Part shown: positions 1 through 63,946 of the stretch, piece after piece
Layout of the letters: each line of letters begins with the position of its first letter
Numbering within the stretch: the first letter of the stretch is position 1
Virus record (IMG/VR): IMGVR_UViG_3300036851_000534
Coordinates: 1-63,946 of that record
Origin: a virus
DNA length: 63,946 nucleotides
Direction: 5' to 3' (one strand)
Position numbers and translations under genes: made by a program
The notes under the pieces: generated by a model
Seen by the model: the letters and a program-made list of their open reading frames with translations, nothing else
Database searches by the model: none
Told to the model about the DNA's origin: nothing

Positions 1-127
1 CATCCTGCCGCTCCTTTCGCGGCTTCCCGCCGCTCTTTCTCCGCCTTGATGCGTTTCCGCAGTTCCATGCCATAGCTATAGAGAGCGGCGTTGGTCTCCT
101 CCTCCGGCACGATCGGCGCGAGCACTG
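1..127. repeat. Exact 127-base terminal direct repeat (left copy)
   Basis: Bases 1-127 are identical to bases 63820-63946. A leftward gene crosses the joint in frame and its stop codon overlaps the next start (ATGA) once the circle is closed, so the sequence is circular or circularly permuted. A length of 127 equals a common maximum assembly k-mer, so this is more likely an assembly overlap than a biological terminal repeat. Confidence 0.95.
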
Positions 128-683
128 GCATCCCCCATTCCTCGGCAACGGAGAGATCCGTCCGACACGTCGAGATCAGGGAGAGCCGCTGGTAGCGTTT
201 GCCGCCGATCTCATACCAGGGCTCGAAACCGGGCGGCGGGTCCGGCGTGTTAACCTGCGCCGCGACGGTGCTGGTCTCGGCCGCCTTGACCGCCTCACGG
301 GCGCGCGCCTTGCCGTTGGCCGGCGGGGCGCTGGCGGCGACCTCCTGCTCGGAAAGCTCCTCGAGCATGGTCTGGCCGACGTTGACCGCATCGCGCAGCG
401 CCCGGCCCTTAGCGCGAGTACTCGCCATTCGGAGCAAGGCCGTCGCCACCCGCGAAGCCGTGTTCCTGGGGCTGGCGTCACCGTAATCGGTAAAGCTCTC
501 GCCGTCCTTCAGGATGACGGTGGCCCGCATGATGGCCGTCTGCTCGTTGGCCTGGCTCGGAGCCTGGATGAGTTCGACCTCGATCGCCTTCAGGCCGCGC
601 TCATGCGCCTCGGCCAAGAGACCGGCGTACAAAATGAAATCCTTGCCTCCAAGGTTGATTACGTGCTCCGGCTTCAGCGCCAT
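1..683 (-). CDS. Possible single-strand annealing recombination protein, spanning the circle joint
   Basis: The frame starts at ATG 683 behind a good ribosome site (AGGAGGG) and runs to position 1. The stop TGA is completed by base 63819 after circularisation, giving 227 residues. Around residues 75-105 it has GDASPRNT followed by RMASTRAKGRALRDA, a pattern I associate with phage recombination or ssDNA-annealing proteins of the Rad52/Sak type. That link is inference from the motif only. The C-terminus is low-complexity and charged. It sits downstream of small zinc proteins and directly before the next operon gene, overlapping it by four bases, within an operon that also encodes a DnaQ-like exonuclease. 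It could also be an unrelated conserved phage protein. Confidence 0.75.
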   Translation of the reverse strand, partial: MALKPEHVINLGGKDFILYAGLLAEAHERGLKAIEVELIQAPSQANEQTAIMRATVILKDGESFTDYGDASPRNTASRVATALLRMASTRAKGRALRDAVNVGQTMLEELSEQEVAASAPPANGKARAREAVKAAETSTVAAQVNTPDPPPGFEPWYEIGGKRYQRLSLISTCRTDLSVAEEWGMPVLAPIVPEEETNAALYSYGMELRKRIKAEKERREAAKGAAG

Positions 684-892
684 CGACAGATCCCTCCTCC
701 TATTTGCTCCAGCCTGCTGCTCGCCTCGGTCCCCAGCCGTTCATAGCAGGCATCGCAGAGACGAATGACGCTCCCGCCCAAGCTCCAGAGATTGCAGAAC
801 CAGCAGAGGGTCTTCGCCTCCATGGGCTGCCGGCACTCCGTGCAGGCCCACTCCTTGCGCGTGGTCATCCGACGGAACGGTGATTTCGGCAT
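674..892 (-). CDS. Small zinc-finger protein
   Basis: A 72-residue protein with paired cysteines: CTEC near residue 17, CWFC near 30 and CDAC near 46. This suggests one or two structural zinc sites. It overlaps the start of the downstream gene by ten bases and its own ATG overlaps the upstream stop (TGATG), so translation is probably coupled along the operon. Function is unknown; DNA or RNA binding would fit a treble-clef type finger. Confidence 0.75.
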   Translation of the reverse strand: MPKSPFRRMTTRKEWACTECRQPMEAKTLCWFCNLWSLGGSVIRLCDACYERLGTEASSRLEQIGGGICRWR

Positions 893-1164
893 CAGATCCC
901 CCCCTCCCTCACGAAGACGGTCGCTCCGGTTGTTCGGAGCCGCGCGGCGTACGCTTCCGGGTCCAAGCTGCCATCCTCGAAGCCGGTAAGCAGCACGACG
1001 CGGTTTCCGGGCTGGATCTCATCGAGCCACTGTTCCCGGCCATTGGCGTCTCGATACGACGAGAGCCGATGCACCTGCTGCGCATACGGCGTCGGCTGCG
1101 CGCGCTTGATCCAGGACCCCGATCCCGTGCTCTCGCCGCCTTTGGCTCGCCGTGGTCGCGGCAT
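892..1164 (-). CDS. Hypothetical small early protein
   Basis: A 90-residue protein starting at ATG 1164, preceded by GGAAGGG. A longer upstream reading is open but has no ribosome site. The N-terminus is basic and Arg-rich. The middle reads like a small beta-rich domain and the end is VFVREGGI. The gene two upstream ends with almost the same octapeptide (LFVREGGI), which hints that this pair arose by duplication or shares a conserved gene-end segment. It is coupled to the next gene by a TGATG overlap. Confidence 0.65.
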   Translation of the reverse strand: MPRPRRAKGGESTGSGSWIKRAQPTPYAQQVHRLSSYRDANGREQWLDEIQPGNRVVLLTGFEDGSLDPEAYAARLRTTGATVFVREGGI

Positions 1165-1165
1165 G

Positions 1166-1384
1166 TTAGATCCCTTCCTGGAGAGACTTCCATTCCTTCG
1201 CCTGCTGTTTATGCCATCGCTCCAGGCATCGCTCACAATATATGGTGCGGGGTGCCTTCCGAGCCCAGCGCCGGTAAACCATGTGCCCGCAGGTTAAAAA
1301 GACGCGCCACGTATAGCTGCGATGCCCTTTCAGCGGAAAGAATGCTATTTCTGTCCGTTCTACCTCCTGGCGGAATCTTCTCAT
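1166..1384 (-). CDS. Small basic zinc-binding-like protein
   Basis: 72 residues, very basic. CGH near residue 33 and CERC near residue 52 could form a Cys3-His or Cys4 zinc site. The start at 1384 overlaps the upstream stop as TGATG and lies just after a GGAGGGAGGG run. Function is unknown. It belongs to the chain of coupled small early genes. Confidence 0.65.
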   Translation of the reverse strand: MRRFRQEVERTEIAFFPLKGHRSYTWRVFLTCGHMVYRRWARKAPRTIYCERCLERWHKQQAKEWKSLQEGI

Positions 1385-1620
1385 CAGATCCCTCCCTCCC
1401 TCACGAACAGCGGCTCGCCCCGCTTCCATGACCATAGTTTCCCGGTCCCCTCGACCATTACCTGCGCCAGGTAATACCCCTCGGCGCGCCAGATCGGCCC
1501 GGTGAAGCACACCGGGACCTGCACTGAGGAGAGGAGCCGGCAGGAGGCGGCGAGCGCCTCCCAGAGGCCGTCCGGCATTTCCTCGGCGGAGAGGAGGGGC
1601 AGGGCGATGGTGGCGCTCAT
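1384..1620 (-). CDS. Hypothetical small early protein
   Basis: 78 residues when started at ATG 1620, which overlaps the upstream stop as ATGA. A longer frame exists but begins inside the upstream gene. The sequence looks like a single small alpha/beta domain (GLWEALAASCRLL, then VPVCFTGPIW). Its C-terminus LFVREGGI nearly repeats that of the gene ending at 892. No function recognised. Confidence 0.65.
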   Translation of the reverse strand: MSATIALPLLSAEEMPDGLWEALAASCRLLSSVQVPVCFTGPIWRAEGYYLAQVMVEGTGKLWSWKRGEPLFVREGGI

Positions 1621-2132
1621 CGGCGGCAGCGCCGGCAGTAGCCATTGAAGAGCAGCCCCTCGCATTCAGCGCAGAGCGCCGGCCCCTCCTCCCCCTCGGG
1701 ACGGAAGGGATCATCAAAGGGCGCGGTCACGACGGTTTCGCTCTCCTTCGCCGCGAGCCAGGCCAGGATGTCGCGCCGCGACATTTGCCAGGCCTCGCCG
1801 AATGTTTCGCGCTCGAGGCCGGCAATACGCTCCCGCTTGAACGCCTGATACCAGCGGAGCGCCTTCCGATCGCTCTTCGTGGCGTGGGCCAGGAGTGCGA
1901 GTGCGAGCTGCGCCGGACCACTGCCGCCAAATCCCCACTCAACGCCATCGGGCGAATGATTGAACAGGTCGGTTCGGAGGGGCAGCTCGACCGGATAGCG
2001 CCAGGCCCGGGTGATCCAGACCTGACAACCTCCCGCCGCCGCATGCCGTGTGCCGATGTACACGATCCCCTCGCGGGCGGGTGGCCCTGGGTTCATTGCC
2101 TCGCGCTGTTGTTTGCGTTCCTGGGCGTTCAT
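1617..2132 (-). CDS. DUF6166-like protein with C-terminal zinc ribbon
   Basis: 171 residues from ATG 2132 (upstream GAGAGGAAGG). Residues 20-110 carry the pattern GIVYIGTRHA ... WGFGGSGPAQLALALLA, which I recognise as the DUF6166 type: small proteins common in phages and mobile elements, of unknown role. The last 20 residues contain CAEC and CRRC, a plausible zinc ribbon. Position and coupling place it in the early operon. Confidence 0.75.
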   Translation of the reverse strand: MNAQERKQQREAMNPGPPAREGIVYIGTRHAAAGGCQVWITRAWRYPVELPLRTDLFNHSPDGVEWGFGGSGPAQLALALLAHATKSDRKALRWYQAFKRERIAGLERETFGEAWQMSRRDILAWLAAKESETVVTAPFDDPFRPEGEEGPALCAECEGLLFNGYCRRCRR

Positions 2133-2194
2133 CGCCTTCCTCTCCCTCCCGGCCCTCTCCCCTTTTTGGGGGAGAGGGCCAGCCTTGCCGCTGC

Positions 2195-2407
2195 CTACCG
2201 CACCGGATGCGGGATGCTCATCTTCGCGAGTGTCTTCTGCCACTGGGCCGCTGCCTGCTCTGCCTCGATGCAGTACTGCATCCCGAACGGCTTCGCCTGG
2301 TAGAACGCAAGCTTGTCCCGGGCCTCCTCCTCCGTCAGGTTCCGCGCGACCACGCTCTCCCGTCCTCCGTAGAATGCGACGATTCGGTAAAGTTTCTGCT
2401 GTTCCAT
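2195..2407 (-). CDS. Hypothetical small early protein
   Basis: 70 residues, starting at ATG 2407 behind AAGGAGAG. It reads as a compact alpha/beta protein (LYRIVAFYGGRESVVARNL, then a helix with EEEARDKL). It is the first gene downstream of the promoter at 2451-2480. Function unknown. Confidence 0.75.
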   Translation of the reverse strand: MEQQKLYRIVAFYGGRESVVARNLTEEEARDKLAFYQAKPFGMQYCIEAEQAAAQWQKTLAKMSIPHPVR

Positions 2408-2450
2408 CTCGCTCTCCTTGCGGCTGTCCGTGTGATTGTTTACTGATAAT

Positions 2451-2480
2451 ATTATACCGCACTGGAGAGGGTATCGGCAA
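2451..2480 (-). promoter_or_regulatory. Leftward early promoter, TTGCCG-N18-TATAAT
   Basis: On the minus strand TTGCCG (2480-2475) is followed by 18 bases and TATAAT (2456-2451). It lies 44 bases upstream of ATG 2407 in an AT-richer gap. The same -35, spacing and -10 recur at three other leftward operon heads. Confidence 0.75.
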
Positions 2481-2526
2481 GTAAAAGATGGGCAGGGACG
2501 GGATTATTTTCCCGGGGGTCCCGGGA

Positions 2527-2862
2527 CTATTCGGGCCCGTGGTCGGCGCAACGGAACTCCTCATCCCGCAGGTTGCCAAGGTACTTCCCGCCGCGGCTCC
2601 AGGCATAGCACCAGGCGCCGGAGTGCATGCCGCCGGAGAGGTAAACGGTTTGCCGGCGCGGCCGGCGCTTTTCCCGCCGGCACGCCTCGCAGAGAAGGGT
2701 CAGGCGGATCGCAACGCCAACGGTGCCATCCTGGCTACGCCCATGAGCGACGATTGGGTAGAGCCGATCATCGTGGTAGCGGCAGAGAGCGCCGATGATT
2801 GCCTCCTCACCTTCCTCCTCGATGACGATATCGAGTTCTTCCACGTCGATGATGCGGGACAT
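2527..2862 (-). CDS. Acidic small protein with Cys motif
   Basis: 111 residues from ATG 2862, which overlaps the upstream stop (TGATG). The N-terminus is strongly acidic (EELDIVIEEEGEEA). A CEAC pair near residue 57 is followed by a very basic stretch, then a beta-rich C-terminus. Possibly zinc binding. No family recognised. Confidence 0.65.
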   Translation of the reverse strand: MSRIIDVEELDIVIEEEGEEAIIGALCRYHDDRLYPIVAHGRSQDGTVGVAIRLTLLCEACRREKRRPRRQTVYLSGGMHSGAWCYAWSRGGKYLGNLRDEEFRCADHGPE

Positions 2863-3230
2863 CAACTCAGCCTTTCTTCAGCCTCTCCCGGGAGTTCCGG
2901 CTCCCATGCCTCCAGTGCGCCGTCCCAGCAGTCGCAAGGCTCCAGGATGGGGAGGCCGTCGTCGTAGTTCCAGCCACACAGGACGCAGGGGCCGTCGCCG
3001 TCTTCGGGAGTGAGACCGGCACAGCCGCAGCGAGGGCAGCGTCCCGTGAGCGTGCAGTCGCAGGGATAGGCGCGCGGCGGCTCTTCCCAACCCCCACTCG
3101 TGCCCGTCTGGCCCCAGCCGTCGCAGCGGGGGCAGTAGTGCGGCCACCGGAGGAGCCAGACGGTGTATTCGACGTATCGATGCCCGAAGGAATCCAGGCA
3201 GGCTTTGGTATGCAAGTTAGGAACGCTCAC
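2862..3230 (-). CDS. Protein with multiple zinc ribbons
   Basis: 122 residues if started at GTG 3230, which overlaps the upstream stop as GTGA. It contains CPRC, CDC, CPRCGC, CVLC and CDC in about 80 residues, so two or more zinc ribbons of rubredoxin or DnaJ-like type are likely. The acidic C-terminus is unlike its basic neighbours. Such proteins may bind nucleic acid or host RNA polymerase, but no specific role can be read here. Confidence 0.65.
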   Translation of the reverse strand: MSVPNLHTKACLDSFGHRYVEYTVWLLRWPHYCPRCDGWGQTGTSGGWEEPPRAYPCDCTLTGRCPRCGCAGLTPEDGDGPCVLCGWNYDDGLPILEPCDCWDGALEAWEPELPGEAEERLS

Positions 3231-3487
3231 AGTAGCCCTTTCTGGACCAGGTGAAGAGCCAAGGCAATGGCGTGCTTGCACTTTCGGTTCGTTCCGGCAC
3301 AGCGGTAAACGTGATCGGGGCAGGAGCAGCCCTGCCCACTGACCTCATAGCGACCGCCGCTCGCTGTCTCCACGCGCCAGCCGGCCGCTGTCTTCGTCCA
3401 CTGCATCGCCTCGCCTTCCGCGAGCGCCCGGGAGACCCGGGCCTCACGGGCGCGCCGGAGCGTCTCTTCGGGGGTGGGTGGGGTCAT
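3227..3487 (-). CDS. SWIM zinc-finger protein
   Basis: 86 residues from ATG 3487 (CGGGAG upstream). Residues 45-75 read CSCPDHVYRCAGTNRKCKH, a CxC-x(n)-CxH arrangement typical of SWIM domains. A second phage gene, 31512-31826, has a recognisably related segment (CSCAEWHQHCQGTDRRCCH), so the two may be paralogues split between early and late regions. SWIM domains bind nucleic acid or protein partners; no catalytic domain is attached. Confidence 0.75.
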   Translation of the reverse strand: MTPPTPEETLRRAREARVSRALAEGEAMQWTKTAAGWRVETASGGRYEVSGQGCSCPDHVYRCAGTNRKCKHAIALALHLVQKGLL

Positions 3488-3488
3488 G

Positions 3489-3740
3489 TCAGTCTCCCGA
3501 TTCTGTCGTAGCAACCGGCGTTCGCAGTGGCCGCAGAGGGTCAATCTGGCGCCGGGCGATGTTGACCACATATTCAAGCGCTTTCAGTTCGTCTTCTGTC
3601 CGTTGGTCGAGCCGCAACGCCTCATGGCACCACTTAATCTCGGCTCGGCGGCCGGGTTGTTCGTGCTTCCAATCCTCGAATGCTTTCTCAGTGTAGTACA
3701 GAGCGTCTTGCTTGCTTCGCCGAGCGCCATAACGTCTCAT
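3489..3740 (-). CDS. Hypothetical small basic protein
   Basis: 83 residues from ATG 3740 behind GAGGAGAG. Mostly helical and charged (KAFEDWKHEQPGRRAEIKW). Its stop lies inside the ribosome site of the next gene. No domain recognised. Confidence 0.65.
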   Translation of the reverse strand: MRRYGARRSKQDALYYTEKAFEDWKHEQPGRRAEIKWCHEALRLDQRTEDELKALEYVVNIARRQIDPLRPLRTPVATTESGD

Positions 3741-3803
3741 CGTCTTCTCTCCTCGCGTCTTCGTTGGGGAAGGAGCGGGCAGGCTCCTCCCGGAAGTGAT
3801 AGG

Positions 3804-4013
3804 TTAGACGAAGATGCCTCGGGCGGTGCTGGAGGCTATCCAGCGATCAAGCGCCTCGTCAGCAGCGCGTTCGTCCGCGGCCATGGCGGCGCGCTGCGCC
3901 TCGGGTGTAAGAGCATTCCAGTAGGCCATGAAGGTCGCCTCCAACTCATCGAGTGTAGCCCGGGGCTCGCTCCCTCCCTCGTCTTCAAAAGGATCGTTCC
4001 AGGTTGTTGCCAT
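3804..4013 (-). CDS. Hypothetical small acidic helical protein
   Basis: 69 residues from ATG 4013 with GGAGAGGGAG just upstream. Acidic and helix-rich. It is the first gene of the leftward early operon after the promoter at 4062-4091, so it is probably among the first proteins made. Function unknown. Confidence 0.7.
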   Translation of the reverse strand: MATTWNDPFEDEGGSEPRATLDELEATFMAYWNALTPEAQRAAMAADERAADEALDRWIASSTARGIFV

Positions 4014-4061
4014 CTCCCTCTCCTTATTCCCTCGTCGTCCGGCCGTGTGTCTGTCTCCTAT

Positions 4062-4091
4062 ATATTACCATATATAAGAATAGAACGGCAA
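4062..4091 (-). promoter_or_regulatory. Leftward early promoter, TTGCCG-N18-TAATAT
   Basis: TTGCCG (4091-4086, minus strand), 18 bases, TAATAT (4067-4062). The -10 region sits inside an inverted repeat TATATA-N6-TATATA. It heads the early operon that reads towards position 1. Confidence 0.7.
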
Positions 4092-4388
4092 CATTTTCCG
4101 GGTAAATCTTGGATAATATTTCGAGCAGCAGCAGCAGAAGGCCGGTGAGTATCGAGACCCCTCCCGGGAGGAGCGGGAGGCGGGTAGGACACGCGGCCAG
4201 CGAAAGCCGCCGCGCCGGGTAGACGCACTGGGGCGAAGAGGTTCCAGGCGGGGTGATGGTCGGGACGGGGGAGCCTACCGAGGCGCTGCGGATGGGACAG
4301 TCGGCGCTGCCGTTGGGAGTGTGATCCACACAACCTCCGATAATGGTTACTATGTCAGCCTGTGCTTGTCCACCGGTGTCCTCATCTG
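4092..4388. other. Intergenic divergence region
   Basis: About 300 bases between the leftward and rightward promoters. It is moderately AT-rich near 4092-4125 and GC-rich after that. No credible gene is seen. It is a reasonable place for operator sites. Confidence 0.5.
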
Positions 4389-4417
4389 TTGACCCTCCCG
4401 GGATCTCCCGCTATACT
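4389..4417 (+). promoter_or_regulatory. Rightward promoter, TTGACC-N17-TATACT
   Basis: TTGACC (4389-4394), 17-base spacer, TATACT (4412-4417): a near-consensus housekeeping-sigma promoter pointing into the late region. A second TATACT lies at 4601-4606, twelve bases before ATG 4619, with only a weak -35 (TGGGCA). Confidence 0.7.
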
Positions 4418-4494
4418 GACCGCAACGGCGCGAGGTGCCGGGCTGGGTTACTTCGCTTCAAATGAAACGCCCGCCCAACCTTCCCTCGCTCCTT

Positions 4495-4575
4495 GCAGTC
4501 CGTGGCGGCGCCCGGCGTTTCACGCGGTTGCACTGGTCGCGCCGGGCGTGGCAGGTTCGACTCCTGCCGGCTGCA
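4495..4575 (+). other. tRNA-like element (T arm and acceptor-like pairing)
   Basis: GCAGG-TTCGACT-CCTGC (4551-4567) is a perfect T arm with the conserved loop. The seven bases after it (CGGCTGC) pair with GCAGTCC at 4495-4501, with one G-U pair and one mismatch. The middle 49 bases do not form normal D and anticodon arms; instead CGCCCGGCG and CGCCGGGCG make a 9-bp stem. There is no encoded CCA. It could be a decayed tRNA, a tRNA mimic or a chance resemblance. Confidence 0.3.
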
Positions 4576-4618
4576 CTGGGCAATGGTCGCCTGCCTGTGC
4601 TATACTCGTCCTAATGTG

Positions 4619-5104
4619 ATGCGCTTTGTCGCCGACCAAGCTCCACCGCATTGGCGCGGGTCCGAATGGCTGGCGGCAGTATGCGAGGGGGCGGGACTGA
4701 CGCTCGAGCAGGCAGAGGCAGCCCATCTCGTCGTGGCGGGCTGTCCCTGGGCCCGGCTGGCCGGCGCGCTCTCCCAGGTCATGGGAGAGCGGATGGGCGC
4801 CCGGCGCGCCCGGCGGAGAGCCTGGCAGGCTGGTGTGGAACTCCGCCGCTATCGGGCGGATCTGCATGCAGAGCACTGGGCCGAGGCTCGGGATCTGCTC
4901 TCCTGCCTGCGGAATACGACGCCCTGTCGCCCCCCCTTGCAGGTCTACGCAGAGAAATGGGGCGTGATCGACCGCGATGCCGTCCGCTTCCGGAGCCGCC
5001 TCGACGGTGAGCATCCGGAGGACCTGGCCCGGCATCCCCTGCGCTTCCTGCGGGACCTCGGCCGTCTGCGCAAGCGCCTTGCCGAACGCGCCTCCGGCGA
5101 GTAG
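4619..5104 (+). CDS. Hypothetical protein at head of the rightward region
   Basis: 161 residues from ATG 4619. The upstream open frame runs through the tRNA-like element and is not credible coding. GTG at 4616 is an alternative start. The protein is Arg-rich and helical, with an SQVMGERMGARRARRRAW stretch that suggests nucleic-acid binding. No family recognised. The -10 box TATACT lies 12 bases before the ATG and no ribosome site is visible, so a very short leader is likely. A terminator follows at 5230. Confidence 0.6.
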   Translation: MRFVADQAPPHWRGSEWLAAVCEGAGLTLEQAEAAHLVVAGCPWARLAGALSQVMGERMGARRARRRAWQAGVELRRYRADLHAEHWAEARDLLSCLRNTTPCRPPLQVYAEKWGVIDRDAVRFRSRLDGEHPEDLARHPLRFLRDLGRLRKRLAERASGE

Positions 5105-5229
5105 CCGGGTATGAGCTGCGCGCCCTCTCGGTTATCCCACGCGCCTTCGCGGCAAGCAAGCAACAGCCGTCTTCCTCCGTTTTCTGCGGTGTCCGGTTCG
5201 GATGTATTCCACATGTCTCCTTTCGGGTT

Positions 5230-5262
5230 AGCCCTCGCCCTGTCGGCGGGGGCTATTTCTTT
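5230..5262 (+). terminator. Rho-independent terminator
   Basis: AGCCCTCGCC (5230-5239) pairs with GGCGGGGGCT (5245-5254) across a five-base loop and is followed by ATTTCTTT. It separates the gene ending at 5104 from the methylase/endonuclease locus. Confidence 0.65.
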
Positions 5263-5265
5263 GGT

Positions 5266-5346
5266 ATGAGCGAAGCGCGCGCCGTTCCCATTACCAGCAT
5301 CGAGTTCGATGCGGCGAACGCGAAAGAGAAGGAACAAGCGGAGCGG
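5266..5346 (+). pseudogene. Displaced 5' end of the ParB-like/methylase gene
   Basis: From ATG 5266 the frame encodes about 27 residues, including AVPITSIEFDAANA. This aligns with ALPIDRIFFDAKNA in the first 20 residues of the intact methylase at 6142 (9 of 14 identical). After it the frame loses similarity and the GIY-YIG gene begins at 5364. The natural reading is that this was the original start of the methylase gene, cut off when the endonuclease gene arrived with its own replacement 5' end. Confidence 0.7.
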
Positions 5347-5363
5347 GTGTTGAACTTAAGTGC

Positions 5364-6179
5364 ATGGAAACAACCTTCATCTATGCACTTGCGGACCCTC
5401 GGGATGGAGCGTTGCGCTATGTCGGGAAGTCAAACGCCCCTAAGGTCCGCTATCGCCGCCATGTGACTGAGGTCAACACGACGCATCGTGTCTGCTGGAT
5501 TAAGGGCCTGCGGCTCCTGGGATTGCGTCCGACCCTGATTATCCTTCAGGAAGTGCCTCGTGAGACCTGGGAAGAGTTTGAACGTGCTTGGATACAGCGG
5601 CTCAAGACAGAGGGGTGCGCCCTCACCAACCTGACAGATGGCGGTGGGCATTGTGAGCTTGGCCCAGAAGCGCGGGCGAAAATGCGGGCCGCGAAGGTCG
5701 GGAAGCCGCCTCACAATAAGGGCAAGCAGACTTCTATAGAGGCGCGGCAGAAACAGAGCGAGTCTGCAAAGCGGCGTTGGGAGCGGATGACTGCGGAGGA
5801 GAAGCAGCAGGGGGTGGCTCATTTGCGAGGGATCCCCCAGAAGGGCCGGCCTGGGCATCCACAGACGCCCGCGACTCGAGCGAAGATTTCGGCAGCAGGG
5901 ATTGGCCGGCGGCACTCTGAGGAAACCCTCAGGAAGCTGTCGGCCGCATCGAGAGGCCGTCCGCACAAGGCGACCGGGCCGTGTTCTCCCGAGCGCAGGG
6001 AAAAGATTAGCAGGACACTGCGTGCATTGTCTGACGAGCAGGTCACCGAAATACGCTTGTTGCTCGCGGAAGGTCGGTTGACGGGCAAAGAGATTGCCGC
6101 GCGAGTTGGGGTGGCGCCGCAGAAAATCTCAACGATCAAGAATGGGAAAACCTACCGAGATTACCGCGCTCCCCATTGA
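5364..6179 (+). CDS. GIY-YIG homing endonuclease with NUMOD-like and HTH modules
   Basis: 271 residues. N-terminal GIY-YIG nuclease domain (residues 1-90): FIYALADP and LRYVGKS supply the two signature strands, VRYRRH the arginine, and FERAWIQ the metal-binding glutamate. NUMOD3-like repeats (GPEARAKMRAAKVGKPPHNKG type) follow around residues 95-190. An HTH is at the end (LTGKEIAARVGVAPQKI). Such proteins cut a target allele and spread their own gene. Its last 38 bases overlap the new start of the methylase gene in another frame. A displaced copy of the methylase start lies directly upstream. Confidence 0.88.
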   Translation: METTFIYALADPRDGALRYVGKSNAPKVRYRRHVTEVNTTHRVCWIKGLRLLGLRPTLIILQEVPRETWEEFERAWIQRLKTEGCALTNLTDGGGHCELGPEARAKMRAAKVGKPPHNKGKQTSIEARQKQSESAKRRWERMTAEEKQQGVAHLRGIPQKGRPGHPQTPATRAKISAAGIGRRHSEETLRKLSAASRGRPHKATGPCSPERREKISRTLRALSDEQVTEIRLLLAEGRLTGKEIAARVGVAPQKISTIKNGKTYRDYRAPH

Positions 6180-7476
6180 CCGCATCTTTTTCGATGCGAA
6201 AAATGCCAACGTCGGCACTGAGCGGGGCCGGCAGGTCCTCGCCCATTCCCTGGCGACCTATGGCGCCGGCCGGTCGATCCTGGTAGACCGTCAGGATCGG
6301 GTGATCGCCGGGAACAAAAGCCTGGCAGAGGCGGTCGCCGCCGGCATCGCTACGGTGCGCGTGGTGGAGACGGACGGCTCCGAGCTGGTAGCGGTGCGGC
6401 GCACCGACCTGGACCTCGACGAACCAAAGGCCCGCTTGTTAGCGTTTGCGGATAATCGCAGCTCGGAACTTGATCTCGCTTGGAATGTGGAGCAGATCGC
6501 GGCCGACCTCGATGCCGGCCTCGACCTCTCGGCGCTCTGGACCGGGGATGAGCTAGAGGAACTGCTGCGGGGTCTTCAGGAGCCGGGCGGTGGCCTCGTG
6601 GAGGGCGTCGATCCCGACGTCATCCCAGAGAGCGTGCCCTCCCGCTGCCAGCCGGGCGACCTCTGGCAACTGGGCCGGCACCGGCTGCTCTGTGGCGATA
6701 GCACGAAGGCGGAGGACGTGGCGCGGCTGATGGAAGGCGAGGAGGCGGATCTCTGTTTCACCTCGCCGCCCTACGATCAGCAGCGGCAATATACCGGCGG
6801 GATCGGCGACTGGCTGACGCTCATGCAGGGCGTCTTCGGCAACCTGCCGATGGTGGAGAAGGGGCAGGTGCTCGTCAACCTGGGGCTCGTTCACCGCGAC
6901 GGGGAATGGCGGCCCTACTGGGACCCGTGGATCGCCTGGATGCGGGAACAGGGCTGGCGCGCTTTCGGCTGGTATGTCTGGGATCAGGGGCCGGGACTCT
7001 GTGGTGATTGGAACGGCCGGCTGGCACCCGCGCACGAGTTCATTTTTCACTTCAACCAGATCGCAGAGAAAGCGCGTAAGTCGAAGGCAACTGCCTCGCC
7101 GGGCTGCTATCAGCACGGCCCCGGCTTTAAGCGGCGGGACGGCTCTGCGGCAGCGAAGAAGACCGGACACGGCCAGCCGGTGCAACCTAAGAAGATCCCT
7201 GATAGCGTGATTCGGGTCATGCGCCAGAAGGTCGGCGGCCTTCCAACCCAACATCCCGCCATCTTCCCTGTCGCCCTCGTTGCGGAGATCATGCAAGCCT
7301 TCTCCGACCCAGGCGATCTCTGCTTCGAGCCCTTTGCCGGTAGCGGGACCGCCTTGATCGCCGGGCATGAGCATGGCCGGCGTGTCTGTGCGCTGGAGCA
7401 GGAAGCAACTTACTGTGATATCGCGATTGCCCGCTTCGAGCAGGCCACCGGCCTCTCGGCCAGGCGGCTCGACTGA
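6142..7476 (+). CDS. ParB-like nuclease-fold/DNA methyltransferase fusion
   Basis: 444 residues. The N-terminal 110 residues look like the ParB/Srx fold seen at the front of many phage methylases (RSILVDRQDRVIAGNKSL). The C-terminal part is a class-beta amino-methyltransferase: TSPPYDQ (motif IV) near residue 210 and FEPFAGSGTALIA (motif I) near residue 395. It would methylate adenine N6 or cytosine N4 in DNA, for self-protection or packaging control. The ATG at 6142 lies inside the end of the GIY-YIG gene and has no clear ribosome site. A methionine 48 bases upstream in frame is an alternative but lacks similarity to the displaced start at 5266. Confidence 0.88.
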   Translation: MGKPTEITALPIDRIFFDAKNANVGTERGRQVLAHSLATYGAGRSILVDRQDRVIAGNKSLAEAVAAGIATVRVVETDGSELVAVRRTDLDLDEPKARLLAFADNRSSELDLAWNVEQIAADLDAGLDLSALWTGDELEELLRGLQEPGGGLVEGVDPDVIPESVPSRCQPGDLWQLGRHRLLCGDSTKAEDVARLMEGEEADLCFTSPPYDQQRQYTGGIGDWLTLMQGVFGNLPMVEKGQVLVNLGLVHRDGEWRPYWDPWIAWMREQGWRAFGWYVWDQGPGLCGDWNGRLAPAHEFIFHFNQIAEKARKSKATASPGCYQHGPGFKRRDGSAAAKKTGHGQPVQPKKIPDSVIRVMRQKVGGLPTQHPAIFPVALVAEIMQAFSDPGDLCFEPFAGSGTALIAGHEHGRRVCALEQEATYCDIAIARFEQATGLSARRLD

Positions 7477-7877
7477 TGCTTCAGCGTATCTATATCGCCG
7501 GCCCCTACACGGCCCCGACCCCGAAGGGCGTGCAGGTCAACCTTGACGCCGCCTTCCGCGCCGCCATTTGCCTTATCCGGCTCGGCCACGTCCCGTACTG
7601 CCCGCACCTCACCCATTACCTGGATGCGGCGGCCCTCGCCCTGGGCGTCAATATCGAATACGAGGAGTGGCTCGGCCAGGACCGCGAATGGCTCGCTCTC
7701 TGTGACGCGCTGCTCTACCTGGCGCCCTCACCCGGCGCCGACCGGGAACGGGACTGGGCGGCGGCGCTCGGGCTCGTGATCTACCACCGGCTCGACGAGA
7801 TCCCTCCCGCCGAGCAGAAGCGGCTCCCTGCTCCTTTGTTGAAAGAGCAGCAGCAGCAGTGGGACGTAGGGGCATAG
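7476..7877 (+). CDS. DUF4406/nucleoside 2-deoxyribosyltransferase-like protein
   Basis: 133 residues. It begins RIYIAGPYTAP and has VPYCPHLTHY near residue 50, then YEEWLGQD and CDALLYL, the typical order for DUF4406 proteins related to nucleoside 2-deoxyribosyltransferases. Family members move or hydrolyse deoxyribosyl groups of nucleotides, but activity cannot be assumed. The start overlaps the methylase stop by one base, which hints at a role in nucleotide supply or DNA modification. A longer relative is encoded at 49387-49947. Confidence 0.8.
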   Translation: MLQRIYIAGPYTAPTPKGVQVNLDAAFRAAICLIRLGHVPYCPHLTHYLDAAALALGVNIEYEEWLGQDREWLALCDALLYLAPSPGADRERDWAAALGLVIYHRLDEIPPAEQKRLPAPLLKEQQQQWDVGA

Positions 7878-7896
7878 ACCCCGATAGGATTGACAA

Positions 7897-8355
7897 ATGG
7901 CAGGACAGACGCGAGGAGCGGCTCCGAAGATTACCCCGGCCGTGGAAGCGCGCCTCCTGCAATTGCTCCAGGCCGGCGCGACGAAACGAGACGCCTCGCA
8001 AGCCTGTGGGATTAACGAAGATACGCTTTACCGGCACCTGAAAAAATCCGCGGATTTTGCGGAACGCTTGACAAAAGCGCAGGCAGAAGCGGCCTGCGCC
8101 AATGTCCTCGTCGTGCGGAAAGCTGCCCAGGCCGGGACCTGGCAGGCGGCGGCGTGGTGGCTCGAGCGCCGGCGGCCGGAGGACTGGGGCCGGATCGATC
8201 GTCTGGAACTGACCGGCAAGGATCGCAAACCCATCGAGATCAATGTTAGCAGCTACTCTACCGAGCAGTTGGGCCAGATCCGTGACCTCCTCCGGCAACC
8301 TGCCCAGGCTGCTCGAAACGGTCGAAACGGAACTCGCGAGGAGGAGTCTCCATGA
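7897..8355 (+). CDS. terS: Terminase small subunit-like protein
   Basis: 152 residues. An N-terminal HTH (KRDASQACGINEDTLYRHLK, residues 30-50) is followed by a helical oligomerisation-like region with AGTWQAAAWWLERRRPEDWG, characteristic of small terminase subunits. It lies immediately before, and overlaps, the large subunit. It would recognise the packaging site and regulate the packaging motor. Confidence 0.82.
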   Translation: MAGQTRGAAPKITPAVEARLLQLLQAGATKRDASQACGINEDTLYRHLKKSADFAERLTKAQAEAACANVLVVRKAAQAGTWQAAAWWLERRRPEDWGRIDRLELTGKDRKPIEINVSSYSTEQLGQIRDLLRQPAQAARNGRNGTREEESP

Positions 8356-9712
8356 GTTCGTGCGGCAAGCTTGGCCTCACGTCGATCCCGATCCCTTTAT
8401 CGACGGCTGGCACCTGGAGGCGATCTGCGCGCACCTGGAGGCCGTGAGCCGGGGTGAGATCCGCAACCTCGTCGTCAACATCCCGCCCCGAACCGGGAAA
8501 TCGACCCTGGTCTCGGTCCTCTGGCCCTGCTGGGAATGGATCGATCACCCGGAGGTCCGCTGGCTCAATTCCTCGTATGCCCAGAACCTCTCCATCCGTG
8601 ACAGCGTGAAGTGCCGGCGCCTCCTGCTCTCGTCCTGGTATCAGGAGCGATGGGGCGACCGCTTTACTCTGATGGGCGATCAGAATGCCAAGGTCCGCTT
8701 CGATAACTCCGAAGGCGGCTACCGCCTCGCGACCTCCGTCGGCGGTCAGATTACCGGAGAAGGCGGCGACCGCCTGGTGGTGGACGATCCCCACAACGTG
8801 ATGGAGGCCGAGTCGGACGTGCAGCGCAAGGAGGTCCTCGACTGGTGGGATGCCGCGATGAGCACGCGCGGCAACAATCCCCGTACCGTCGCCCGGGTGA
8901 TCGTCGCGCAGCGGGTTCATGAGGCCGATCTCTGCGGCCACGTCCTCGCCAAGGGGACCTATGAGCACCTCTGCTTGCCGGCCGAGTATGAGCCGGAGCA
9001 TCCGTTCCGGCGCGTAACCTGTATCGGCTATGAAGATCCCCGCCGCAGCGAGGGGGAACTGCTCTGCCCGGAGCGGTTCGGGCCGGCGGAGATCGAGCGC
9101 ATTCGCCTGGACCTGACCCCGCTTCGAGCGGCCGGACAACTCCAACAGAGGCCGGCGCCGCGCGAAGGCGCGATGTTCAAACTGGAATGGATGCGGTCCA
9201 TTCCGGCCCTGCCCGCCGAAGCGCAACGGGTCCGAGCGTGGGACCTGGCCGCCGCAGACGGGCAGAAGAACGATTTTACCGCTGGCGTCAAGATGGCGAA
9301 GACGCCGGAGGGGCTCTATGTGATCGAAGATCTGGTGCTGGGCCGGTGGACGCCGGATGCCCGTGATCGGATCATTGTCAATACTGCCGAGAAGGATGGC
9401 CTCGATTGCGCGGTCTGGATCGAGCAGGAACCCGGCTCCGGCGGCATCGCCCAGGTGGCGGCGCTCGTGCAGCGTCTCGCGCCGGCCGCCGGCCGCGGGG
9501 AGCGGACGACGGGCGAGAAAACGACGCGCGCCGATCCGCTGGCGGCGCAATTTGAAGCCGGTAACGTCCGGATCTTCAAAGATATGCAGAACCGTGAGGC
9601 TCTCGAAGGCCAACTCTCCCAGTTCCCTGCCGGCGCCCATGATGATGCCGTTGATGCCTGTGCCCTCGCGTTCCTGAAACTCGCCGGGAAGCGGGAGATG
9701 ACGGTTTACTGA
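8243..9712 (+). CDS. terL: Terminase large subunit
   Basis: 489 residues if started at ATG 8243; GTG 8282 is the other likely start, and neither has a strong ribosome site. Walker A is PPRTGKST near residue 85 and Walker B is RLVVDDPH near 180. The C-terminal RNase H-like nuclease has RAWDLAAADG near 332, EQEPGSGG near 393 and HDDAVDACA near 470. It packages and cuts DNA at the portal. The nuclease acidic residues all appear present. Confidence 0.96.
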   Translation: MLAATLPSSWARSVTSSGNLPRLLETVETELARRSLHEFVRQAWPHVDPDPFIDGWHLEAICAHLEAVSRGEIRNLVVNIPPRTGKSTLVSVLWPCWEWIDHPEVRWLNSSYAQNLSIRDSVKCRRLLLSSWYQERWGDRFTLMGDQNAKVRFDNSEGGYRLATSVGGQITGEGGDRLVVDDPHNVMEAESDVQRKEVLDWWDAAMSTRGNNPRTVARVIVAQRVHEADLCGHVLAKGTYEHLCLPAEYEPEHPFRRVTCIGYEDPRRSEGELLCPERFGPAEIERIRLDLTPLRAAGQLQQRPAPREGAMFKLEWMRSIPALPAEAQRVRAWDLAAADGQKNDFTAGVKMAKTPEGLYVIEDLVLGRWTPDARDRIIVNTAEKDGLDCAVWIEQEPGSGGIAQVAALVQRLAPAAGRGERTTGEKTTRADPLAAQFEAGNVRIFKDMQNREALEGQLSQFPAGAHDDAVDACALAFLKLAGKREMTVY

Positions 9713-9924
9713 TGCCTGCCCGTGAAGGCTGGATCATCGGCGGGGCGCTCCTCTTCCTGCTCTTTGTCGGCGGTCTCCTGCTGCCAGTCGTGTTTTCGCC
9801 CATGAGCCCGATGGAACTGCTGCTCTATGGCCTCGCTTTTGCCGGCGGCGCGTTCGCGTTTGGCCTGGGATTGCTGTTCCTGTGCGCGGCCTGGCTCTGG
9901 CTGCTTGGCAGCCGGTCGTCCTAA
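9712..9924 (+). CDS. Small two-helix membrane protein
   Basis: 70 residues with two hydrophobic spans: IIGGALLFLLFVGGLLLPVV and a second around residues 38-62. It starts at the A of the terminase stop (TGATG). It is the first of three tiny membrane proteins between terminase and portal. Function unknown; a holin would be unusual here because the lysis genes lie elsewhere. Confidence 0.7.
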   Translation: MPAREGWIIGGALLFLLFVGGLLLPVVFSPMSPMELLLYGLAFAGGAFAFGLGLLFLCAAWLWLLGSRSS

Positions 9925-10004
9925 TGGGCCTCGTGGACGCGGTAACGCTCGCGTTCTTTCTCCTTGCGGTTGCTTATCTCGCCTGGGTCCACTTTCACCA
10001 ATGA
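9924..10004 (+). CDS. 26-residue single-span membrane peptide
   Basis: ATG 9924 overlaps the previous stop (TAATG). The peptide is one hydrophobic helix (VTLAFFLLAVAYLAWV). Its own stop overlaps the next start (ATGATG). Tight coupling on both sides argues that it is translated. Confidence 0.5.
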   Translation: MGLVDAVTLAFFLLAVAYLAWVHFHQ

Positions 10005-10066
10005 TGGAGTTCTGTCTCGTTGCCGCGCTCCTCCTGATCTGCAAGGGGATCTCGCTGTGCCGGTGA
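10004..10066 (+). CDS. 20-residue hydrophobic peptide
   Basis: Reads from ATG 10004 (10001 is also possible), with core CLVAALLLICKGISL. Its stop overlaps the GTG start of the portal gene, so it may mainly serve translational coupling. Real expression is uncertain. Confidence 0.4.
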   Translation: MEFCLVAALLLICKGISLCR

Positions 10067-11424
10067 TCAGCCGCATCCGCGAGGGCTGGAAAGCCTTTCG
10101 CTTCCCCGGCTCTTCCGGCGGTGGCCAGCCATGGGGCAGTGCGACATGGTTCGGCGGCCTCTTTCCGATCCTGCCGAGCACCCGGTACGACTACCGGCGC
10201 GAGGCCGGCGCGCTTTACCTCAACGGCACCGTCTGGTCGGCGATTCAGTGGCTCTGTCGCACCTGGCATGAGGCGCCCAGCACCGTCTATCGGCCGGCCG
10301 CCGGCGGCGAGGAGGAAGCGATCCGGCCGCATCCGCTAACCGAACTCCTGGCGAATCCGAATCGCTGGTATGATGCGAGCGTGCTCTGGATGGGGACGCT
10401 CCTTTCCTTCGAGACGGACGGCAACGCCTATTGGTACATCGAGACCTCCGGCGCCGGGGTCCCGGTCGAGCTGATTTACCTGCCCCATTACCTGATCGAG
10501 CCGCTCTGGCCGAAGGACGGCAGCGCCTACCGCTCCGGTTACGCCTATCGCGTCGATGGCAAGACGACAATCCTTAAGCCCGAGCAAGTGCTCCATTTCC
10601 AGAATGGCTTCGATCCGGCGAATCTCCGCAAGGGTCTCTCGCCGTTGGCCGCCGAGCTGCGCTCGATCTGCACCGACAACGAGGCGCAGAGCTATTCCGC
10701 CGCGCTGCTGCGGAATATGGGCGTGCCGGGCGTGGTGATCACGCCGAAGGATCCCAACGTCAGCATCCCGCCGGCGGTCGCCGAGCAGATGAAGGCGCTC
10801 TTCCGCGAGCGTGTGCAGGGAGACAACCGAGGCGAGCCGCTTATCCCATCGATGGCGGTCGAGATTACCAATCCGGGGTTTTCCCCCGAGCAGCTCGCCC
10901 TCGACAAGATCTCCCGCCTGCCGGTGCCGCGGATCTGCGCGGCGCTTGGAATCGATCCGATGGTCCTGGGACTGCCGGCGGAGAACAAGACGTACGCGAA
11001 TCTGGACGCGGCGATGGAGGGGACCTATGAACGGACCCTCATGCCGCTCCAGCGGCTCTTCGACAGCCAACTCAATCGGCAACTGCTGCCCCGGATGCCG
11101 GGGGCGCGGTTCGGAGATCGGCTCGGACGGGATTACTCGAAAGTCCGCGCGCTCCAGGAAGATGCCGATAAGCTCCACGCCCGGCTGACCCGGGCGGTAG
11201 GCGGGCCCTGGATGACGCCCGATGAGGCCCGGGCGCAGCTTGGGCTTGATCCTATCCCCGGCGGCGATACCCTCTATCCACAAAGCAGCAGCAGGACGCC
11301 CGGAGGGGAAACAGACTCCGGGGGCGTAACGCTGCGCGCGGCATCACTGGCGAAGGCGCAGCTCGTCGAGCGTTGGCGGGAGCGGCGGCTGCTGGCGGAG
11401 CGAAATGGGCATGGGGAGGGGTAG
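10057..11424 (+). CDS. Portal protein (HK97-type)
   Basis: 455 residues from GTG 10057. The sequence fits the HK97 portal family: YLNGTVWSAIQWLCRTWHEAP near residue 50, DGNAYWYIE near 125, LHFQNGFDPANLRKGLSPL near 180 and PRICAALGIDPMVLGLPAE near 290. It forms the dodecameric gate for DNA entry and tail attachment. Neighbours terL, protease and capsid confirm the module. Confidence 0.92.
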   Translation: MPVISRIREGWKAFRFPGSSGGGQPWGSATWFGGLFPILPSTRYDYRREAGALYLNGTVWSAIQWLCRTWHEAPSTVYRPAAGGEEEAIRPHPLTELLANPNRWYDASVLWMGTLLSFETDGNAYWYIETSGAGVPVELIYLPHYLIEPLWPKDGSAYRSGYAYRVDGKTTILKPEQVLHFQNGFDPANLRKGLSPLAAELRSICTDNEAQSYSAALLRNMGVPGVVITPKDPNVSIPPAVAEQMKALFRERVQGDNRGEPLIPSMAVEITNPGFSPEQLALDKISRLPVPRICAALGIDPMVLGLPAENKTYANLDAAMEGTYERTLMPLQRLFDSQLNRQLLPRMPGARFGDRLGRDYSKVRALQEDADKLHARLTRAVGGPWMTPDEARAQLGLDPIPGGDTLYPQSSSRTPGGETDSGGVTLRAASLAKAQLVERWRERRLLAERNGHGEG

Positions 11425-11456
11425 GGAAGGCCCGGGAGGCCGGCAAACCTGACAGT

Positions 11457-12671
11457 ATGCGATCCCCTGCTTCGCCCAGACTCCCCCTTGAGTTTCCCGG
11501 TGGCCCGCAGCTCACCCTCTTGCAGGGCGATTGCCGGGAAGTGCTGGCCGGATTGCCCGAGCAGAGCGTTCATTGCGTGATCACCTCGCCTCCCTACTGG
11601 GGGCTAAGGGACTATGGGGTGGACGGGCAGATCGGACTGGAGGCGTCTCTGGAGACGTTCATCGAGGAGATGGTCGGGGTTTTCAGGAAGGTGTGGCGGG
11701 TGCTGCGCGATGACGGAACGTGCTGGATGAACCTGGGCGATGCGTATGCGGGCAGCACGCACTCAGGTGGAAGTCCGGCAGGGCGCTGTGACGGTGGCAC
11801 GCGCCGGCTTGAGGCACAGCGCGAAGCTAATCGCCACATTCGCATGACGACGCCGGCCGGCCTCAAGGCGAAGGACCTCTGCGGTGTGCCGTGGCGGGTG
11901 GCGCTGGCGCTTCAGGCGGATGGCTGGTATCTGCGGAGTGACATTATCTGGTCGAAGCCGAACCCGATGCCGGAGAGTGTGACGGATCGGCCTACGAAGA
12001 GCCACGAGTATCTTTTTCTCCTCTCCAAGCAAGCGCGCTACTACTACGATGCTGACGCGGTGCGGGAGGCGCATACAGCACCCGAGAGGCAAGGGAAGCC
12101 GAACAGCGGCTGGGACTTCGGGGCCGACCGCCGCCAGGATACCCACCTCCTGCAATACCACCCCCTCGGCCGTAACCGCCGCACGGTCTGGACGATCACG
12201 CCCCAGCCGTTCCCCGGCGCCCACTTCGCCACCTTCCCCGAGGCCCTCGTGCGCCCCTGCCTGCTGGCGGGAACGAGCGCCAGGGGGGTTTGTGGCCGGT
12301 GCGGCAGTCCCTACCGGCGGGTGGTGGAGCGGGGGGAGCCGGTGCGAATCGGGGGCAACGCCGGCGTCTCCGTAGGACATGCCGATGGGCCGATGGATCG
12401 CAACGGCAACGGCCAGTGGGATGAGGGGCACATGCCGATGGTGCGGCCGACGACGACCACCGGCTGGCAGCCCTCCTGCACCTGCGAGGCCGGCGAGCCG
12501 GTCCCTGCCACTTGCCTGGATCCATTTGCCGGCGCGGGGACTGTCTCCCTCGTCGCGGCCAAGCATGGTCGCTCCTCCATCGCCATCGAGCTGAACCCGG
12601 ATTACCTGGACCTGGCCCGCGAGCGCCTGGAGCCGTGGCTGGGGATACCGGAACCTGTAAACGGTGCATGA
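11457..12671 (+). CDS. Site-specific DNA methyltransferase with Cys-rich insert
   Basis: 404 residues from ATG 11457; the frame is open further upstream into the portal gene. TSPPYWGLRDYG (motif IV) is near residue 45 and CLDPFAGAGTVSLVA (motif I) near 355, a class-beta N4-cytosine or N6-adenine methylase. Before motif I is an insert with CGRCGS and CTCEAG, which could bind zinc. This enzyme sits within the head genes, between portal and the head morphogenesis protein, and is not homologous end to end with the ParB fusion at 6142. Confidence 0.9.
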   Translation: MRSPASPRLPLEFPGGPQLTLLQGDCREVLAGLPEQSVHCVITSPPYWGLRDYGVDGQIGLEASLETFIEEMVGVFRKVWRVLRDDGTCWMNLGDAYAGSTHSGGSPAGRCDGGTRRLEAQREANRHIRMTTPAGLKAKDLCGVPWRVALALQADGWYLRSDIIWSKPNPMPESVTDRPTKSHEYLFLLSKQARYYYDADAVREAHTAPERQGKPNSGWDFGADRRQDTHLLQYHPLGRNRRTVWTITPQPFPGAHFATFPEALVRPCLLAGTSARGVCGRCGSPYRRVVERGEPVRIGGNAGVSVGHADGPMDRNGNGQWDEGHMPMVRPTTTTGWQPSCTCEAGEPVPATCLDPFAGAGTVSLVAAKHGRSSIAIELNPDYLDLARERLEPWLGIPEPVNGA

Positions 12672-13260
12672 CGCCTTCCTCGCGCTCCATGCCGACACCT
12701 CCGCCGAGGCCCGCGCCCTCGTCGCGCAGGTCGCTGCCGGGGAGATCGGCCCCCGGCAGTTCGGAGAGCTGTTCGCGGCGCTCCTGGAGGAAGCGCACAC
12801 CGAGGCGGTCGTCCTCGGCCGGAGTCACGCCGGCGACACCGCGCCTCTCGAGGCCGATGATCGCCGCTTCGCTGCCGCCGTGATGGATCATGAGGCAGCG
12901 TTCTTGGCCGGGTTCGTCCGCGATCTGGAGGATGACCGCTACCTGGACGCGGAGGGCAGCTTCCGGATCGAGGCGGCAGCGCAACGAGCCGGCATGTACG
13001 TCGGCCGGCTGACCGGCACCGCCAATGAGGCATGGGGGCTGACCCTGCCGCCGGAGACGACGTTGCTCTACTGGACGCTCGGCGCCAATGACGACCGCAA
13101 CTGCCCGGACTGTCCGGCGCTCGAGAGCCGTAGTCCCTACCGGCCGGAGGAGATGCCCACCTGGCCGGGACGCAGCGAGACGCAGTGCCTGAGCCGGTGC
13201 CGATGTTCGGTGCATACGGCTGCCGGCCAGACAGGCTTTAGTGTTCCTGAAGGAGTGTGA
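12664..13260 (+). CDS. Mu F-like head morphogenesis protein
   Basis: 198 residues from GTG 12664, overlapping the methylase stop. The C-terminal half has ANDDRNCPDCPALESRSPY and ETQCLSRCRCSV, the Cys-containing signature of phage Mu gpF-like minor head proteins. It is probably a minor capsid protein near the portal. The N-terminal half is helical and Ala/Glu-rich. Confidence 0.8.
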   Translation: MHDAFLALHADTSAEARALVAQVAAGEIGPRQFGELFAALLEEAHTEAVVLGRSHAGDTAPLEADDRRFAAAVMDHEAAFLAGFVRDLEDDRYLDAEGSFRIEAAAQRAGMYVGRLTGTANEAWGLTLPPETTLLYWTLGANDDRNCPDCPALESRSPYRPEEMPTWPGRSETQCLSRCRCSVHTAAGQTGFSVPEGV

Positions 13261-13263
13261 CGG

Positions 13264-13515
13264 ATGGGGCAGCGCGTCAAAGTCTTGCGAGTTACGCCGG
13301 AGTTCATCGCCGACCTCTTTCGTCCCGGGATCCATCGCTTCGAGGTGCGGGCCGAGGGCGTCCCGGAGAACGCGGCCATCGTGAGCTGCGACTGGGATGG
13401 CAAGCGAAACGTCTTCCTGATCATGATCTCGCATCCGAGCTTTCCGGAGACGGAGAACACCGACATCTTGCCCCAGATCGCTCCCGTCTGCTTCGCTCTT
13501 CCGAGAGGAGCCTGA
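13264..13515 (+). CDS. Hypothetical protein before the prohead protease
   Basis: 83 residues starting at ATG 13264. Beta-rich and slightly basic. It lies between the head morphogenesis protein and the protease, with short gaps. An overlapping frame from 13257 merely extends the protease frame backwards and is not used. No family recognised. Confidence 0.6.
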   Translation: MGQRVKVLRVTPEFIADLFRPGIHRFEVRAEGVPENAAIVSCDWDGKRNVFLIMISHPSFPETENTDILPQIAPVCFALPRGA

Positions 13516-13517
13516 TC

Positions 13518-14549
13518 GTGGACCTCCAACGCAAAACCTGCGATCTCGCGCAGTTCAAGCTCTCCGAGGAGGGTACAGGTTCCTTTGCCGGCCATGCCTC
13601 GGTCTTCAACGTCCTGGATCGGCAGGGAGAAATCGTGCAGCCGGGCGCCTTCGCCGGCACGCTCGAGCAGTTCGAGGCGACGGGTTTCGTCGCCATCGCG
13701 CATGATTGGGACGCCCTCCCGGTCGCCTCGATCAAACGCTGTCGGGAGGATGAGAAGGGACTCTGGATCGAAGCGGAGTTCCATTCGACCCCGGAAGCGC
13801 AGGGTTGCCGGACCTACGTCCGGGAGCGCCTGGGTCGCGGCAAGACAGTGCCGCTCTCAATCGGCTACTGGGTGCGGGACAGCCAGCCGACGAAGGAGGG
13901 GTTACTCCTCAAGCAGTTGGATCTCGCGGAGGTAAGTATCGTGACCGTTCCCGCCAATCCGCAGGCCGGCGCGGCGCGCGCCAAGACCGCCGGGACGAAA
14001 GCCCAATACCTCGGCGAGTATGCCGAGATGGACATGACCTGGCAGGTGCTCCACTCGCTCGGCTATAGCCTCCAGGACGCCCTTTATGCCTGCCTGTTCG
14101 GCGCCGAAGGCATGCGCGAGGAGAAGCTCGCCCGCGTGGATGATTGCTTGGCCGAATATCATCAACTCGTTTTGAAGGCGATTACCGCTCTTTATCCTGA
14201 AGACGGCGCGGAGACCGAGGCGCTGGCCGCCGAGGTAAAAGCCGCCTGGAACCTGTCCGATTCCTCCGACCCGCCGGCCGGGAAGGAGTTCGACCGCCAG
14301 ATTGACGAGGCGCATGCCGCGCTCGTCGATCTCATCACGCGCAGCCGCGAGATTGCCGTCATGCGCGCCAAATCGGGGAGGACGCTCTCCGCCGCGCGCC
14401 GCGAGGATCTCGCCGCGCTTCATACGGCCCTGGGCCTCCTCCTCGTGGAAGTCGCGCCCCGGGCCTCGGAAGCGGAGCGGCGCGCCGCCGAACTCGACTT
14501 CCTGCGCCGGAAGCACCGGCTCAGGGCAGGAGATTCCCCATGGACCTGA
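13518..14549 (+). CDS. Prohead protease (S78-like) with C-terminal scaffold-like region
   Basis: 343 residues from GTG 13518, behind GAGAGGAG. GHASVFNVLDRQGEIVQPGAF (about residues 25-45), IAHDW (catalytic His, near 66) and VPLSIGYW (catalytic Ser, near 112) match HK97-type prohead proteases. The region after residue 165 is helical and acidic, perhaps a scaffold that the protease later removes. The C-terminus overlaps the capsid start by ten bases. Confidence 0.88.
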   Translation: MDLQRKTCDLAQFKLSEEGTGSFAGHASVFNVLDRQGEIVQPGAFAGTLEQFEATGFVAIAHDWDALPVASIKRCREDEKGLWIEAEFHSTPEAQGCRTYVRERLGRGKTVPLSIGYWVRDSQPTKEGLLLKQLDLAEVSIVTVPANPQAGAARAKTAGTKAQYLGEYAEMDMTWQVLHSLGYSLQDALYACLFGAEGMREEKLARVDDCLAEYHQLVLKAITALYPEDGAETEALAAEVKAAWNLSDSSDPPAGKEFDRQIDEAHAALVDLITRSREIAVMRAKSGRTLSAARREDLAALHTALGLLLVEVAPRASEAERRAAELDFLRRKHRLRAGDSPWT

Positions 14550-15943
14550 AAGCCTTGCTCGAACAGTTCGAGCAGAAGCAGAATGAACAGAAGGCCCTCC
14601 TGGAGAAAAAGGAGGGCCTTTCCGCGGAAGAGATTTCCACCGTTAAAGCCCTCGACGGCGAACTCGACGTGCTCGAGGGTCAAATCAAGGAACTCAAAAG
14701 CGTCGCTGACCTCCAGGCCAAATCGACCCGGCGCGAGCAGTGGTTGACGACGCCCGGAAACGCGCTGCCGCTGCCTTCGGGCTCCGGGGTGCCAGAGAAC
14801 AAGGGCGGCAGCCTCGCCCCCAGCTTCGCGATCCCTCGCCGGGGCAAGGCGAAGTTCTTCAAAGCCTATGACGACGGCCAGGGCACGAGGCGGAGCGCCG
14901 AGGAGATGGCGTTTCGCTTCGGGATGTGGGCGCTCGGTTTCGCCTCCGCCCGGCCCAACTCGCACTGCATGAAGTGGTGCGAGGAACATGGCGTCAAGGT
15001 CATGTATGAGGGCTGGAACGAGTCGGGCGGCGCGCTTGTCCCCGAGGAGTTTGAACAGACCCTCATCGACCTCCGCGAGCAATATGGCGTCTTCCGCCAG
15101 TACGCGGATATCGTGCCGATGGGCCGCGATACCAAGCTCATCCCGCGCCGGACGGGCGGCGTTACCGTCTATGCGGTGGCGGAAGGAGCCGCGATCACGG
15201 CGAGCGACCTGGCGTTTGATTTCGTGCAGCTCGTCGCCAAGAAGTTCGCGGCGCTCGGCAAGCTCTCTTCCGAGCTGAATGAAGACTCGATCCTCGACTT
15301 CGGCGACCGTCTCGCTCAAGAGATGGCCTACGGATTCGCCAAGAAGGAGGACGAGTGCGGATTTATTGGCGACGGGACGCAGACCTATCACAATATCGTG
15401 GGGGTTACCCGCGCCCTTACGGCCCTCTCCGGCACGATTGCCAACATCGCCGGCCTCGTCGTCGCCGCCGGGAACGTCTTTAGCGCCTTTACCCTCGCGA
15501 ACCACGAGAGTGTGGTTGCCCGGCTCCCCCAGTATGCGGACACCGCGAACGCCCGCTGGTACTGCCACCGGACCTACTACTTCGAGACGATGATGCGCCT
15601 GGCGCTCGCGGCCGGCGGCACCACCGCGGCGGAGGTTATTGCCGGCACCCGGGAGTTCCGCTTCCTGGGCTATCCGGTCACGATCACCCAGACCATGCCC
15701 AAAACGGATGCGAACTCGCAGGTGGCCTGTCTCCTCGGAGATCTCCGCCTGGCGGCGGCTCTTGGCGATCGGCGCGAGAACCGGATCGCGATGAGTGAGC
15801 ACAGCGATTTCGCCAACGATCTCATCGCGGTGCGCGGCACGACGCGGCTCGATATCAACGTGCATGACGTGGGCAACGCTTCCGCCACGGCCGCAGATCG
15901 GGAAGCCGGCCCGATCGTCGGTTTGATCTCTGCGGCGGCGTAA
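14540..15943 (+). CDS. Major capsid protein, HK97 fold
   Basis: 467 residues. The N-terminal 60 residues form a charged coiled coil (the delta domain that is normally cleaved). The remainder fits the HK97 fold: GGALVPEEFEQTLIDLRE near 160, a long spine-helix region, and RGTTRLDINVHD near the C-terminus. It assembles the icosahedral shell. A perfect hairpin lies in codons 18-27. Confidence 0.92.
   Translation: MDLKALLEQFEQKQNEQKALLEKKEGLSAEEISTVKALDGELDVLEGQIKELKSVADLQAKSTRREQWLTTPGNALPLPSGSGVPENKGGSLAPSFAIPRRGKAKFFKAYDDGQGTRRSAEEMAFRFGMWALGFASARPNSHCMKWCEEHGVKVMYEGWNESGGALVPEEFEQTLIDLREQYGVFRQYADIVPMGRDTKLIPRRTGGVTVYAVAEGAAITASDLAFDFVQLVAKKFAALGKLSSELNEDSILDFGDRLAQEMAYGFAKKEDECGFIGDGTQTYHNIVGVTRALTALSGTIANIAGLVVAAGNVFSAFTLANHESVVARLPQYADTANARWYCHRTYYFETMMRLALAAGGTTAAEVIAGTREFRFLGYPVTITQTMPKTDANSQVACLLGDLRLAAALGDRRENRIAMSEHSDFANDLIAVRGTTRLDINVHDVGNASATAADREAGPIVGLISAAA
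14593..14618 (+). other. Hairpin inside the start of the capsid gene
   Basis: GGCCCTCCT (14593-14601) pairs perfectly with AGGAGGGCC (14610-14618) across GGAGAAAA, then TTT. It resembles a terminator but is inside codons. It could pause transcription or tune the start of capsid translation. Confidence 0.45.
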
Positions 15944-15953
15944 GGAGGACATG

Positions 15954-16397
15954 ATGCAGAAACAGCTTGCTGAAAAACTGGTCTGGATCATCAACGTTCC
16001 GGCCGCGGCGGTCAATGCAGCGGCGTTCACGACTGCCTCGGTCGATCTCCGGGGCTGGGGTCACTGCTCGGTCTATTTCCGACTGGGTGCGATTGGCGCC
16101 GCCGCGATGACGGTCCTAAGGATCCAGGAATCGGACGACGATTCGAGCTACGCGACCGTTACCGGCCTGGACTGTTCCGGCTCGACGGGCGAGGGGCGCC
16201 TCCCCCAGGCGACCGACGACGACAAGACCTTCGCCTTCCACTTCCCGACCACGGGAAGGAAGCGTTACATCGATCTGAACGCGACGGCTGGCGCCGCCGA
16301 TACCTGGGCCGTCGCCTATGCGGTGCTCTCGCGCGGCAAGGAGGCGCCGAACACCTCTGCCGAGCGAGGCGTCGACTCGGCCCTGCATCTGCCGTAA
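15954..16397 (+). CDS. Probable head decoration or fibre protein
   Basis: 147 residues from ATG 15954, five bases after AAGGAGG (ATG 15951 is too close). Beta-rich, with LRGWGHCSVYFRLGAIG and a pattern of short strands. Its place directly after the capsid gene suggests a decoration or vertex protein. A strong terminator follows. Confidence 0.6.
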   Translation: MQKQLAEKLVWIINVPAAAVNAAAFTTASVDLRGWGHCSVYFRLGAIGAAAMTVLRIQESDDDSSYATVTGLDCSGSTGEGRLPQATDDDKTFAFHFPTTGRKRYIDLNATAGAADTWAVAYAVLSRGKEAPNTSAERGVDSALHLP

Positions 16398-16414
16398 GGA
16401 GTACTCACTGATGA

Positions 16415-16444
16415 GGGGGCCGGCAAGCGTGCCGGCCCCCTTTT
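16415..16444 (+). terminator. Strong rho-independent terminator after the capsid genes
   Basis: GGGGGCCGGCA (16415-16425) pairs perfectly with TGCCGGCCCCC (16430-16440) across AGCG and is followed by TTTT. It would cap the high-level capsid transcript and lower expression of the following fibre-like genes. Confidence 0.85.
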
Positions 16445-16464
16445 GCTCTCTACGGGAGTTCCCC

Positions 16465-17433
16465 ATGCCGATTTTCGAGGATCCCCTGGTCGTCAAGCAG
16501 GCATATATGGAGCTATCGGGCTCCAATATCGAGGCTCCGGCGCCGCTTCGCAAGGCGAGGATCTGGTACGACGACGCGAACGCGGTCCTGAAGTTTTCGG
16601 TCAACGGCGGCGCCTTTAGCGAGAACCCGGGGGCGCTGTCGCTTCAGGATCTCACGGCGCATGTGCTGACCACCGCGCCAACGGCTTCGGGGGCGGCGGC
16701 GGTGCTGCGTCTCGATACCGGCACGTTCGCGGGCTCGGCGAACGGCACGATGCTCGGGATCAACCTGCATACGGGCACGGCGGATCTCCTCAACCTCCAG
16801 AAGGCGGGCGCGGATCGCTTCAAGGTCTCCGAGACCGGCATCGCCACCGTGATCAAGGCGGTGATCGGCGGTACGACGGCGGTGGGTCAGGCGACCATCA
16901 CCTCGACGGATGCGGCCATCGTCCCGCTCATCGTCCGCGCGGCAACCGCAAGCCCTACGGCGAACTGGTTCGAGATCCAGAACTCCGCCGGGACGCAAAC
17001 GCTCGTCAGCTTCGGCGGCTCCTCGCCCTTCTTCAACGTGGGCATTAACGCCTACGGATTTTTCTATGGCGGCCAGATTTCTACGCTCGTCCGGATGGGG
17101 GCCACCGCCGACACGACGACGGCCATTCCGATCTGCGCGAAAGGGATCGCCGGCCAGACCGCCGACCTGTTCCAGGCGCGCGCCTCGACGGATGCGGTGC
17201 TCTTTGCCATCGCGGCTGCCGGCCATCCGACGCTCGGCGAGGGAATCAACATCATTGCGGGCACTACCACCGGCACGAAGATCGGCACGGCGACCTCGCA
17301 GAAGCTCGGATTCTTCAACGCCACCCCGGTGATCCAGCAAACGCTTGCGGCCGCGGCGACTGACGCGGCCACCACGCAGACCCTCGCAAACTCGCTCCGC
17401 ACTGCGCTGATTAACCTGGGACTGGGAGCCTGA
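16465..17433 (+). CDS. Ala/Thr/Gly-rich virion surface protein
   Basis: 322 residues from ATG 16465 (GGGAG upstream). The sequence is rich in short beta repeats and low in charge, with SEDPGALSLQDL-like and ITSTDAAIVPLIV segments. Such composition is usual in phage head fibres or trimeric surface spikes. It ends five bases before the next structural gene. No precise family recognised. Confidence 0.6.
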   Translation: MPIFEDPLVVKQAYMELSGSNIEAPAPLRKARIWYDDANAVLKFSVNGGAFSENPGALSLQDLTAHVLTTAPTASGAAAVLRLDTGTFAGSANGTMLGINLHTGTADLLNLQKAGADRFKVSETGIATVIKAVIGGTTAVGQATITSTDAAIVPLIVRAATASPTANWFEIQNSAGTQTLVSFGGSSPFFNVGINAYGFFYGGQISTLVRMGATADTTTAIPICAKGIAGQTADLFQARASTDAVLFAIAAAGHPTLGEGINIIAGTTTGTKIGTATSQKLGFFNATPVIQQTLAAAATDAATTQTLANSLRTALINLGLGA

Positions 17434-17437
17434 TAGC

Positions 17438-18025
17438 ATGGCGGACAGCTACCTCGAAATCAACGGCCGGCTCGTAAAACTCATCGATCTGGGCGGAGAC
17501 CGGTTTGCCTGGGCGACGAGCGCGGCGGGTGGGGTCGGCAGCGCGGCGAGCCTGGTCGCCATCACGAGTAATGCCGTCGTCCAGGCGGCGGCCTATGCCC
17601 AGGAAGATCTCGTCGGCGGCAAACAGAGTTTCCTCAACGTCGTCGAGGCGGCCACCGGTCCCGGCATCATCCGGGGCATTTTGATCGGCGATCAGGCGAA
17701 GAACACCGCGGATAACTCGAAATACAACATCGTCTTCTTTGATGCCGATCCTACCGGCACGACGTTTACCGAGAATGCCCAGCTCGATGTGGCGGACGCG
17801 GACCTCTCGAAGATCTGCGGCGTCGCTTTCTTCGACGCGAGCAATGGGATTGGCCGGCAGTGCAACTTTGCCGACAACACCGTCTTTTACGGCGCCGTAA
17901 CGATTCCGTTTCAACTCCAGTCCGGCACGACCCTCTTCATGGCGATGATCGTCGAGGGCGCGACCGGGCCGACTTTTGTGGCAACGACCGATCTCTTCGT
18001 TCGGCTTCTCATCGAGCGGCTGTGA
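17438..18025 (+). CDS. Structural protein, unknown
   Basis: 195 residues, beta-rich and Ala/Thr/Val-rich. It begins MADSYLEINGRLVKLIDLGGD and contains an NIVFFDADPTGTTFTENA strand pair. It resembles small phage structural proteins with a jelly-roll-like design. It belongs to the post-capsid run of virion surface genes. Confidence 0.55.
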   Translation: MADSYLEINGRLVKLIDLGGDRFAWATSAAGGVGSAASLVAITSNAVVQAAAYAQEDLVGGKQSFLNVVEAATGPGIIRGILIGDQAKNTADNSKYNIVFFDADPTGTTFTENAQLDVADADLSKICGVAFFDASNGIGRQCNFADNTVFYGAVTIPFQLQSGTTLFMAMIVEGATGPTFVATTDLFVRLLIERL

Positions 18026-18033
18026 GGGATTAG

Positions 18034-19122
18034 ATGCCTACAAACACGAGCCGAACCGTTCCGATCGGCCATGACGTTGGCCCCACGGAATACCGCCACG
18101 CGCTCCTGCGTTACGGGGATCGCCCCTCGGAATCGTGGGCGCCGGCAACGGGGAATGAACACGCGACGCTCGCGACGGCGGGCGCGTTCACGACAACCCG
18201 AACGTGGCTGCCGGCGCTGCCGAACTACAGCGCCGTTGGGGTCGAGATCATCGTCAACGTGACGACCGCGCCGGGTGGGGGTCAGACCCTCGCCGCCTAT
18301 CTCGATCATTACTCCCTCCAGACGGCCACCTATGTCGAGGCGGAGAGTTTGGGGACGATTGCGGGCACCGGCGCGGCATTCTTCCGCAACCGGGAGCCGC
18401 TCCCGCAGCTCTGGCAACTGCGCCTCGTCCCCTCCGGCGCCGGCACCTGGAACGCCGGCGCCGGCTACAACTATTGCCAGAGCCGCGCGCAGTCGGCCCT
18501 TCCAGCGGGGACGAACAACATTGGCGATGTCGATGTCCTGACCCTGCCGGCCCTGGCGGCCGGGACCAACAACATCGGCGATGTCGATGTCCTGACCTTG
18601 CCCGGGGTGGCGGGCGATGTGGCGCACAGCGTGGCCGACAGTGGCAATCCGCTCAAGCTCGGCGCGAAAGCGATCGCCTTCGGCGCGAACCCGACCGAAG
18701 TGGACGCGGACGAGCGCACCAATCTCTACGCCCAGCGGAACGGCGTTCCCTGGGTGATCGGCGGCCATCCCAACGTCCAGAGTTTCCGCGCCACCTACAC
18801 CAGCGCCCAGACGGACGCGGCCATCATTACCGTCGGCGCCGGGGTCAAGATCGTCGTGACCCGGGTCCTCGTGACCTTGCACAAGGCGACGACGGTCAAC
18901 GTTGCGGTGATCATCGGCTTCGGGGCGACGATCACGCCGACCGGCGCCGGCGTGGTCGCCAGCCATCCGGGCATTGAGGCCGGCAGCGGCTTCGCCACCG
19001 GCGACGGCTCCGGCATCCTCGGGGTCGGCGCCGCTAACGAGGATCTGCGGATCACGAGCGGGGTGCCGACGACCGGGGCCCTCGACGTGAATATCTCCTA
19101 CTACACGATCGCAGAGGCGTAA
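18034..19122 (+). CDS. Structural protein with internal 18-residue repeat
   Basis: 362 residues. Around residues 157-190 it has two consecutive copies of AGTNNIGDVDVLTLP. This NIGDVDV repeat is common in phage surface proteins. The rest is beta-rich with low charge. A role in decoration or host contact is plausible but not shown. Confidence 0.6.
   Translation: MPTNTSRTVPIGHDVGPTEYRHALLRYGDRPSESWAPATGNEHATLATAGAFTTTRTWLPALPNYSAVGVEIIVNVTTAPGGGQTLAAYLDHYSLQTATYVEAESLGTIAGTGAAFFRNREPLPQLWQLRLVPSGAGTWNAGAGYNYCQSRAQSALPAGTNNIGDVDVLTLPALAAGTNNIGDVDVLTLPGVAGDVAHSVADSGNPLKLGAKAIAFGANPTEVDADERTNLYAQRNGVPWVIGGHPNVQSFRATYTSAQTDAAIITVGAGVKIVVTRVLVTLHKATTVNVAVIIGFGATITPTGAGVVASHPGIEAGSGFATGDGSGILGVGAANEDLRITSGVPTTGALDVNISYYTIAEA
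18505..18606 (+). repeat. 54-base tandem repeat within a structural gene
   Basis: Two copies at a 54-base period (ACAACAT..GGCGATGTCGATG core) keep the reading frame. Most differences between them are third-base changes, so the duplication is old or selected. Confidence 0.75.
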
Positions 19123-19140
19123 GGCAAAGCGAGGTAAGCC

Positions 19141-19626
19141 ATGGCCGGTGGCCCGATCTTTCCTCACAGCGCAGTCCCAGTTACCTCCGGCAACGTGTTC
19201 CCCAACATCCACGTCGGCGCGGGCGCCAACTCGAAACACGATCAGGGGCTCGGGGTCGCGGCGTCAATCGCGGCGGACTCCATCTGGGATCTACGCTTCT
19301 GGATGCCGCCGACCCTGCCGACCGGCACGGGGAAGCTGAAGCTTTGGGCACTGGCGAACGCCACCTCCGGCAACGCCAAGGTAAACCCAAAGTGGGTCTC
19401 GGTGGCTGCCGAAGAGGATCCGAGCGCCGCGACGCCGGTCGCCGAGACGGTGCAGACCGTTACCTGGGGGGCGGGGGACAACGACCAGTATAAGGAACTG
19501 AAGGTTACGCTCGACGCCGATACCCTGGTCGGCGGGGAGATGGTGGTGATGCGGCTCGTCTTCGAGACGGCCTCATGGACACTAGCCCAGGTAAGTACGT
19601 GGTCGGCCGCGGTGATTTGGGAGTAG
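19141..19626 (+). CDS. Structural protein, beta-sandwich-like
   Basis: 161 residues. It starts MAGGPIFPHSAVPV and reads as alternating strands (IWDLRFWMPPTLPTGTGKL, ELKVTLDADTLVGGEMVV). It resembles phage proteins of similar size that follow capsid or fibre genes. No specific function assigned. Confidence 0.55.
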   Translation: MAGGPIFPHSAVPVTSGNVFPNIHVGAGANSKHDQGLGVAASIAADSIWDLRFWMPPTLPTGTGKLKLWALANATSGNAKVNPKWVSVAAEEDPSAATPVAETVQTVTWGAGDNDQYKELKVTLDADTLVGGEMVVMRLVFETASWTLAQVSTWSAAVIWE

Positions 19627-19662
19627 GGCGGAACACGGTTCTGTGGGAAGAGGAGCAAGAAG

Positions 19663-19920
19663 GTGGCACTGCTGGATAGCGCGGCGCGGGCGGATGCCAC
19701 GCGAAAGTTCGTGGAGGCATTCTTCGTGGGACTCGCGCGGGTCGCGGATTTGGATAGTGACGAGGTGCGGACCCTGGTGAACGATCTGGATGCGTGGCTT
19801 GACGCGAACCAGACGGCGGCGAACAATGCGATTACGACAAGTGTGCGGAACAAGGCCAGCACCACCACGAAGTTCGCGGCGCTGGCTTACGTCGCCCTTA
19901 AAAGAGGGAACGTCATTTAG
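19663..19920 (+). CDS. Small helical protein with replaced 3' end
   Basis: 85 residues from GTG 19663, helical (VEAFFVGLARVADLDSDEV). The last residues are ALKRGNVI and its stop overlaps the convergent HNH gene by eight bases. A second copy of this ending, ALKRGGVI plus stop, lies on the far side of the HNH gene at 20580-20606. The present ending uses AT-richer codons (CTT AAA AGA) than the displaced one (CTC AAG CGC), so it probably came with the endonuclease. Confidence 0.65.
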   Translation: MALLDSAARADATRKFVEAFFVGLARVADLDSDEVRTLVNDLDAWLDANQTAANNAITTSVRNKASTTTKFAALAYVALKRGNVI

Positions 19921-20560
19921 CGACAGGGGTGCTGAACGCCTTGTCGATTGACCACCCGGCTTTGAGGCGATGCGCCAGGGTTCGTCGGTCGATGCCGAGG
20001 AGTTTCCCCCAGTCATTGAGGAGACGAGTTTCCCCGCGCCATTCAAGCGGGCGACTGCTGCGGCGATTCTCATTCTGTTCAATCCGGGATGCCCAGCGGC
20101 AGTTTCCCGGTTCATAGTTGCCGTTGTTGTCGATGCGCTCGATCGTATAATCTGGCCCCGGTTTCTTGCCCACGTCAGCAAGAAATGCCGAGAAGTCCAT
20201 CCAGCGTTCGCAGATCGTAATGCCGCGTCCGCCATAGTCGGCATAGCGAGGGTGAGCCGGGTTTAGGCACCGGCGCTTCATGTGCTGCCAGGAGTTGTAT
20301 TCAGGCGTTGGCTTTTGCCTCCGGGTGTTCCCGTGGGAGGTGAACTGCGCGCGGCATCGTTGCACAGAGAGTTCGCGGTTGAGACATCCGCAGGAGCGTG
20401 ATGCTCCACCCCGGAGGATATCGCCGCGAACGACCACGGTGCCGCCGCAATCGCAGTGGCAAAGCCAGAAGCCGCCTCTGCCACGAACTACGTGGGAGAG
20501 AGACATGACGGTGAGGCGCCCGAAACAGAGGCCAGACATGTTGATGATGGGTCTGCTCAT
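19913..20560 (-). CDS. HNH homing endonuclease inserted at a gene end
   Basis: 215 residues, opposite in direction to its surroundings. The N-terminal part has CHCDCGG and CGCLNR, probably zinc-bound. The HNH core is at about residues 90-165: SWQHMKRRCLNP, YGGRGITICERW, IERIDNNGNYEPGNCRW. A C-terminal HTH follows (WGKLLGIDRRTLAHRLKAGW). A TATAAT box lies about five bases before the ATG, so it has its own promoter and almost no leader. Related proteins are at 41035 and 56110. Its last codons overlap the new 3' end of the invaded gene. Confidence 0.9.
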   Translation of the reverse strand: MSRPIINMSGLCFGRLTVMSLSHVVRGRGGFWLCHCDCGGTVVVRGDILRGGASRSCGCLNRELSVQRCRAQFTSHGNTRRQKPTPEYNSWQHMKRRCLNPAHPRYADYGGRGITICERWMDFSAFLADVGKKPGPDYTIERIDNNGNYEPGNCRWASRIEQNENRRSSRPLEWRGETRLLNDWGKLLGIDRRTLAHRLKAGWSIDKAFSTPVAK

Positions 20561-20579
20561 ACCTTATTATAGCACAAGG

Positions 20580-20606
20580 GCGCTCAAGCGCGGCGGAGTG
20601 ATCTAG
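20580..20606 (+). pseudogene. Displaced 3' end of the small gene at 19663
   Basis: Encodes ALKRGGVI and a TAG whose G is the first base of the next gene's GTG start, the tight coupling expected of the original operon. The intact gene now ends 660 bases upstream with ALKRGNVI. The HNH gene lies between the two. Confidence 0.7.
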
Positions 20607-21361
20607 TGGCGCGGAACTTCGATGCCGTCAACGATAAGGTGGCGCTTTCGACGCCGACATCGAGCAACTTTATCACCGCCTCCGCCGGTACGCTGGCGCT
20701 CTGGTTGCGGGCGACGAGCGCCGGCGCCGCCGCCGGGAACGTTTACACGGGCTCTGTAGCAATCGCAGATGCGGGCGCGTTTTTTGGCATCTTTCAGGCT
20801 GTTGTTGGCGGTCTTGATCGGATCTGGGCCTACAACTATGACGGCAGTGAAGATACAGCCGGGGCGACGTATACCGTCGGGACCTGGCATCATATCGTCT
20901 GGCGGCACAGCGGTGGCACCCTCTACCTTTACAAGGATGGCGCCGAAGCAGCCACCGCGACCAGCGGCAACACGACGGATCTCACCAATGCCATGTCGAT
21001 CGGCGGCGGGGGTTTTGCAGGATCGGAGAGCTGGGGCGGGGATCTGGCGGAAGTCGCGGCGTGGAACGTGGCGCTGACGGTCAGTGAAATCGCGGCGCTG
21101 GCGCGCGGGGTCTCGCCGCTCTCGCTCCGTTATGGCGCGGCCGGCTCGCTTACCGCCTACCTGCCGCTCTGGGGCATCCACTCGCCCGAGCCGGATTTCT
21201 CCCACAACCGGCGCACCGGAACTCTGACGGATACCACGCGCGCCAATCACCCGCCGGTCAGCCCGTTCTGGCTGCCGCCGCTGGTCACGCAGACGCAGGA
21301 CATTGCGGCGGCCGCGGCGGCATCAAGCGCGCGCCGCCTGGCGCTCCTGGGCGTCGGATAG
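20606..21361 (+). CDS. LamG/concanavalin-like lectin-domain virion protein
   Basis: 251 residues from GTG 20606. Residues 25-170 follow the LamG-like plan: FITASAGTLALWLRATS, VGTWHHIVWRHSGGTLYLYKDG, and LAEVAAWNVALTVSEIAAL. Such domains bind sugars and are common on phage surfaces. It may help adhere to host polysaccharide. The C-terminal 60 residues are Ala-rich. Confidence 0.75.
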   Translation: MARNFDAVNDKVALSTPTSSNFITASAGTLALWLRATSAGAAAGNVYTGSVAIADAGAFFGIFQAVVGGLDRIWAYNYDGSEDTAGATYTVGTWHHIVWRHSGGTLYLYKDGAEAATATSGNTTDLTNAMSIGGGGFAGSESWGGDLAEVAAWNVALTVSEIAALARGVSPLSLRYGAAGSLTAYLPLWGIHSPEPDFSHNRRTGTLTDTTRANHPPVSPFWLPPLVTQTQDIAAAAAASSARRLALLGVG

Positions 21362-21373
21362 GAGTTGAAGCCG

Positions 21374-21658
21374 ATGGAAGTCTCCACAAACGGCGCGTTG
21401 GCGCCGGTCGAAAGCTTGCCGGAGCCGGACCTCTCTTACTACCTGAGCCTGCGGGCGCAGTATCACGCGGCGCAGGTCAGCTTCCATACCTGGCAGCAGG
21501 CGCTCCAGGTCATGACGGTAGACATCATGCAGCGGTATGGCCTCCGGCCGGAGGATGGGATCGACCCGCGCGGCCGGTTCATCCGCGCGCCCCGGGAAGA
21601 GGCAACCGCGGAAGGGGAGATCACGGACCTCCGCTTCCCGGTGGAGCGGCAGCCATGA
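21374..21658 (+). CDS. Hypothetical small protein
   Basis: 94 residues from ATG 21374, nine bases after GGAG. Helical in the centre (YYLSLRAQYHAAQVSFHTWQ), the rest charged. It overlaps the next gene as ATGA. Possibly a structural accessory protein. Confidence 0.6.
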   Translation: MEVSTNGALAPVESLPEPDLSYYLSLRAQYHAAQVSFHTWQQALQVMTVDIMQRYGLRPEDGIDPRGRFIRAPREEATAEGEITDLRFPVERQP

Positions 21659-21876
21659 AGACCAGTTATGCCGTCGGCGATCGCTGCCGGGTAGCCGGCG
21701 CCGAGGGGACGATCAAGGCGGTCGTGCCCGAACGGAATGGCTACCGCGTCCAGATGGACGACGGCCGGAGCGTCTCGGTGGATGAGAAGCACCTCCAGGG
21801 GCCGGCGCCGGCCCGGCCGACGCATAAGATGGTCGAGGGACCGCGGCGGCGCGGACGCGCGGGCGACGAGGGTTAG
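21655..21876 (+). CDS. Small SH3-like or KOW-like protein
   Basis: 73 residues. YAVGDRCRVAGAEGTIKAVVPE and GYRVQMDDGRSVSVDEKHL suggest a small beta-barrel of SH3/KOW type. A basic tail follows. It sits among virion surface genes; function unknown. Confidence 0.6.
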   Translation: MKTSYAVGDRCRVAGAEGTIKAVVPERNGYRVQMDDGRSVSVDEKHLQGPAPARPTHKMVEGPRRRGRAGDEG

Positions 21877-22368
21877 ATGCCGATCCCGAACGGGGCCGAG
21901 ATCTTCTACGCGGGCGTGCCCGTTAACGGCGTCTCCGAGGTGCAGCGTCTTACCATCACCGGCACGCCCACCGGGGGCACCTTCACCCTGACGTGGTCCG
22001 GCCAGACGACGGCGGCGATTGCCTACAACGCGACGGCCGCCGTCGTCCAGGCAGCCCTCGAAGCCCTCTCCAACATCGATGTTGGAGAGGTCGCCTGTTC
22101 CGGCGGGCCCCTGCCCGGCACCGCCGTTGACATTACCTTTCAAAACGGGCTCGGCGGCAAGAACCAGCCGGCCGCGACGACGACAGACAGCCTGACCGGC
22201 GGCTCGAGCCCGGCGAGCGCGATTACCACGCCGACGCCGGGCGTTCAGGGCACCTACCGCGGCGCGGCCTTTGGCGCGATCCTCCTTGACACGGTGAATG
22301 GCGTCATCTACGAGCAGACCAACACAAGTCCTGCGACGCCGACGTGGAGCGCGGTGGAGATCGACTGA
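21877..22368 (+). CDS. Virion surface protein with Ig-like repeat
   Basis: 163 residues. LTITGTPTGGTFTLTWSGQT, then IAYNATAAVVQAALEAL, is a domain pattern I recognise in several phage structural proteins. Low charge and many Thr and Gly residues. Probably an exposed virion protein. Confidence 0.6.
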   Translation: MPIPNGAEIFYAGVPVNGVSEVQRLTITGTPTGGTFTLTWSGQTTAAIAYNATAAVVQAALEALSNIDVGEVACSGGPLPGTAVDITFQNGLGGKNQPAATTTDSLTGGSSPASAITTPTPGVQGTYRGAAFGAILLDTVNGVIYEQTNTSPATPTWSAVEID

Positions 22369-22442
22369 TGGGCGCTGATCTCGCCCTGATTGCGGCGCTC
22401 ATCTTTCTCCTGGGCGCGGCGGCCGGCTGGCTGGGAGCCTAG
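22368..22442 (+). CDS. 24-residue single-span membrane peptide
   Basis: ATG 22368 overlaps the previous stop (TGATG). The sequence is one hydrophobic helix (LALIAALIFLLGAAAGWLG). One of several such peptides scattered among the late genes. Confidence 0.45.
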   Translation: MGADLALIAALIFLLGAAAGWLGA

Positions 22443-22466
22443 TTGTCCCGGCCCAGCCGCTAACCG

Positions 22467-22556
22467 ATGGACCCGCTGGCGCTGACGGCCCTACTCGCGG
22501 CGTCTTTCGTTCTGGGGCTGCTGATAGGATACGCTATCGGCCGGCAGAACCGCTGA
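22467..22556 (+). CDS. 29-residue single-span membrane peptide
   Basis: MDPLALTALLAASFVLGLLI followed by a basic tail ending GRQNR. This has the topology of a small inner-membrane peptide. No strong ribosome site. Confidence 0.4.
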   Translation: MDPLALTALLAASFVLGLLIGYAIGRQNR

Positions 22557-22608
22557 GGGAGCGAGATCGTGATCGCTGGAGGAAAAACCGAGGCGCCCTC
22601 TGGAGGTA

Positions 22609-22833
22609 ATGACCGGGGTCCTCATCGGCATCTTCGCGATCGGGCTGCCCTTGTTCTACTTCTCCGCCAGTCGGCGCAACTCGTTTGCCTCCGAACTCTC
22701 GGCCGGCAAGTCAAGGGCTTTGGCATATCGGGAGAGCATGGCGAAATTCGATGGGGGAACGGCGGCGCCGCGCTCGTCGCGCTATGTACGCCCGGATCGA
22801 CCTGCGCCGCTTCGCAGAAGGCCCGCATGGTGA
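22609..22833 (+). CDS. Possible membrane protein overlapping the XRE remnant
   Basis: 74 residues from ATG 22609, behind CTGGAGG. The first 20 residues are a hydrophobic span (GVLIGIFAIGLPLFYFSA). The rest is antisense to the XRE-like pseudogene and may not be native. Either the N-terminal part is a former one-span peptide like its neighbours, or the frame is chance. Confidence 0.35.
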   Translation: MTGVLIGIFAIGLPLFYFSASRRNSFASELSAGKSRALAYRESMAKFDGGTAAPRSSRYVRPDRPAPLRRRPAW

Positions 22834-22888
22834 TCCGCTTCTCCATCCGCAGCCGGTAGACGAACTGTCCGAATGTTTCTTGTTCCAT
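22656..22888 (-). pseudogene. Frameshifted XRE-family HTH regulator
   Basis: From ATG 22888 the frame reads FGQFVYRLRMEKRITMRAF then CEAAQVDPGVHS, the first helices of a Cro/C1-type HTH. There it loses register. One base away the frame resumes RDERGAAVPPSNFAMLSRYA and ends LRRLAEK at 22656. Together these make a normal XRE fold with the usual SxxERG element, so a single-base deletion (or an assembly error) is the simplest account. It faces against the late transcript. Confidence 0.7.
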
Positions 22889-22931
22889 ATAACTAGATTC
22901 GTCGGCAGCCCGCTCGCTTCCTTCTATCCCC

Positions 22932-23624
22932 ATGGCACACTCCGCCTATCCTACCGCGGCGCAAATCGAGAGCTTCATTCGCGCGCTGGGCATCCTCGAG
23001 GATGACGACGTAACGGCGCTGCTGGAAAACCTCGACCTCTCAAGCATCGCCGACGCGGCCAAAGCGGCATGGGAAGCCGATACCGGCTGGAAGCCCTTTC
23101 TGCGGGACGCGACCCCAGTCAGCCGGCGGTTCGACGCGCCCGGCCCGAACCGGGGCCGGATGACGCGCGGCGGCGCGCAGCGGCTCGAGCTGGACGCCGG
23201 CCTGCTCCAGATCACGGCCTTTGTGACGGGCTACTCCGCCTCCCTCGTCGAGCCGGATGCGGGGGATGCGCTCGTGGTTGAAGATGACTACTGGCTCTGG
23301 CCGCCGAATGCCGCGCTCGAGGACCGGCCCTATACCGCGATCGAGTTCGCCGGCTACCAGTGGGGCATCCCGCAGAGCGTCCGGGTGACCGGCTATTGGG
23401 GTTACTCGGCGAACATCCCTCATGATGCCTGGGAGGCGATCCTGCGCCAGGCCGGGCTCCTGGCCTACTCCGAGCTTACACTTCAGGTAACGGGCGCCAT
23501 GGCAGGCTGGAGCGAGGCGGACGTGAAGGAGCAATATGATCTCTCCCCGCTGGAGCTGCATCGGAAGGCATGGGAGATGCAATGGGACCGAGCGGTGAAC
23601 CGCTATCGCCGGCCCTACTTGTAG
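22932..23624 (+). CDS. Head-tail connector protein
   Basis: 230 residues. It begins AYPTAAQIESFIRALGILEDD, with a middle domain holding LLQITAFVTGYSA and VTGYWGYSANIPHDAWEAIL, the layout of head-tail connector (gp6-like adaptor) proteins. It would dock beneath the portal. The following 140 bases to the terminator hold no gene I can support. Confidence 0.7.
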   Translation: MAHSAYPTAAQIESFIRALGILEDDDVTALLENLDLSSIADAAKAAWEADTGWKPFLRDATPVSRRFDAPGPNRGRMTRGGAQRLELDAGLLQITAFVTGYSASLVEPDAGDALVVEDDYWLWPPNAALEDRPYTAIEFAGYQWGIPQSVRVTGYWGYSANIPHDAWEAILRQAGLLAYSELTLQVTGAMAGWSEADVKEQYDLSPLELHRKAWEMQWDRAVNRYRRPYL

Positions 23625-23763
23625 TGGCGCCTCTGCGAGCGAGCGAGGATCTCCGTCCGCCCGCGCTGCCGATCGCGCCGCCGCAGCCTCGGAAACTGAA
23701 CGCAGGAAGAGAACGCTAACAGGGCGAACGGTTCCGCGTAACCACTGTATCCCTCTGAACAGC

Positions 23764-23800
23764 CGGCCGGTCCTCCTACTCCTGGGGCCGGCCGTTTTTT
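23764..23800 (+). terminator. Rho-independent terminator
   Basis: CGGCCGG (23764-23770) pairs with CCGGCCG (23788-23794) across a 17-base loop, then six T residues. It lies ten bases before the next start. Confidence 0.75.
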
Positions 23801-23809
23801 CATGCTCCC

Positions 23810-24265
23810 ATGGCACTAACCTTTCTGACGCCGCGACAGCGCCGCCTGTACACCGATCGCTGCGTATTGTACGAGCCGGTCTTGACGAAGGATCCGACGA
23901 CCGGGCGGCTGACGCAGAAGGTGTTTCATCGCCGCGCGAGCGCCGTCCCGTGCTATTTCCAGATCAGCGCCCACAGCACGGAAGCGCCGAGCTTCCTCGG
24001 CGCGATCGAGGGGGACAACCTGTTCTCGAGGGATCAGATCCATCTCGACGGCGCGCAGGTCGTCGATTCCGGCTGGATCCTCAAGAACGTAACGCGCGAG
24101 CCGAACGGGGCGCCCTCGAAGAACTTTGGCCGCTACTGGGTGGTGAGCGGACAGCCCAAGAGCGTTAGCAACCGGGGCCGGCGGCGGGCGTACAAGCGTC
24201 AGGTGGAAGCGATCCAGTTTCAACGGCCGCCAGAAGGGGTCGATCCGAACGGATTGGATGAATGA
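23810..24265 (+). CDS. Head closure/stopper-like protein
   Basis: 151 residues. Position after the connector and before the tail terminator, and content such as YTDRCVLYEPVLTKDPTTGR and YWVVSGQPKSVSN, fit head-closure proteins. The C-terminus is basic. No ribosome site is visible and a terminator is directly upstream, so how it is expressed is unclear. Confidence 0.6.
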   Translation: MALTFLTPRQRRLYTDRCVLYEPVLTKDPTTGRLTQKVFHRRASAVPCYFQISAHSTEAPSFLGAIEGDNLFSRDQIHLDGAQVVDSGWILKNVTREPNGAPSKNFGRYWVVSGQPKSVSNRGRRRAYKRQVEAIQFQRPPEGVDPNGLDE

Positions 24266-24423
24266 GCGAGGAACGACGAATGAACGTGCAGTTCAACTGG
24301 GGCCTGGGCGCGGTACTCGCGCTCGTGGCTCTCATTCTGATCATTGTCTTTGCCGCGATGGGCAAGCTGGCGCTCATTCTGGCGGCGATCCTGGCGCTGC
24401 TCGCGATTTCGCGGCTTTGCTGA
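24262..24423 (+). CDS. 53-residue two-span membrane protein
   Basis: ATG 24262 overlaps the previous stop (ATGA). After a short charged N-terminus come two hydrophobic spans (GAVLALVALILIIVFAAMG and LALILAAILALLAISRL). A real but unexplained membrane protein within the connector genes. Confidence 0.6.
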   Translation: MSEERRMNVQFNWGLGAVLALVALILIIVFAAMGKLALILAAILALLAISRLC

Positions 24424-24424
24424 C

Positions 24425-24901
24425 ATGGCCTACGATTGGCTCGCGTTCCGCGCCGACGCCATGACGGCCCTGCGCGTCGGGATGCCGACGGCCGTTCCGG
24501 GGGGTCTGTACACAAGCCAGGCTTTAGCACGCACGAGCTGGGAAGTGCCGACCGCCTACCCCTACCTGGTGCTGCATCAGGGAGTGGCCCCCGCCGGTGA
24601 CTGGGGGATCACCAACGACGCCTTTGAACCCGTCGTGGATGTTTATCTGATCGTCGCCGAGACCGTCGCCCAGGAACAGGACCCCGACTCGGCTGAGAAC
24701 CAGATCCACGAGGGGCTAGAGGCGATCAAGAACGCGATGCGGGCCGCGACCTTCACGAACTCGCAGGCGAGCCTTCTGGAGGTCTCCGAGATCGACTGGG
24801 GGCCCTTGTTGGACGTGAATGCCATCCTCCTCGGCAAAAACGTGCCGGTGCTCGGCGGCCGGATCTCCTTCCGCTTCACCCTCGGCGAAACGGCTTCCTG
24901 A
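24425..24901 (+). CDS. Tail terminator/completion-like protein
   Basis: 158 residues from ATG 24425. PYLVLHQGVAPAGDWGITND and FEPVVDVYLIVAETVAQEQD resemble minor tail or tail-completion proteins that cap the tail tube. Order in the operon supports this. The start overlaps neither neighbour, and a longer frame runs back through the membrane gene. Confidence 0.6.
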   Translation: MAYDWLAFRADAMTALRVGMPTAVPGGLYTSQALARTSWEVPTAYPYLVLHQGVAPAGDWGITNDAFEPVVDVYLIVAETVAQEQDPDSAENQIHEGLEAIKNAMRAATFTNSQASLLEVSEIDWGPLLDVNAILLGKNVPVLGGRISFRFTLGETAS

Positions 24902-25347
24902 TGCCCTCCGGTTCCCCCCAGCAGATCGCGCTCCTGCTACGGCGCAAGGCGCTCCAGTTCGAGCAGGCGGTGCGGCAGGCGGAGAAAGAGGCGGCGGCCG
25001 AGGCGCTCCGGATCGCGCGCGAACTTTCCTCGGGCCCCTACTCCTCGGCGGCGCTCCGGCGGATGGGCCACCCCTACGCCAGGCGGAGGCCGCGCCCTCC
25101 CGGGGATGTGGCGATTGTGAACGTCCAGACCGGGCGCTTCCTGGCGGCGTGGCGGGTGAGCGGCCCCCGAAAGACGGGCAGCGGGCTCTCGACGCGGCTG
25201 GTAAACAACAGCCCACAGGCGCGGCTCCTCCTCGGCGGGACAAAGGTTATGATTGCCCGCCCGATCATCAAGCGGATTGGAGAGCGGGTGGCGGCGAAGC
25301 GCCGGCGGCTGCACCAGCAGGCGATGCGGCGAGCGCTGAAAGGATAG
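24901..25347 (+). CDS. HK97 gp10-like tail component
   Basis: 148 residues, basic. An N-terminal helix rich in Glu and Ala is followed by GRFLAAWRVSGPR and RLVNNSPQARLLLGGT, the VxNxxPYA-like site typical of HK97 gp10-type proteins. It probably acts at the head-tail joint. The start overlaps the preceding stop. Confidence 0.65.
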   Translation: MPSGSPQQIALLLRRKALQFEQAVRQAEKEAAAEALRIARELSSGPYSSAALRRMGHPYARRRPRPPGDVAIVNVQTGRFLAAWRVSGPRKTGSGLSTRLVNNSPQARLLLGGTKVMIARPIIKRIGERVAAKRRRLHQQAMRRALKG

Positions 25348-25351
25348 ACGC

Positions 25352-25846
25352 ATGGCAACAGTCGGCACGATTCCCCTTTGGATGCTCGGCAGCGGCACCG
25401 GCGCTGTGGTGCTGACGGTCCTCTCGCTCAATACCACGACCGGGGCGCTCGATGACGGCACGCCTGGCAACAACGACCTCGCGACTCTCACCGGGCTTTT
25501 GGATGGCCTGCAGATCATGCCCCGGAAGAACACACAGAATCTTTCCCCCCTCAATCGGACGAACGCCCATCACTACCCGATCACGATCGGCTATGACATC
25601 GTGCTCTCCGAGATCATGGGCTATGGACACCTGACCGTTTCGACCTCCTACACGAAGTGTTTTCTTGGCAACGCATGGTTTGCGGGCCGCTCGGCGTACG
25701 TGCGCGTAGTAGCAACCAGGCAAGGCCGGTCTTTTTCGATGTTAGGAATCATGACGGCCTACGAGGAGACCCTCGTCCGGGGGAAAAATGTCGCCCGCCT
25801 GACGGTGCAGATGATCGACAGCGGCACCGCGCCGACCCTGGCATAA
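25352..25846 (+). CDS. Tail tube-like protein 1
   Basis: 164 residues, beta-rich. LDGLQIMPRKNTQNLSPLNR and the C-terminal GKNVARLTVQMIDSG resemble the next gene's GKVVGELTIAMIDIT at the same relative position. The two are probably paralogues, one the main tube protein and the other a variant or connector. Confidence 0.6.
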   Translation: MATVGTIPLWMLGSGTGAVVLTVLSLNTTTGALDDGTPGNNDLATLTGLLDGLQIMPRKNTQNLSPLNRTNAHHYPITIGYDIVLSEIMGYGHLTVSTSYTKCFLGNAWFAGRSAYVRVVATRQGRSFSMLGIMTAYEETLVRGKNVARLTVQMIDSGTAPTLA

Positions 25847-25855
25847 GGAACCCGC

Positions 25856-26359
25856 ATGGCTGCAACCCTTCGCCAACCCCTCCGCGGCCGGGATGTCTAC
25901 TCCTTGACGGCGCGCGGGCAAATCGCTGACGCGGCTGGGGCGATCACCAATTCCGGCTCATCACAAAACTTTCACGCCATTGTCGATTCCGTGGAATATC
26001 GAGGCCGCGCGATTACAGAGGACATCGCCCCGATCACCTCTCCGTACGAGAACAACGTCGTCGTGGAGAAGGACGATCAGGTGGTGCTGCGGGAGATCCT
26101 CCGCACCGGCACCGACAGCCAGCTTCTCGCCTTGACCTTCTTCCTCGCCAATACCGACTTCATCCTGTTCACTCTCCAGCGGGGCTATCCGGCGACGTTT
26201 GGGGCGGGCGGGCAGGTCGCCACGATTACCTTCTATGGGACCCAGGCGCAATATAGGGAGGTCTGGCAGAAGGGCAAAGTCGTCGGCGAGCTGACGATCG
26301 CCATGATAGACATCACCGACCAGAACAACCCGCTGTATGCGATGGCAGCCACCTCTTAA
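25856..26359 (+). CDS. Major tail tube-like protein 2
   Basis: 167 residues. VEYRGRAITEDIAPITSPYE and a run of strands ending with GKVVGELTIAMIDIT fit small major tail proteins that stack into the tube. It directly precedes the frameshifted chaperone, the usual place for the major tail protein. The ribosome site is weak. Confidence 0.65.
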   Translation: MAATLRQPLRGRDVYSLTARGQIADAAGAITNSGSSQNFHAIVDSVEYRGRAITEDIAPITSPYENNVVVEKDDQVVLREILRTGTDSQLLALTFFLANTDFILFTLQRGYPATFGAGGQVATITFYGTQAQYREVWQKGKVVGELTIAMIDITDQNNPLYAMAATS

Positions 26360-26363
26360 GTCT

Positions 26364-26792
26364 ATGCCAAAAGTCAACGTCTACGCATTGGAGCGGCCGG
26401 CACGCCGTGTCGAAACGCGCACCTTTGAGGAGAACGGGCAAAGCCTCACCCTGGCCTTCCACAAGCCGGACGCCGCCGACCTGGCGATGGCGGCCGAGCG
26501 GGCACAGAAGCTCATCGAGGATTGGATTACCGGCTCCGAGATTCGCGGGCCGGCGCCCTTCCCTTATCCCGAGGTCAAGCTCTCAAAGCTCCTCTGCAAC
26601 AACGTGGCGGTGGCGGTGGAGTGCCAGGAGGCCGAGGATCCGGCGGAGCGGTATGAGGCGATCGAGTTCCTCGTGATGTCGGCTCGGCTGCCGGAGACCT
26701 GGATGCAGGTACAACGACTGTTGCAGGAGTTGACCGCGAGCCCCCCGGTGGCCAGCCCGAACGGAGCATCGCCCGCAGTGCCTATGGGCTGA
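26364..26792 (+). CDS. Tail assembly chaperone (short form)
   Basis: 142 residues from ATG 26364. Helical, with an N-terminal beta hairpin. It precedes the tape measure and has an overlapping downstream frame that joins it by a -1 shift, the hallmark of G/GT-type tail chaperones. The slip site is at 26741. The short form would end VASPNGASPAVPMG. Confidence 0.7.
   Translation: MPKVNVYALERPARRVETRTFEENGQSLTLAFHKPDAADLAMAAERAQKLIEDWITGSEIRGPAPFPYPEVKLSKLLCNNVAVAVECQEAEDPAERYEAIEFLVMSARLPETWMQVQRLLQELTASPPVASPNGASPAVPMG
26741..26746 (+). promoter_or_regulatory. Probable -1 frameshift slip site (CCCCCC)
   Basis: In the zero frame the codons are AGC CCC CCG GTG. Slipping back one base gives GAG CCC CCC GGT and an open frame that runs without a stop through PGGQPERSIARSAYGLIV into the 26834 gene, ending at 27052. 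Tandem prolines on a C run allow re-pairing. A GC-rich downstream segment could form a stimulatory structure, which I did not model. Confidence 0.6.
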
Positions 26793-26833
26793 TCGTTCGG
26801 GCTGCTCTAACCCTCACCGGGGAGCATCCTCTC

Positions 26834-27052
26834 GTGACCTTCCAGCGGGATGCCCTCCTGCGGTCCATCAACGATCGGCTGGGCGGGAGCGCCGGCCAGG
26901 AGATCCCGCCGCTCTCTCGGGAGTATCTCGGCGAGCTGCTGGAGTTCGCAGTGGCGAACCACGAAGACCTTGAGGCCGATTACGAAGAACGGGTTCAGGA
27001 GATCCGGCAGGAAGGGGATAGCGATCTCTGGGAGCGGTTGAGTAGTGGCTGA
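26834..27052 (+). CDS. Tail assembly chaperone, frameshift extension (T part)
   Basis: 72 residues if read from GTG 26834, but more likely the C-terminal part of a frameshifted protein (26364-27052, about 228 residues). It is acidic and helical (EYLGELLEFAVANHEDLEAD). A downstream T-like domain binds the tape measure in other phages. It overlaps the tape measure start by eight bases. Confidence 0.65.
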   Translation: MTFQRDALLRSINDRLGGSAGQEIPPLSREYLGELLEFAVANHEDLEADYEERVQEIRQEGDSDLWERLSSG

Positions 27053-28061
27053 CGAGAAACACGTCATCGAGTTCGACCTCCGCGGCCACGCGGAGGTGGT
27101 GGCCGGGCTCCAGCAGGTGGCGGCAGTCTTGGGCGGCTTCGGCACCTCTGGAGGTGGCGGCGGCGCCGGTCTGGGCAGTATTATGCTCGGCGTCGGCAAG
27201 CTGAACGTGGCCCTCGCTGTGGCAACCGCCGGCTTCGCGGGCCTCTCAACCGCCGTCAACCGCGTCGGACAAACGCTCCAGGAACTCGCCCAGACGCGCT
27301 TCGGCCTCGGCTCCTCCGGCTCTACGTCCCTGCTCGCCGATCTCCTCGGCCAGGCGGTGGGGATCAACAACATCAGCGGTGTGGCCGCTGGCATCCACGC
27401 CGGCACCCTCTCCGGATTTGGCATCGGCATCGCCGGCCAGTTTGGGATCCCCTATCGTCCCTACGAGATTGGTGGCGCCACTGATCGCGGCGAGATGCTC
27501 CTCAAGGTAATCGAGGGCCTCCGGCAGACCCGCTTAAACGAGGGGATGGGCGCCGCCATCGGTAAAGCCCGTACCCTGGGCAGCGGCGCCGAGCAGCTTC
27601 TTCCCCTGACGTTCCTCTCCCCGGAAGAGATCCAGAACGCGGCCAAGCTGGCACAGCTCAACGCCGAAATCTACAGCCCCGAACGGATCGTAGCGGGCAC
27701 CCGACTCAACCTCGCTCTGGCCGAGTTGAAACTCTCCTTCACCGAACTCGAAACCCTCATCGTGACCGCCCTCATTCCCGGCGTCAAACTCCTCGATTAC
27801 ACCTTTAAGGCGTCTACCATGTTCGCACCAGGCATCATGCTGGCGCGCTGGTGGGCGAATCGCCAGGCCCCCCTCGATCAAAATACAGAAGCCCTGAACC
27901 GAAACTCAGCAGAAATGCAGAAGCTCAACGGCACGTACGGAGGCGGCACGCGCACGCGCGGGGCGATGCCGTCCGCCTTCGGCGTCGGCGCCGGCTTCGA
28001 GCTGGGGCAGGCACTCCGCTCCGGACACGTCCGCTTCGGCGCCTACTCCGTGAATTTCTAA
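27045..28061 (+). CDS. Tape measure protein (short)
   Basis: 338 residues from GTG 27045. A Gly/Ala-rich N-terminus with a hydrophobic stretch (LNVALAVATAGFAGLSTAVN) and long helices, right after the chaperones. It is short for the family. At about 1.5 angstrom per residue, the rule of thumb for tape measures, the tail would be near 50 nm. A second hydrophobic segment lies around residues 235-255. Confidence 0.7.
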   Translation: MADEKHVIEFDLRGHAEVVAGLQQVAAVLGGFGTSGGGGGAGLGSIMLGVGKLNVALAVATAGFAGLSTAVNRVGQTLQELAQTRFGLGSSGSTSLLADLLGQAVGINNISGVAAGIHAGTLSGFGIGIAGQFGIPYRPYEIGGATDRGEMLLKVIEGLRQTRLNEGMGAAIGKARTLGSGAEQLLPLTFLSPEEIQNAAKLAQLNAEIYSPERIVAGTRLNLALAELKLSFTELETLIVTALIPGVKLLDYTFKASTMFAPGIMLARWWANRQAPLDQNTEALNRNSAEMQKLNGTYGGGTRTRGAMPSAFGVGAGFELGQALRSGHVRFGAYSVNF

Positions 28062-28067
28062 TCCCCT

Positions 28068-30680
28068 ATGCGAACCGAACAGGTTCAAACAACCCACCTC
28101 ACCCGCGGCCGCGAAACGACGATCTCCTTCGACTACACGGAGACGATTCTCACGCAGCCCTGGTACATTCACAGGCGGCGCGGTGAGCAAATGGAACCGA
28201 GCGCCACCTCCGGCGTGATCCGCCTCTCCTCCGGCGCCTGGATCTTGCGTCCCCTCAACGATCCGCTGACAGGCGACACGACCGTTGAGAACCAGTACGC
28301 GATGCGCCTGACGGATTTCTACGCCTCGGGTATCGTGAAGGAGATCACCAGAGGGAGACGGTTGTCAGAGCTAACCGGAGTCAGTCCCCACGCGGATGTG
28401 GCAACCACGGGCGATTACTACTTCATCAAGCGGATCGGGGCCGGCGCGACGTGGAGCAATGCCATCGTAGTCGGCGACCCCAAGCCCACGCTTCCGACCG
28501 CCCTGTACCCCCTGGACCGGCTTGCTTTTGGTAACCCTCTCCACGATGCAGATACTGGTTACTTGCTAAAGCTCATCATCCCCGGCAATCAGCTCGCGAT
28601 CCCAGACTACTTTTTCGGCTTTTCTTGGGGAGGGATCCTCACCGAAGCCGGTTACGGGAAGTGGTATCTCGCGCTCTCCGGCGACGGGCACGCGAAGCTC
28701 TTTGAGCGCGTAGAAGGCGCTTGGGTCGAGAAGGCAGACTGGCGCTGGGTGCCCCCCGCGCAGGTCCCTGGCGGCGCCTTAATTTTGAGAATTTTGCCTC
28801 ACCTTCCGCGATTTTTGGAGCTGACCGCCCTCTCACCGGGCATCGTGCCGAACCTCTTGCACACGCAGACGGAGGATCTGTTGGCGGCGATCCGCGCCGG
28901 CCGACGCGACCCGGGCAGTCGCTCCACCTACCTCCACGAGATCACCGACCGACCGGACGGGAATCTTACGCCCGAACAGTTCTACTATCCGATCAGCGGC
29001 AACGGCCACGTAACGGTGGACGTGCGTCGGGACGTGCGGATGGAATGGGCGATAAGCAGACTGGCGTATGGTTCTTCCGGCACGATTCAGGACCGTGGAT
29101 TTAACCTCCCTTACGGCGTGACCGATGAGCATGTCGTTCGAGCGGAGGTCAACGCCTGGGTGACCTATGTCAACGGGACGCAGGTGGTTTCGGTGACGCC
29201 GACCATCAAGGAGGCAGACGGGACCGCCCTGGTCGCCGACACGGAGAGCTTCACTTTCAACGGCGTCGCGCGGACTCTGAGCGGTTGGAATCCTCCGGGA
29301 GGGCTCAATCAACTACGCTGTGACTTCCTCCTGGAGAACACGGGGGAGACGACAAACAACAAGTGGCACACGCCAGTTTTTCTCGGCTACCACATCCTCC
29401 GGAACGGGCACACCCAGACCCATTCGCCCACCCTCAGGGTAGGGTTCGGGAAGTGCCAGGAAGTCTCGATCACCGGCCCCGGCTTTCGAGCCGATGAGGA
29501 GAGCGCCAGCCTTCGGATCGAGGATCTGAGCAATGACCTTGCCATCCTGCGCGTGCGGGGCGGCGTCGGTATCCAGATCAGCGTCACCCCGGCGAGCGGC
29601 GACATCCCCATCATTGCCTTCGAAGGGTACACCGGCCGGGTCACCGCGAGCCAACGCGGCAAGTCAGGGAAGACCTTTCCCTCTCCGAACTGGCACAGCC
29701 TGGACATCGAGTGCGCCGGCAAGTGGGACCGGCTCCAGGGCCTCTTCTTCTCCCAACAGTTCGACTTCCAGGACAGCATCACGTCGCCGGAGGGGCGGGA
29801 AACCGGTCTGCGCGAACCGTGGCGCGTGACCTCGGCGCTGCGTTATATCTTGATGATGTGTGGCTTCCCCGACAGCCAGATTCTCATTACGGACGAGCCG
29901 ATGCGGCTCTTTGCCAACCCGGCGACGGCCCCCGAAACGAACCTCATGCCAAACCCAAGCGTCAATGTCAGCGACTGGATTGGCAACCTGGCAAGTTCAT
30001 ACTTGAATGCCGCGGTCTATTTCGACGCCAACGCCCTGACAACGGGGGCATGGAGGCTCAAGAAGGCGCCGGTCTCCACAGATACCCCCGTCTGGAATTT
30101 CGTGACGACGCGTCCGACCGCCGGCCGCATCACCCACATCGATGCCGCGTACGCAGCGAATACCAGCCCTATCCTCTCTCGGCTCGACAGAATTCCCATT
30201 CGCCCTGAGTTCAATGTCATCGTAGTTCGGGGTGTGGCGAAGGCCAAGCCAGGCGGTGCCGTCGAGACTCTCCAGGCCGTCCGGGTCAACAAGAAGTCGT
30301 TCAACAGCCCGCTTCATCCGGCGACCGCAGATCCGAATTCTGCGGACTACATAGGCCGTATGGTCGGCATGGAACTCCACGATACGACCCTCGACACGCA
30401 GGAAGCAGTGAACTTCGCCTGCAACCGGCGGTATAATCTCGCGGGGAGGGGGCGGGCGCTGCGGAGCTTCATTTCGGCCTACACGCTGATCCCCGCCGCC
30501 ACCCTGGAGCCAGGCGTCTATACCTTCCGCCTGAAGCGGCCCCTGCTGCCGCTGGATCTCATCACGATCGATACGGACCGCTACGTGGTCCGGTCATGTA
30601 ATCCCCACTGGGAAAAATCAGGCATCATGCGACAGATGCTCGAAGCCGAGAAGATCGAAGAGGATCTTGTTTACGGGTAA
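28068..30680 (+). CDS. Large tail tip or baseplate protein
   Basis: 870 residues, the largest late protein. It follows the tape measure, where distal tail and tip proteins normally lie. Beta-rich, with SESFTFNGVARTLSGWN-like strands. The region after residue 600 (PNPSVNVSDWIGNLASSYLNA) resembles late-control or hub proteins. No enzymatic motif seen. A short AT-richer patch is at 28780-28815. Confidence 0.6.
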   Translation: MRTEQVQTTHLTRGRETTISFDYTETILTQPWYIHRRRGEQMEPSATSGVIRLSSGAWILRPLNDPLTGDTTVENQYAMRLTDFYASGIVKEITRGRRLSELTGVSPHADVATTGDYYFIKRIGAGATWSNAIVVGDPKPTLPTALYPLDRLAFGNPLHDADTGYLLKLIIPGNQLAIPDYFFGFSWGGILTEAGYGKWYLALSGDGHAKLFERVEGAWVEKADWRWVPPAQVPGGALILRILPHLPRFLELTALSPGIVPNLLHTQTEDLLAAIRAGRRDPGSRSTYLHEITDRPDGNLTPEQFYYPISGNGHVTVDVRRDVRMEWAISRLAYGSSGTIQDRGFNLPYGVTDEHVVRAEVNAWVTYVNGTQVVSVTPTIKEADGTALVADTESFTFNGVARTLSGWNPPGGLNQLRCDFLLENTGETTNNKWHTPVFLGYHILRNGHTQTHSPTLRVGFGKCQEVSITGPGFRADEESASLRIEDLSNDLAILRVRGGVGIQISVTPASGDIPIIAFEGYTGRVTASQRGKSGKTFPSPNWHSLDIECAGKWDRLQGLFFSQQFDFQDSITSPEGRETGLREPWRVTSALRYILMMCGFPDSQILITDEPMRLFANPATAPETNLMPNPSVNVSDWIGNLASSYLNAAVYFDANALTTGAWRLKKAPVSTDTPVWNFVTTRPTAGRITHIDAAYAANTSPILSRLDRIPIRPEFNVIVVRGVAKAKPGGAVETLQAVRVNKKSFNSPLHPATADPNSADYIGRMVGMELHDTTLDTQEAVNFACNRRYNLAGRGRALRSFISAYTLIPAATLEPGVYTFRLKRPLLPLDLITIDTDRYVVRSCNPHWEKSGIMRQMLEAEKIEEDLVYG

Positions 30681-30685
30681 AAACG

Positions 30686-30922
30686 ATGCGCGACCTGAAC
30701 AACTTCCGCGAAGTCGTCAGCCGGGAGAGCCGGCGCGCGTTGGGAACCAGTCCCTACAGCCCCCGAACAACCGTGGGCGGGACGACCGGCACCTTTATGC
30801 TGCCGGAGTTGCTCGCGCTCCCCGTTGACTTCACCGATCAGACTGACCTGATGGACGCCGCCCTGGAGCAGGTCTTTATGTTCGACATGAGCGCCTTCGA
30901 CGGCCCGAACCCCTGGGCATAG
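30686..30922 (+). CDS. Hypothetical small tail protein
   Basis: 78 residues, acidic C-terminus (LMDAALEQVFMFDMSAFDGP). It sits five bases after the tail tip gene and is probably co-translated. No family recognised. Confidence 0.6.
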   Translation: MRDLNNFREVVSRESRRALGTSPYSPRTTVGGTTGTFMLPELLALPVDFTDQTDLMDAALEQVFMFDMSAFDGPNPWA

Positions 30923-30990
30923 GAGGAAGCAGGCGTCTCGGCGGCGAAGATAGCAGGATAACTGCTGTCTTCTCGCTGAAAGAGGGCGCC

Positions 30991-31359
30991 ATGTCGCGGA
31001 GAGGCTACGATCGGGCAGTAGTCGCCATCGCCATCGTCATCATCGGGTTCTTCTTTGGAAGGGCGTTTCGGCCGGCGGAAGCGGTGGCCCGCTGGATGCT
31101 GAACAATGCCCGCCCGCAGGTCTTCCGGGTTCACCATTCCGATGTGCGAGACTGGAACCTCGCCAACGAGCCGAAGCGGATCCGCTGCCCGGAGTGCGGG
31201 GGAACGCCACCCGGCCTGCAAGGGATCGACAAGTGGACCGGCCAGCCGATCTTCTGTCGAAGCTGTGGCGTTTACGGCACGGTAGACGTGCGGAGCCTCT
31301 TGCTGCCGGTGGTCATCGTGGCCGATGGAGAGCTGACAGACTACCAAACTGTTCGATAG
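30991..31359 (+). CDS. Membrane-anchored zinc-ribbon protein
   Basis: 122 residues. An N-terminal transmembrane helix (AVVAIAIVIIGFFFGRAF) is followed by CPECGG and CRSCGV about 25 residues apart, a zinc ribbon. The topology would put the ribbon on one face of the membrane. Function unknown. Confidence 0.65.
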   Translation: MSRRGYDRAVVAIAIVIIGFFFGRAFRPAEAVARWMLNNARPQVFRVHHSDVRDWNLANEPKRIRCPECGGTPPGLQGIDKWTGQPIFCRSCGVYGTVDVRSLLLPVVIVADGELTDYQTVR

Positions 31360-31511
31360 TTTGTGCCTGAAAAATAGTTGAACTTTTTCTTCAACATCGG
31401 GAGGAGCCGCCGCCGGCAGCGTTGAACCTACAGCCATAATAGGAAACGCCCGCGCGCTTGTTGATCGCAAGCCGCGGGCATGGTCAAGCGCCTGGTTAGG
31501 AGGCCCATGAC
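31360..31511 (+). other. Intergenic region with several hairpins
   Basis: About 150 bases with AAACT-GTTCGAT-AGTTT at the end of the preceding gene, GTTGAA-CTTTTTC-TTCAAC near 31377-31395, and a GC-rich imperfect stem (GCCCGCG...CGCGGGC type) near 31447-31480. A ribosome site (TTAGGAGG) follows. It may hold a terminator or a structured leader. No gene seen. Confidence 0.5.
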
Positions 31512-31826
31512 ATGGAAAGAGTTCCGCACGTCCCCACCGTTCTCCTCCCCGTGGAGCACCCGCGCCCCGAGCCATCCGCCTACCACTGGCAGCCCTGGCA
31601 CGAAGACCGCTGGCTCTGCGAGACCCAATCCGGCTCCCTGTACATCGTCGGCGCCGATGGCTGCTCCTGCGCGGAATGGCACCAGCACTGCCAGGGAACC
31701 GACCGCCGCTGCTGTCATCAGAGCGCCCTGGGGTACAGCCTCATCAGCCAAGGCTCGGCGCTGACCCTGCTCGGCCTGGAGTTGCTCGAAGAAGAGCCGG
31801 CGACGGGAGGGCATCATGGATGCTGA
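31512..31826 (+). CDS. SWIM-like zinc-finger protein
   Basis: 104 residues. CSCAEWHQHCQGTDRRCCH (around residues 51-70) parallels the early SWIM protein at 3227-3487. Trp- and His-rich N-terminus. The last residues overlap the start of the GIY-YIG fusion by eleven bases. Probably binds nucleic acid. Confidence 0.65.
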   Translation: MERVPHVPTVLLPVEHPRPEPSAYHWQPWHEDRWLCETQSGSLYIVGADGCSCAEWHQHCQGTDRRCCHQSALGYSLISQGSALTLLGLELLEEEPATGGHHGC

Positions 31827-32985
31827 GGCCCGCTTCGCCCGCCGCGGCTCCCTGACCCATCTTGGGTCGTTGAAGCACCTCCGTCCTCGGCAAACGTGGC
31901 AGGCGCCGCCCTTTGACATGCGCCCCGCCTGGGATACCTTCGAGGCGGAGACCCGCGAGGCGCTGAAGCAGCATGAGGCCGAAGAGTCGGACGCCCCGCC
32001 CCCCTCGGGGGGCGGGGCCGATCGGCTGCCCGATCCACAATCCGGATTCATCTTCATCTACGCGCTCACGCATCCAGAGACCAATGCAGTCAGCTATATC
32101 GGACGCACAAATCAGCCACACGTCCGATGGCGAAGGCATTGTCGCACGGAGGACCGAGGCCGGGCATTAGGCCGCTGGATTATCGCTCTGCGGGATCAGA
32201 ACCAGAAACCACAGATGCGGGTTTTGGAGATGGTTCCGGAGAGCGAATGGCAAGAGGCGGAACGGCGGTGGGTTGCTCACTATCGCTCGCAAGACGCACC
32301 CTTGATGAATGGCACGGATGGCGGGAACGGGAGTAGACACGGACTTCAGTTCTCGCCGACGCACTGCAAGCGGATTAGCGAGGGACGCAGGGGCATAGCG
32401 TACACGCCACAGGCCCTAGAAAATCTGCGCCAAGCCGCCAAGGAACGAGCGCAGCGTTACCGGGCCAGCGGACAGAAGCGCACCATGTCCGCCGAACAGC
32501 GCGCCGAACTCAGCGAGCGCACGAAACGGCAAATGTTAGCCGCCTATCCCTTGACAATAGCCGGGGTGACAAAGACGCGGGCGCAATGGGCGAGGGAGAA
32601 TGGCATCCAGCCAGCGACGATAAAATCGCGTTTGGAGCGTGGGTGGGATCCCGTCGCAGCAGTCACGACCCCCGCTCGCATCGGCTGCCCTCTCGGCCGT
32701 CCTGTGAGTGCAGAAACTCGGGCCAAAATCGGGCAGTCCAACCGGGGCAAAAAGCATGCCAAGGGCTGGAACCACTCCGAGGAGGCGCGAGAAAAGATGC
32801 GCGCTCGATCACTCGCACATTCTGGTCGGCTCTGGGAAGGTTTTCAACGCCCGGACGGATCGCCCATCGAAGCATTCCCGAACTTGCATGCCTTCTGTGC
32901 TGAACATGGACTTCTGGTTTCATCCATGCATGCCGTCTATCATGGTCGCTGCCGCCAGCATCGCGGCTGGACCTGCCGCCGCTAG
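31816..32985 (+). CDS. GIY-YIG endonuclease fused to a phage gene's N-terminus
   Basis: 389 residues. The first 75 residues (helical, EALKQHEAEESDAPPPSGGG) look like the start of an ordinary phage gene. At residue 76 a GIY-YIG domain begins: FIFIYALTHPE and VSYIGRT, VRWRRH, and EAERRWVAHYRS with the catalytic Glu. HTH/NUMOD-like modules follow (RAQWARENGIQPATIKSRLERGW and FPNLHAFCAEHGL). It appears that the endonuclease gene inserted into or replaced the 3' part of the original gene, creating a fusion. Confidence 0.85.
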   Translation: MDAEARFARRGSLTHLGSLKHLRPRQTWQAPPFDMRPAWDTFEAETREALKQHEAEESDAPPPSGGGADRLPDPQSGFIFIYALTHPETNAVSYIGRTNQPHVRWRRHCRTEDRGRALGRWIIALRDQNQKPQMRVLEMVPESEWQEAERRWVAHYRSQDAPLMNGTDGGNGSRHGLQFSPTHCKRISEGRRGIAYTPQALENLRQAAKERAQRYRASGQKRTMSAEQRAELSERTKRQMLAAYPLTIAGVTKTRAQWARENGIQPATIKSRLERGWDPVAAVTTPARIGCPLGRPVSAETRAKIGQSNRGKKHAKGWNHSEEAREKMRARSLAHSGRLWEGFQRPDGSPIEAFPNLHAFCAEHGLLVSSMHAVYHGRCRQHRGWTCRR

Positions 32986-32986
32986 T

Positions 32987-33103
32987 CCCGGCCCCTCCCG
33001 GGAGGAACTTCCCCGCCTGCCGCCGAACCCTATCCCGCCTGTAACCAGCCGGCGCCGCGAGCGGTTCCCCTCACGAACTGCGAGGACCGGCGCCGGCCCT
33101 TGA
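32987..33103 (+). pseudogene. Displaced 3' part of the gene now fused to GIY-YIG
   Basis: Directly after the fusion's stop, an open frame reads PGPSREELPRLPPNPIPP and ends at 33103, ten bases before the next start. It lines up loosely with PPPSGGGADRLPDPQS just before the GIY-YIG domain (PxPS...RLP shared, 6 of 16). This is weaker than the other displaced ends, but position and frame fit the same pattern. Confidence 0.45.
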
Positions 33104-33112
33104 GGAGCGATC

Positions 33113-33307
33113 ATGGCTGCCAGTCTGACCGCGAAAACACCCTTCGATCCGCGCCCGGAGCCGGAGCGCCGGGAGGACCAGCTCCAGCGCGCCCGCGCCA
33201 TCGCCCGGGCGTGCTATGCCGTCCTGAAGCATCGGATGAGTTTCGACCGGAAGACGATGCAATGGCTGGCCGAACTCAAGGCAGGAAACGAATGGCTGGA
33301 GGAATAA
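33113..33307 (+). CDS. Hypothetical small helical protein
   Basis: 64 residues, charged and helical (QLQRARAIARACYAVLKHRM). It lies ten bases after the displaced gene end and is preceded by TTGAGGAG. No family recognised. Confidence 0.65.
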   Translation: MAASLTAKTPFDPRPEPERREDQLQRARAIARACYAVLKHRMSFDRKTMQWLAELKAGNEWLEE

Positions 33308-33317
33308 GAGGCGCGAG

Positions 33318-33584
33318 GTGATGGTCCCCCATCAGACGCTCCAGGAGCAAGAGAGTATCCGCCTCGGTTTCCACCCCGGCGGGGCATATCGGATTGACTG
33401 CCTCCACGAGACATGCAGCCACAAAGGTTACCTCGTCGCGGCAACCGGGGCAGGAATCTGGTTAACGGGCGCCTGCTGGTGGCGCACCCCGGCGTGGCAG
33501 AAGCATGCCACGGATATCTTCCTTCCTTGGGGCATCATCCGCGTTATCGCGGTGCTGAAGCCGGACGAGATGGCTGATGCGTGA
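33318..33584 (+). CDS. Hypothetical small protein with Cys and Trp
   Basis: 88 residues from ATG 33318 with GAGGTG just upstream. Contains RIDCLHETCSHKGYLVAATG and WWRTPAWQK. The Cys and His residues may bind metal. It overlaps the following gene by eight bases. Confidence 0.6.
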   Translation: MMVPHQTLQEQESIRLGFHPGGAYRIDCLHETCSHKGYLVAATGAGIWLTGACWWRTPAWQKHATDIFLPWGIIRVIAVLKPDEMADA

Positions 33585-34521
33585 CCTCTGCCTCTCGCTC
33601 TTCTTGTGCCTGCTCCTCCCCGCATGGCTCATGGAGCGCCAGACGCCGCCGCATGGCGTCCCGGGCCTCGGTCCGAACGCCTCCCTCCACGGTCGCCGCC
33701 CCTTCCCGGCCGACAACCCCTGGAATCAGGTCATCGACGATGACCCGGTCGATCCGAACTCCGCCCGGCTCATCGCCTCGATCGGCGCCAACACCGGCCT
33801 CCATCCCGACTTCGGGACGACCTGGGAGGGAAAGCCCAACGGCATCCCCTATGTAGTTGTGGCCGGCCCGCAGACGACCGTCCCCGTAAAGTTTACTGCT
33901 TGGCCGCAGGAGAGCGATCCCGGCCCTTATCCGATCCCGGCCCACGCGCCGGTGGAGGCCGGCGCGGACGCTCACGTGCTCGTGGTGGACCGGGACAACT
34001 GGAAACTCTTCGAGCTGGCCGTCGCAAAGAAGCGCGGCAACGGCTGGGCGGCGGCCTGCGGCGCGAAGTTCGATCTGAACTCCAACCGCCTCCGCCCGGC
34101 CGGATGGACCTCCGCCGACGCCGCCGGCCTCCCGATCTTCCCGGGCCTGGTTCGGTACGATGAAGTGGTCGAGGAGCAGGAGATCCGGCACGCCCTGCGG
34201 TTTACGGTGAGCCGGAGCCGGCGGGCTTACGTGGCGCCCGCGCGGCACTTCGCGAGCCGCCGGACCTCTCCGAACCTGCCGCCGATGGGGATGCGCGTGC
34301 GCCTGCGGAGCAGCTTCGAGACGGCGAGCTTTCCGCCGCGCGTCCAGGTGATCCTCCGGGCCCTGAAGCTCTACGGAATGTTCGTCGCCGACAACGGGAG
34401 CGATTGGTATATCTCGGGAGCCCCGGATCCACGCTGGAACGATGACGAGCTGCGGACGCTCAACCGCGTGCGGGGCCGGGATTTCGAGGTGGTCCAGATG
34501 GGGCAGGTAGTCACGCGATGA
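33577..34521 (+). CDS. Secreted protein of a widespread bacterial family
   Basis: 314 residues. An N-terminal signal peptide (CLSLFLCLLLPAWLM) leads into a conserved body: PADNPWNQVIDDDPVDPNS, SIGANTGLHPDFGT, ESDPGPYPIPAHAPVEAGAD, LRPAGWTSADAAGLPIFPGL and ADNGSDWYISGAPDPRW. I recognise this as a family found in many free-living bacteria, function unknown to me, so it was probably captured from a host. Its last 23 residues recur in displaced, damaged form at 34784-34855. Confidence 0.75.
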   Translation: MRDLCLSLFLCLLLPAWLMERQTPPHGVPGLGPNASLHGRRPFPADNPWNQVIDDDPVDPNSARLIASIGANTGLHPDFGTTWEGKPNGIPYVVVAGPQTTVPVKFTAWPQESDPGPYPIPAHAPVEAGADAHVLVVDRDNWKLFELAVAKKRGNGWAAACGAKFDLNSNRLRPAGWTSADAAGLPIFPGLVRYDEVVEEQEIRHALRFTVSRSRRAYVAPARHFASRRTSPNLPPMGMRVRLRSSFETASFPPRVQVILRALKLYGMFVADNGSDWYISGAPDPRWNDDELRTLNRVRGRDFEVVQMGQVVTR

Positions 34522-34757
34522 GCGGCGACGTGATCCTTGTTGAAGGACTGGGCATGGTCCATGCGACGGAGTTGAGAGAGCGATACTACGAGGCGATAAG
34601 GCAGCGGGAACAGGCGCGGCGCACGGCGGAGCGCCTCTGGATTGGTGCCCACCGGAAGGGCGAATACCCGAAGCGGATCCTCCCCTGGAAGCCCGAGATT
34701 GACCCGGAGACACTGCGGCTGCTGGGACAACACCGGGAGTTCTACGGCGAGTGGTAA
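34518..34757 (+). CDS. 79-residue protein between an intact and a displaced gene end
   Basis: Starts with an ATGA overlap on the secreted-protein stop. Charged, with a long helix (RERYYEAIRQREQARRTAERLW). It lies exactly between the intact 3' end of the secreted-protein gene and the displaced copy of that end, the position occupied by endonucleases elsewhere in this phage. It has no nuclease motif I can see. It may be a passenger, a decayed nuclease gene or a new kind of mobile gene. Confidence 0.65.
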   Translation: MSGDVILVEGLGMVHATELRERYYEAIRQREQARRTAERLWIGAHRKGEYPKRILPWKPEIDPETLRLLGQHREFYGEW

Positions 34758-34766
34758 CGCATGACA

Positions 34767-34855
34767 GGCGCGCTAACCGCAGGCTGCGGACACTCAACCG
34801 GGTGCGGGGATAGGATTTCGCGGTGGTGCGGATGGGGACGGTGGTCACGCGGTAG
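34767..34855 (+). pseudogene. Displaced 3' end of the secreted-protein gene
   Basis: From about 34784 the frame reads LRTLNRVRG, a TAG, then DFAVVRMGTVVTR and a stop. The intact gene ends LRTLNRVRGRDFEVVQMGQVVTR. The DNA is also clearly similar. The in-frame TAG shows that this copy is dead. Confidence 0.8.
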
Positions 34856-35285
34856 GAGTGCCGGCGGGAAGATGCCGGCAGAGTAGACACCGCAGGATAC
34901 GACCGTCGCGATAGAACTCGTGGCCGGCGCACTTTTCACAGGTCAAGGAGCGCTCGCGCAGAATGAACTCCAGCGCGCCGACCTCCGCTTGGTCCATGAT
35001 CATCGTCAGCATCTCCTCCGCAGGCGGCCAGAGTTCGCGGCTGACAACAACGGTGACGCCGATCCCCTCGCGCTTGAGGCGGCGCTGAAAGTAATCAGGC
35101 TCCCGATCCGGCAGGACACGCATGAGGGGAATGGTGACTCCGAGCGGCTTCGGGTGCAGAAAGCGGGCGCCGCGCTCAAAGAACAGCGCCCCCGAGCCAT
35201 CCGCGGCCAGATAGAGCGACACGCGGATGGCGAGATACACTTCTCCATGCGTCTCCTTCAGCACTCGGTATGGATAGGCAGGCAT
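34845..35285 (-). CDS. Lone leftward gene with C-terminal zinc site
   Basis: 146 residues from ATG 35285; an upstream extension of the frame runs through tandem repeats and is not credible. The middle reads as an alpha/beta domain (VTIPLMRVLPDREPDYFQRRL). The end has CEKC and CLLC spaced for zinc binding. It faces against the late transcript, and its 3' end overlaps the displaced secreted-protein end by eleven bases. Confidence 0.6.
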   Translation of the reverse strand: MPAYPYRVLKETHGEVYLAIRVSLYLAADGSGALFFERGARFLHPKPLGVTIPLMRVLPDREPDYFQRRLKREGIGVTVVVSRELWPPAEEMLTMIMDQAEVGALEFILRERSLTCEKCAGHEFYRDGRILRCLLCRHLPAGTPTA

Positions 35286-35304
35286 AGCCTCAGGTTCTAA
35301 CGTA

Positions 35305-35370
35305 TGGCCGCGCTCTCCTCCGGGAGGTAATGCATGGCGGCGCTCTCCTCCGGGAGGTAATGCATGGCGG
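35305..35370 (+). promoter_or_regulatory. Triplicated start region with two 8-codon upstream ORFs
   Basis: A 30-base unit (35311-35340, 35341-35370) carries CTCCTCC, GGGAGG, TAA and an ATG. As a result ATG occurs at 35304, 35334 and 35364. The first two encode the identical peptide MAALSSGR then stop; the third opens the 737-residue tail protein. Each GGGAGG can serve the next ATG. The CTCCTCC of one unit could pair with and mask the GGGAGG of another. Confidence 0.75.
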
Positions 35371-37577
35371 CGCTCGGAAGCGGCACGCTGGACACCGGCA
35401 TTCTCCGTACGCACACGTTGACGGTAGACGTAGAACTCCGGCAGATGGTCGGCGCCGGCGCGGTACTGATCGACGGCTCCGGCAGCGCCGAGGCCCGGAT
35501 CGTGGTGGAAGCGGCGGCCGGCGCGACGGATCTGCTCTGCACCGGCCTTGGTCCCGGGGTCACTTCTTATGACAACCTGGAGCTAGCCCTCTACGTCAAC
35601 GGCGTGCGAACCCTCCTTGACACTGGCACCGGCTCCTGTACCCCCGGTTGGTTTCCGGCCGTCACCATCACGAAGGTGATCGGAAACTTGCGGCTCGGGG
35701 TGGCCTACTCGGGCGCCAACGTCCTCGGCTATTCCTGGTGGACGGATAGCGCCACGACCATCGCGATCGACGTTGAGGGAACGGTCGTTCGCAATGACAC
35801 GCTTACCGAACCTCCCCTGGTCATCGGTGCCGGCGAGATCATGACCATGGGCGGTGCTACTTTCAACCCCCCCACGCTCACCTATGCCCGCTTCTCCAAC
35901 TTCACCTCCAACGGGGTCGCCCTCACGCATGGCCCTTATGAGATCATCAACTCCGATCAAAAATACTTCGGCCCCACCTGGCGGTATACCGTCGATCTGG
36001 CGCTGATCGGCCCGGATGGCGTGGCGGTGACCGGGGCGGATGCGACCTATAACGGCGCGAGGAGCGTCCCCTCTAGCTTCACCCAGACCGCCGATATGTT
36101 CGCCGAAGACGGCGCCGACCTCCCCTTTGTGCGCGCGGTCGGGGCGGCGACCCTCGCAAACCCCTGGCTCGCGGCCCAGACGATCCGGCCCTATGAGGCG
36201 GATCGGACGTTTGTCTTCGAGGGCAATGATCCGAAAGACCCGACGAAGAGCGCGGTGACAACCTGGAACGTCGGGACGGTGCGGATCAACTCGCCGCTGA
36301 CCATGCTCCTCTCCCCCAACGTCTGGGTGGCTTCCTCGGGAGATATCATCGTTTCGGGCGCGGGAGGTTCGACCTGGACAGTGGGGGCGACCGGGAGTCA
36401 CGTCACCCGCACCCTCGCCGAAAGCTGGCGGGATTGGAACACCCCAGCCCATCCGGATGAGGAGACGGACGATAACTATACGACCACGAAGCACAACTAC
36501 TATGCGAGTGGGGCCACCGATGACGTGTGGGGTTGGAGCCTCTACGCCTATCTCGACGTGAACCTGACCGTGCCGAGCGCGTCGGTCTTGACGCTCCGGG
36601 TCAGCTGGGCGGTCATTCTGGAGGACGAAAGTATCGTCACGGTGAACCGGAGTTACACGAAGACGTGGACTGTCTCAGGCACGCAGCGGATTGATCTGCT
36701 CTACCCGGACGAGGGAGAGAAGCCTTTCTACGGAGAGCGGGTGGACTCAATTCGCATCTCCGGGTTCAACATCGGCGCCTATACGCTCAACAGCATGGAA
36801 CTGGTCGCCGATCAGGATGCCTATCTAAAGCACGGCTTCCGTAGTTTCACCGATACCGGCGGGGTGATGCTGGCCCAGGACGGGGAGTTCGTCTTCTCAC
36901 AGTGGAACGGAGACAGTATCATCGACGGGACGGATGCCGACCTCGACGGCCTGATCGATCGGACGAAGGATCACCAGAACGGGGTCTTCGACTACGCACC
37001 CGATGAGAGCGATCCCGTCGATACTCAGAGCCTTGGCGGAGCGGCGGGTCTGGCCCTGGTCCCGGGGGTGACCCTTCAGCAGATGTTCACGGAGTTGCAC
37101 CGGCTGGAGGGGCTGACGGCGACCTATGACGATACCGCCTTCGCGCCGGATGCCGGCGATGCCCTCACCGACAGCTTCGGAAACACGATCACGGCTCGGC
37201 GGGCGGAATGGCTGCGGCTCAATCTCCCCCACACCCGGGTGGCGAAGAACACGAACGTGAGCCTGGTCGCCCGCCTCGTTGCCGCCGATGTTCACCTTGT
37301 CGGCGGCCTCCTTCCGGCCGAGCAGGTGATCTTCCAGCGTAATCGGCTCGGGATGGCCCTCGAAGCCCAGACGCGGACCGCGGCCAACGCCCGGGGCGGC
37401 GCCGGCCAGACGGTGACGGCGCGCGCCTTCTTCGGCGGGGCGCCGGTCGGCAATGACCCGTCGCTCGGAAGCGGCACGACGGACGCGAGCGGGTTCGTGA
37501 CGGTGCCGATCCGGACGGGAGAGTACCTGGATGGCTCGACCTATCGAGAGTTCAGTTGTCTGCTCGAAGGTTCGTGA
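35364..37577 (+). CDS. Large tail or receptor-binding protein
   Basis: 737 residues. Beta-rich with many Thr, Gly and Asp. The middle domain (around residues 310-460) looks like a beta-jelly roll, and the C-terminal 90 residues (LVARLVAADVHLVGGLLPAEQVIFQRN, split by an Ig-like fold) resemble bacterial Ig-like domains. Probably a tail-tip appendage. It is preceded by an unusual triplicated start region. Confidence 0.6.
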   Translation: MAALGSGTLDTGILRTHTLTVDVELRQMVGAGAVLIDGSGSAEARIVVEAAAGATDLLCTGLGPGVTSYDNLELALYVNGVRTLLDTGTGSCTPGWFPAVTITKVIGNLRLGVAYSGANVLGYSWWTDSATTIAIDVEGTVVRNDTLTEPPLVIGAGEIMTMGGATFNPPTLTYARFSNFTSNGVALTHGPYEIINSDQKYFGPTWRYTVDLALIGPDGVAVTGADATYNGARSVPSSFTQTADMFAEDGADLPFVRAVGAATLANPWLAAQTIRPYEADRTFVFEGNDPKDPTKSAVTTWNVGTVRINSPLTMLLSPNVWVASSGDIIVSGAGGSTWTVGATGSHVTRTLAESWRDWNTPAHPDEETDDNYTTTKHNYYASGATDDVWGWSLYAYLDVNLTVPSASVLTLRVSWAVILEDESIVTVNRSYTKTWTVSGTQRIDLLYPDEGEKPFYGERVDSIRISGFNIGAYTLNSMELVADQDAYLKHGFRSFTDTGGVMLAQDGEFVFSQWNGDSIIDGTDADLDGLIDRTKDHQNGVFDYAPDESDPVDTQSLGGAAGLALVPGVTLQQMFTELHRLEGLTATYDDTAFAPDAGDALTDSFGNTITARRAEWLRLNLPHTRVAKNTNVSLVARLVAADVHLVGGLLPAEQVIFQRNRLGMALEAQTRTAANARGGAGQTVTARAFFGGAPVGNDPSLGSGTTDASGFVTVPIRTGEYLDGSTYREFSCLLEGS

Positions 37578-37770
37578 GTTACAAGCGGCGAGTATCTGCT
37601 TGCGCCGGACTGACGGCGAAGAGTTGTGGATCGACCGGGAAGAGGGCAGTCGTGTCGCGATCCGCTGGGAGGATCGCGAAGCGGGTTTCTATTCCTCGCT
37701 GACTCTTCAGCCGCATGAGGCCCGCCAACTCCTCGCCTGGCTGAAGGAGCAGTTCCCGGAGGACGCATGA
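37531..37770 (+). CDS. Tandem small-protein family, member 1
   Basis: 79 residues. It overlaps the tail gene by 47 bases, so the true start may be later. It ends HEARQLLAWLKEQFPEDA. Members 2 and 3 end in nearly the same way, and the repeated DNA carries the next gene's start. Probably a duplicated accessory protein; function unknown. Confidence 0.6.
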   Translation: MARPIESSVVCSKVRELQAASICLRRTDGEELWIDREEGSRVAIRWEDREAGFYSSLTLQPHEARQLLAWLKEQFPEDA

Positions 37771-37958
37771 GCGAGCCCAAGCACTATATCGCCTCCGATG
37801 TCGATCTGCTGTGCCGGAAGATCATCACCCGGCATGGCAGCCATTGCCTGATGATCCGTCTTGGTCGGGAGCCATCAGAGCAGGCGGCCATCCTTGACAC
37901 GCAGGAGACGCGCAACCTCCTCGCCTGGCTGAAGGAGCAGTTCCCGGAGGACGCATGA
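37767..37958 (+). CDS. Tandem small-protein family, member 2
   Basis: 63 residues from an ATGA overlap. Ends ETRNLLAWLKEQFPEDA, identical in its last 12 residues to member 1. The N-terminal half differs, so either the N-terminus has diverged or only the 3' segment was copied. Confidence 0.65.
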   Translation: MSEPKHYIASDVDLLCRKIITRHGSHCLMIRLGREPSEQAAILDTQETRNLLAWLKEQFPEDA

Positions 37959-38167
37959 GCGATGGCTTCTCGAAGGCGCCTACTCCTTCCGCGCGTCGGC
38001 TGATCTGGTGGACCCCAGAAGGGAGCCTGGAAGTGTCCGTTACCGCTGACGGTGTGGCAGTGTTCCGGGTGGATATCGGGCCGGAGCACTGCTGTTTCGC
38101 GCTGACCGAGGCGGATCGGCATTCTCTCCTCGCCTGGCTCAAGGCGCAGTTCCCGGAGGAAGGATGA
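37955..38167 (+). CDS. Tandem small-protein family, member 3
   Basis: 70 residues. Strand-rich middle (GSLEVSVTADGVAVFRVDIG), then DRHSLLAWLKAQFPEEG. It shares the C-terminal helix and the start-overlap arrangement with members 1 and 2. Confidence 0.65.
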   Translation: MSDGFSKAPTPSARRLIWWTPEGSLEVSVTADGVAVFRVDIGPEHCCFALTEADRHSLLAWLKAQFPEEG

Positions 38168-38373
38168 GCGAGCGGTACATCCTCGACCTGCGCGAGGAGC
38201 CGATCCTCCATTTCGATGTGCGGCGGCAGCGGCGCTTACCCTGGACGCCGTCTCACATCTCCGTGGAGGTGCGACCGGAAGGGGGCGGGGATAGCCTCAC
38301 CCTGCGACTCGCCGAGGGGCAGGCCGAGGCGCTGCTGATCCTGCTTGAGCGCGAGGTCGGTCGGAAGGAATAG
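38164..38373 (+). CDS. Tandem small-protein family, member 4 (diverged)
   Basis: 69 residues. Same plan: strands (HISVEVRPEGGGDSLTLRL), then a C-terminal helix AEALLILLEREVGRKE that has lost the LLAWLKEQF wording. It overlaps member 3 as ATGA. Confidence 0.6.
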   Translation: MSERYILDLREEPILHFDVRRQRRLPWTPSHISVEVRPEGGGDSLTLRLAEGQAEALLILLEREVGRKE

Positions 38374-38376
38374 TTC

Positions 38377-39360
38377 GTGCCCGCCGTCCTCCGCTATGTC
38401 CGCTCCACCATCCGCAAACCCCGCACCGGCCAGCGAGTCCGGCTCCAGGCCACCGTCCCGGCCGTCAGCGATGAGGTCTTCAATCTGACCTCCAGTTTCG
38501 GCAACTACGCCCGCGTATCCACGATCAACGGGAACATCCGCTTCGCTTACAGTCACGACCCGGTTCCGTTCAGTTATGAGTTCGAGGTCACGGCCACGAA
38601 CACCGGAGACTGCGCCACGGGAAGGTTCTGCTGGACGCCCCGACAGCGGCTCCACCTCACCTATTACTGCCCGACCGAGACCCTGGAGCGCACCTCTGAC
38701 GATGATGGACGCACCTGGAGTGGTGAAACCACGATCTTTGCCAATGCGCGACATCCGGACATCGCGTGCTCGACGGAGGGCACGATTCTACGGGCTGCCC
38801 ACGAAACGGCGACGAATAAGATTACCTGTACGCGCCAGTATACCGGCGAGGCGGCCGCTGGTTCTCCGTTCTACCTGAAGAACGCGGCCGGGGCGGATAT
38901 CACGATCGAAGATGACAGCTTCCGGCTCTGTCCGGATCTGCGGGGCTGGTGGTGGCTGCACGTTCGGCTCGCGGGAGGGAGTGCGACCTCGCTGCTCTTT
39001 TCGACGGACGACGGCGAAACGTTCGCCGCCACCGCCGGCGCTGTCACTGGAATCAGTTCCGGGACGCACCCGGGATTCGCGGCCGGTCACGACGGCACGC
39101 TGTGGGCGTGGGCCTACCTGGGAGGCGAGGTCGCCATGACACGCCGCTATCCGGGTGAGGTGGACTGGAGCAGTCCGGTGAGCGTGCAGGACAACCTGGG
39201 AGCGGATCTCGCGGTGAAGGACATCCCCTCGAGTATGGCGCTGGCCTGGGAAGGACCGAAGCGGCTCATCCTGGCGACGATCTACTCGACGCACGTCGGG
39301 CCGTCAGACTGGTGGTCAAGCGACGATGCAACGAGCTTCAAGCGGTTCCTCGGGACATGA
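38377..39360 (+). CDS. Beta-propeller tail protein with Asp-box repeats
   Basis: 327 residues from GTG 38377. Contains Asp-box-like motifs (SDDDGRTWSG near residue 110, STDDGETFAA near 210), typical of sialidase/BNR propellers. Strand pattern is regular. No catalytic residues of sialidases identified, so sugar binding is more likely than cleavage. Probably part of the host-recognition device. Confidence 0.65.
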   Translation: MPAVLRYVRSTIRKPRTGQRVRLQATVPAVSDEVFNLTSSFGNYARVSTINGNIRFAYSHDPVPFSYEFEVTATNTGDCATGRFCWTPRQRLHLTYYCPTETLERTSDDDGRTWSGETTIFANARHPDIACSTEGTILRAAHETATNKITCTRQYTGEAAAGSPFYLKNAAGADITIEDDSFRLCPDLRGWWWLHVRLAGGSATSLLFSTDDGETFAATAGAVTGISSGTHPGFAAGHDGTLWAWAYLGGEVAMTRRYPGEVDWSSPVSVQDNLGADLAVKDIPSSMALAWEGPKRLILATIYSTHVGPSDWWSSDDATSFKRFLGT

Positions 39361-39803
39361 AACCTCGGCTGATCAGCGAAGCGCAGCATCGCCTCGAGCG
39401 TCTCAACGCGACGATCGCCCACCAGCGCGCGGAGGCCGAGAAGCGGGCCGAGGAGTTGCAGGAACTCGAGCGCCAGCAGTTCGCGGCCCGGGAGCAGCTA
39501 CAGGCGGAAGCCGCCGCCGATCCGCAGCCCGGCGATCTCTGGAGCGAAATGTGTTCTTACTGGCTCCATGTCGTGGCCCGGGAGGGGGATCAGGTGACCT
39601 GCCTCCACGCGGGCGGGCCCTGCACTTTCCCGCAGGATGGGAAACTCTGGGAGGGGACGGTCGCGGCGTTCGCGGCAGAGTGGAGTACCTACAGCCTCTA
39701 TGAGCGGGGCATCGACGTTAGCGGGTGGCTTTCTCGGTGGCGGGCGCCTCGATTAACCCCGCCTCCTCCTTCGCCTTCTGAATTCCTGCGTCGGCGTGCT
39801 TGA
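39357..39803 (+). CDS. Coiled-coil protein, end of the first late block
   Basis: 148 residues from ATG 39357 (ATGA overlap). The first 55 residues form a coiled coil (RAEAEKRAEELQELERQQFA). A small globular part follows. The last 29 codons overlap the convergent gene at 39718, and this Pro/Arg-rich tail may not be native. Confidence 0.6.
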   Translation: MKPRLISEAQHRLERLNATIAHQRAEAEKRAEELQELERQQFAAREQLQAEAAADPQPGDLWSEMCSYWLHVVAREGDQVTCLHAGGPCTFPQDGKLWEGTVAAFAAEWSTYSLYERGIDVSGWLSRWRAPRLTPPPPSPSEFLRRRA

Positions 39804-39963
39804 GCCAGCGAAGGCAATCGTTCTTCAGATAGGGCGCGAGGCCCCGCAGCCGACGCGAGAGGAGCCCTGCCGCGAGGTTGGCGACGGTCTCGAAGCATTG
39901 TTCGTGCGACAGATCCAGGCGTTCGTCCCAGCCGCAGATCGGACAGCGCCAGGGTTCAGCCAT
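39718..39963 (-). CDS. Small zinc-finger protein
   Basis: 81 residues from ATG 39963. It starts with CPICGWD, then HEQC: a likely zinc site. Helical afterwards. Last gene of a small leftward cluster and convergent with the preceding late gene. Confidence 0.65.
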   Translation of the reverse strand: MAEPWRCPICGWDERLDLSHEQCFETVANLAAGLLSRRLRGLAPYLKNDCLRWLKHADAGIQKAKEEAGLIEAPATEKATR

Positions 39964-40375
39964 TCCACTTCCCTCTCCCCAAACCCGTAAGCCGGCGCAG
40001 CTCTGCGCAGGTCTTACAGGCGCACATGCCGCCGACCACCTCCGCGTGGCCCGGCATGTCTCGCCCGCCGCGCGTGGCCTGGCGGAGCAGATCGCGGGCC
40101 GCCGCCAGGTCCCCATGGTACTGGTCGCGCTGGGTGATCAACTGCTCTCGCTGTGCGGTTAGTCCGGCGACTTCCTCACGGGCCGCCGCGAGGTCGATCT
40201 GCATCTGCTCCCACTGCCGAAAGGTCGGCCAGGCTGCGGGATCAGAAGGACCGGAGAGCATGACCGCGAGGCTCTTGGGATCGACGTCGGCCAGATCGGC
40301 GTCCGCGAACGGCTCCCAGGCAAACTGTTCCGGCAGCGCGCGGTAAAGCCTGGCGCGCGATTCCGAGTCACTCAT
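39956..40375 (-). CDS. Coiled-coil protein with Cys pair
   Basis: 139 residues. Helical with a coiled-coil stretch (EEVAGLTAQREQLITQRDQY) and CACKTC near residue 118. It overlaps both neighbours. Function unknown. Confidence 0.65.
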   Translation of the reverse strand: MSDSESRARLYRALPEQFAWEPFADADLADVDPKSLAVMLSGPSDPAAWPTFRQWEQMQIDLAAAREEVAGLTAQREQLITQRDQYHGDLAAARDLLRQATRGGRDMPGHAEVVGGMCACKTCAELRRLTGLGRGKWNG

Positions 40376-40692
40376 TCGACGCCCTCCGCGCCCCGCGCCA
40401 GCGCCTCCACCGGCTCATGCCCGGACAGGCAGAACGTCACCGGGCGAAACCCGCGCCGCAGGAGCATGCCGGCGAGCTTCATGCTCAGCACGACTGTGAA
40501 GACCACGTTCTTATCGTGCGGAAGCGCGTCCAAATAACGCGAGACGCTGCCTTCGCCCGGCGGGATCCCGATCACCAGCGGGATCAGCAGCCAACCTGGA
40601 ACCGGCTCGGCGCAGATGCCGTAGACGCCGGGAGCCAGCTCGTCCAGGTCCTCGGGGATCCGATCGATCCGCAGCTCCTTCGTGAGAGTCAT
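40372..40692 (-). CDS. Hypothetical small protein
   Basis: 106 residues, alpha/beta, with LLIPLVIGIPPGEGSVSRYL. It overlaps both neighbours by four bases (ATGA), so the cluster is a tight operon. No family recognised. Confidence 0.65.
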   Translation of the reverse strand: MTLTKELRIDRIPEDLDELAPGVYGICAEPVPGWLLIPLVIGIPPGEGSVSRYLDALPHDKNVVFTVVLSMKLAGMLLRRGFRPVTFCLSGHEPVEALARGAEGVE

Positions 40693-40961
40693 GGCCGCTT
40701 CAAATCCAGGCGCGCCTCGCGGAAGGCGCGAAACTCCCGTAGCATCGTGGCGATCTCCGGATCCGTCATGGCAAGCTTTTCCCGCATCACCATGACGAGA
40801 AACGCATCCTGTTCGGCTGCCTCGGCGGCTTCGATCACGACGGCGGCATGATGACGCGCCTCTTCCGGCGACAACTGTCCGCGCTCGGAGCCCCAGGAGA
40901 GCACCAAAAAGGGCTTGCCTACCAGGGTGACCGAGGACTCGACTTCGATCCTTTTGCCCAT
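40689..40961 (-). CDS. Hypothetical small protein
   Basis: 90 residues from ATG 40961 behind GGGAAGGGAG. An upstream ATG at 41044 would overlap the HNH gene and adds a Ser/Arg-rich stretch; it is less likely. Mixed strands then helices (EEARHHAAVVIEAAEAAEQD). Confidence 0.65.
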   Translation of the reverse strand: MGKRIEVESSVTLVGKPFLVLSWGSERGQLSPEEARHHAAVVIEAAEAAEQDAFLVMVMREKLAMTDPEIATMLREFRAFREARLDLKRP

Positions 40962-41034
40962 CGCTGCTCCCTTCCCTAAGGTTCCGGCTCTTCCCGCCCG
41001 ACTCCTGCTGCTGGTGTTTGGATCGAGGTAGCGG

Positions 41035-41787
41035 TCACTCATCCTGGGGATTTGTAAGGATTCGCTCAACAGGCCAGCCTCGATCCAGGCGGCGCCCGAG
41101 CGTTCGGTGATTGCATCCGAGCCGCTTTGCCCATTGTGTGAGAGAGAGGGTTTCTCCCTGATAGACTATCAAGCGCGGCTTCCTTTCGGGGCGAGGAGGT
41201 TCCGTCAGGGCTTTTTCGATCGGCCACCCCTGTGCCAGACGGTAACGGAGAGTTGTCGGATCGAGATTGAAACGAGCGGCCCAATCTTCCCGGGTTAGCC
41301 GTTCTCCTTGATACTCAATAAAACGGTTCGTTCTTTTGTTCCGTTGCTGCTCTGCCGTTGTCGCCCAGCGAACGTTGCCAGGTTCGTAGTGGCCGTCATT
41401 GTCGATCCGCTCCAGGGAGTGATTCGCGCCGGGGCGCCAGCCCATATCTTCGATAAACGCCGCAAAGTCGTGCCAGCGTTCGCAAACCCGGATCCCTCGT
41501 CCCCCGTAGAGCGGCCAGACCTTCAGATTGGGATTTCGACAGCGCGCGAGCATCGACTGCCAGACCTTGTATTCCGGTGTCTGCCAGCCGCCATGTTTGG
41601 CGAGTCTTTTCCCCATGCACGCGCGGCAACTGGAAGTTTTCCCGGTGCGAAGATTGAGGGCATAAATGGGTTTTTCGACCCCACAGGCACAGCGACAAAG
41701 GACGTGACGCCGCGCTTCATATCGGGGCAACTCTGCCAGGACGGTCCATTGTCCGTACGTCTTTCCGATCATCGGTATCTTTTCCAT
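41035..41787 (-). CDS. HNH homing endonuclease with duplicated C-terminal HTH
   Basis: 250 residues. N-terminal CRCACGV and CRACMG (zinc). HNH core at residues 75-150: VWQSMLARCRNPN, LYGGRGIRVCERW, LERIDNDGHYEPGNVRW. Two C-terminal HTH units (LTREDWAARFNLDPTTLRYRL and LSLTQWAKRLGCNHRTLGRRL) indicate a duplicated DNA-binding module. A TACAAT box lies about eight bases before the ATG. Unlike the other two HNH genes, no displaced gene end is visible beside it. Confidence 0.9.
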   Translation of the reverse strand: MEKIPMIGKTYGQWTVLAELPRYEARRHVLCRCACGVEKPIYALNLRTGKTSSCRACMGKRLAKHGGWQTPEYKVWQSMLARCRNPNLKVWPLYGGRGIRVCERWHDFAAFIEDMGWRPGANHSLERIDNDGHYEPGNVRWATTAEQQRNKRTNRFIEYQGERLTREDWAARFNLDPTTLRYRLAQGWPIEKALTEPPRPERKPRLIVYQGETLSLTQWAKRLGCNHRTLGRRLDRGWPVERILTNPQDE

Positions 41788-41837
41788 AATGCTTTATTGT
41801 ATCGCGGTTCATAGGTGTCTACGCATAGGATAAGCCC

Positions 41838-43934
41838 ATGCCAACGATCTTGACTGCCGTCAACTGCCCTCAGAACCCTACATTTTCCGGTGTTTACCTG
41901 CCCAGCTCCGCGCCGCTCACGTCTCCCACCATCCTCCAGGGCGAGACCACCAACGCCAGGCCGAAGGTCAACGAGGGGCACACGCGCGCCGACCTGACCG
42001 CCCGGTTCGGCGGCGGGGCTTATGCGCTCGTCCACGGCTGCGCGCTCTCGGCGGGCGCCGGGCTGACGCTCAATATCGCCACCGGGCAGGCGCAGATCAA
42101 CGGGACGGTGACGGTCGGCTCCGGGGTGACGGCGAGCCTGACCGACGGCGGCCGGAACTGGATCTGGCTCAGCCAGGCGGGGGCCATCACGGTCGTCTTC
42201 AACTCCCTCACTCCACCGGCCGGCGCCCAATGCCTCCTCGGCTCGGCGCTGACCTCGGGCGGCAGCATTTCAAGCGTGGACACGAGCGGCGTTCTCTTGC
42301 TCATCGGCGGCATGCTGAAGCGACATACCGCCGACACGACGACGCCGGGGGATACACCCCCCTCGCAGCTCCAGTTCTGGGCGTTCGGCGGCAGTTCCAA
42401 AGTCTGGTACTGGAATGGGCTCGTCTATACCGACCTCTCGACGGTCGCCACGCCCGTCTCCATTGCCAACGGCGGCACCGGGGCGACGACGGCGGCCGGG
42501 GCGCGGGCGAACCTGGCGGTAAGCCGCGAAGGCCAGGTGATCAAGACCGTCAATGCGAACGTGACGCTTACCGGCGATGAGACCACCTACTCGCAGATCG
42601 AACTCGCGCAGGGAACGATCGCCGCCGCCTGGGATCTGACGTTTCCGAGCGCGGCCACCATGATCGCGGCGGGGACGGTGGCCGGTCACCAGTGGATCAT
42701 CCGCAACGACACCAACTACGCCGTGCGGATCATCAATCCGGGCACCGACCGCTTCCTGCCGGAACAGAGCCAGGGCGTCTTCTTTTTCGATGGGGTGGAG
42801 ATTTTCGAGCTGGCGCAAAACTATCCGCAGTATGCTAGCCTGACCGCGCCGGCGGCCGATCACAGCTTTGCCACCATCGGCAGCCAGATGAAGGCGCTCA
42901 TCGACATCGAGGTGGACGGCGCGAACCGCAACTTGAACTTCGTCGGCTCCACCGGCAGCCAGCGCGGCCGGCTCTGGGCGGTCCGGAGCAATCAGGACTC
43001 GAGCACGATGCTGACCGCCAAGACCTCGGGGGCGGCTGCTGAGTTCGATACGGTGCTGATGCCGGGCGAAGTCCAGCTCGTGACCATGAAGGGGGACGGC
43101 AACCTGGTGCCGGCGCCTTCGCGCCCCTATACCCGCCGGGTCGCGATTACGCATGACGACGCGGCATCCTACACCGTCCCGCAGGGCGATACCCTGGCGG
43201 TTTACCTCTCGGTTGGCGGCACTTTGACGGCAGCGCGGAACCTCGTCCTTCCGACCTGCAATCACAAGCTGTTCTTCATTGCCAATGCTGCCGCGGGCGG
43301 CTTCGCCATCACGGCAAAGACTTCCGGCGGGACGGGCGTACGGATCCCCAGTGGAAAGGGAGCCTGGGTCTTCTGTGACGGCACGAACTACGTGCGCGCC
43401 GATACCCTCGCCTCGCCCACCGGCGGCGGCTCTCTGGAGGCGCAGGCAACCCAGATTGCCACGGGCACCGTCGCGAACACCGTCACCGAAACAACCCTCA
43501 TCAGCACCCTCATCGGAACGGCGACCTTCGATGCGAACCTGCTCAAGATCGGCCGGACGGTGCGCGTCACCGCCTGGGGCCTGCTAGGGACGACCGGGAC
43601 GCCGACCCTGCGGATCCGGACAAAGATCGGTTCAGTTACCAACGGCGATACGGGCGCGGTGACCATGGCCTCGGTGACGGCGCGCGTCTGGAAACTCGAG
43701 CTGGAGATCGCCTGTCGGGCCATCGGCGCTTCCGGCACGATCCAGAGCACCGGCCGGTTCTTCTACATGCCGGCGGCCACGACGACGGCGCCGAACTTCT
43801 GGGAACTGGGCGCCGGGAGCAACACGCTCGATACGACGGCAACGGCCTTGATAAACATCACCGCCGAATGGTCGGCTGCCGATGCGGCGAACACCATCTC
43901 GCTGACGAATATGACTCTCGAGGTGTTGAACTAG
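41838..43934 (+). CDS. Tail fibre protein
   Basis: 698 residues. The segment VSIANGGTGATTAAGARANL (near residue 212) is the classic phage fibre motif. The rest is low-charge and repetitive with beta structure. It probably forms a trimeric fibre with a receptor-binding C-terminus. AGGATAAG precedes the ATG. It ends the late region and converges on the replication operon with an 11-base gap. Confidence 0.8.
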   Translation: MPTILTAVNCPQNPTFSGVYLPSSAPLTSPTILQGETTNARPKVNEGHTRADLTARFGGGAYALVHGCALSAGAGLTLNIATGQAQINGTVTVGSGVTASLTDGGRNWIWLSQAGAITVVFNSLTPPAGAQCLLGSALTSGGSISSVDTSGVLLLIGGMLKRHTADTTTPGDTPPSQLQFWAFGGSSKVWYWNGLVYTDLSTVATPVSIANGGTGATTAAGARANLAVSREGQVIKTVNANVTLTGDETTYSQIELAQGTIAAAWDLTFPSAATMIAAGTVAGHQWIIRNDTNYAVRIINPGTDRFLPEQSQGVFFFDGVEIFELAQNYPQYASLTAPAADHSFATIGSQMKALIDIEVDGANRNLNFVGSTGSQRGRLWAVRSNQDSSTMLTAKTSGAAAEFDTVLMPGEVQLVTMKGDGNLVPAPSRPYTRRVAITHDDAASYTVPQGDTLAVYLSVGGTLTAARNLVLPTCNHKLFFIANAAAGGFAITAKTSGGTGVRIPSGKGAWVFCDGTNYVRADTLASPTGGGSLEAQATQIATGTVANTVTETTLISTLIGTATFDANLLKIGRTVRVTAWGLLGTTGTPTLRIRTKIGSVTNGDTGAVTMASVTARVWKLELEIACRAIGASGTIQSTGRFFYMPAATTTAPNFWELGAGSNTLDTTATALINITAEWSAADAANTISLTNMTLEVLN

Positions 43935-43945
43935 AGATCGATCCG

Positions 43946-44194
43946 CTACCGATCTTCCCTGCTCATTTTCCGGCGCTTCCTGACACCCTCGGCCAACCAC
44001 TCAAGAGTCCGGGTGCGCCGGAAGAACGCCTCTGACGCCTCGAAGACCTCCCGCTCCTGCACGACCGCGCATTGGTCGAGCCAGTCGACCGCCTCGCAGG
44101 CAATCTCGCGTGCTTCATCCCGTTCTTTGAGGGCATCATCGCGCTCTTTGAGGGCGCTGTCTCTCTCATCCAGGACTCGGTGATAGTCGCTCAT
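43946..44194 (-). CDS. Coiled-coil protein, last gene of the replication operon
   Basis: 82 residues. The N-terminus has tandem seven-residue units (DERDSAL, KERDDAL, KERDEAR), a clean coiled coil. The basic C-terminus could bind nucleic acid. It overlaps the upstream gene's stop region. Confidence 0.65.
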   Translation of the reverse strand: MSDYHRVLDERDSALKERDDALKERDEAREIACEAVDWLDQCAVVQEREVFEASEAFFRRTRTLEWLAEGVRKRRKMSREDR

Positions 44195-44213
44195 CGCTCG
44201 TCCTCTCCCTCCG

Positions 44214-44405
44214 TCAGCCCCGCCGCCATTCCTTCGATCGCCGCACCGCCGCCGCCATCGCCTGCCGCTCCTCCGCCGTCAGTTCGCGATCCGTCGGCCG
44301 CGGCCCCTTCGGCGGGACCATGGGACGGTGCCAGAGCAGTTGTTCCTCCAGCCGCTTCAGCCGCGCCTCGATCGCCGCGAGCCGCTCCTCCATCTCCTCG
44401 CTCAT
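44214..44405 (-). CDS. Small coiled-coil protein
   Basis: 63 residues from ATG 44405 (ATGA overlap with the upstream gene). EEMEERLAAIEARLKRLEEQ is a short coiled coil. A longer overlapping frame on the same strand is rejected because its start lies inside the upstream gene. Confidence 0.6.
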   Translation of the reverse strand: MSEEMEERLAAIEARLKRLEEQLLWHRPMVPPKGPRPTDRELTAEERQAMAAAVRRSKEWRRG

Positions 44406-44641
44406 CGCACTTCCTCCTCAACCGCTTCATTACTCTCCCAGCACCAGGGAGGCGTATTCGGCTGCCCATGCTCAGGAGGCCGCTCGGGAATAGAGATCCA
44501 CCCATAGGACCCGCCCTCTGCCGCGGTAGTTTTGGCGAGGATCTGCTCTGCGACCCATTGAAGGTCCGTGAAGTCGCCGCAAACCTCGAAGGAGCCACAC
44601 AACGCGCGCTTCACCGTGCCATGCGCGAGAATGATTCGCAT
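44402..44641 (-). CDS. Hypothetical small protein
   Basis: 79 residues: IILAHGTVKRALCGSFEVCG, then a helix, then a Trp- and Pro-rich end. It overlaps the next gene by four bases. No family recognised. Confidence 0.65.
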   Translation of the reverse strand: MRIILAHGTVKRALCGSFEVCGDFTDLQWVAEQILAKTTAAEGGSYGWISIPERPPEHGQPNTPPWCWESNEAVEEEVR

Positions 44642-44660
44642 CGCCTCCCTTTCTTTTGTC

Positions 44661-45008
44661 TCAATCCCAATCCAGGATCACGAGCTGCTCCGGCGGCAGG
44701 CGAAAGAGGAAAGCGAACACGGCAAACGTCCACTCCATGCACCCTTCCCAGGGCCGGGGGCGCTGCTGGATCTCCGCCGCGTGCGTCCAGGTAAGCGGAT
44801 CGCCATAGCTGTCCGTGTGCGTCGTCTCCAAGCCGGTCTCCTCGGTATATCGCTGTAGTCCTCCCGGCAGCCCCCAGACCGTCCAGGCCTCGACGAACTC
44901 CCGGGCGCCGTCGTCGAGCGTCAGGTGGAGCCGATCGGCGGCGAAGACCGGCCGCCCGGCCGACAGTTCATTGCGGATCGGGAAATAGAGCGTCACCGAG
45001 ACTCCCAT
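44661..45008 (-). CDS. Hypothetical protein, beta-rich
   Basis: 115 residues from ATG 45008, overlapping the upstream stop by one base. VTLYFPIRNEL and LTLDDGAREFVEAWTVWGL suggest strands followed by helix. Aromatic-rich C-terminus. Function unknown. Confidence 0.65.
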   Translation of the reverse strand: MGVSVTLYFPIRNELSAGRPVFAADRLHLTLDDGAREFVEAWTVWGLPGGLQRYTEETGLETTHTDSYGDPLTWTHAAEIQQRPRPWEGCMEWTFAVFAFLFRLPPEQLVILDWD

Positions 45009-45286
45009 CACTCCTCCTCCGTCAGCCACGCCGGCACCCCGATGCCTGCCGCGCGCAGGCTCGCCAGGATCTCCTCCCGCGTCTCCGGGTCGGTCCACTC
45101 CCGCAGCAGGTAGCGAGAGATTGCCTGGGCCTCATCCCGACCCCGCAGCAGGTAGCGAGAAGTCGCCCGGGCCTTATCCCGCTGCGCCTGGATTCGGCGC
45201 CGGCAATCGCCCAACGCATGCCGCAGATGCATGTCGCAGTGAGCTTCATAGTTCTCCCCACACTCGGGACAGATCCATTTACTCAC
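45008..45286 (-). CDS. Zinc-finger protein with internal repeat
   Basis: 92 residues from GTG 45286 (GTGA overlap with the displaced upstream gene end). CPECGENYEAHCDMHLRHAL is a C2H2/C2HC-like zinc site. Two copies of a segment around SRYLLR follow (ATSRYLLRGRDE, AISRYLLREWTD). Confidence 0.65.
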   Translation of the reverse strand: MSKWICPECGENYEAHCDMHLRHALGDCRRRIQAQRDKARATSRYLLRGRDEAQAISRYLLREWTDPETREEILASLRAAGIGVPAWLTEEE

Positions 45287-45374
45287 GCCTTCCCCCAGTC
45301 CCGGCAGCAGGTCCGGTGATAATACACCCAGCCGGCCTCATTGCGCCTGAGGAGGATCGCCGCCGCGGCGCATT
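45283..45374 (-). pseudogene. Displaced 3' end of the zinc gene at 45687
   Basis: Reads CAAAAILLRRNEAGWVYYHRTCC, then RDWGKA and a stop. The intact gene now ends RNDQGWLYYHRTCCRDGKG. The displaced stop still overlaps the next start (GTGA), as expected of the original operon. About 310 bases of foreign-looking DNA separate the two ends. Confidence 0.75.
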
Positions 45375-45478
45375 GAACCATTACCGGGAGATCACGGTTA
45401 TTAAGGCACTCCCTCCGCGCACCTTGAAGACTGAGCGTCGGGAGTTGCGCCAGGGAAAACGGCTGGCGCATAAAACGT

Positions 45479-45660
45479 TCACCGAATCCGAGTGTGCTCA
45501 CGCTGCGGGTCCTTGTGGCCCGTAGGGGCGACCGCCTTGAGCGGGTCCCGGCTTGCCGGGATCGTAAGCCGTCCAGACAGCTCGCCGGGGTTCCCCCTGG
45601 AAAGGGAACCGCCTTCCGGTAGGGCTAAATGCTCACCAGCTTTAGTGGTGGGATGCTTAC
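45479..45660 (+). mobile_element. Possible TnpB C-terminus/omega-RNA-like right end (remnant)
   Basis: On the plus strand a frame reads RVCSRCGS, then a Ser/Arg/Pro-rich tail ending PALVVGC, reminiscent of the last part of IS200/IS605 TnpB proteins. The DNA is highly structured, and near its end is CTCACCA-GCTTTAG-TGGTGGGA, then TTAC. IS200/IS605 right ends carry such hairpins and the omega RNA. No transposase, complete TnpB or left end is present. The identification is tentative. Confidence 0.4.
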
Positions 45661-45686
45661 TCCGCCCCGTCCGTATCCGCTCCCAC

Positions 45687-45941
45687 CTAACCCTTCCCAT
45701 CCCGACAACATGTCCGGTGATAATATAGCCATCCTTGATCGTTGCGCCCCGTCCGCATTCCCTCCTTTCCCAGGATCGGCGTGCCGCAGCCGACGCAGGT
45801 CGGGGCGACCAACTCCGCCATGCACAACTCCAGGTCGGCCAGTTCCTCGGTGAAGGTCCGCGCGTCCAGACCATCTCGCTCGACAACGGCCACGAACTGC
45901 CGGGCCGCCTCGACGACGCTGTTCAGCCGCTCGCGATTCAT
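45687..45941 (-). CDS. Zinc-site protein with replaced 3' end
   Basis: 84 residues. Helical N-terminus, then CVGCGTPIL and YYHRTCCRDGKG. The cysteines and His probably bind one zinc. Its present stop is followed by the TnpB-like remnant and then a second copy of its own ending. It overlaps the upstream gene by four bases. Confidence 0.7.
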   Translation of the reverse strand: MNRERLNSVVEAARQFVAVVERDGLDARTFTEELADLELCMAELVAPTCVGCGTPILGKEGMRTGRNDQGWLYYHRTCCRDGKG

Positions 45942-46171
45942 CCTTCCTCTTTCCTCTCGTTCCTCTCCCGGATCATCCCCACCATCTGCTGATTGAGCAG
46001 CGCCACCTGCTCCCCCAGGTTCCGCACCTGCTGCCGCAGATCTTTGATCTCCCGTTCCTGCGCCTCGTTCTCTGCGTGCGCCTGAAGCAGCCGGTCGCGG
46101 AACGCCTGCGTGGCTCGGGCCACCTCGCAGTGGTGGCAGGTGCAGCCAGGATGGGGGAAGGTCAGGGTCAT
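45938..46171 (-). CDS. Coiled-coil protein with N-terminal Cys/His site
   Basis: 77 residues from ATG 46171 (ATGA overlap). CTCHHCEVA near the start suggests metal binding. The remainder is a coiled coil (EIKDLRQQVRNLGEQVALL). Possibly a dimeric regulator or scaffold. Confidence 0.65.
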   Translation of the reverse strand: MTLTFPHPGCTCHHCEVARATQAFRDRLLQAHAENEAQEREIKDLRQQVRNLGEQVALLNQQMVGMIRERNERKEEG

Positions 46172-46563
46172 GGATCTTCTCCCGCCGCAGTTACCACGAT
46201 GACCACTTCCTCCCGCTGCTTCCAGCGGTCTCCGGTCTCTTGCTGCACCGGCGCCCACTCGACATAGCGGGCGCTGTCGTCCGGCGTGATCCCGAATCCC
46301 TGGCGGCGCCGGCAGAACAGCGCGTTGATGATCGGCTCCGCCGCGGCCAGCAAGTGGTCCGGATCGATGGTGCGGCCGCGGCGCACCAGGAGCGTCACGC
46401 GCGCACGTCCTTCGACCTGCGGCGCGCCGGCGGCGAAGTAGGCGAGCTGGGCCGCGGCCTGCGCGGTCTTCTCTCGCCGCCGGCGTTCCTGGAGATGGAG
46501 CCGCTGATTGGACGTGAGCCGACCCAGATCATAGCAGACGCGCAGGATGAGCTTGTCGCTCAT
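46168..46563 (-). CDS. RusA-like Holliday junction resolvase
   Basis: 131 residues. RRGRTIDPDHLLAAAEPIIN near residues 60-80 and ITPDDSARYVEW near 92-103 match the order of motifs in RusA-type resolvases, where Asp residues bind metal. These enzymes resolve branched DNA before packaging. Place in the replication operon agrees. The second acidic motif is less canonical than in E. coli RusA. Confidence 0.65.
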   Translation of the reverse strand: MSDKLILRVCYDLGRLTSNQRLHLQERRRREKTAQAAAQLAYFAAGAPQVEGRARVTLLVRRGRTIDPDHLLAAAEPIINALFCRRRQGFGITPDDSARYVEWAPVQQETGDRWKQREEVVIVVTAAGEDP

Positions 46564-47723
46564 GGTCGAGCCTCCCGGCGGATCTTGCCGAGGATGTTGG
46601 CGACCGTTTTCAGCGCGATTCCGAGCTGCGCCGCGATCTGTGCCTGTGAATGGCCCTCCCTCTGAAGCTGGAGGATGGCCGCGGCGCGCTCTTGCCGCGA
46701 CGGCCGGGGCTCCCGGAGCGGAAGGCGTCCCTCGAGCTGCGCGCGCCGGATGAGGCGGCCGACCTGCTGGTGGGAAAGCGACAGCGCCGCGGCGATCTCC
46801 GCATAGGAGCGTCCTTCGGCATGGAGTCTCAGGACGGGGTCCGGATCCGCGGCGCGCGCCGCGCCTGCGATCGGCGGCAGCAGGCCGAGGCGCCGGGCCT
46901 CCCAGATCCAGGTATAGACAGTGGGCCGAGGGGCGGCAAGCTGCGCGGCGATCTCGGTCGGCGAGAGACCGGCGGCCATGAGGGCGCTCACCTCCCGGTG
47001 GCGGACGGTCTCTCGCCGGGGACGGCCGGCATAATCGGGCGTCAACGGAAGTGCCGGCGGCTCCGGAGTCACCCCAAGGATTTGGCGGAGCGCGAGGACT
47101 GCCTCCTGGTAGCGCTGGAAAGCGCCGGATTCAGAAATCCCGCTCCGCCGGCCGAGGGCGAGAAACGTTTCCCCCTCCATCCGGCCAGAGAGAACGTCTC
47201 GCTGCTCCTGGGTGAGCCTTCGCAGCGCCGACCGGAGCGCGAGCTGCGTTACGACCTGCTCTTCGGACCAGCCATCGGCGAGTGCCAGGTGCTCAGCGCG
47301 GTCAAAGACGTGGCTTACGCCGTCCTCATTCTCGATCAGCAGTTCCTCGAGGGAGAGGATCCGCTCGCGCAGGGGAGGCGGCTCCTCCGGCGGCTCGGGC
47401 CGCTGCCCCGCTGCATAGGCCGCCTGCTGCTCCTCATAGTCGCGCCAGCGTTGCCGCGCCGTCCGTCCCGCCGGATCCCAGTCTCGCAGCGCGTCTTTGA
47501 GGGCCCACCGGATTTTATTGATGATCCAGGTCCGCCGCGCCCACCCCAGTTCGGGTCGATAGCTGCGAGTCGCCCTCAGGGCGGCCTGGAGGGCAATCGC
47601 TTTCCAGTCGTCCTCATCCGCCTCCGGCAGCACTGGCAGGGCCAGCCGCGCCACCGTCTGCGCCGCCAGGGCGAAGAGGTGACTGATCTCTGCCGTTTCA
47701 GGGCAGGGAAGGCAGGGTTTCAT
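46560..47723 (-). CDS. Sigma-70-like factor fused to three HTH domains
   Basis: 387 residues. Residues 40-85 resemble sigma region 2 (SYRPELGWARRTWIINKIRW, then ALKDALRDWD). Residues 165-215 resemble region 4 (LTQEQRDVLSGRMEGETFLA with SGISESGAFQRYQEAVLALR). After residue 230 come three HTH segments: MAAGLSPTEIAAQLAAPRPT, EGRSYAEIAAALSLSHQQVG and EGHSQAQIAAQLGIALKTV. A phage sigma factor could redirect host RNA polymerase to late promoters. The extra HTH array is unusual. It could instead be an HTH regulator that only resembles a sigma factor. Confidence 0.65.
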   Translation of the reverse strand: MKPCLPCPETAEISHLFALAAQTVARLALPVLPEADEDDWKAIALQAALRATRSYRPELGWARRTWIINKIRWALKDALRDWDPAGRTARQRWRDYEEQQAAYAAGQRPEPPEEPPPLRERILSLEELLIENEDGVSHVFDRAEHLALADGWSEEQVVTQLALRSALRRLTQEQRDVLSGRMEGETFLALGRRSGISESGAFQRYQEAVLALRQILGVTPEPPALPLTPDYAGRPRRETVRHREVSALMAAGLSPTEIAAQLAAPRPTVYTWIWEARRLGLLPPIAGAARAADPDPVLRLHAEGRSYAEIAAALSLSHQQVGRLIRRAQLEGRLPLREPRPSRQERAAAILQLQREGHSQAQIAAQLGIALKTVANILGKIRREARP

Positions 47724-48058
47724 GGTCGCTTCGCTCTGGCTCTCAGCTCGGGGCTCTCGGCTCTTGGCGGGACGGGGAAGGGGAGGGACAGGTTCCCGTC
47801 CTCACGCGAAGCCGAGAGCCGAGAGCCGAGAGCCGCCCTTCTCCCCGGCCCGATGAGCGCCCGCGCTTCCAGGCACCATACCCGGTACGGATAGCCTTTT
47901 CGCTCGCCCCAGGGATAGTAAGCGCGGAGTTCCCGGCGGGTAATCCCGGGCTGTCCCTGCTTGAGCGTCCAGATCAGCTCCGCCGCCCGCTCGCGCCAGG
48001 TCTGGGGGCGCTGGTCCGCGAGGGATTTGATGAGGGCGGAGCGGTTGCCGCGTTTCAT
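47720..48058 (-). CDS. Hypothetical basic protein
   Basis: 112 residues. An N-terminal helical region with TWRERAAELIWTLKQGQPGI, then ITRRELRAYYPWGERKGYPY. The C-terminal part is encoded by DNA with tandem GCCGAGA units and may be unstructured. It overlaps the sigma-like gene by four bases. Confidence 0.6.
   Translation of the reverse strand: MKRGNRSALIKSLADQRPQTWRERAAELIWTLKQGQPGITRRELRAYYPWGERKGYPYRVWCLEARALIGPGRRAALGSRLSASREDGNLSLPFPVPPRAESPELRARAKRP
47735..47845. repeat. Inverted and tandem repeats of GCCGAGA
   Basis: GCCGAGAGCCGAGAGCCGAG at about 47809-47836 (three tandem 7-base units) is complementary to CTCTCGGCTCTTGGC near 47752-47766. They could form a long hairpin inside the end of the 47720 gene. 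It might be a recombination trace or an RNA signal. Confidence 0.5.
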
Positions 48059-48066
48059 GGCGGTCC

Positions 48067-48468
48067 TTACCTCTCCAGAACGCCCATCCTCGCGCCGGAA
48101 ACCGCGCTGAGGCGTTCTTGGTCGTTTTCGCCGCTCGGTGCGTCAGAATCGCATCGTGGCGCGTTGACGCGCAATCTAGGCTGCCAGCGTCCGACGGTCA
48201 CATGACACCGCCCGACGCGCGCCCCGATCTCCCGTTGGGTCAGTCCCGCGTCGGTAAGGGCCGCGATGGCGGCGAGCAGGGCGGCGTCGGTGCGGAGATG
48301 CCGGCCCTTCTCCCGGGGGATCCCGGCCCGGTCGAGATGCTTCCTAACCGTGGCCGGATGCATCGTCAGCCGCCGGCCGATCTCCCGGCAGGAGAGCCGC
48401 TCCTCGACGTAGAGTTTGGCGCAGCGGCGCGCCTCGCGGGCCTCGCGTGGGGTGAGCGGCAGGTTCAT
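48067..48468 (-). CDS. Double-HTH DNA-binding protein
   Basis: 133 residues from ATG 48468. Two HTH segments: ERLSCREIGRRLTMHPATVR (residues 24-44) and AGLTQREIGARVGRCHVTVG (about 73-93), of the kind seen in resolvase tails and Trp-repressor-like proteins. No catalytic domain. It probably acts as a regulator. ATGA coupling with the methylase upstream. Confidence 0.7.
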   Translation of the reverse strand: MNLPLTPREAREARRCAKLYVEERLSCREIGRRLTMHPATVRKHLDRAGIPREKGRHLRTDAALLAAIAALTDAGLTQREIGARVGRCHVTVGRWQPRLRVNAPRCDSDAPSGENDQERLSAVSGARMGVLER

Positions 48469-49058
48469 CTTCCTGCTCTCCCGACCTCGATCAGCACCTC
48501 CTCGGGCAGTAGCGTTCCAGGGCGCGGACGGCGTCCCGGCAGCGCATAAGGGATCTCTGGCTGCTGGCGCCATTGCTCCCACGCTCGGATTACCGCTCCC
48601 GATCCCGGAAACAGATCATGGAACTCGTCGTTAGCTCTTAATCCAAGCACGCCGAACAACCAATAACAGAAGGCGTCGGGCTTGGCCCCGATGACCGGGC
48701 GCCGCAGCGTAATGTTCGCAGCGCACCAATCCCGTACCGTCAACTGGCGGCGAGTCCGCCGCCGGCCGCCGCACACGAGGAGCGGCTCCCATGCATAGGC
48801 CACCCCGACTCCAGGTTTGAAGGAACAGAATGGCTTCACCCATGCCATGACACGCGTTACGTCGGGAACAAGCGCCAATAGGATTCGGAGACTTGGCGAA
48901 TGACATGAGAGCGCCCAACCATCCGGAAACTCTTCCACGAGCCGGGCGATGAGTGCCGCGTGATCTATCTCTTGCTTCTCTGGATAACGGTGACCACAGC
49001 CGAGGTAAGGAGGATCGGCATAGGCAAATCTGCCCGGCCGGTCTTTGAGGTCCCTCAT
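48465..49058 (-). CDS. DNA methyltransferase-like protein (short, permuted)
   Basis: 197 residues from ATG 49058. YADPPYLGCGHRYPEK (motif IV, residue 13) is N-terminal, and FHDLFPGSGAVIRAWEQW (motif I-like) is C-terminal near residue 155, so the order is that of permuted beta-class enzymes. MAWVKPFCSFKPGV and YAWEPLLVCGGR resemble MT-A70/adenine methylases. It lacks a large target-recognition domain. This is the third methylase of the phage. Confidence 0.75.
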   Translation of the reverse strand: MRDLKDRPGRFAYADPPYLGCGHRYPEKQEIDHAALIARLVEEFPDGWALSCHSPSLRILLALVPDVTRVMAWVKPFCSFKPGVGVAYAWEPLLVCGGRRRTRRQLTVRDWCAANITLRRPVIGAKPDAFCYWLFGVLGLRANDEFHDLFPGSGAVIRAWEQWRQQPEIPYALPGRRPRPGTLLPEEVLIEVGRAGR

Positions 49059-49390
49059 CCCTCTCCCCTCCCGGCCCCTACGGGAACGTCCCACGTAAGC
49101 GCCTGGCTCGCGTCCTCCGGGTGCGTGGCCCGCCAGTGCAGACCGAATAGGCTCACGCCCTCGGGGCGGAACGAAAGGTACGCGATGGCCTCGACGAACG
49201 AGGTCCACTCGGGCGCGGTCGTCACCTGATCGGCGGCGAAGAGGGTCAGCGCCGCTGCTTCTAGCCGCTCGCAGTGCAGCAGGCACCGCTCCTGCACGGC
49301 CACCAGCGGCCACCGGGAGAACTCCCGGATACGGAGCGGCACGGCGAGCGAGAGCGCCTCTTGCAAGAGCGGGAGGCTCAAGGCGTTCAT
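49055..49390 (-). CDS. Hypothetical protein
   Basis: 111 residues, helical N-terminal half (LSLPLLQEALSLAVPLRIRE). It overlaps both neighbours by four bases. No family recognised. Confidence 0.6.
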   Translation of the reverse strand: MNALSLPLLQEALSLAVPLRIREFSRWPLVAVQERCLLHCERLEAAALTLFAADQVTTAPEWTSFVEAIAYLSFRPEGVSLFGLHWRATHPEDASQALTWDVPVGAGRGEG

Positions 49391-49947
49391 GGGCGTCGAG
49401 CCTCCACGAGACGCGGCAGGCTATGAGGATAAGTGCCAAGATAGCGCAGTGCGGCGGCCGGCTCCGGAAAGTCGCCCAGATCGGTGCCGCAAGAGCGCAG
49501 GAACCACATATCCTCAACGACGTGCCAGTTCGGATAGGCGATGACGACGGGGATGCCCAGCCCTACGGCAAACCCGAGTTCCACCAGGGTGCCATAAGAG
49601 TCGGGCCGGTGAATCCAGGCGAACACAAGGTCGGAGCGGCGAATGGCGCTGAGACAAAGGGATCGCACGAGTTGCGGATCGGGGGCATCCCCACACATCT
49701 CCGTCGAGAGGCCATGCAGACCGCCTACTGTCGGCCTTCCGAGGTGATCCACCGCCGGCGTATGCGCGCAGCCGTGATCGCAGAAGGTGAAATAGGGGCC
49801 GGTGTAATCGAAGCCGCCCACGACGGCCTCGGAGAGGATCGGCCACGGCTCCCCTGGCTGATGCTCGGCGGTCTCCCAGTGGATGCCTTGGACCACACTA
49901 TGCCGCCAGCAGTTCTTCTCGATCTTGCCTGCCAGGTAGATTTTCAT
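49387..49947 (-). CDS. Nucleoside 2-deoxyribosyltransferase-like enzyme
   Basis: 186 residues. IYLAGKIEKNCWRHSVVQGI at the start, then SDLVFAWIHRPDSYGTLVEL (around 115-135) with the conserved GTLVELGFA element, in which the Glu is the usual nucleophile of this family. It would act on nucleotides, for pool control or modified bases. A shorter relative lies at 7476. Confidence 0.8.
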   Translation of the reverse strand: MKIYLAGKIEKNCWRHSVVQGIHWETAEHQPGEPWPILSEAVVGGFDYTGPYFTFCDHGCAHTPAVDHLGRPTVGGLHGLSTEMCGDAPDPQLVRSLCLSAIRRSDLVFAWIHRPDSYGTLVELGFAVGLGIPVVIAYPNWHVVEDMWFLRSCGTDLGDFPEPAAALRYLGTYPHSLPRLVEARRP

Positions 49948-50408
49948 GCGCGTCCCGCCCCCTCCCGGGCCTTCTTCGTCGCCTTGATTAGCTCGCTGGC
50001 GGCGGCCATGTCCGTTGGGATTTCCGCTTCCGTGTAGCCCCAGGCGAGCAGCAGGTTACGTTGGTTCTGGCTCACCGGCTTGTCTTTCATCACCACAAGC
50101 GCGTGCTGCTCGCCTTTCTCCCATTTGCGCCGGCGTTTCTCCTCATCCGACAGGGCAAGATAGGCGAACTTTCCCTCGGCATAAGCCAGTGCCTCTTCCT
50201 CAAACTCTCCGATAAGGGCAATGGTCAACTCGCCGCGCGAACGGGTATAAGGCTGGCGCAGCCACGCCACCGCCTGATCCAGCACGAGAGTGACGACCTC
50301 GCGGGCGTCTCTGGCCTGATCCCTCCGGATCGCGTCGAGGAAGGCGTTGGAGATCGTGCTTCGGACGGGAACCTCGAAGTGCTGGATGAATGCCTCGTCC
50401 TGTTTCAT
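49944..50408 (-). CDS. Hypothetical protein of the replication operon
   Basis: 154 residues from ATG 50408; a longer frame begins inside the upstream gene. Helical and charged, with KDKPVSQNQRNLLLAWGYTE, a segment I have seen in phage replication-linked proteins but cannot name. ATGA overlap downstream. Confidence 0.65.
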   Translation of the reverse strand: MKQDEAFIQHFEVPVRSTISNAFLDAIRRDQARDAREVVTLVLDQAVAWLRQPYTRSRGELTIALIGEFEEEALAYAEGKFAYLALSDEEKRRRKWEKGEQHALVVMKDKPVSQNQRNLLLAWGYTEAEIPTDMAAASELIKATKKAREGAGRA

Positions 50409-50740
50409 GGCGCAACTCCTGCCTTTCGGATCCGGACCCGGAAGCACCAGTTCACCTCGCCGGCAGTACCGGGTGTGGGCTGATAGCCGGCGGCGAGCAT
50501 GGCGCCTTTGAACTGGCCGTTGGTGACATAGAAACCCACGGCCTCGAAGTCATGCTTCAGTCCGTAGCTAGTCCGAGAGTTCGCTCGCGAGGTCGGCGTG
50601 AACGTCCGGGCGATCCACTGCTGCAATTCCATCTGCTGCGCCGCCGTCAATTCGGCATAGTGCTCCGGCGCATTGAACCGCGCCTCGTCGGCTTCCCTCT
50701 CCGGCTGTCGCTGCTTTCTGCTCGCTTTCGTCGCTTCCAT
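50405..50740 (-). CDS. Hypothetical protein beside the iteron region
   Basis: 111 residues from ATG 50740 behind AGGAGG. SRTSYGLKHDFEAVGFYVTN, then GAMLAAGYQPTPG, resembles small phage proteins associated with primases. Basic N-terminus. Probably binds DNA or a replication protein. Confidence 0.65.
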   Translation of the reverse strand: MEATKASRKQRQPEREADEARFNAPEHYAELTAAQQMELQQWIARTFTPTSRANSRTSYGLKHDFEAVGFYVTNGQFKGAMLAAGYQPTPGTAGEVNWCFRVRIRKAGVAP

Positions 50741-50794
50741 GGGCCCTCCTATCCTCACAGGTAAAGAGCCTGACCGCTGCCGTCTTCTCAAAGC

Positions 50795-50978
50795 GTGACG
50801 GGTTTCAGGCACCGTGACGGGTTGTGACGGGTTTTCCTATATGTTTTCTGTACAGTTCCGTCTGTTTGCCGGAGCCGCAAACCCGTCACAACCCGTCACG
50901 GGTTTTTCATGCGCGTGCAATTGGAGAAACCCGTCACAACCCGTCACCAGGCATAAAACCCGTCACGAAACCCGTCAC
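50795..50978. other. Putative replication origin: nine GTGACGGGT iterons
   Basis: Nine exact copies of the 9-mer. Three are direct (50795, 50814, 50824) and six inverted (50881, 50891, 50929, 50939, 50958, 50970), mostly paired about ten bases apart (one helical turn). They flank an AT-richer core at 50830-50880. The last copy contains the stop codon of the primase-helicase gene. This is the layout of an initiator-bound origin. Confidence 0.75.
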
Positions 50979-53374
50979 GCTCCCGCAAGGCGAGGATCAT
51001 CCCTCGTGTCTTCATCCAAGAGGCCGATGCCGCTGCGAAGTCGGCCGAGGTTGCGGTCGCGCACTTCCACGAAGCCCCGCTCGGTGAGCGCCCTCCCGAA
51101 GGCGGTTTGTGTCGCTGCTTGTTCCCCACTCGCCTGACACCATGCCTGATAAGCCGCGTAGAGGGCGCCGCTCCTGGCTCGCAGAGTAGGCTGCTGAACG
51201 CAGCGATCGGCGAGAAACCCGCCGAGGATGTCCATCTCCTGGCGATAGCTCTGCGTTGCCTCCAGCACGGCCGCCGGCCGTGCCAGCCCGATCTGTTGCC
51301 ATTGCAGACAGCCACGAACGGCCCAGGCGAGGATACCGGGCAGCTCGGCGAGCAGTTTGGTGAGCAGTAGTGGATCCTTGAGCGGTTGGCCGGGCAGCGC
51401 CCGGTCGGGATCGTAGAACGTGGCCGTAAAAGGGACGGTATGGATGCGTCGCCAAATGCCCTCGTCCGTTCCCTTGATTACCGGCTTGTGATTCGCCATG
51501 ATCCACAGCTTGTATTCAGGCAGGAACTCGACGAAATCCCGATGCATCTTGCGCCCCTTAAGGCGAACATCGCCCGTCATGCGTTTGACCAACTCCTCGG
51601 CGAGGCGCTTGCCTTCACCGACCTCCGAGCTGATGACGACCCGGCGTCCGGTAAGATCAGCGATGGCCGTAGGATGCTGGTCATGCTTCTGCTCCAACAG
51701 CAAACCGGGCGCTGCGGTCGTGGCGTACTCGCCGAGAAGCCGTTGGACCACCTCCAGAAACGTGCCCTTACCGTTCGCCCCCAATCCGTAGAGGAAGAAG
51801 AGACACTGCTCGCGCACGTCGCCGGCCAGGCTGTAGCCAACCGCACGCTGAAGATAGGCCGCCAGTGCCTCGTCGCCCTGGGTGATCTCGGCGAGGAACT
51901 GCTCCCAGCGGGGGCAGGTCGCCGTTGCGTCATAGTTGATCGGGATCTTGCGGGTGATGAAATCCTCGCGGCGATGCTGGCGCAGGGTGCCGGAGGTCAA
52001 TTCGAGGGTGCCATTTTCGAGGTTGAGCAGGAACGGGTGCGCGTCGAACTGTTCTGGAAGCAGGCAGATGCCGGGTTCGCTTTGGGCCAGCTCGATCATC
52101 GCTGCGAGCCGCCCGGCGCTTTCCGACTTCAAGCCCCACAGAGCGAGGGCTTTGCGTTCATCCGCCGAGTCGGCCTCACCCGCTTCGCTATAGATCGCGG
52201 CGACGGTCGCCTTGGCCCGTCGCATGATCGCGCGCGTCCGATCCTCGCACCAATGAGTCCCGCGCCAGATCAACCAGCCGTGAGCAAGCGTCGAGCGCAG
52301 ATTCTCTCCGTGTCGAGCCACCAGGCGCCGGGCGTTGCCCAGGTCCGTGTTGTGGATCGGCGCCGGCAGATCGACAGGCGGATCGGTCGGGGTGGTTACC
52401 TGGGGAGGGGCCGGCGAGTTCGGCAGAGAGGTGGCCGTGCGGTTGAAGGTGAACGCGCCGCTGCTGCCGTTGGCGGAGGGCTCATAGACGACGCCCCCGA
52501 GCGAGAGGGCCTTGTCGAGCGTCAGATCACCATAGGTTCGCTCACCCCGGCGTTCGTCCCACTTCTCGCGCATCAGCCCCGACTGACGGAAGAGCCGATC
52601 CATGCGCGGGCGGTCGCCCCGCGTCCAGAAGTAAAGCTCGGCGCAGAGCGCCAGGTCGGCCCGGCTGTCGTCGCCGCCGTAGTCGCCGGTATCGCCGCGC
52701 CAGAGCCGGCCGAACTTGAGGCCGTTCGCGGCCCGGTGGGCGCGGTCGAGGAGTTCCTGATCCGAGAGATCGAGCGGAGCGGCGGGGGCTGCCGGGGAGG
52801 AACGGGGGAGCATGAGGGCGTCGGGGAAACATTCGGCCAGCAGCGTGTCCAACTCCGCCTGGCGGGCCGCGATGATGGCCGGCGAGCCGGGCCAGTGCCG
52901 GCCGGTCACCGTCAGATAGCGGGCGCGATCGTAGACCTCGATCGCCCCGCCGTCGGCGAAGCTCTTCTTCCGGCCGTTGCCTGGCAGCCGGCCCTGGATC
53001 CAGACGCGGAGACCCTCCCCCGAAGGCGTAATCTCCGTATAGCTGTTGAGGAGGGCGATGGCGCGTGCTGACCAGGGAACGAGCCCCCCAGAGGAGAGGA
53101 TGCAATGGTCGAGATCGATGCCGACGTACGGATCGTCCGGGCTGATGACGAAACCGGGGCCGTTGAACTGATCCAGTCGCGCCGTTACCGCCTCGAAGGT
53201 GCTCCAGGTGGAGGCGTCCGTCGTGGAAGCGAGCCGGCCGTCAGGCCGAAACGGCGGCTTCGTGGGCCGGTCCTCATCCGCGCGGGTCACCCATTTCCAG
53301 CAAACCCACTGCGGCCGACCAGCCAGCTCCGAGAGGACGGGCAGCGAGGATTGAGTCGGATCAAACGTGTTCAT
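50975..53374 (-). CDS. Primase-polymerase/D5-type helicase
   Basis: 799 residues from ATG 53374. The N-terminal 200 residues fit an AEP-type prim-pol (GPGFVISPDDPYVGIDLDHC with the metal-binding Asp pair; SYTEITPSGEGLRVWIQG; IEVYDRARYLTVTG). The C-terminal 400 residues hold an SF3/D5-like helicase: LYGLGANGKGTFLEVVQRLL (Walker A), RRVVISSEVGEGKRLAEEL, and YKLWIMANHKPVIKGTDEGI. This resembles self-primed polymerase-helicases such as NrS-1 type. No separate DNA polymerase is seen in the window, so it may be the main replicase. Confidence 0.85.
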   Translation of the reverse strand: MNTFDPTQSSLPVLSELAGRPQWVCWKWVTRADEDRPTKPPFRPDGRLASTTDASTWSTFEAVTARLDQFNGPGFVISPDDPYVGIDLDHCILSSGGLVPWSARAIALLNSYTEITPSGEGLRVWIQGRLPGNGRKKSFADGGAIEVYDRARYLTVTGRHWPGSPAIIAARQAELDTLLAECFPDALMLPRSSPAAPAAPLDLSDQELLDRAHRAANGLKFGRLWRGDTGDYGGDDSRADLALCAELYFWTRGDRPRMDRLFRQSGLMREKWDERRGERTYGDLTLDKALSLGGVVYEPSANGSSGAFTFNRTATSLPNSPAPPQVTTPTDPPVDLPAPIHNTDLGNARRLVARHGENLRSTLAHGWLIWRGTHWCEDRTRAIMRRAKATVAAIYSEAGEADSADERKALALWGLKSESAGRLAAMIELAQSEPGICLLPEQFDAHPFLLNLENGTLELTSGTLRQHRREDFITRKIPINYDATATCPRWEQFLAEITQGDEALAAYLQRAVGYSLAGDVREQCLFFLYGLGANGKGTFLEVVQRLLGEYATTAAPGLLLEQKHDQHPTAIADLTGRRVVISSEVGEGKRLAEELVKRMTGDVRLKGRKMHRDFVEFLPEYKLWIMANHKPVIKGTDEGIWRRIHTVPFTATFYDPDRALPGQPLKDPLLLTKLLAELPGILAWAVRGCLQWQQIGLARPAAVLEATQSYRQEMDILGGFLADRCVQQPTLRARSGALYAAYQAWCQASGEQAATQTAFGRALTERGFVEVRDRNLGRLRSGIGLLDEDTRDDPRLAGA

Positions 53375-53390
53375 CACGCTCCTCGCGCGG

Positions 53391-53684
53391 TCACTTCTCC
53401 GCCGACTGCGCCTGCCAGCCCTGCGCCGTGAGCTTCCAGCCGAGGAGCGGACTCCCCTCGAGCAGTCCCCAGTCATGGAGCCGCTCCAGGTGACCCAGCA
53501 CCTCCGGGATGCTAAAGCCGGTCGCGCGGGCATACCAGCCCAGGGGCAAAAAAACGACGGTACTCTCGGCGGAATGTTCCGCGATACAACGGAGGATTGT
53601 TCGCTCGCGGGGAGGAACAATCGGGTATCTGGTCCCTGCCAACGTGCAGGAACCAGGTTCGACGCGAGACGCGCCGGTATCCAT
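53391..53684 (-). CDS. Winged-helix regulator-like protein
   Basis: 97 residues from ATG 53684 (AAGGAG upstream). Residues 25-90 read like a winged helix: ERTILRCIAEHSAESTVVFL, ARATGFSIPEVLGHLERLHD, WGLLEGSPLLGWKLT. It lies just upstream of the primase and downstream of repeated operator-like DNA. It probably regulates this operon. Confidence 0.65.
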   Translation of the reverse strand: MDTGASRVEPGSCTLAGTRYPIVPPRERTILRCIAEHSAESTVVFLPLGWYARATGFSIPEVLGHLERLHDWGLLEGSPLLGWKLTAQGWQAQSAEK

Positions 53685-53788
53685 GATCCACTCCTTGTTT
53701 CGTGGGTTGCTTGCGAACAGCGAATCGCGAGCCGGTGTTGACGCGAGATGCGCCCGTATGCAGGTGTCGCTCCTTGTGTCGTTTCGTG
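53661..53788. repeat. Duplicated translation-start segment
   Basis: 53661-53704 and 53740-53788 are imperfect copies. Each carries AAGGAG and a TGASRV-encoding start region on the minus strand. In the upstream copy the ATG is replaced by CTG/ATA, so only the second copy starts the winged-helix gene in its present frame. The segment resembles the triplicated start at 35305. Confidence 0.6.
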
Positions 53789-53815
53789 TTCGGATCAGCC
53801 CTACCAGTTCCAGCC

Positions 53816-53882
53816 GTCAAACTGGACGGGGTGGGTTTTGACCCTACGGGTCCCAGGCGTCAGACTGGACGGGTCAAACTGG
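53816..53882. promoter_or_regulatory. Three operator-like repeats (GTCARACTGGACGGG)
   Basis: GTCAAACTGGACGGG (53816), GTCAGACTGGACGGG (53859) and GTCAAACTGG (53873) lie just before a plus-strand TATAAT. They sit upstream of a winged-helix gene reading the other way. This is a natural binding site for a repressor. Confidence 0.55.
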
Positions 53883-53888
53883 TTCGGC

Positions 53889-53984
53889 TATAATGAGGGA
53901 GAGTGATGGATGGTTCTGACCTTGCCGGGTTGCGGAACCAACCTAATGGCCCGGAGAGTCGCCAAGCTCTCCGGGCCACTTTCT
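53889..53984 (+). ncRNA. Candidate small RNA or leader peptide unit
   Basis: TATAAT (53889-53894; possible -35 TGGACG, 17 bases upstream) points right. About 90 bases later GGCCCGGAGAG (53947-53957) pairs perfectly with CTCTCCGGGCC (53966-53976), followed by ACTTTCTT, a terminator. Between them GGTTC..GAACC can form another hairpin. An ATG at 53905 could encode a short peptide instead. The RNA would be antisense to the end of the 53943 gene. Confidence 0.5.
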
Positions 53985-54398
53985 TGTGCCGGCGCCGCGC
54001 GCCGCTTCCTCCAGTTCGCGAAATAATGCTGCCGCGAGCAATTCGTCCTCCGTTTCGCGGTCGCGCCGCACCGCATGGATTCGCCTCTTTACGAGTGCCG
54101 GCGCATACTCATCGCCGCCCTCTCCTGGTTCCACGCGCCCCCGGACCGGGCGCCGGCAAAACCATGCTTCTTGGCGCACGAGGATATCGAGCGCTGTCCG
54201 GGTACGGCCGCGGGAGAGGTGGCTGAGGTCCTGGATTTGGGCCAGGGAGGCGCGCCACCAGTGCCTCCCCGCCCCTACGGTTTTGCCATAGAGCACGCCG
54301 CCGACCGCGCGTACGTCCGGATTTGGATGCTGGGTGATGCGGAAACAGAGTTCAGACAGGTCGGCCGGGCCGCGTCGCTCTCTATGCTCATCCGCCAT
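53943..54398 (-). CDS. Putative helix-turn-helix replication protein
   Basis: 151 residues. LYGKTVGAGRHWWRASLAQI and SHLSRGRTRTALDILVRQEA look like a winged-helix fold. Charged C-terminus. Two such proteins in a row upstream of the primase suggest initiator or loader roles, but no specific family is recognised. Confidence 0.6.
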   Translation of the reverse strand: MADEHRERRGPADLSELCFRITQHPNPDVRAVGGVLYGKTVGAGRHWWRASLAQIQDLSHLSRGRTRTALDILVRQEAWFCRRPVRGRVEPGEGGDEYAPALVKRRIHAVRRDRETEDELLAAALFRELEEAARGAGTRKWPGELGDSPGH

Positions 54399-54401
54399 CG
54401 C

Positions 54402-54740
54402 CTATCGCTCCTGAGAGCCTCGCGCCGGACCGGCCATGCCGGGCGGCGGCTCCCACAGGATGTGAAAAACGTCGGCGCTCGCCTCGGCGACCCAGTTGAC
54501 CTCAGCGAGTCGCATCGCCGCCAGTCGGGTCCGCGCGAGGTTCAGGCCGCACTTCTCTGCCAGTTCGCCAACCGCAACGGTAGTTCCTGGTATGCCCGTC
54601 CGATTTTCCTCCATGAGGAGCCCGAGGAGCACGCGGAGCCCCTCGTCGGTAATGACATCGAGCTGCTCGAGCAGCTCGCGGGGGATCGCCACATACTCTG
54701 CCGCCCCGCCCTCGCTGTCTGTCGGTTTGCTGCTTGCCAT
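54402..54740 (-). CDS. Winged-helix protein
   Basis: 112 residues. IPRELLEQLDVITDEGLRVL, then VAVGELAEKCGLNLARTRLA, a winged-helix pattern like that of replication initiator N-terminal domains. It is followed by a three-base gap to the next gene. It could bind the nearby origin. Confidence 0.6.
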   Translation of the reverse strand: MASSKPTDSEGGAAEYVAIPRELLEQLDVITDEGLRVLLGLLMEENRTGIPGTTVAVGELAEKCGLNLARTRLAAMRLAEVNWVAEASADVFHILWEPPPGMAGPARGSQER

Positions 54741-54956
54741 GATGTCCTCTCGTCGTCGTGATTGCGCTTAGGGCGCTGTTACTGCGTCTCATGGCTGCTT
54801 TCTTTCCTCTGGTCAAAAAAGGAGGCGCCCCCGGACGGGGCCGGTCGCTTCCGACGCCGCTACTAGACTGCCGGCCGGTATTATGCTAAAATGGAAACGT
54901 TACGCGATGTCGCTCTACGTTCGTCGCCCGGCAGACGCCCTGCCGGGCGGCCTTAT
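54741..54956. other. Intergenic region with hairpin
   Basis: About 215 bases. CGCCCGGCAG (54925-54934) pairs perfectly with CTGCCGGGCG (54940-54949), with only a weak T tract after it (CCTTATT), so it may attenuate rather than terminate. AT-rich patch at 54880-54900. No gene supported. Confidence 0.5.
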
Positions 54957-55532
54957 TCAGGCGGCCGCTTCCTCCCGTCCCTTGACGGCCTCGATGCGGG
55001 CGCGCAGCTCTCGGACCCTCTCCTCGTTCCAGGCGCTCGCCGGCTCCATCAACGCGAGCAGGGGTTTCAGCACCTCCGGATCGAAGTGCCGCCGCTTGAT
55101 CCACGGTCCGGTTTCGAGGCGCGCTTCGAGCCAGTCCGAGAGATCCCCAAGGCTAAAATGCCACAAAATCGCTCCGTCTCTCGGCACGGCCAGGGCGCGG
55201 AGCCGGCCGTCAAGGATCTCCTGGCGCAGATGCTGCTTGCTCTTCCCGACGAGCCGGCGGGCGACGACCATCGGGACGATGACATGGCGCATCGCCTTCG
55301 GCAGCCCCGTCGTGGGACTGCGTTCCGCCTGCCACCGAGCCAGGGCCGCGCGGTCGATCAGAATCGCCGGCTTGCCGACTTTGCCGGATTGTCGAAACCG
55401 ATACGGCACGCCCGCCGCCTGGAGCGTGCGCCAGAGATAACGCCGCTCAAGCCCCGTCTCTGCGACCGCCTCCGGCAACGTCAGCCACTCCGCCTGCGGC
55501 TCCGGAACCTGCCCTTGTATCTCCATCGGCAT
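54957..55532 (-). CDS. Excisionase/MerR-like DNA-binding protein
   Basis: 191 residues (ATG 55532; ATG 55526 is better spaced from AAAGGAGG). Two HTH-like units: WLTLPEAVAETGLERRYLWR with GVPYRFRQSG, and GKSKQHLRQEILDGRLRALA. The order is that of excisionase-type or MerR-type domains. First gene after the promoter at 55550. It may be the main early regulator. No integrase partner exists in the window. Confidence 0.65.
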   Translation of the reverse strand: MPMEIQGQVPEPQAEWLTLPEAVAETGLERRYLWRTLQAAGVPYRFRQSGKVGKPAILIDRAALARWQAERSPTTGLPKAMRHVIVPMVVARRLVGKSKQHLRQEILDGRLRALAVPRDGAILWHFSLGDLSDWLEARLETGPWIKRRHFDPEVLKPLLALMEPASAWNEERVRELRARIEAVKGREEAAA

Positions 55533-55549
55533 CCGCCTCCTTTGTTTAT

Positions 55550-55579
55550 ATTATACTTCACAAGGAACTCAAACGGCAA
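55550..55579 (-). promoter_or_regulatory. Leftward promoter of the replication operon, TTGCCG-N18-TATAAT
   Basis: TTGCCG (55579-55574), 18 bases, TATAAT (55555-55550) on the minus strand, directly upstream of the excisionase-like gene. Same form as the other leftward promoters. Confidence 0.75.
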
Positions 55580-55628
55580 GATGATGTTCCGGGGAGGAGT
55601 TTGCGCCTGCTGTGGCGTAGAGTGACCC

Positions 55629-56162
55629 ATGCCACGCTTGATACCGGTGGACTGGACCCCCGAGTGTCGTATGTCGCGTCTGGTAATCCACTGGACGGCC
55701 GGAGCCGGGGCTCCTTCGGCAGAGGACCTCGAGAGTTACCATATTCTCATCGATCGGGTGGGCCTCCCCCATCGCGGCGACCACAGCATCCGCGACAACC
55801 TCAACACCATTGACGACGACTACGCCGCCCACACGCGCGCCCTGAATACCGGCAGCATTGGCCTGGCGCTTTGCGGAATGGCCGGCGCAAACCGGGCGCC
55901 GTTTGCTCCCGGGAGGTTCCCGCTGACCCGCCCGCAGTGGAATAACGCGCTCTTGGCCGCGGCGGATCTCTGCGAGCGGTATGGGATCGCGCCGGAGCGG
56001 AACACGCTCCTGATGCATTGCGAGGTGCCGCAGGCGCTTGGGGTGGCGCAGCGGGGAAAGTGGGACGTAACCGTTCGTACGTGGGCTGGGCCGCCGGAGT
56101 ATGCCTCGCTCACTCCAGGGGAAGAGTTAAGGGTTCGGGTGAAGAAACTTCTGGAGGGGTAG
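55629..56162 (+). CDS. N-acetylmuramoyl-L-alanine amidase (endolysin)
   Basis: 177 residues. RLVIHWTAGAGAP near residue 18 and LLMHCEVPQALG near 127 provide zinc ligands of Amidase_2/PGRP-type enzymes. GSIGLALCGMAGA near 77 is the usual central strand. It would cleave the peptide-glycan amide bond at lysis. The last 37 residues have a displaced, frameshifted copy at 56828-56939, and the present end overlaps the HNH gene by 53 bases. Confidence 0.88.
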   Translation: MPRLIPVDWTPECRMSRLVIHWTAGAGAPSAEDLESYHILIDRVGLPHRGDHSIRDNLNTIDDDYAAHTRALNTGSIGLALCGMAGANRAPFAPGRFPLTRPQWNNALLAAADLCERYGIAPERNTLLMHCEVPQALGVAQRGKWDVTVRTWAGPPEYASLTPGEELRVRVKKLLEG

Positions 56163-56811
56163 TCTTTTGCGGACGACTACGAATGGGGGCTGTGAGGGCT
56201 TTCTCGATATCCCAACCGGCCTTTAGCCGGCCGTGAAGTCGCTCCGGTTCGAGTCCGAGTTCGTGTGCCCATTGGGAGACGGTCTGCCGCCGGCCGTCCC
56301 ACTCGATCCAGACGTTTCGGCGCGTGTTGTTGGTGTTCTCGCGTTGAGTGGTCCATCGGCAGTTACCGGGGGCGTAGGGGCCGGCGCTGTCGATCCGATC
56401 CAGTACGGCCTTCGGGAAGGGTTTGGGTCCCATGGCGCGCAGGAAGTTGGCGAAGTCATGCCACTCTTCGGCTACGGTGATCCCTTGGCCGCCGTAGAAG
56501 CGATAGCGATCATGGTTTGGATTGTAGCAACGGCGCATCATACGCGCCCACGTCTGGTACTCTACGCTGGGGGTATGCTGGCGAGTGTGGCCGTGGGTAA
56601 CGCTTCTCTCACAGCCGCAACTCTTGCTTTCTCCCTTGAGGAGGGAGAAGAGGAAGACTGCATGCTCCGTTCCGCAGGAGCAGCGACAAGGGATGAACCA
56701 GTGAAGCCGCTTTCCGCGCAACTCTCGAAAGGGCGTGCCGATGATTTCCCAAAGTCCGACGTGCGCCCCGATCTCGGGGGCTTTCTCATGCATTCGCAGG
56801 CGTCTTCCCAT
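56110..56811 (-). CDS. HNH homing endonuclease inserted at the amidase gene end
   Basis: 233 residues from ATG 56811 behind GGAGG; longer frames exist but have no ribosome site. CRCSCGT and CGCERS near residues 40-60, HNH core at 75-150 (YQTWARMMRRCYNPNHDRY, FYGGQGITVAEEW, LDRIDSAGPYAPGNCRW), then an HTH (VSQWAHELGLEPERLHGRL). It converges on the amidase gene and its last 17 codons are antisense to the amidase's last codons, so the endonuclease gene carries the amidase's replacement end. Confidence 0.9.
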   Translation of the reverse strand: MGRRLRMHEKAPEIGAHVGLWEIIGTPFRELRGKRLHWFIPCRCSCGTEHAVFLFSLLKGESKSCGCERSVTHGHTRQHTPSVEYQTWARMMRRCYNPNHDRYRFYGGQGITVAEEWHDFANFLRAMGPKPFPKAVLDRIDSAGPYAPGNCRWTTQRENTNNTRRNVWIEWDGRRQTVSQWAHELGLEPERLHGRLKAGWDIEKALTAPIRSRPQKTTPPEVSSPEPLTLPLE

Positions 56812-56827
56812 CGCACTATCCTCCAAT

Positions 56828-56939
56828 GGTAAGTTCGACGTATCCCCCAAGACTTCCTGTGTTTTACCGAGGAAAGTACAACGCCGGGACTCCCGGCGAG
56901 GATCTGCGCCAGCGGGTAGAGTTGTTGCTGGAGGGGTGA
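56828..56939 (+). pseudogene. Displaced, frameshifted 3' end of the amidase gene
   Basis: It begins GKFDVSPKTS (compare GKWDVTVRTW in the amidase). After a frame change it continues AGTPGEDLRQRVELLLEG and stop (compare SLTPGEELRVRVKKLLEG). It lies directly behind the HNH start codon and eleven bases before the next gene's ATG. The shift shows that this copy no longer encodes protein in one piece. Confidence 0.8.
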
Positions 56940-56950
56940 GGAGTAGATAC

Positions 56951-57184
56951 ATGCCGAAGATCACGAAAGCCAACGCCTTATGGCATGCGGAGCGCGTCGA
57001 GGTGGCGATTGACGGTCCCGGCCCCGGTGGCATCTCGGTGACGCTCGCGCGGCCCGGGGATTGGTGCGCCTATCTGGAGACGAGTGACGGTGAACTGGTC
57101 TTCAAGGCGTTTCTGACGGACCAGGAGTATCGGGAAAAGTTTGTGCGTGTCGCGGGCGGTAGCCTGGCGGCGGAGCGTCGTTAG
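56951..57184 (+). CDS. Hypothetical small protein after the amidase locus
   Basis: 77 residues from ATG 56951 behind GAGGAG. Strand-rich (RVEVAIDGPGPGGISVTLAR). It overlaps the convergent membrane protein gene by four bases. It may have followed the amidase gene directly before the HNH insertion. Confidence 0.65.
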   Translation: MPKITKANALWHAERVEVAIDGPGPGGISVTLARPGDWCAYLETSDGELVFKAFLTDQEYREKFVRVAGGSLAAERR

Positions 57185-57438
57185 GGCGTGCCGCTCGTCT
57201 TCGCCTTGTGCTTGCGCCAGAAGTAGAGCCCCGCGCCGGCGGCTACCAGGAGCGCCGGGCCCCACGGGCCGGTGAGTGCCGCGAGTGCCATGCCGCTCGC
57301 GGCCGCGAGCACGTCTCGGACCTCCGGCTGTACCGTCACATCCACGGAGCCCTTCACCCCACTCGGGGAGGCACCGACTTCAACCTCCGCGTCGGCGAGC
57401 CCCGTCTTTAGCCCGCCCTTGAAATCTGCCCCGCTCAT
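57181..57438 (-). CDS. Small membrane protein, possible holin
   Basis: 85 residues. A polar N-terminus, then a hydrophobic region at residues 42-75 (DVLAAASGMALAALTGPWGP, ALLVAAGAGLYFW) and a basic tail. One or two membrane spans, beside the lysis genes. Holin is a reasonable guess, not a demonstration. Confidence 0.55.
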   Translation of the reverse strand: MSGADFKGGLKTGLADAEVEVGASPSGVKGSVDVTVQPEVRDVLAAASGMALAALTGPWGPALLVAAGAGLYFWRKHKAKTSGTP

Positions 57439-57485
57439 GTTAACAGTCTCCTTTCACCCAGCGCAGCGAAACGCCGCTCCCGACC

Positions 57486-57584
57486 CTACCGGGCCGGGAT
57501 CAACTGCAAATAGACCAGCAGCAGCAGGAGCGCCAAGCCGAGCAGCAGCCACGTCCCGCATGATAAGTTGCCCGGCAGCCGCAT
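57486..57584 (-). CDS. 32-residue single-span membrane peptide
   Basis: Starts at the A of the preceding stop (TAATG). CGTWLLLGLALLLLLVYLQL is one membrane helix. Possibly a holin partner. Not seen in longer-ORF surveys. Confidence 0.5.
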   Translation of the reverse strand: MRLPGNLSCGTWLLLGLALLLLLVYLQLIPAR

Positions 57585-57679
57585 TATCCCCTCCCGTCGC
57601 GCAGACAGTAGAGGAACCAGAAGAGGAAGGCGAGCACCAGCCCCAGCGCCAGATAGCCGGCAAACGTTATCCAATCCAT
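57584..57679 (-). CDS. 31-residue single-span membrane peptide
   Basis: MDWITFAGYLALGLVLAFLF, WFLYCLRDGRG: one helix with a positively charged end, coupled to the next peptide by TAATG. Located between the NlpC-like gene and the holin candidate, so probably part of the lysis unit. Confidence 0.5.
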   Translation of the reverse strand: MDWITFAGYLALGLVLAFLFWFLYCLRDGRG

Positions 57680-57690
57680 CCCAGGCTCCT

Positions 57691-58389
57691 TTACAAGCGC
57701 AAGACGGTCATGAGCTTGAAACCGCGGTTCCCGACCCGACGAATGCCGACCCGCAGCATGGAGGAGCTGGTGCCCGCCGTCAGCCCGCCACCGACATAGA
57801 TTTCCTGGTGGCCGAGCCGGTTGCCGCGCTTGTGAAAAAACAAAAAATCCCCGGGTTTATACCACTGGTAGTAAGGCGCATAGCGCGTCGAGACGCGAGA
57901 GGCGACGATTTTTCCGCCCCGCCGGCGGAGCTGTGGATAGGCGACGTTGACCGCATAGGAGTGGCGTTTGCCGCCCGATTTCACCAGGATGTAGGAGGTG
58001 AAGGCGGCGCAGGCGACCCGGGGCGCGGACGGCAGAAACCGGGAGTTTCGCGGCATGGACGACGCCACGCGGCGGGCGGTCAAGCCGACGCGCGTGCCGA
58101 GCCGGGAATGCCTTGCCCGGGGATTGACCAGGCGCAGCGCTTCCACGGGCGCGAAGATGTCCGGCCGGCCCGGGACGAGCGACTTCAGCCGCATGGTTGT
58201 CTTGCCCTGCCAGGTGCGGAGGATCTGCTGTGGCGGCTCGAAAAACTCCCCGACCGGATAGCCCGGCACGGTCATGACCGGCTCTTTGGGTCGGGGAGCG
58301 GCTGCCGCCCCGATGGCCCGCAGCCCGTTCCCGCGCCCGCCGCACAGGAGTAGGAGGCCAACGAGACAGAGCCGGGGACAGTTGTTCAT
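57691..58389 (-). CDS. Secreted NlpC/P60-like peptidase or amidase
   Basis: 232 residues from ATG 58389. An N-terminal signal, perhaps lipoprotein-like (LCLVGLLLLCGG). VACAAFTSYILVKSGGKRHS provides the candidate Cys near residue 132, and YKPGDFLFFHKRGNRLGHQE the downstream His. NlpC/P60-like enzymes cut cell-wall peptides. Its stop and start overlap neighbours within the lysis operon. Confidence 0.65.
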   Translation of the reverse strand: MNNCPRLCLVGLLLLCGGRGNGLRAIGAAAAPRPKEPVMTVPGYPVGEFFEPPQQILRTWQGKTTMRLKSLVPGRPDIFAPVEALRLVNPRARHSRLGTRVGLTARRVASSMPRNSRFLPSAPRVACAAFTSYILVKSGGKRHSYAVNVAYPQLRRRGGKIVASRVSTRYAPYYQWYKPGDFLFFHKRGNRLGHQEIYVGGGLTAGTSSSMLRVGIRRVGNRGFKLMTVLRL

Positions 58390-60200
58390 CGTGCGGCCCA
58401 TACGGCGCACCAATAGGCGCCGTCCTGCGCGATTCCGACCTCCCGGTACTGGCTCCCCAGGATGATTGCCTTGTGGCCGGGGGAGTTCATCCACGCTTGC
58501 GTCACGGCGGCGGGCGTCGGATACCCCATCGCGACGATCTCTCCGTAGGTGCGCCAGGGATAGCCGGCGCGGGTGAGTCGCGCGCCGGGGTTGCTGCCGT
58601 CCCCTCCCGTGTGGCTCATCATCTGGCGCTTTCGCATGTCAGCAGCGTGGGCGATGGCCGCCGCCGTGAGCTGCGGATGGATCACTACCGCCGTGAGGCC
58701 CGCCTGCACCCGCGCGGCGTTGAAGAGGGAGAGCACCTCGGCTGCGATCGTCTCCGTTCCCGGATCGATCACCGGCGGCGTTACCGGCGGCGGAACCGGG
58801 GTGGGGAGCGGGCCGGGGGCGGGCGGCGTAGGCGGCGTCGGCAGGCCCGGCGGCGCGCCTTGCTTTGCCTGCTGGCAGGCGCCGGCCGCGTTTAGGAGCC
58901 CGGCGCCAAAACTCTCATCCCAGCCGGGCGCCCCCAGGTCGCGCGCCGTGCTCGTCAGGAGTGCCCGCACCTGCTCCATCGAGAGGTTCGGGTTGATCGA
59001 GAGGATGGCCGTCGCGGCCCCGCTTACGTGCGGCGTTGCCATGCTCGTGCCGGAGAAGTAAAAATAGCCGCTCTGCTGGTTGCTCTGGCCGAACGTCTGC
59101 TGGAGGATCTGGCTCCCGGGAGCCGTCAGCGTCAGCCCTGGCCCATACTGCGAGAACGACGCCCGCGCCCCGCGCGCCGTCGTGGCGCCCACGGAGATGG
59201 TCTGCGGATAGGCGGCCGGATAGGTGATCCCCCGCTTGCCGGAGTTGCCGGCGGCGGCGCAGATGACCGCGCCCTTCTGCCGGGCATACTCGATGGCATC
59301 CTTGAGGGTCTGGCTCCCGACCCCACCAATCGAGAGGTTCAGGACCCGGGCGCCCTTATCCACCGCGTACCGGATCCCCACGCCAATGGAGTAGTTGCTG
59401 CCCCGGCCCGCCTTGTCCAGCACCTTGACCGGCAGGATGGTGCTTCCCGGGGCGAGGCCGGCGCAGCCCCGGAGGTTGTTGGTGGTCTGGGCGATGGTGC
59501 CGCAAACATGGGTCCCGTGGCCGTTGTCGTCATTCGTGTTCGTGTTGTTGGCGATGACGTTCAGGCCCGACATGAACTTCGTCCCGGTCAGGTCCGTGCT
59601 CGTCTGCCGCACGCCCGTATCCAGAATCGCACAAATGATGCCGGTCCCCTGCGTCAGCGCCCGCACGGTGGGCAGACCGACGCCATAGAGCCCATCGGCA
59701 AAGCCCCACTGAAACCGCAGATAGGGGTCGTTCGGCGTCTCCCGGGCGTCCAGGGCTTTGGAGAGCGGCAGCGGCAGTTTCTCGGGCAGGCGGTATCGCT
59801 GCACGATCGGGAGCAGCGCCATCCGCACTTCCGGCTCGATATATTCAATCGGCAGGTTGACCTCGGCGAGGGCGACGAATCCCTTCCGGGCGATCGGTTT
59901 CACCAGCAAGTACGGCCCCGGCTTGAGCTTGCCGACGACGGTGACGCCGAGTACCCGGCTCACCTGCTGGATGAGGGCGGCGGTGCTGTTCTGGTTGAGC
60001 TTGACAATCATCCGGCCGGTGACGAGCGGGGTCTCGACCATGATCTTAGTCGGGGCCACCGGCATGCCCATGCGGATCATCGGCAAGGTCACCGGTGCCG
60101 GCCGTCGGCCGATGTAGGGCGGGACGAGCTGCTGGGCAGACGCCAGGCGAAAGAAGCCGGACGCCAGGAGCAGGGCGAGAATGGTCCCCCTAACGAGCAT
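58386..60200 (-). CDS. Secreted subtilisin (S8) fused to a CAP/SCP domain
   Basis: 604 residues from ATG 60200, with a signal peptide (TILALLLASGFFRLASAQ). Residues 70-150 resemble an inhibitor-like prodomain. The S8 triad is visible: AILDTGV (Asp, near 203), GHGTHVCGT (His, near 242) and FSGTSMATPHVSGA (Ser, near 405). A Pro-rich linker (about 470-500) leads to a CAP domain at 505-604 (HPQLTAAAIAHAADM, AWMNSPGHKAIILG). Phages rarely encode exported proteases of this size. It may digest host surface protein during release. Confidence 0.88.
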   Translation of the reverse strand: MLVRGTILALLLASGFFRLASAQQLVPPYIGRRPAPVTLPMIRMGMPVAPTKIMVETPLVTGRMIVKLNQNSTAALIQQVSRVLGVTVVGKLKPGPYLLVKPIARKGFVALAEVNLPIEYIEPEVRMALLPIVQRYRLPEKLPLPLSKALDARETPNDPYLRFQWGFADGLYGVGLPTVRALTQGTGIICAILDTGVRQTSTDLTGTKFMSGLNVIANNTNTNDDNGHGTHVCGTIAQTTNNLRGCAGLAPGSTILPVKVLDKAGRGSNYSIGVGIRYAVDKGARVLNLSIGGVGSQTLKDAIEYARQKGAVICAAAGNSGKRGITYPAAYPQTISVGATTARGARASFSQYGPGLTLTAPGSQILQQTFGQSNQQSGYFYFSGTSMATPHVSGAATAILSINPNLSMEQVRALLTSTARDLGAPGWDESFGAGLLNAAGACQQAKQGAPPGLPTPPTPPAPGPLPTPVPPPVTPPVIDPGTETIAAEVLSLFNAARVQAGLTAVVIHPQLTAAAIAHAADMRKRQMMSHTGGDGSNPGARLTRAGYPWRTYGEIVAMGYPTPAAVTQAWMNSPGHKAIILGSQYREVGIAQDGAYWCAVWAAR

Positions 60201-60344
60201 GAAAAACCCTTTGCTGGAGGCGGCGACTGGGAGCAACTGGCGGGGCCAGGGAGCCTCTCCCTCGCACTCACCGCCTCCAGCCGTAAGCATTATCCGTAAC
60301 TAACCCGCTACAGCAAGCCGTCGCCATCTGCCTTCCCGAGCGAT

Positions 60345-60418
60345 TGACAGTACTGATTATTTAGTGATATGCCAGCGTACTGTCAGTGCGTCGAGGGACT
60401 ATCTGCCTGTCTAGACAG
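60345..60418. promoter_or_regulatory. Symmetric regulatory region upstream of the lysis operon
   Basis: TGACAGTAC (60345-60353) and GTACTGTCA (60377-60385) form a perfect inverted repeat with a 23-base spacer. Each arm supplies a -35-like TTGACA or CTGACA facing inwards. CTGTCTAGACAG (60407-60418) is a separate perfect palindrome. A repressor site with divergent promoters is likely; the -10 boxes are weak. Confidence 0.55.
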
Positions 60419-60491
60419 ACACGGACGGCTCGCTAGGTGATTGTAGCATGGAGGCGAACAAAAGACGCAAACGCTTTTGGGGGGAGGGGAA

Positions 60492-60516
60492 GGGGCCGGG
60501 AGGGACCGGCCCCTTT
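60492..60516 (+). terminator. Hairpin terminator, possibly bidirectional
   Basis: GGGGCCGG (60492-60499) pairs with CCGGCCCC (60506-60513), then TTTAT. It lies right after the stop of the leftward 60518 gene as well, though the minus-strand T tract is poor. Confidence 0.55.
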
Positions 60517-60517
60517 A

Positions 60518-61042
60518 TCACGCGTCGGCGAGGAGCCAGGTAGCAGCGAAGCAGGTCGCGAAGTCGGCCGCGACGGTCACGACTTTCAGATCGAGGCCGG
60601 CGAGGGGCAGAAGCGCCGTCTCCAGGAGCGGGCGCTCGTGGTAGAGCGGGGCGACGGTCTCCTCCAGACTGTGGGCGGTCAGTCCCTCCGGCCGCTCGCC
60701 GCCGAAGGAAATCGCCAGCGCCGTCGTCAGTCCCCAGAGCCCCGGCCCCGGGTCGGTGTGGTGATGAATGACGACGTTGTATTGAAACGCCTCTTGATTG
60801 CGCCCGCCCACGCAGAAGAACAGCTCATACCCGAGCGCCTCCGGGAACTGTTTCGAGAGCCCCAGGCCCACCCAGAAGGGCGGCAGCCCCTCCTGGCCGT
60901 GCTCGACCTGCGCTTCTCCGGCGCGCAGGCGCTCGAGGAGACCGGCGCAGACGTCGAGCGCCTCCGGAGACAGCGCGCGGGTATCCCAGCGGCGCCGGGA
61001 ATGGACCCGGCCGGCCATGAGGGTATAGTCGTGGAAGATCAT
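60518..61042 (-). CDS. Hypothetical protein
   Basis: 174 residues, alpha/beta. LPPFWVGLGLSKQFPEALGY and YNVVIHHHTDPGPGLWGLTT stand out; the three His residues could bind metal. First large gene leftward of the small pair driven by the 61665 promoter. No family recognised. Confidence 0.65.
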   Translation of the reverse strand: MIFHDYTLMAGRVHSRRRWDTRALSPEALDVCAGLLERLRAGEAQVEHGQEGLPPFWVGLGLSKQFPEALGYELFFCVGGRNQEAFQYNVVIHHHTDPGPGLWGLTTALAISFGGERPEGLTAHSLEETVAPLYHERPLLETALLPLAGLDLKVVTVAADFATCFAATWLLADA

Positions 61043-61127
61043 GGGTCGATCCCTCCGTTGGTAGGGAAGGGAGGCCGGGACCGTCCCGGCATCGAGGGGC
61101 CGGGAGAATCCGGCCCCAGGGGCGGGA

Positions 61128-61343
61128 TCAGCGGGAAGGCTTTTGGACTTCCTCCGCCGCGTCGGCCATGTTTTCGATCAGTTTTTGGAGGCGAATCAGT
61201 CCTAAGGCACTGAGTTCCCGCTCCAGGTCGGCGAGATAAACGCGGCTTGACGGTGCCCATATGTGCCCTGTTGCCGTCTCAAAGCGATCCATCGCTTTCC
61301 ACAGCGCTGCGGCGCTGTTCTCTCGTTGGTTGATCTCGCTCAT
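61128..61343 (-). CDS. Hypothetical small helical protein
   Basis: 71 residues, helical (SSRVYLADLERELSALGLIR). GAGGAGAG precedes the ATG. Two GC-rich hairpins lie between this gene and the next (61050-61125), which may attenuate transcription. Confidence 0.65.
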   Translation of the reverse strand: MSEINQRENSAAALWKAMDRFETATGHIWAPSSRVYLADLERELSALGLIRLQKLIENMADAAEEVQKPSR

Positions 61344-61400
61344 CGCTCGCTCTCCTCTCGGGAGGAAGGGAGGCCAGGAGCGTCCCGGCCTCGGGTGGGT

Positions 61401-61616
61401 TCAGGCAGGAAAGAGCTGGCTGCGTCGGCGCGCCTCGCGTTTGTCAGCGCGGAACAGGATGCGTCGGATACGATGCAGTCGGGTGTAGTCCCCTCCGCGC
61501 TCGTTCTCGTAACGCCATTCCGCAAGACGATCTCGCTCCGCATTCCGTGCATCCACCAGTCGGTCGCACAGCCCCATAGCCTGATCCAGAAGCCTTCCCA
61601 TCGTCGTCGTGGTCAT
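61401..61616 (-). CDS. Hypothetical small basic protein
   Basis: 71 residues from ATG 61616 behind GAGGAGAG. An upstream frame runs through the promoter and is rejected. Basic and helical (RLLDQAMGLCDRLVDARNAE). First gene of this leftward unit. Confidence 0.65.
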   Translation of the reverse strand: MTTTTMGRLLDQAMGLCDRLVDARNAERDRLAEWRYENERGGDYTRLHRIRRILFRADKREARRRSQLFPA

Positions 61617-61664
61617 TGCTCGCTCTCCTCTTGAATGGTCGTCCGCTCTGTTTCTACTAAGTAT

Positions 61665-61694
61665 ATTATACCTCATTACCTTATGTGTCGGCAA
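61665..61694 (-). promoter_or_regulatory. Leftward promoter, TTGCCG-N18-TATAAT
   Basis: TTGCCG (61694-61689), 18 bases, TATAAT (61670-61665). It faces away from the HTH-membrane gene at 61751. Confidence 0.75.
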
Positions 61695-61702
61695 CATAAT
61701 GG

Positions 61703-61730
61703 CGCGACATTTTTGTCCAAAACTGTCGCG
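61703..61730. promoter_or_regulatory. Operator-like inverted repeat CGCGACA-N14-TGTCGCG
   Basis: A perfect 7-base inverted repeat between the leftward promoter (61665-61694) and ATG 61751. A plausible binding site for the HTH protein encoded there, giving autoregulation and control of the leftward operon. Confidence 0.6.
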
Positions 61731-61750
61731 GCCCGGCCGACGTTTGTGGT

Positions 61751-62287
61751 ATGGAACGGGAGGAGACGGGAGAGCAAGAGGGCGTCGTCCTTACCTTTCG
61801 CCAAGCGTGTGAGCGGCTGGGCTTGAGTGAGAAGACACTGCGAAAGCGCATCCGCGCCGGCATGGTCGAGGCGTGGCAGGTCGAGGGCGCCTGTGGCAAG
61901 GAATGGCGGCTCCGATTGCCGGCACTGGCCGGGCAGCCCCAGGAGATCCGGGAGCCACCAGCGCCGGAGCCCGAACCTCTTCCTGCCACCGGACAGCTCG
62001 TGGTCACTGACCCTACCGCCGTGCCGCTCTCGCTCTACCAGGACCTCCTGACGCGGCACGAGCAGGCGATGCAGCGGCTCGGGCGGCTGGAGGCGGAGAC
62101 GGCGCGGCTGCCGGCGCTGGAGGCGGGGACGGCGGCGCAGGCAGCGGAGGTCCGAGAGGTCCGGGACCGGGAACTGGCGCTCGTCAAGCAGCAGCAGCAG
62201 AAGGGCCTCTGGGGACTGGTAGGCTGGGGCGTGGCGCTGGCGCTGTTGGTGTCACTGGCCGGCGTGCTGTTACTCTTCCAGCGGTAA
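61751..62287 (+). CDS. HTH protein with C-terminal membrane anchor
   Basis: 178 residues. Excisionase/MerR-like HTH at residues 12-55 (LTFRQACERLGLSEKTLRKR), Pro/Glu-rich linker, coiled coil at about 95-150, then one membrane span at the end (WGVALALLVSLAGVLLLFQR). It could tether phage DNA to the membrane or signal membrane state. The gene is alone on its strand here and ends 18 bases inside the convergent 62270 gene. Confidence 0.75.
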   Translation: MEREETGEQEGVVLTFRQACERLGLSEKTLRKRIRAGMVEAWQVEGACGKEWRLRLPALAGQPQEIREPPAPEPEPLPATGQLVVTDPTAVPLSLYQDLLTRHEQAMQRLGRLEAETARLPALEAGTAAQAAEVREVRDRELALVKQQQQKGLWGLVGWGVALALLVSLAGVLLLFQR

Positions 62288-62524
62288 GGTGGGCGCCCCT
62301 TTCGGCCGGCGCATTTCCTCCATCTGAGCGACGGCATCAATCGCGCCGCGTTGGGCCTCCATATAGGCCTCGGACGGGCATTTGTCGATCTCCTGTCCGG
62401 CGCGGTAGTGGCGCCACACGGCGCGCTTCAGAGGCGCCGGCACGAGGCGCCAGTGCCGCAGACACATGAGCAGACGCGGATCAACTTCGACGTGGCAGCC
62501 CCGTGTGTGGCATTTGTGGCTCAT
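62270..62524 (-). CDS. Small Cys/His protein, last gene of the early operon
   Basis: 84 residues from ATG 62524 (ATGA overlap). CHTRGCHVEVDPRLLMCLRH is a likely zinc site. The remainder is helical. Converges on the HTH-membrane gene. Confidence 0.65.
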   Translation of the reverse strand: MSHKCHTRGCHVEVDPRLLMCLRHWRLVPAPLKRAVWRHYRAGQEIDKCPSEAYMEAQRGAIDAVAQMEEMRRPKGAPTLPLEE

Positions 62525-63108
62525 GACTCCTCCAGCGGCGAGAACACCCCGAGGCGCTCGCCGACCTGGGCGGCGATGCGGGCGTCGGCCAGGGCGCGAT
62601 GCGTGCCGGTCCAGGGGAGATCGAGGGCGGCGCAGGCGCGAAAGAGCGAAAAGTGCTCGCGCTCCGGGGCGAAGCGGTTGGCGGCGGCGCGCATGAGGCA
62701 TGGTCCCCATTGAAACTCCATCCCGGCCTCCTGGATTGCTGCCGGGAGATCGGGGAGGAACCCCTGCTCGAAGTGCAGATTATAGCTCGTCGCGATGATC
62801 TCCGCTGCCTCGTGAAACGTCAGATTGATGGCCAGGCTCCGCATCGCCTGGGCCAGGTCAGGAACCGTTCCCTCGGCGATGCGGCCTTCCTCCGCCGGCG
62901 TCAGTCCCGAGATCCGCCGCGCGAGGGCGCGATGCTCCTCCGTCCAGTGGTGGGCGGCGGGCCGGATGAGCTGCTCCCCGGCGGCAATCTCCCGCGCGTT
63001 GGCCGGCGCCGCTGGATCCCACAGCACCGCCCCGAGCTGCCAGACGCCGGCGGTGGTGGGGTCAAGGCCGGTGGTCTCCACGTCGAGGATCAGCCAGAGG
63101 GCGGACAT
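62521..63108 (-). CDS. DnaQ-like 3'-5' exonuclease
   Basis: 195 residues from ATG 63108. WLILDVETTGLDP (Exo I, Asp and Glu), IATSYNLHFEQGFL (Exo II) and GTHRALADARIAAQV (Exo III with the DEDDh His) are in the right order. It proofreads or processes DNA ends. In this operon it may partner the strand-annealing candidate at 1-683. Confidence 0.85.
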   Translation of the reverse strand: MSALWLILDVETTGLDPTTAGVWQLGAVLWDPAAPANAREIAAGEQLIRPAAHHWTEEHRALARRISGLTPAEEGRIAEGTVPDLAQAMRSLAINLTFHEAAEIIATSYNLHFEQGFLPDLPAAIQEAGMEFQWGPCLMRAAANRFAPEREHFSLFRACAALDLPWTGTHRALADARIAAQVGERLGVFSPLEES

Positions 63109-63109
63109 T

Positions 63110-63400
63110 TCATGCCTCCTCCCGGGCCAGTCCCGGCCCATAATGACGCGCCCAGGCGGCCAACAGCGCCTCCTCGTCCACCTCATAGTGGCGGGCGACG
63201 TGCGGCAGGAGCCAGAGGAGCCGGCTCTGCCAATCCGGGAACCGGGCCCAGAGCGCGGCCGGCAGGCGGGCCAGACGCAGGCGCGCCAGGGTCGGCAGCG
63301 CGCCGAAGTGGAGGTCTTCCTCCTGACGGTCCTGGGGATCCGGAGCATTACTCCGGGGTTCGCAGGGGAGGGCGTAACCATTGAGGATCAGGGCGCTCAT
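63110..63400 (-). CDS. Hypothetical small protein
   Basis: 96 residues from ATG 63400 (ATGA overlap with the upstream gene). Leu/Ala/Arg-rich helices (LARLRLARLPAALWARFPDW). No family recognised. Confidence 0.65.
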   Translation of the reverse strand: MSALILNGYALPCEPRSNAPDPQDRQEEDLHFGALPTLARLRLARLPAALWARFPDWQSRLLWLLPHVARHYEVDEEALLAAWARHYGPGLAREEA

Positions 63401-63822
63401 GGCGCGCTTTCCTCTGCCTCGCATGCCGGACACTCCCAGTCCCCGCGCGGCGCCGGGCGCACCGGCCGTCCGCACTGACCGCAGAGGAGCAGCACGCGCA
63501 GCGCCTGCGTCCCCTTCCCTCCGGGCCCGGGGGCGAGCGCCTCCCCGAGCCAGGAATGGGTCTCGCCCACTGCGCCGGCGTAGGCCGCGGCGCCGGCCGG
63601 GTCCGCTTCATGCCAGCCTTCCCAGCACTCCCGCGCGATGGTGGTCGCCTCGACGGCCCGCTCGGCGGCGTCTTGCAGCTCGCGCACGGTCTCGAAGTGC
63701 GCCTGCTGGAGAATGGTGCTCGCTTCGACGGCGCGCTCGGCGGCGTCTTGCATCTGTTCTACGAGGGACTGCAAATCGACGCTGCCGTTCATTAGAAACG
63801 GCGGGTCATCATAGATGCTCAT
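63397..63822 (-). CDS. Zinc-ribbon protein with repeated helical segment
   Basis: 141 residues. Residues 25-80 contain two copies of a unit around QDAAERAVEA. CGQCGRP and CPACEAE near the C-terminus make a zinc ribbon. Its ATG overlaps the stop of the gene that crosses the circle joint, which supports circularity. Confidence 0.7.
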   Translation of the reverse strand: MSIYDDPPFLMNGSVDLQSLVEQMQDAAERAVEASTILQQAHFETVRELQDAAERAVEATTIARECWEGWHEADPAGAAAYAGAVGETHSWLGEALAPGPGGKGTQALRVLLLCGQCGRPVRPAPRGDWECPACEAEESAP

Positions 63823-63946
63823 CCTGCCGCTCCTTTCGCGGCTTCCCGCCGCTCTTTCTCCGCCTTGATGCGTTTCCGCAGTTCCATGCCATAGCTATAG
63901 AGAGCGGCGTTGGTCTCCTCCTCCGGCACGATCGGCGCGAGCACTG
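63820..63946. repeat. Exact 127-base terminal direct repeat (right copy)
   Basis: Identical to bases 1-127. Confidence 0.95.

What the first reader, a model, noticed from the sequence alone, without database searches (positions are those of the whole stretch)
5266..6200. Displaced 5' end of the ParB-like/methylase gene upstream of a GIY-YIG gene
AVPITSIEFDAANA at 5287-5328 matches ALPIDRIFFDAKNA in the first 20 codons of the methylase. The intact methylase now starts inside the last 38 bases of the endonuclease gene. This is the only case in which the 5' rather than the 3' end was replaced.
Basis: seen in the sequence. Interest (0 to 1): 0.75.

Follow-up and report, generated by a model that had tools for sequence, protein, structure and literature searches.

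The report
Endonuclease insertion displaced methylase gene's start
A selfish DNA-cutting gene in a bacterial virus appears to have landed at the start of a DNA-methylase gene, leaving the old start behind as a decaying stub and supplying a replacement start, so the methylase stayed whole.

Summary
ORF 5266 is the displaced, decaying 5' end of the ParB-like/DNA-methylase gene. A GIY-YIG homing-endonuclease gene (5364-6179) lies between it and the intact methylase, whose ATG (6142) is inside the endonuclease's last 38 bases.

The strongest evidence is an empty site. Relative L098 has a homologous upstream gene, a hairpin-plus-T-run, then 11 bases later the methylase ATG, with no endonuclease. 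In the window the same order ends, 10 bases after the hairpin, at ATG 5266. DNA similarity of the stub to the methylase start is the best place in the window outside the methylase (score 37, next 32). It runs to about 5347 with a frameshift, so it looks like a pseudogene.

Sequence alone is weak. Profile E-values for the stub are 0.025, 0.2 and 21 depending on the training set, and a translated-flank test was not significant. Whether only the 5' end, or more, came with the endonuclease could not be decided.

Gene-end replacement by endonuclease genes is known in fungal mitochondria (3' ends). A phage 5' case would be a new variant.

The parts
4618..5104 (+). HTH-like phage gene upstream; conserved synteny anchor (ORF given by the ORF listing as 4493-5104)
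   Evidence: 58.7% aa identity to G001/L098 over 4619-5068 and 31.8% to G002; same order before the methylase in L098 and L092; HTH-like is my reading of the sequence, no Pfam match reached its cut-off
5229..5255 (+). hairpin followed by T-rich tail, terminator/attenuator-like, directly before ATG 5266
   Evidence: 11-pair stem, 5-nt loop; L098 has a 13-pair stem with 5-nt loop at the same place; RNA fold z -2.4 and -3.6
5266..5347 (+). displaced, decaying 5' end of the ParB-like/methylase gene (stub); in-frame similarity ends at 5322, DNA similarity with frameshift runs to about 5347
   Evidence: position versus L098
5348..5363 (+). inferred left junction between stub and endonuclease gene
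   Evidence: end of the DNA alignment; inference
5364..6179 (+). GIY-YIG / NUMOD3 homing-endonuclease-like gene with C-terminal HTH
   Evidence: Pfam NUMOD3 1.9e-15, GIY-YIG 2.4e-4 (just under its cut-off), HTH models below their cut-offs; PHROG homing endonuclease 9.7e-13
6142..6231 (+). present (replacement) 5' end of the methylase, first 38 bases inside the endonuclease gene
   Evidence: GC 56.7% against 65.6% for the rest of the gene
6142..7476 (+). ParB-like N-terminal domain plus N6/N4 DNA methylase gene
   Evidence: Pfam N6_N4_Mtase 3.6e-19; PHROG DNA methyltransferase 3.2e-62 and ParB-like partition protein 1.6e-15

Best explanation
ORF 5266 is the fossil 5' end of the resident ParB-like/methylase gene. 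A free-standing GIY-YIG homing endonuclease cut the gene near its conserved start region (about codons 25-36, inferred). Repair on the right side used homology to a donor phage's methylase and copied leftwards through that donor's own 5' end and the endonuclease gene just upstream of it. The result is old hairpin and old start (stub), then endonuclease, then methylase with a foreign start. The methylase stays intact, its start may no longer be cut, and the stub decays. Shown: gene order, empty site in relatives, stub/start similarity, frameshift decay. Inferred: the cut, the one-sided repair, the donor, transcription from the old leader.
For: Empty site: G001/L098 has no match to the endonuclease and has HTH gene, hairpin, 11 bases, methylase ATG; the window has HTH gene, hairpin, 10 bases, ATG 5266. 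G002/L092 also has HTH gene, then methylase, with no endonuclease between; L093 has the methylase without an endonuclease directly upstream. None of the candidate upstream ORFs of 71 of 83 ParB-family loci (12 had no candidate) resembled the window's endonucleases at E<=1 (three query proteins only, loci partly redundant). Stub DNA is the best match to the methylase start outside the gene, 11 of 6,197 geometric controls reach it, and it is frameshifted after about 5330. In a 42-base block the pairing stub+L098 / methylase+L092 scores 53 against 48 and 44, supported in 74% of codon bootstraps: a weak hint that the stub is resident and the present start foreign. A clearer displaced gene end beside another endonuclease gene in the same genome: HNH gene 56110-56800 follows the 3' end of gene 55629-56162, and TPGEDLRQRVELLLEG* lies beyond it at 56889-56939; G001 and G003 have that gene without the HNH gene after it. 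Fungal mitochondrial precedent for gene-end replacement by endonuclease ORFs (PMC3630166, passages).
Against: Homology is short (about 17 residues, about 70 bases). Protein-profile E-values are weak and one is not significant. The translated flank test failed. The direct DNA comparison of stub with L098 is not strong (573 of 20,000 shuffles reach it; 246 of 5,000 with the leader). No recombination breakpoint inside the methylase (permutation p = 0.48). The ParB-domain tree puts the window's methylase beside L098 (support 84/31, weak), so no foreign origin is shown. The junction was not found in any other viral contig, so a mis-assembly cannot be excluded.
Confidence: 0.68

Rival explanations
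1. The stub is the remnant of a different, neighbouring ParB-like gene (tandem pair), most of which was lost when the endonuclease gene arrived; the methylase start was never replaced.
For: The stub lacks the G(T/S).RG motif that nearly all relatives have; tandem methylases exist in related phages, e.g. AcaML1 gp24/gp25.
Against: L098 and L092 have one ParB gene at this place, in L098 at the hairpin-adjacent position taken by the stub. The missing motif is explained by the frameshift in the DNA alignment, where the following bases still align.
Confidence: 0.17
2. The 5266 frame is an unrelated small gene or non-coding leader, and the resemblance is chance.
For: Weak protein scores; the frame is open by itself from 5011.
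Against: Position after the hairpin; best DNA match in the window; no homologue found as a small gene.
Confidence: 0.12
3. The stub is a 5' exon and the endonuclease lies in a self-splicing intron.
For: Spliced phage genes with unrecognised short 5' exons are described (PMC10448857, passages).
Against: No Rfam match to any intron in 4500-7600 at E<=1 (only a sub-threshold 24-bit sRNA hit on the hairpin) or in the window at gathering scores; the downstream gene has its own complete start, so splicing is not needed.
Confidence: 0.03

Closest known systems
Mobile endonuclease ORFs that carry a foreign gene end in fungal mitochondria (Glomus sp. atp6, atp9, cox2, nad3; first case Allomyces macrogynus atp6), PMC3630166
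   Same: Endonuclease ORF beside a host gene; new end attached to the working gene, old end displaced to the far side and divergent (63.5% nt between the two ends in Glomus atp6; 28 of 42 here)
   Different: There the 3' end is replaced, in mitochondria, with mRNA evidence; here the 5' end, in a phage, by sequence only
Tremella fuciformis mitochondrial introns with duplicated host-gene fragment, PMC7315562
   Same: Mobile element brings a divergent copy of part of the host gene
   Different: Described as introns whose 5' end holds a fragment like the following exon; no intron was detected here
T4 free-standing GIY-YIG (seg) and HNH (mob) homing endonucleases, PMC2988022
   Same: Free-standing GIY-YIG gene between phage genes, small overlap with a neighbouring ORF, displaced transcription starts
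   Different: In the passages I read, no displaced gene-end remnant is described, and the listed overlaps are with the upstream ORF; here the overlap is with the downstream one
HEGs at boundaries of exchange between phages, PMC10448857
   Same: Endonuclease genes lie beside essential or conserved genes and mark recombination edges
   Different: In the passages I read, replacement of a gene's own end is not described
Integrative elements that give a new 5' end to their target gene, e.g. SXT in prfC (recalled, no call)
   Same: New 5' coding end supplied by the invader
   Different: Uses an integrase and attachment sites; none tested or seen here

Membership tests
GIY-YIG homing endonuclease (free-standing) | GIY-YIG catalytic domain | tested here: inconclusive
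   PF01541 21.8 bits against cut-off 22.6, but PHROG homing endonuclease 9.7e-13 and Seg-like/GIY-YIG annotated relatives
GIY-YIG homing endonuclease (free-standing) | NUMOD3 / HTH DNA-binding modules | tested here: met
   NUMOD3 56.9 bits, cut-off 20.4, 3 stretches; HTH models only below their cut-offs
GIY-YIG homing endonuclease (free-standing) | present/absent polymorphism at the site | tested here: met
   absent beside the methylase in L098, L092, L093
GIY-YIG homing endonuclease (free-standing) | cleaves the endonuclease-free allele | not testable with these tools
   needs enzyme assay
Gene-end-replacing mobile endonuclease ORF | host gene end present twice, divergent, one on each side of the endonuclease | tested here: met
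   28/42 nt; score 37, rank 1 in the window; weak by protein profile
Gene-end-replacing mobile endonuclease ORF | far copy sits at the ancestral gene position | tested here: met
   hairpin-ATG spacing 10 and 11 bases, same upstream gene
Gene-end-replacing mobile endonuclease ORF | attached end is phylogenetically foreign | tested here: inconclusive
   74% of bootstraps on 42 bases; breakpoint p 0.48; tree weak
Group I intron | intron covariance-model match around the endonuclease | tested here: not met
   no intron match in 4500-7600 at E<=1
ParB-like domain/DNA methylase | D..NAN.G(T/S).RG...GAGRS motif plus N6/N4 methylase domain | tested here: met

The most novel reading that the evidence does not exclude
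Free-standing endonucleases in this phage group act as gene-end-swapping cassettes: each carries a divergent copy of the near end (5' or 3') of its target gene, keeps the gene working, destroys its own target site and leaves the old end as a fossil. That would extend to phages, and to 5' ends, a mechanism described for fungal mitochondrial genes.
Probability: 0.35. Interest if true: 0.65.

Novelty: new variant of a known kind. Interest (0 to 1): 0.42.

Why it matters
If true, it shows how a homing endonuclease can enter the coding part of a conserved phage gene without an intron or intein and without breaking it: the endonuclease brings a substitute gene end. The fossil end then marks roughly where the cut was made, which gives a prediction of the target site for an enzyme assay. 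It would also be a source of chimeric phage genes and of wrongly called gene starts.

Tried and rejected
Protein-profile proof: not obtained (E 0.025, 0.2, 21). Translated flank test for the five endonuclease-like genes: not discriminating in this GC-rich genome. Scores 45, 55, 53, 38 and 71; controls (n = 400) at or above: 288, 147, 164, 383 and 27. Recombination breakpoint in the methylase: none (p 0.48 for both aa and nt). Tree of the ParB domain, 69 rows: the window pairs with L098 only weakly. Structure of the ParB domain: model too poor to use (mean pLDDT 51.8). Intron reading: rejected. Other contigs with the same left junction: none. Displaced 3' end at 19.9 kb (ALKRGNVI* / ALKRGGVI*): the residues are visible, but DNA alignment did not confirm it. 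Promoter scan: the only promoter-like site in 4950-6300 (6176-6204) lies after the methylase ATG, so it does not help. Paper searches for a phage or 5' precedent (listings only apart from the four papers read in passages) gave none for a phage 5' end; these searches are narrow and the library lacks most subscription journals.

Counting notes: of 86 ParB-family loci tried, three had no motif by my regular expression and were dropped (83 kept), 12 of 83 had no candidate upstream ORF. Loci overlap (L126, L127, L128 are the contigs of L092, L098, L093). In one search, rows that were short or identical were dropped (69 kept, window included). The 42-base block was chosen by eye; searches use a 90-base query fixed by the gene start.

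Full report
WHAT IS THERE. The window is a virus record (G000, 63,946 bases) with a 125-base direct repeat at its ends. It holds terminase, portal and other head genes. At 5266 a 66-codon frame starts MSEARAVPITSIEFDAANA. At 5364-6179 lies an intact endonuclease gene with NUMOD3 repeats, a GIY-YIG domain just below its Pfam cut-off and a homing-endonuclease PHROG match. At 6142, 38 bases before the endonuclease gene ends, starts a methylase with a ParB-like N-terminus.

IS THE SIMILARITY REAL? By DNA, 28 of 42 bases match without gaps, the best place in the window apart from the gene itself. A gapped alignment scores 37 against 32 for the next place. It continues past the in-frame part to about 5347 with a two-base insertion and a one-base deletion, as expected of a decaying copy. 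Controls: 2 of 100 randomised windows, 2 of 20,000 randomised regions, and 11 of 6,197 real-sequence pairs at the same geometry. By protein it is weak: E 0.025 and 0.2 with 9 and 8 N-termini, 21 with 60, and not significant in a translated flank test. A start-anchored D..NA is found at 7 of 2,859 open start codons, the stub and the methylase among them.

THE EMPTY SITE. L098 (record G001, about 70% DNA identity in terminase and portal) has the homologous upstream gene (58.7% aa), a hairpin with T-run ending at 3977, then ATG 3989 and the methylase MAEIVPLSSLLPDSANANLGTERGREVL; it has no match to the endonuclease. In the window the hairpin ends at 5255 and ATG 5266 follows. The first bases of the stub thus lie where the methylase starts in the relative. 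L092 (G002) has the same gene order without the endonuclease, though its hairpin is not next to the start; L093 (G003) has the methylase with other small genes upstream. G002 does hold other endonuclease-like genes elsewhere. Of 83 ParB-family loci, 71 had an upstream ORF to test and none resembled the window's endonucleases.

WHAT HAPPENED, MOST LIKELY. The stub is the left half of a cut gene: old hairpin and old start. The gene to the right of the endonuclease carries a different start, 67% identical in the block compared, about the divergence seen between these phages' genes (68.9% for window and L098 over the aligned methylase). A local recent duplication is therefore unlikely. One-sided homologous repair from a donor that already had the endonuclease just upstream of its methylase explains the order. 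The pairing of stub with L098 and present start with L092 points the same way (74% of bootstraps), and so does the lower GC of the first 90 bases (56.7% against 65.6%), but both are small samples. No breakpoint was found inside the gene and the ParB tree is unresolved. I cannot say how much of the methylase came with the endonuclease.

THE SAME PATTERN ELSEWHERE IN THE WINDOW. The window has five endonuclease-like genes. At 56 kb an HNH gene on the minus strand overlaps the 3' end of gene 55629-56162; beyond it the frame ending at 56939 repeats TPGE.LR.RV..LLEG*, while G001 and G003 have the gene without the HNH gene. Here a 3' end was displaced. The 19.9-kb case is suggestive only. No displaced end was established at 31.8 or 41 kb.

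RELATION TO KNOWN SYSTEMS. Replacement of a gene's end by an endonuclease ORF, with the native end left beyond it, is described for fungal mitochondrial genes, at 3' ends (PMC3630166, passages); the Tremella study describes introns that carry a fragment like the following exon (PMC7315562, passages). T4 endonucleases are free-standing, often overlap neighbours and can displace promoters (PMC2988022, passages). Endonuclease genes mark exchange boundaries in phages (PMC10448857, passages). In the searches I saw no phage case with a displaced 5' end. I file the gene as a GIY-YIG/NUMOD3 homing-endonuclease relative (cleavage untested), and the arrangement as a new variant of gene-end replacement.

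VERDICT. The rest is shared mainly by a remnant of a neighbouring ParB gene (0.17) and chance (0.12). Interest is moderate: a tidy, testable example rather than a new kind of system.

Noticed in passing
55629-56162, 56110-56800, 56799-56939: HNH gene (minus strand) overlaps the 3' end of gene 55629-56162; a second, displaced copy of that 3' end lies beyond it; G001 and G003 have the gene without the HNH gene.
   Followed up: partly
19897-19920 and 20583-20606, flanking HNH gene 19913-20560: ALKRGNVI* and ALKRGGVI* end two frames on either side of an HNH gene; possible displaced 3' end, not confirmed by DNA alignment.
   Followed up: partly
31816-32985 and 41035-41787: GIY-YIG and HNH genes; G002 has related endonuclease genes next to homologues of the same neighbours.
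   Followed up: no
6661-7476: Methylase domain looks swapped: residues 174-436 are 61% identical to L050/L056, whose upstream part differs, while L098 matches the ParB part but not 6774-7201.
   Followed up: no
1-125 and 63822-63946: 125-base exact direct terminal repeat: the record looks complete (circularly permuted or terminally redundant).
   Followed up: no
56951-57178; L114 8416-8643: A 76-residue reading frame lies in the opposite orientation in G001 relative to its neighbour.
   Followed up: no
37696-38172: Three tandem small frames share similar ends (LLAWLK.QFPE), with near repeats about 190-210 bases apart.
   Followed up: no
3236-3379 (-) and 31611-31754 (+): Two similar Cys-rich C-terminal stretches (SWIM-zinc-finger-like by eye, recalled), the second just upstream of the 31.8-kb GIY-YIG gene; relatives of the first also in G001, G002 and G003.
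   Followed up: no
45298-45345 and 45699-45746 (-): RNEAGWVYYHRTCCRD / RNDQGWLYYHRTCCRD: a repeated 16-residue stretch about 400 bases apart.
   Followed up: no
5229-5258; L098 3947-3977: The hairpin with T-run sits directly before the start codon in window and L098, so it may be an attenuator in the methylase leader rather than a terminator of the gene before.
   Followed up: partly

Follow-up and report, generated by a model that had tools for sequence, protein, structure and literature searches.

Sequence comparison supports the view that an HNH element of a bacterial virus works like the mobile ORFs of mitochondria that swap the ends of genes. The material is a single virus record of 63,946 bases, IMGVR_UViG_3300036851_000534, which was analyzed at its full length (the window) and derives from a virus of bacteria. 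It holds three HNH genes, at 19913, 41035 and 56110, referred to below as W1, W2 and W3 (Table 1). Two matching gene ends flank W1, an arrangement that is confirmed here, and the favored reading, to which we assign a probability of about 70%, is that a free-standing, homing-type HNH gene came in through break repair guided by one-sided homology, bringing the end of a diverged donor gene with it and displacing the native one. Phage homing genes of the free-standing kind are commonly portrayed as neutral passengers in intergenic positions, or as elements that split genes. The gene-end swap, known from fungal mitochondria, appears at a minority of similar phage HNH elements.

Table 1. Features of the window at and around its three HNH genes
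Feature	Position	Strand	Remarks
Host gene, 85 aa, GTG start	19663..19920	+	C-terminus ...AYV-ALKRGNVI-TAG
Intact end of the 85-aa gene (last nine codons), putative replacement end	19894..19920	+	GC 44%
W1 HNH gene, 215 aa, convergent with host gene, 8-nt antisense overlap	19913..20560	-	phrog_374, E 8e-70
Displaced end ALKRGGVI-TAG, putative native end	20580..20606	+	23/27 nt identical to L001 gene end
LamG (Laminin_G_3) gene, probable original downstream neighbor	20606..21361	+	E 2e-18; homologue in L001
W2 HNH gene, between divergent genes	41035..41787	-	HNH family member
Endolysin-like N-acetylmuramoyl-L-alanine amidase	55629..56162	+	Amidase_2, E 1.4e-11; phrog_5867 endolysin, E 3e-27
Intact amidase end, putative replacement	56097..56162	+	13/21 residues, 57% nt identity to displaced copy
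W3 HNH gene, 53-nt antisense overlap with amidase gene	56110..56811	-	start codon set by family alignment
Displaced amidase end, KYNAGTPGEDLRQRVELLLEG-stop	56874..56939	+	shortly before next gene (ATG 56951)

The host gene at W1 falls in no Pfam or PHROG family below E 0.02. The stop codon of the HNH gene lies, antisense, inside the last 8 nt of this gene, and a second version of the gene's end, ALKRGGVI, follows in frame 19 bases past the HNH ORF. As the original prediction had it, the two ends ALKRGNVI and ALKRGGVI lie on either side of the HNH gene, and the TAG of the displaced copy overlaps the GTG start of the LamG gene as TAGTG. The two ends share 7 of their 8 residues (16/27 nt). The displaced end also includes GGAG, which is like a ribosome site for the LamG gene. 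Further upstream in the window, the protein encoded at 18034-19122 (+) contains a near-perfect tandem repeat, AGTNNIGDVDVLTLP, and matches part of phrog_9224.

A relative with an empty site bears on which of these two ends is the original. The suggestion had been to look for phages in which the gene at 19663 is joined directly to the LamG gene, and such a join was found in the IMG/VR contig IMGVR_UViG_3300021061_000007 (L001). Its homologue of the 85-aa gene is 68% identical and ends in ALKRAGVI and a stop, and a homologue of the LamG gene (41% over 86 aa, E 5e-15) starts two bases later, with no HNH gene between them; the join reads TAG-CC-ATG, unlike the overlapping TAGTG of the window. The gene upstream of the 85-aa gene is also common to both (68%). 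The L001 gene end is identical to the displaced end at 23 of 27 nt and to the intact end at 17 of 27, with 12 of the 27 positions belonging to the start region of the next gene. At the 11 positions that distinguish the two ends of W1, L001 has the base of the displaced end in 8, that of the intact end in 2 and a different base in 1. The last 12 bases of the displaced end, GGAGTGATCTAG, are identical in L001 and resemble a ribosome site for the LamG gene. Selection on this signal may account for part of the similarity, and also for the retention of the displaced piece; the first 15 bases do not discriminate, with 11 matches to L001 in the displaced end and 10 in the intact one. The comparison, a small sample, fits a displaced copy that is the original one. 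A search for further relatives of the 85-aa gene again returned only the contig of L001, plus one chance match.

Base composition points in the same direction. The intact copy is AT-richer, as had been stated (44% vs 67% GC for the displaced copy), and the outside origin that had been drawn from this is likely rather than proven. On its own the low GC is a weak sign, because 6.8% of 818 overlapping 9-codon windows in four neighboring genes have a GC3 as low as that of the intact end; the outside origin is considered likely from the L001 comparison, the lower GC, and the same direction of GC difference in 12 of the 13 cases described below.

The W1 protein matches PHROG families annotated as HNH endonuclease (phrog_3377 with E 2e-52, in addition to the phrog_374 match of Table 1), and no Pfam HNH or NCBIfam model passes its cut-off. 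An AlphaFold2 model from a 47-sequence alignment has a mean pLDDT of 92.9. Foldseek gave no match for it in the PDB below E 0.001, and the top row of VIA-align is PacI (PDB 3ldy; Z 6.4, rmsd 3.0, 79 residues, model residues 77-169). The closest solved fold row is thus an HNH restriction enzyme, at a middling Z, whereas W1 is read as a homing element. In the usual HNH motif the first catalytic residue is His; in this family the corresponding position is an invariant Arg, and PacI also has an Asp-Arg pair there. The Arg, the missed Pfam cut-offs and the lack of a Foldseek match count against the favored reading. The invariant residues of the family include R142, N153 and N165, together with C36, C38, C57 and C59, which could bind zinc.

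W1 is not part of an intron or intein, being antisense to a host gene whose frame is continuous to its stop. A group I intron with an HNH ORF was rejected, since the host ORF is uninterrupted and an Rfam search of the window found no intron or other family at gathering score; the same search also returned none for the intron-like insert of phage ROSA described below. A promoter scan gave nothing for the strand of the HNH gene. The best reading of W1 is a free-standing (intronless) homing-type gene that encodes a putative nuclease.

The same arrangement recurs in the window at 55629-56951, where W3 lies at an endolysin-type gene. The amidase ends in TPGEELRVRVKKLLEG and a stop (in a longer view of its C-terminus, EYASLTPGEELRVRVKKLLEG and the stop), and the GC of its intact end is 0.56 vs 0.65 for the displaced one. 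Amidase relatives were sought in viral contigs and in L001, with nothing informative. At W2, a displaced gene end was looked for and none was found. The W2 protein carries a second, C-terminal copy of a helix-turn-helix-like module (LTQWAKRLGCNHRTLGRRLDRGWPVERILTNP), which gives it two separate family matches.

The survey of the HNH family was built from 79 + 80 viral and 80 genome loci, of which 224 distinct loci were kept, including the three of the window, the HNH locus of L001 and 220 others. Cases were called by suffix-anchored and translated comparisons of the flanks, followed by inspection, and several rest on inspection by hand. Thirteen were accepted, namely the 2 of the window and 11 among the 220 other loci, and their host genes are mostly core phage genes. 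The 11 comprise 3' host ends with the HNH gene on the opposite strand (L015 terminase, L108 dCTP deaminase and L145, with no named family), 3' ends with it on the same strand (L141 integrase, L195 NinX, L167, with no named family, and L060 DNA ligase), and 5' ends with it on the same strand (L208 helicase, L224 NinB, L134 SbcC-like and L241, with no named family). Most surveyed loci have no visible scar.

Several features of the accepted cases favor a substitute end that was brought in by the element. The intact end shares 4-71 nt with the HNH ORF in 9 of the 13, and because they share bases the two form one unit and hardly arrived apart. The displaced end is higher in GC than the intact one in 12 of the 13 (the exception is L241), and the GC of the HNH gene is below that of the flanks in the same proportion (12/13; equal in L060). 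The two copies are 44-70% identical over 27-111 nt. A weak candidate, L063, stands outside these 12/13 and 9/13 counts. Relatives without the HNH gene carry the host gene whole in the case of the L208 helicase and, in phage PIS 136, of the L108 dCTP deaminase, and they are too distant to separate the native from the foreign end; the NinX and NinB relatives that were found are likewise too distant to inform. The L015 terminase relatives, about 30% identical, end in LVIAGV and a stop, which supports the motif only. Counting against the favored reading, no donor phage with the same end and HNH gene was found, and no displaced end was seen in W2, D3 or ROSA.

The automated tests make the best individual cases clear, and the overall enrichment that they give is modest. 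W3 reaches a suffix-anchored score of 62, above the null maxima of 43 (of 2539) and of 30 (of 1813, strict test). In the strict anchored test, which demands a host ORF of at least 150 codons, W3, L141 and L195 lie above all null values. This test excludes W1, whose host ORF is under 150 codons, and did not take in L224 as a case (host gene 127 aa). L015 and L167 have no score in it, probably owing to the complexity filter, nor do L108, L145 and L060, where the ends do not align at the stop. In geometry C the leading loci are L208, L134 and L241 once the tandem HNH genes of L031 are set aside; the null there is inflated (maximum 120), probably by HNH starts. Geometry D of the strict anchored test gave zero cases. 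With tblastx at E<=1e-4, 8 of 214 observed comparisons vs 11 of 1180 null comparisons gave a match, one of the 8 being of low complexity, and repeats at the DNA level numbered 5 in the observed set and 5 in the null.

A number of candidates were discarded. L031 and L046 are tandem HNH genes; matches at L193, L075, L178, L220, L044, L055, L226, L087 and similar loci are of low complexity or out of frame, and the same applies to the score of 58 or 59 that W1 obtains in geometry B.

Other observations on the surveyed loci are recorded here in their own right. The two family HNH genes that stand side by side in L031 and L046 suggest repeated entry into one site. In L038 (2944-3650) a tail-tube-like gene ends in NPSREQS and a stop, and PREQSVVH with a stop lies past the HNH gene, directly before the next gene; it is a possible, unproven further case of a displaced end and was left uncounted. 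In Staphylococcus phage ROSA (L279, 2360-3330), an HNH gene with its flanks interrupts a neck/tail-completion gene region that is continuous in sister phages at about 99% identity; the insert looks intron-like, and no Rfam family reached gathering score for it. Internal stops in the HNH match occur in 13 of the 220 loci (e.g., L008 and L128), pointing to decayed copies, as expected of homing genes in decay. In phages Rosita and TJE2 (L281 and L282) HNH genes are named 'deoxyuridine 5'-triphosphate nucleotidohydrolase', or a fragment of this name, and in TJE2 the same product name also stands on unrelated genes; these are apparently annotation errors.

Three other explanations of the paired ends were weighed. 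That the resemblance at W1 is due to chance, or to an unrelated small gene, is highly improbable. The match has just 8 residues, and alone it reaches p ~0.01 in the swapped-locus null; when all six frames of the window are read, however, only two of 2470 stop codons are preceded by at least 5 of the 8 residues, those of the gene itself and of the displaced end, and the latter lies at the predicted place. The W1 case is convincing because the match flanks the HNH gene, in frame and at a stop, and because a relative with an empty site exists, and the longer amidase match exceeds both null maxima. Another explanation holds that the gene end and the HNH gene arrived together by ordinary phage recombination, with a crossover in the 3' end of the gene and with the nuclease not as the driver. 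Illegitimate recombination between phages is believed to occur at the boundaries of modules (PMC3029335), and the absence of a scar at most surveyed loci is in keeping with such passive mosaicism; against it, the scar recurs next to members of this nuclease family, and the surveyed loci that bear it involve many genes, phages and hosts that are unrelated. Passive exchange is judged unlikely.

The remaining explanation, that insertion of the HNH gene copied a short resident gene end and that the copies diverged later, is considered unlikely. The insert is indeed flanked by two copies, and long target duplications have reportedly been described for restriction-modification genes. However, near-identical long direct repeats of that kind are absent, and near-identical duplicates of gene ends, sought across the surveyed loci, were found only in the tandem HNH genes of L031, the accepted pairs being no closer than the range given above. 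The remnants also vary in length and occur at 5' as well as 3' ends. At W1, 7 of the 8 residues survive 11 base changes, which means that both copies were still coding as they diverged; the codon positions, pooled with L063 included, point in the same direction with 194 of 391 changes at position 3, a figure that is biased as the pairs were found at the protein level.

Entry by one-sided break repair, the preferred reading, can be laid out in steps. A break or nick would have occurred near the 3' end of the recipient's 85-aa gene, probably at a cleavage site of the HNH protein. The template would have been HNH-bearing DNA of a diverged relative, presumably with homology on the side of the gene body only, and copying would have run from the gene body through the last codons of the donor and on into the antisense HNH gene. 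The copied stretch would then have been attached to the far side of the break by a homology-independent join. The outcome would be a hybrid gene whose end derives from the donor and is coded differently; the HNH gene overlaps this end, and the native end is stranded beyond. We propose that the stranded end has persisted owing to the translation start signals for the LamG gene that it contains. The recoded end would probably protect against re-cutting, and the cases at 5' ends would be a mirror image of the same steps.

A broader generalization is tentative, with the odds somewhat against it. HNH genes of the phrog_374 type may be phage mobile cassettes that carry a pre-made, differently coded substitute for the end of their target, 5' or 3' and on either strand. 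The invaded gene would stay working, re-cutting would be resisted, the element would be locked in by the overlap of ORFs, and the cassettes would continually generate chimeric ends in core phage genes. Apart from this generalization, the recurring scar of substitute end, nuclease and displaced native end is a readable record of entry into new sites, and it allows a direct test of how intronless homing into diverged genomes proceeds. Furthermore, end swapping would explain part of the mosaicism at gene ends. Annotators should be aware that a short ORF or an unusual HNH terminus can represent a stranded gene end, as in L195, L167 and L208, whose displaced ends form in-frame fusions with the HNH ORF.

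No phage case of replaced gene ends was found in openly accessible papers, and comparable systems in phages include the free-standing mob and seg genes of T4-like phages. The accessible part of their description (PMC2988022) reports intergenic nucleases, intronless homing, co-conversion of flanks and insertion at core genes, all of which resemble the present elements, as well as marker exclusion and the splitting of nrdA by mobE and of gene 60 by mobA. The cases described there differ from those in which a gene end is replaced and the old end is kept beyond the insert. The homing endonuclease genes of an ICP1 survey are similar as nuclease genes near essential phage genes that are seen as drivers of exchange; in the portion of that paper available (PMC10448857) they occur in islands or in interrupted or spliced genes, versus the replacement of ends seen here. 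Taken together with PMC3029335, the consulted parts of these sources deal with marker exclusion, split genes, islands and introns, and end replacement is not among their topics.

The closest parallel is offered by the mORFs of fungal mitochondria, reported for atp6 of Allomyces macrogynus and for atp6, atp9, cox2 and nad3 of Glomus, in which, as far as the consulted part of the source goes, the incoming endonuclease ORF supplies a foreign C-terminus and the native C-terminus stays behind, downstream of the ORF (PMC3630166). Related duplications are described, in the part seen of a second source, for Endoconidiophora mitochondria (PMC6279837). Going by these partial descriptions, the phage elements differ in that their protein is of the HNH family and is encoded in virus DNA, whereas the mORFs are mitochondrial and of the LAGLIDADG or GIY-YIG type, and in that the phage HNH gene is often antisense to the host gene and replaces 5' as well as 3' ends. 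In both systems, to the extent covered by the same sources, an endonuclease ORF stands between an intact foreign end, putatively foreign in the phage, and a displaced native one, leaving a hybrid host gene; a gene end on both sides of the endonuclease ORF is present at W1 and W3. The native end of the mORF hosts is the one closer to the empty relative; at W1 the corresponding counts against L001 (23 and 17 of 27 nt) cover few sites, 12 of them in the start region of the next gene, and the relatives of L208 and L108 do not discriminate. The end swapping proposed here would show that a process described in fungal mitochondria also operates in phages.

Follow-up and report, generated by a model that had tools for sequence, protein, structure and literature searches.

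Nine short repeats lie at the 3' end of a primase-helicase gene in this viral genome, raising the question of whether they form a replication origin and, if so, which protein reads them. A sequence-only reading of the window (the whole stretch of 63,946 bases analyzed here) had proposed an iteron origin with repeats at near ten-base spacing, three in one direction and six in the other around an AT-richer core, and had named two small nearby proteins as candidate initiators. Exact copies of GTGACGGGT number nine, all within 50795-50978 (184 bp), three on the + strand and six on the - strand, just as proposed, and GTGACGGGTT is a longer form common to all nine. No further exact copy was found in the 63,946 bases; base composition predicts about 0.8 per window and 0.002 per 184 bp. 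One-mismatch copies elsewhere in the window are at chance level (18 in all versus 14.3 expected). The array and its flanking gene are laid out as follows.

50795..50832, + strand: left iteron block, with exact GTGACGGGT at 50795, 50814, and 50824
50833..50880, no strand: AT-richer core, candidate DNA-unwinding element, 54% AT versus 35% for the window
50881..50978, - strand: right iteron block, with exact GTGACGGGT at 50881, 50891, 50929, 50939, 50958, and 50970
50405..50740, - strand: next gene downstream, at the other edge of the gap (phrog_9576; ATG at 50740)

Start-to-start spacings of the nine iterons are 19, 10, 57, 10, 38, 10, 19, and 12, so that the near ten-base spacing holds for three pairs (10, 10, 10), the other spacings being 12 to 57. 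The two blocks are in facing orientation, each copy pointing GTGA away from the core and GGGTT toward it. The 48-bp core is AT-richer, as had been noted, to a modest degree: 2.8% of 45-bp windows are equally AT-rich. An imperfect tenth copy, GTCACGGGT, at 50895 on the + strand forms a 13-bp palindrome with the neighboring iteron. The array occupies a noncoding gap between the primase-helicase stop codon on one side and the ATG at 50740 on the other. That stop codon sits inside the last iteron, which bears out the proposed position and places the iterons directly downstream of the helicase gene.

The primase-helicase gene encodes the following parts.

50975..53620, - strand: P4/D5-family primase-helicase ORF including the stop codon, proposed initiator (TIGR01613, D5_N, NrS-1 HBD, DUF5906, Pox_D5; phrog_1829)
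52460..53344, - strand: primase part (AEP, NrS-1-like), residues 93-387, matching NrS-1 primase chains at E ~1e-46 and 7ola_A at E 1.7e-46
51098..52030, - strand: SF3 helicase part, residues 531-841 (TIGR01613)
51020..51229, - strand: C-terminal winged helix, residues 798-867, proposed iteron reader (from a model of residues 770-881)

The ORF begins with TTG, and the true start may be further in. Its phrog_1829 match has an E value of 1.5e-190, and scores of 303.6 bits for TIGR01613 (cut-off, 108.7) and 108.6 bits for D5_N (cut-off, 22.4) establish a Primase_Cterm/D5_N SF3 helicase. The TIGR01613, D5_N, DUF5906, and Pox_D5 matches fall in the helicase half, and the NrS-1-type helix-bundle domain follows the primase half. 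Among solved structures, the primase-helicase matches 7ola, a 797-residue "DNA primase" that we take to be the SaPI5 protein, at ~1e-46. The model of residues 770-881, built with 43 relatives, is a confident winged helix (pLDDT ~95 over the domain). In structural comparisons its best scores are with RFX DNA-binding domains (Z 9.9 to 10.1; 1dp7, Z 9.9), along with 8.7 for the C-terminal domain of a second AEP-SF3 PrimPol and 8.3 for 1ka8, the origin-binding domain of phage P4. A sequence profile of the domain also matches 7ola (E 2.7e-4); the absence of 7ola from the VIA-align structural listing is uninformative. PMC10516667 draws the same comparison for that AEP-SF3 PrimPol and likens its architecture to SaPI5 PriRep1.

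A DNA-only scan for GTGACGGGTTNTGACGGGT over 2.9 million IMG/VR viral contigs returned 15 stretches, of which 14 had at least three copies; a single contig contributed two stretches, one from each end. The reversed pattern, used as a control, returned one stretch. In most of these loci, comparison with the window's ORFs showed the primase to end next to the array. The final array set combined four scans and retained loci with at least three copies and both directions, a requirement imposed because gapped direct-pair scans yield many two-copy or tandem matches, forward and control alike. Among the matches listed for the gapped direct scan, 15 of 102 new loci qualified, versus 1 of 120 for the reversed control. 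Together the four scans gave at least 70 loci with three or more GTGACGGGT copies in both directions, at least 55 of them non-redundant. These 55 loci span 33 to 74% GC. By tblastn, the window primase was matched in 35 of the 55 and in none of 120 controls, while none of the window's other replication ORFs was matched in the array loci. The core was more AT-rich than its locus in all 51 measurable arrays, by a median of 12.5 points, versus approximately 0 for random segments. Same-strand spacings in these arrays cluster at 7, 9 to 12, and 21. In a separate search, whole-array blastn against named phages returned as its best 60 of 115 records (E up to 10) Propionibacterium/Cutibacterium phages at E ~2; these were judged to be chance matches, nearly all lying in a tail gene.

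A primase/SF3-helicase gene ends beside the array in 43 of the 55 loci. The primase or its C-terminal domain lies within the extracted locus in 41, and in 36 of these the array starts 0 to 500 bp after the domain (at most 150 bp in 31); in the rest it lies at 574 and 609 bp in two loci and elsewhere in three. The C-terminal-domain profile was built partly from array-locus proteins, so its E values are not independent, whereas the distances are. In L063 and L245 the primase is just beyond the extracted piece, L081 is redundant with loci having the primase adjacent, a BT4734/PriCT_1/DUF5906 protein ends at the array in L097, and the primase match in L242 is weak. Arrays lacking an adjoining primase/SF3 gene number 12 of 55. 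A primase is encoded elsewhere in the record in six of the 55 (L071, L088, L107, L117, L225, and L257), and no replication gene was found in L086, L093, L158, or L211, all except L093 being contigs of 9 kb or less.

Several loci present features of their own. The array L071:527-655 recurs as L073:6432-6560 at the opposite end of the same 50,541-base contig, which suggests a terminal repeat; the primase is ~3 kb away. The five-copy array L086:1648-1750 adjoins a terminase large subunit gene with a LAGLIDADG/homing-endonuclease-type insertion, probably an intein. A number of high-GC loci, L083, L104, L130, and L200 among them, have their arrays within frames of up to 1839 amino acids that continue past the primase C-terminal domain, and these long frames are either true fusions or GC-rich open frames. 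A Prim-Pol/AAA_25 (RecA-type) replication gene contains the GTGACGGGT array L115:7818-7963 within its 3' end. The GTGACGGGT array L109:3585-3781 adjoins an HTH_36 winged-helix gene on a 35-kb contig in which no P4-type primase was detected; here the same iteron is apparently paired with a different initiator.

Could one or both of the small ORFs (53943-54398 and 54402-54740) bind the iterons, with the primase-helicase recruited secondarily? They lie near the array and may be winged helices, since their helix patterns are compatible with that fold; the single-sequence model of 54402, with H-H-H-E-E order, has low confidence (mean pLDDT, 46). The L109 arrangement likewise fits a separate winged-helix reader. 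Neither small ORF, however, has a Pfam or NCBIfam match at the curated cut-off, a PHROG match, or an HTH_36 match, so neither fits a lambda O-type system, in which the iterons lie within or next to an HTH_36 initiator gene. Their homologues were absent from 50,697 phage records and from all 55 array loci, where the primase was matched, and they show no similarity to the primase C-terminal domain. We consider the two proteins unlikely iteron readers, and the suggestion that they are the initiators was not supported.

It is similarly improbable that the array, instead of being an origin, is an operator through which a phage repressor controls either the replication operon or the downstream gene (50405-50740). 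The array does lie upstream of a same-strand gene start, and iteron arrays often double as operators. Against this, no sigma-70-like promoter was found in 50600-51100 (a weak test), AT-rich cores recur, and it is the upstream primase that is shared with other array loci, whereas relatives of the downstream gene occur in 0 of 55. A parS-like partition centromere for plasmid-like maintenance is less likely still. Partition centromeres also have repeated short sites in both orientations, which the array would fit, but no ParA/ParB-type gene adjoins it among the window ORFs scanned, and the gene linked to arrays across loci is the primase-helicase. The helix-turn-helix protein at 46560 has weak RepB and ParB-like matches confined to its helix-turn-helix part.

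Elsewhere in the window, the early-region ORFs 46560-47723 (-) and 48067-48582 (-) each contain several helix-turn-helix stretches (sigma-region-4, HTH_23-like). An excisionase/regulator-like ORF with two weak HTH_17 stretches lies upstream of the replication gene (54957-55532, -) and is a faint indication that the phage may be temperate. A 634-amino-acid ORF (58386-60290, -; phrog_3677 protease) is a fusion of CAP/SCP and subtilase (Peptidase_S8, 202 bits) domains, and an NlpC/P60-like ORF (57691-58494) adjoins it, a secreted-type enzyme pair unusual for a phage.

The shape of the array, rather than its repeat words, could in principle be what is recognized. One strand folds far better than shuffled sequences (-58 kcal/mol; z -8.6), and, according to PMC4234260, the pRN1 plasmid, whose replication protein likewise combines an AEP primase, an SF3 helicase, and a C-terminal winged helix, has its origin just downstream of that related gene and needs a 100-nt stem-loop there. 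That origin is of a stem-loop kind, without iterons, whereas the window has nine exact iterons instead of a single long stem-loop. The strong fold follows from the inversion of the iteron blocks. Copy order, number, and spacing, moreover, vary widely across related loci (e.g., +++-, -++++, and +--+++--++). Recognition of a cruciform in the pRN1 manner is thus very unlikely.

Named phages with related primases extend the pattern to other iteron words. In eight of 11, the first 400 bp beyond the primase gene contain an array of short repeats, by the criterion that 0 of 200 shuffles were equal at one word length or more; among control windows, 2 of 125 passed a looser test. A9Y and EV3 show weaker arrays, and none was detected in Wrath. 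In Lactobacillus phage A2, a rep_origin is annotated right after the primase gene. The words differ, for example ATGTAGGG in JNU_P5, ACGGGAGG in A2, and AAGTAACA in phi105. Other iterons occupy this position in named phages whose primases are related, so that clear iterons are common in this setting, contrary to the earlier view that few tailed phages have them. The modules of A2, phi105, and Listeria, Enterococcus, and Staphylococcus phages resemble that of the window in having a related primase (31 to 36% identity) and, in the gap after the gene, iteron blocks around an AT-rich core; they differ in their iteron words and in their low-GC Gram-positive hosts.

At equal helicase identity, C-terminal-domain identity was higher among GTGACGGGT users than between classes in 6 of 6 bins. 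Overall identity was 24.8 versus 22.9%, and 23 of 2000 label shuffles were as extreme (35 versus 19 proteins; the shuffling ignores kinship). This small effect, with kinship uncontrolled, is consistent with the domain reading the word. At window residue 856, R or K occurs in 23 of 37 GTGACGGGT users versus 3 of 19 others; single residues are suggestive only, because ~79 columns were tested and kinship is uncontrolled. Both tests left out L004, L019, L020, L021, L073, L088, L107, L225, and L389, as well as L397 and proteins having too few aligned columns. A pan-family consensus, GTGA...GGTT, was also tried; it beat shuffles (at most 5%) in only 4 of 19 loci (phi105, TMW 1.591 P1, EV3, and L017) and was kept as no more than a lead.

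The word also occurs outside viral contigs. Two Oscillatoria acuminata plasmids carry exact GTGACGGGT copies, six in one and five in the other and oriented both ways, within the 3' part of a DUF5906 gene. A Pantoea plasmid match was rejected, having two exact copies only and no replication gene annotated alongside. Among cellular genomes, the close-pair pattern was rare in each of three phylum-wide draws (3 of 398, 4 of 396, and 0 of 398). Of the seven cellular loci, two are mixed arrays adjoining the same primase, and both came from the draw centered on an actinobacterial genome. We rejected a host-factor site, given this rarity, a frequency in the first draw about that of the reversed control, and the adjoining primase at those two loci.

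Several known systems share this organization. In the alpha protein of satellite phage P4, a primase-helicase likewise ends in a C-terminal winged helix that binds the origin (1ka8). That domain reads short iterons (ori/crr), and the P4 site layout differs from that of the window array. The primase type differs as well, being Toprim in P4, according to PMC4234260, versus AEP/NrS-1-like here. According to PMC7581432, the C-terminal domain of SaPI Rep recognizes an iteron origin directly downstream of the helicase gene, and the isolated C-terminal domain of Cch2 binds its downstream repeats. The window protein resembles those of the SaPI5 PriRep-type and SCCmec Cch2 systems described there in its Primase_Cterm/D5_N helicase (fused to a primase in SaPI5), its C-terminal DNA-binding domain, and the iterons directly downstream. 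Unlike these, the window is a whole tailed-phage genome with another iteron word in nine copies (3+6), and binding here is putative.

Taken together, the related arrays, primase linkage, named relatives, and AT-rich cores lend good comparative support to the proposed iteron origin. We conclude, with a probability of roughly 82%, that the array is the phage replication origin and that its initiator is the primase-helicase encoded immediately upstream, with putative binding via the C-terminal winged helix, a reading drawn from sequence comparison and analogy. Cumulative GC skew, offered earlier as a check, counts against it in that it does not point to the array: the minimum is at 55,850, although a flat low at ~46 to 58 kb spans the array. 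Because the curve shows no distinct turn here and gene direction confounds it, we regarded skew as uninformative and gave it no weight as evidence. By analogy with the SaPI, Cch2, and P4 precedents, copies of the primase-helicase would bind the nine iterons by their RFX/P4-type winged helices and assemble into rings. Two facing iteron blocks around an AT-rich core would suit the loading of two helicase rings across it; the core would then melt, the SF3 helicase would unwind the DNA, and the fused AEP primase would prime synthesis in both directions.

More tentatively, GTGACGGGT might be a common origin word that moves between replicons while its reader is exchanged. This 9-bp iteron, arranged for the most part as inverted blocks with an AT-rich core between them, would then serve P4/D5 primase-helicases in phages of 33 to 74% GC, SF3 proteins of the BT4734 and VapE/DUF5906 types, an HTH_36 initiator, a Prim-Pol/RecA-type (AAA_25) protein, and plasmids of cyanobacteria. 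If so, origins could be cross-recognized or captured between unrelated phages and plasmids. The origin arrangement itself is already known from other phages and genomic islands. In the open-licence PMC full-text subset, we found no description of GTGACGGGT as an origin repeat, nor any account of a single exact iteron word recurring in phages as divergent as these, with two arrays beside unrelated replication proteins.

These findings name an origin and, with good odds, an initiator for an otherwise uncharacterized phage, and the iteron word alone locates phage origins beside this protein family in metagenomes. One conserved word paired with very divergent C-terminal domains, alongside close relatives that have other words, offers ready-made material for working out how these self-loading helicases recognize DNA, and cross-recognition between phages becomes directly testable.
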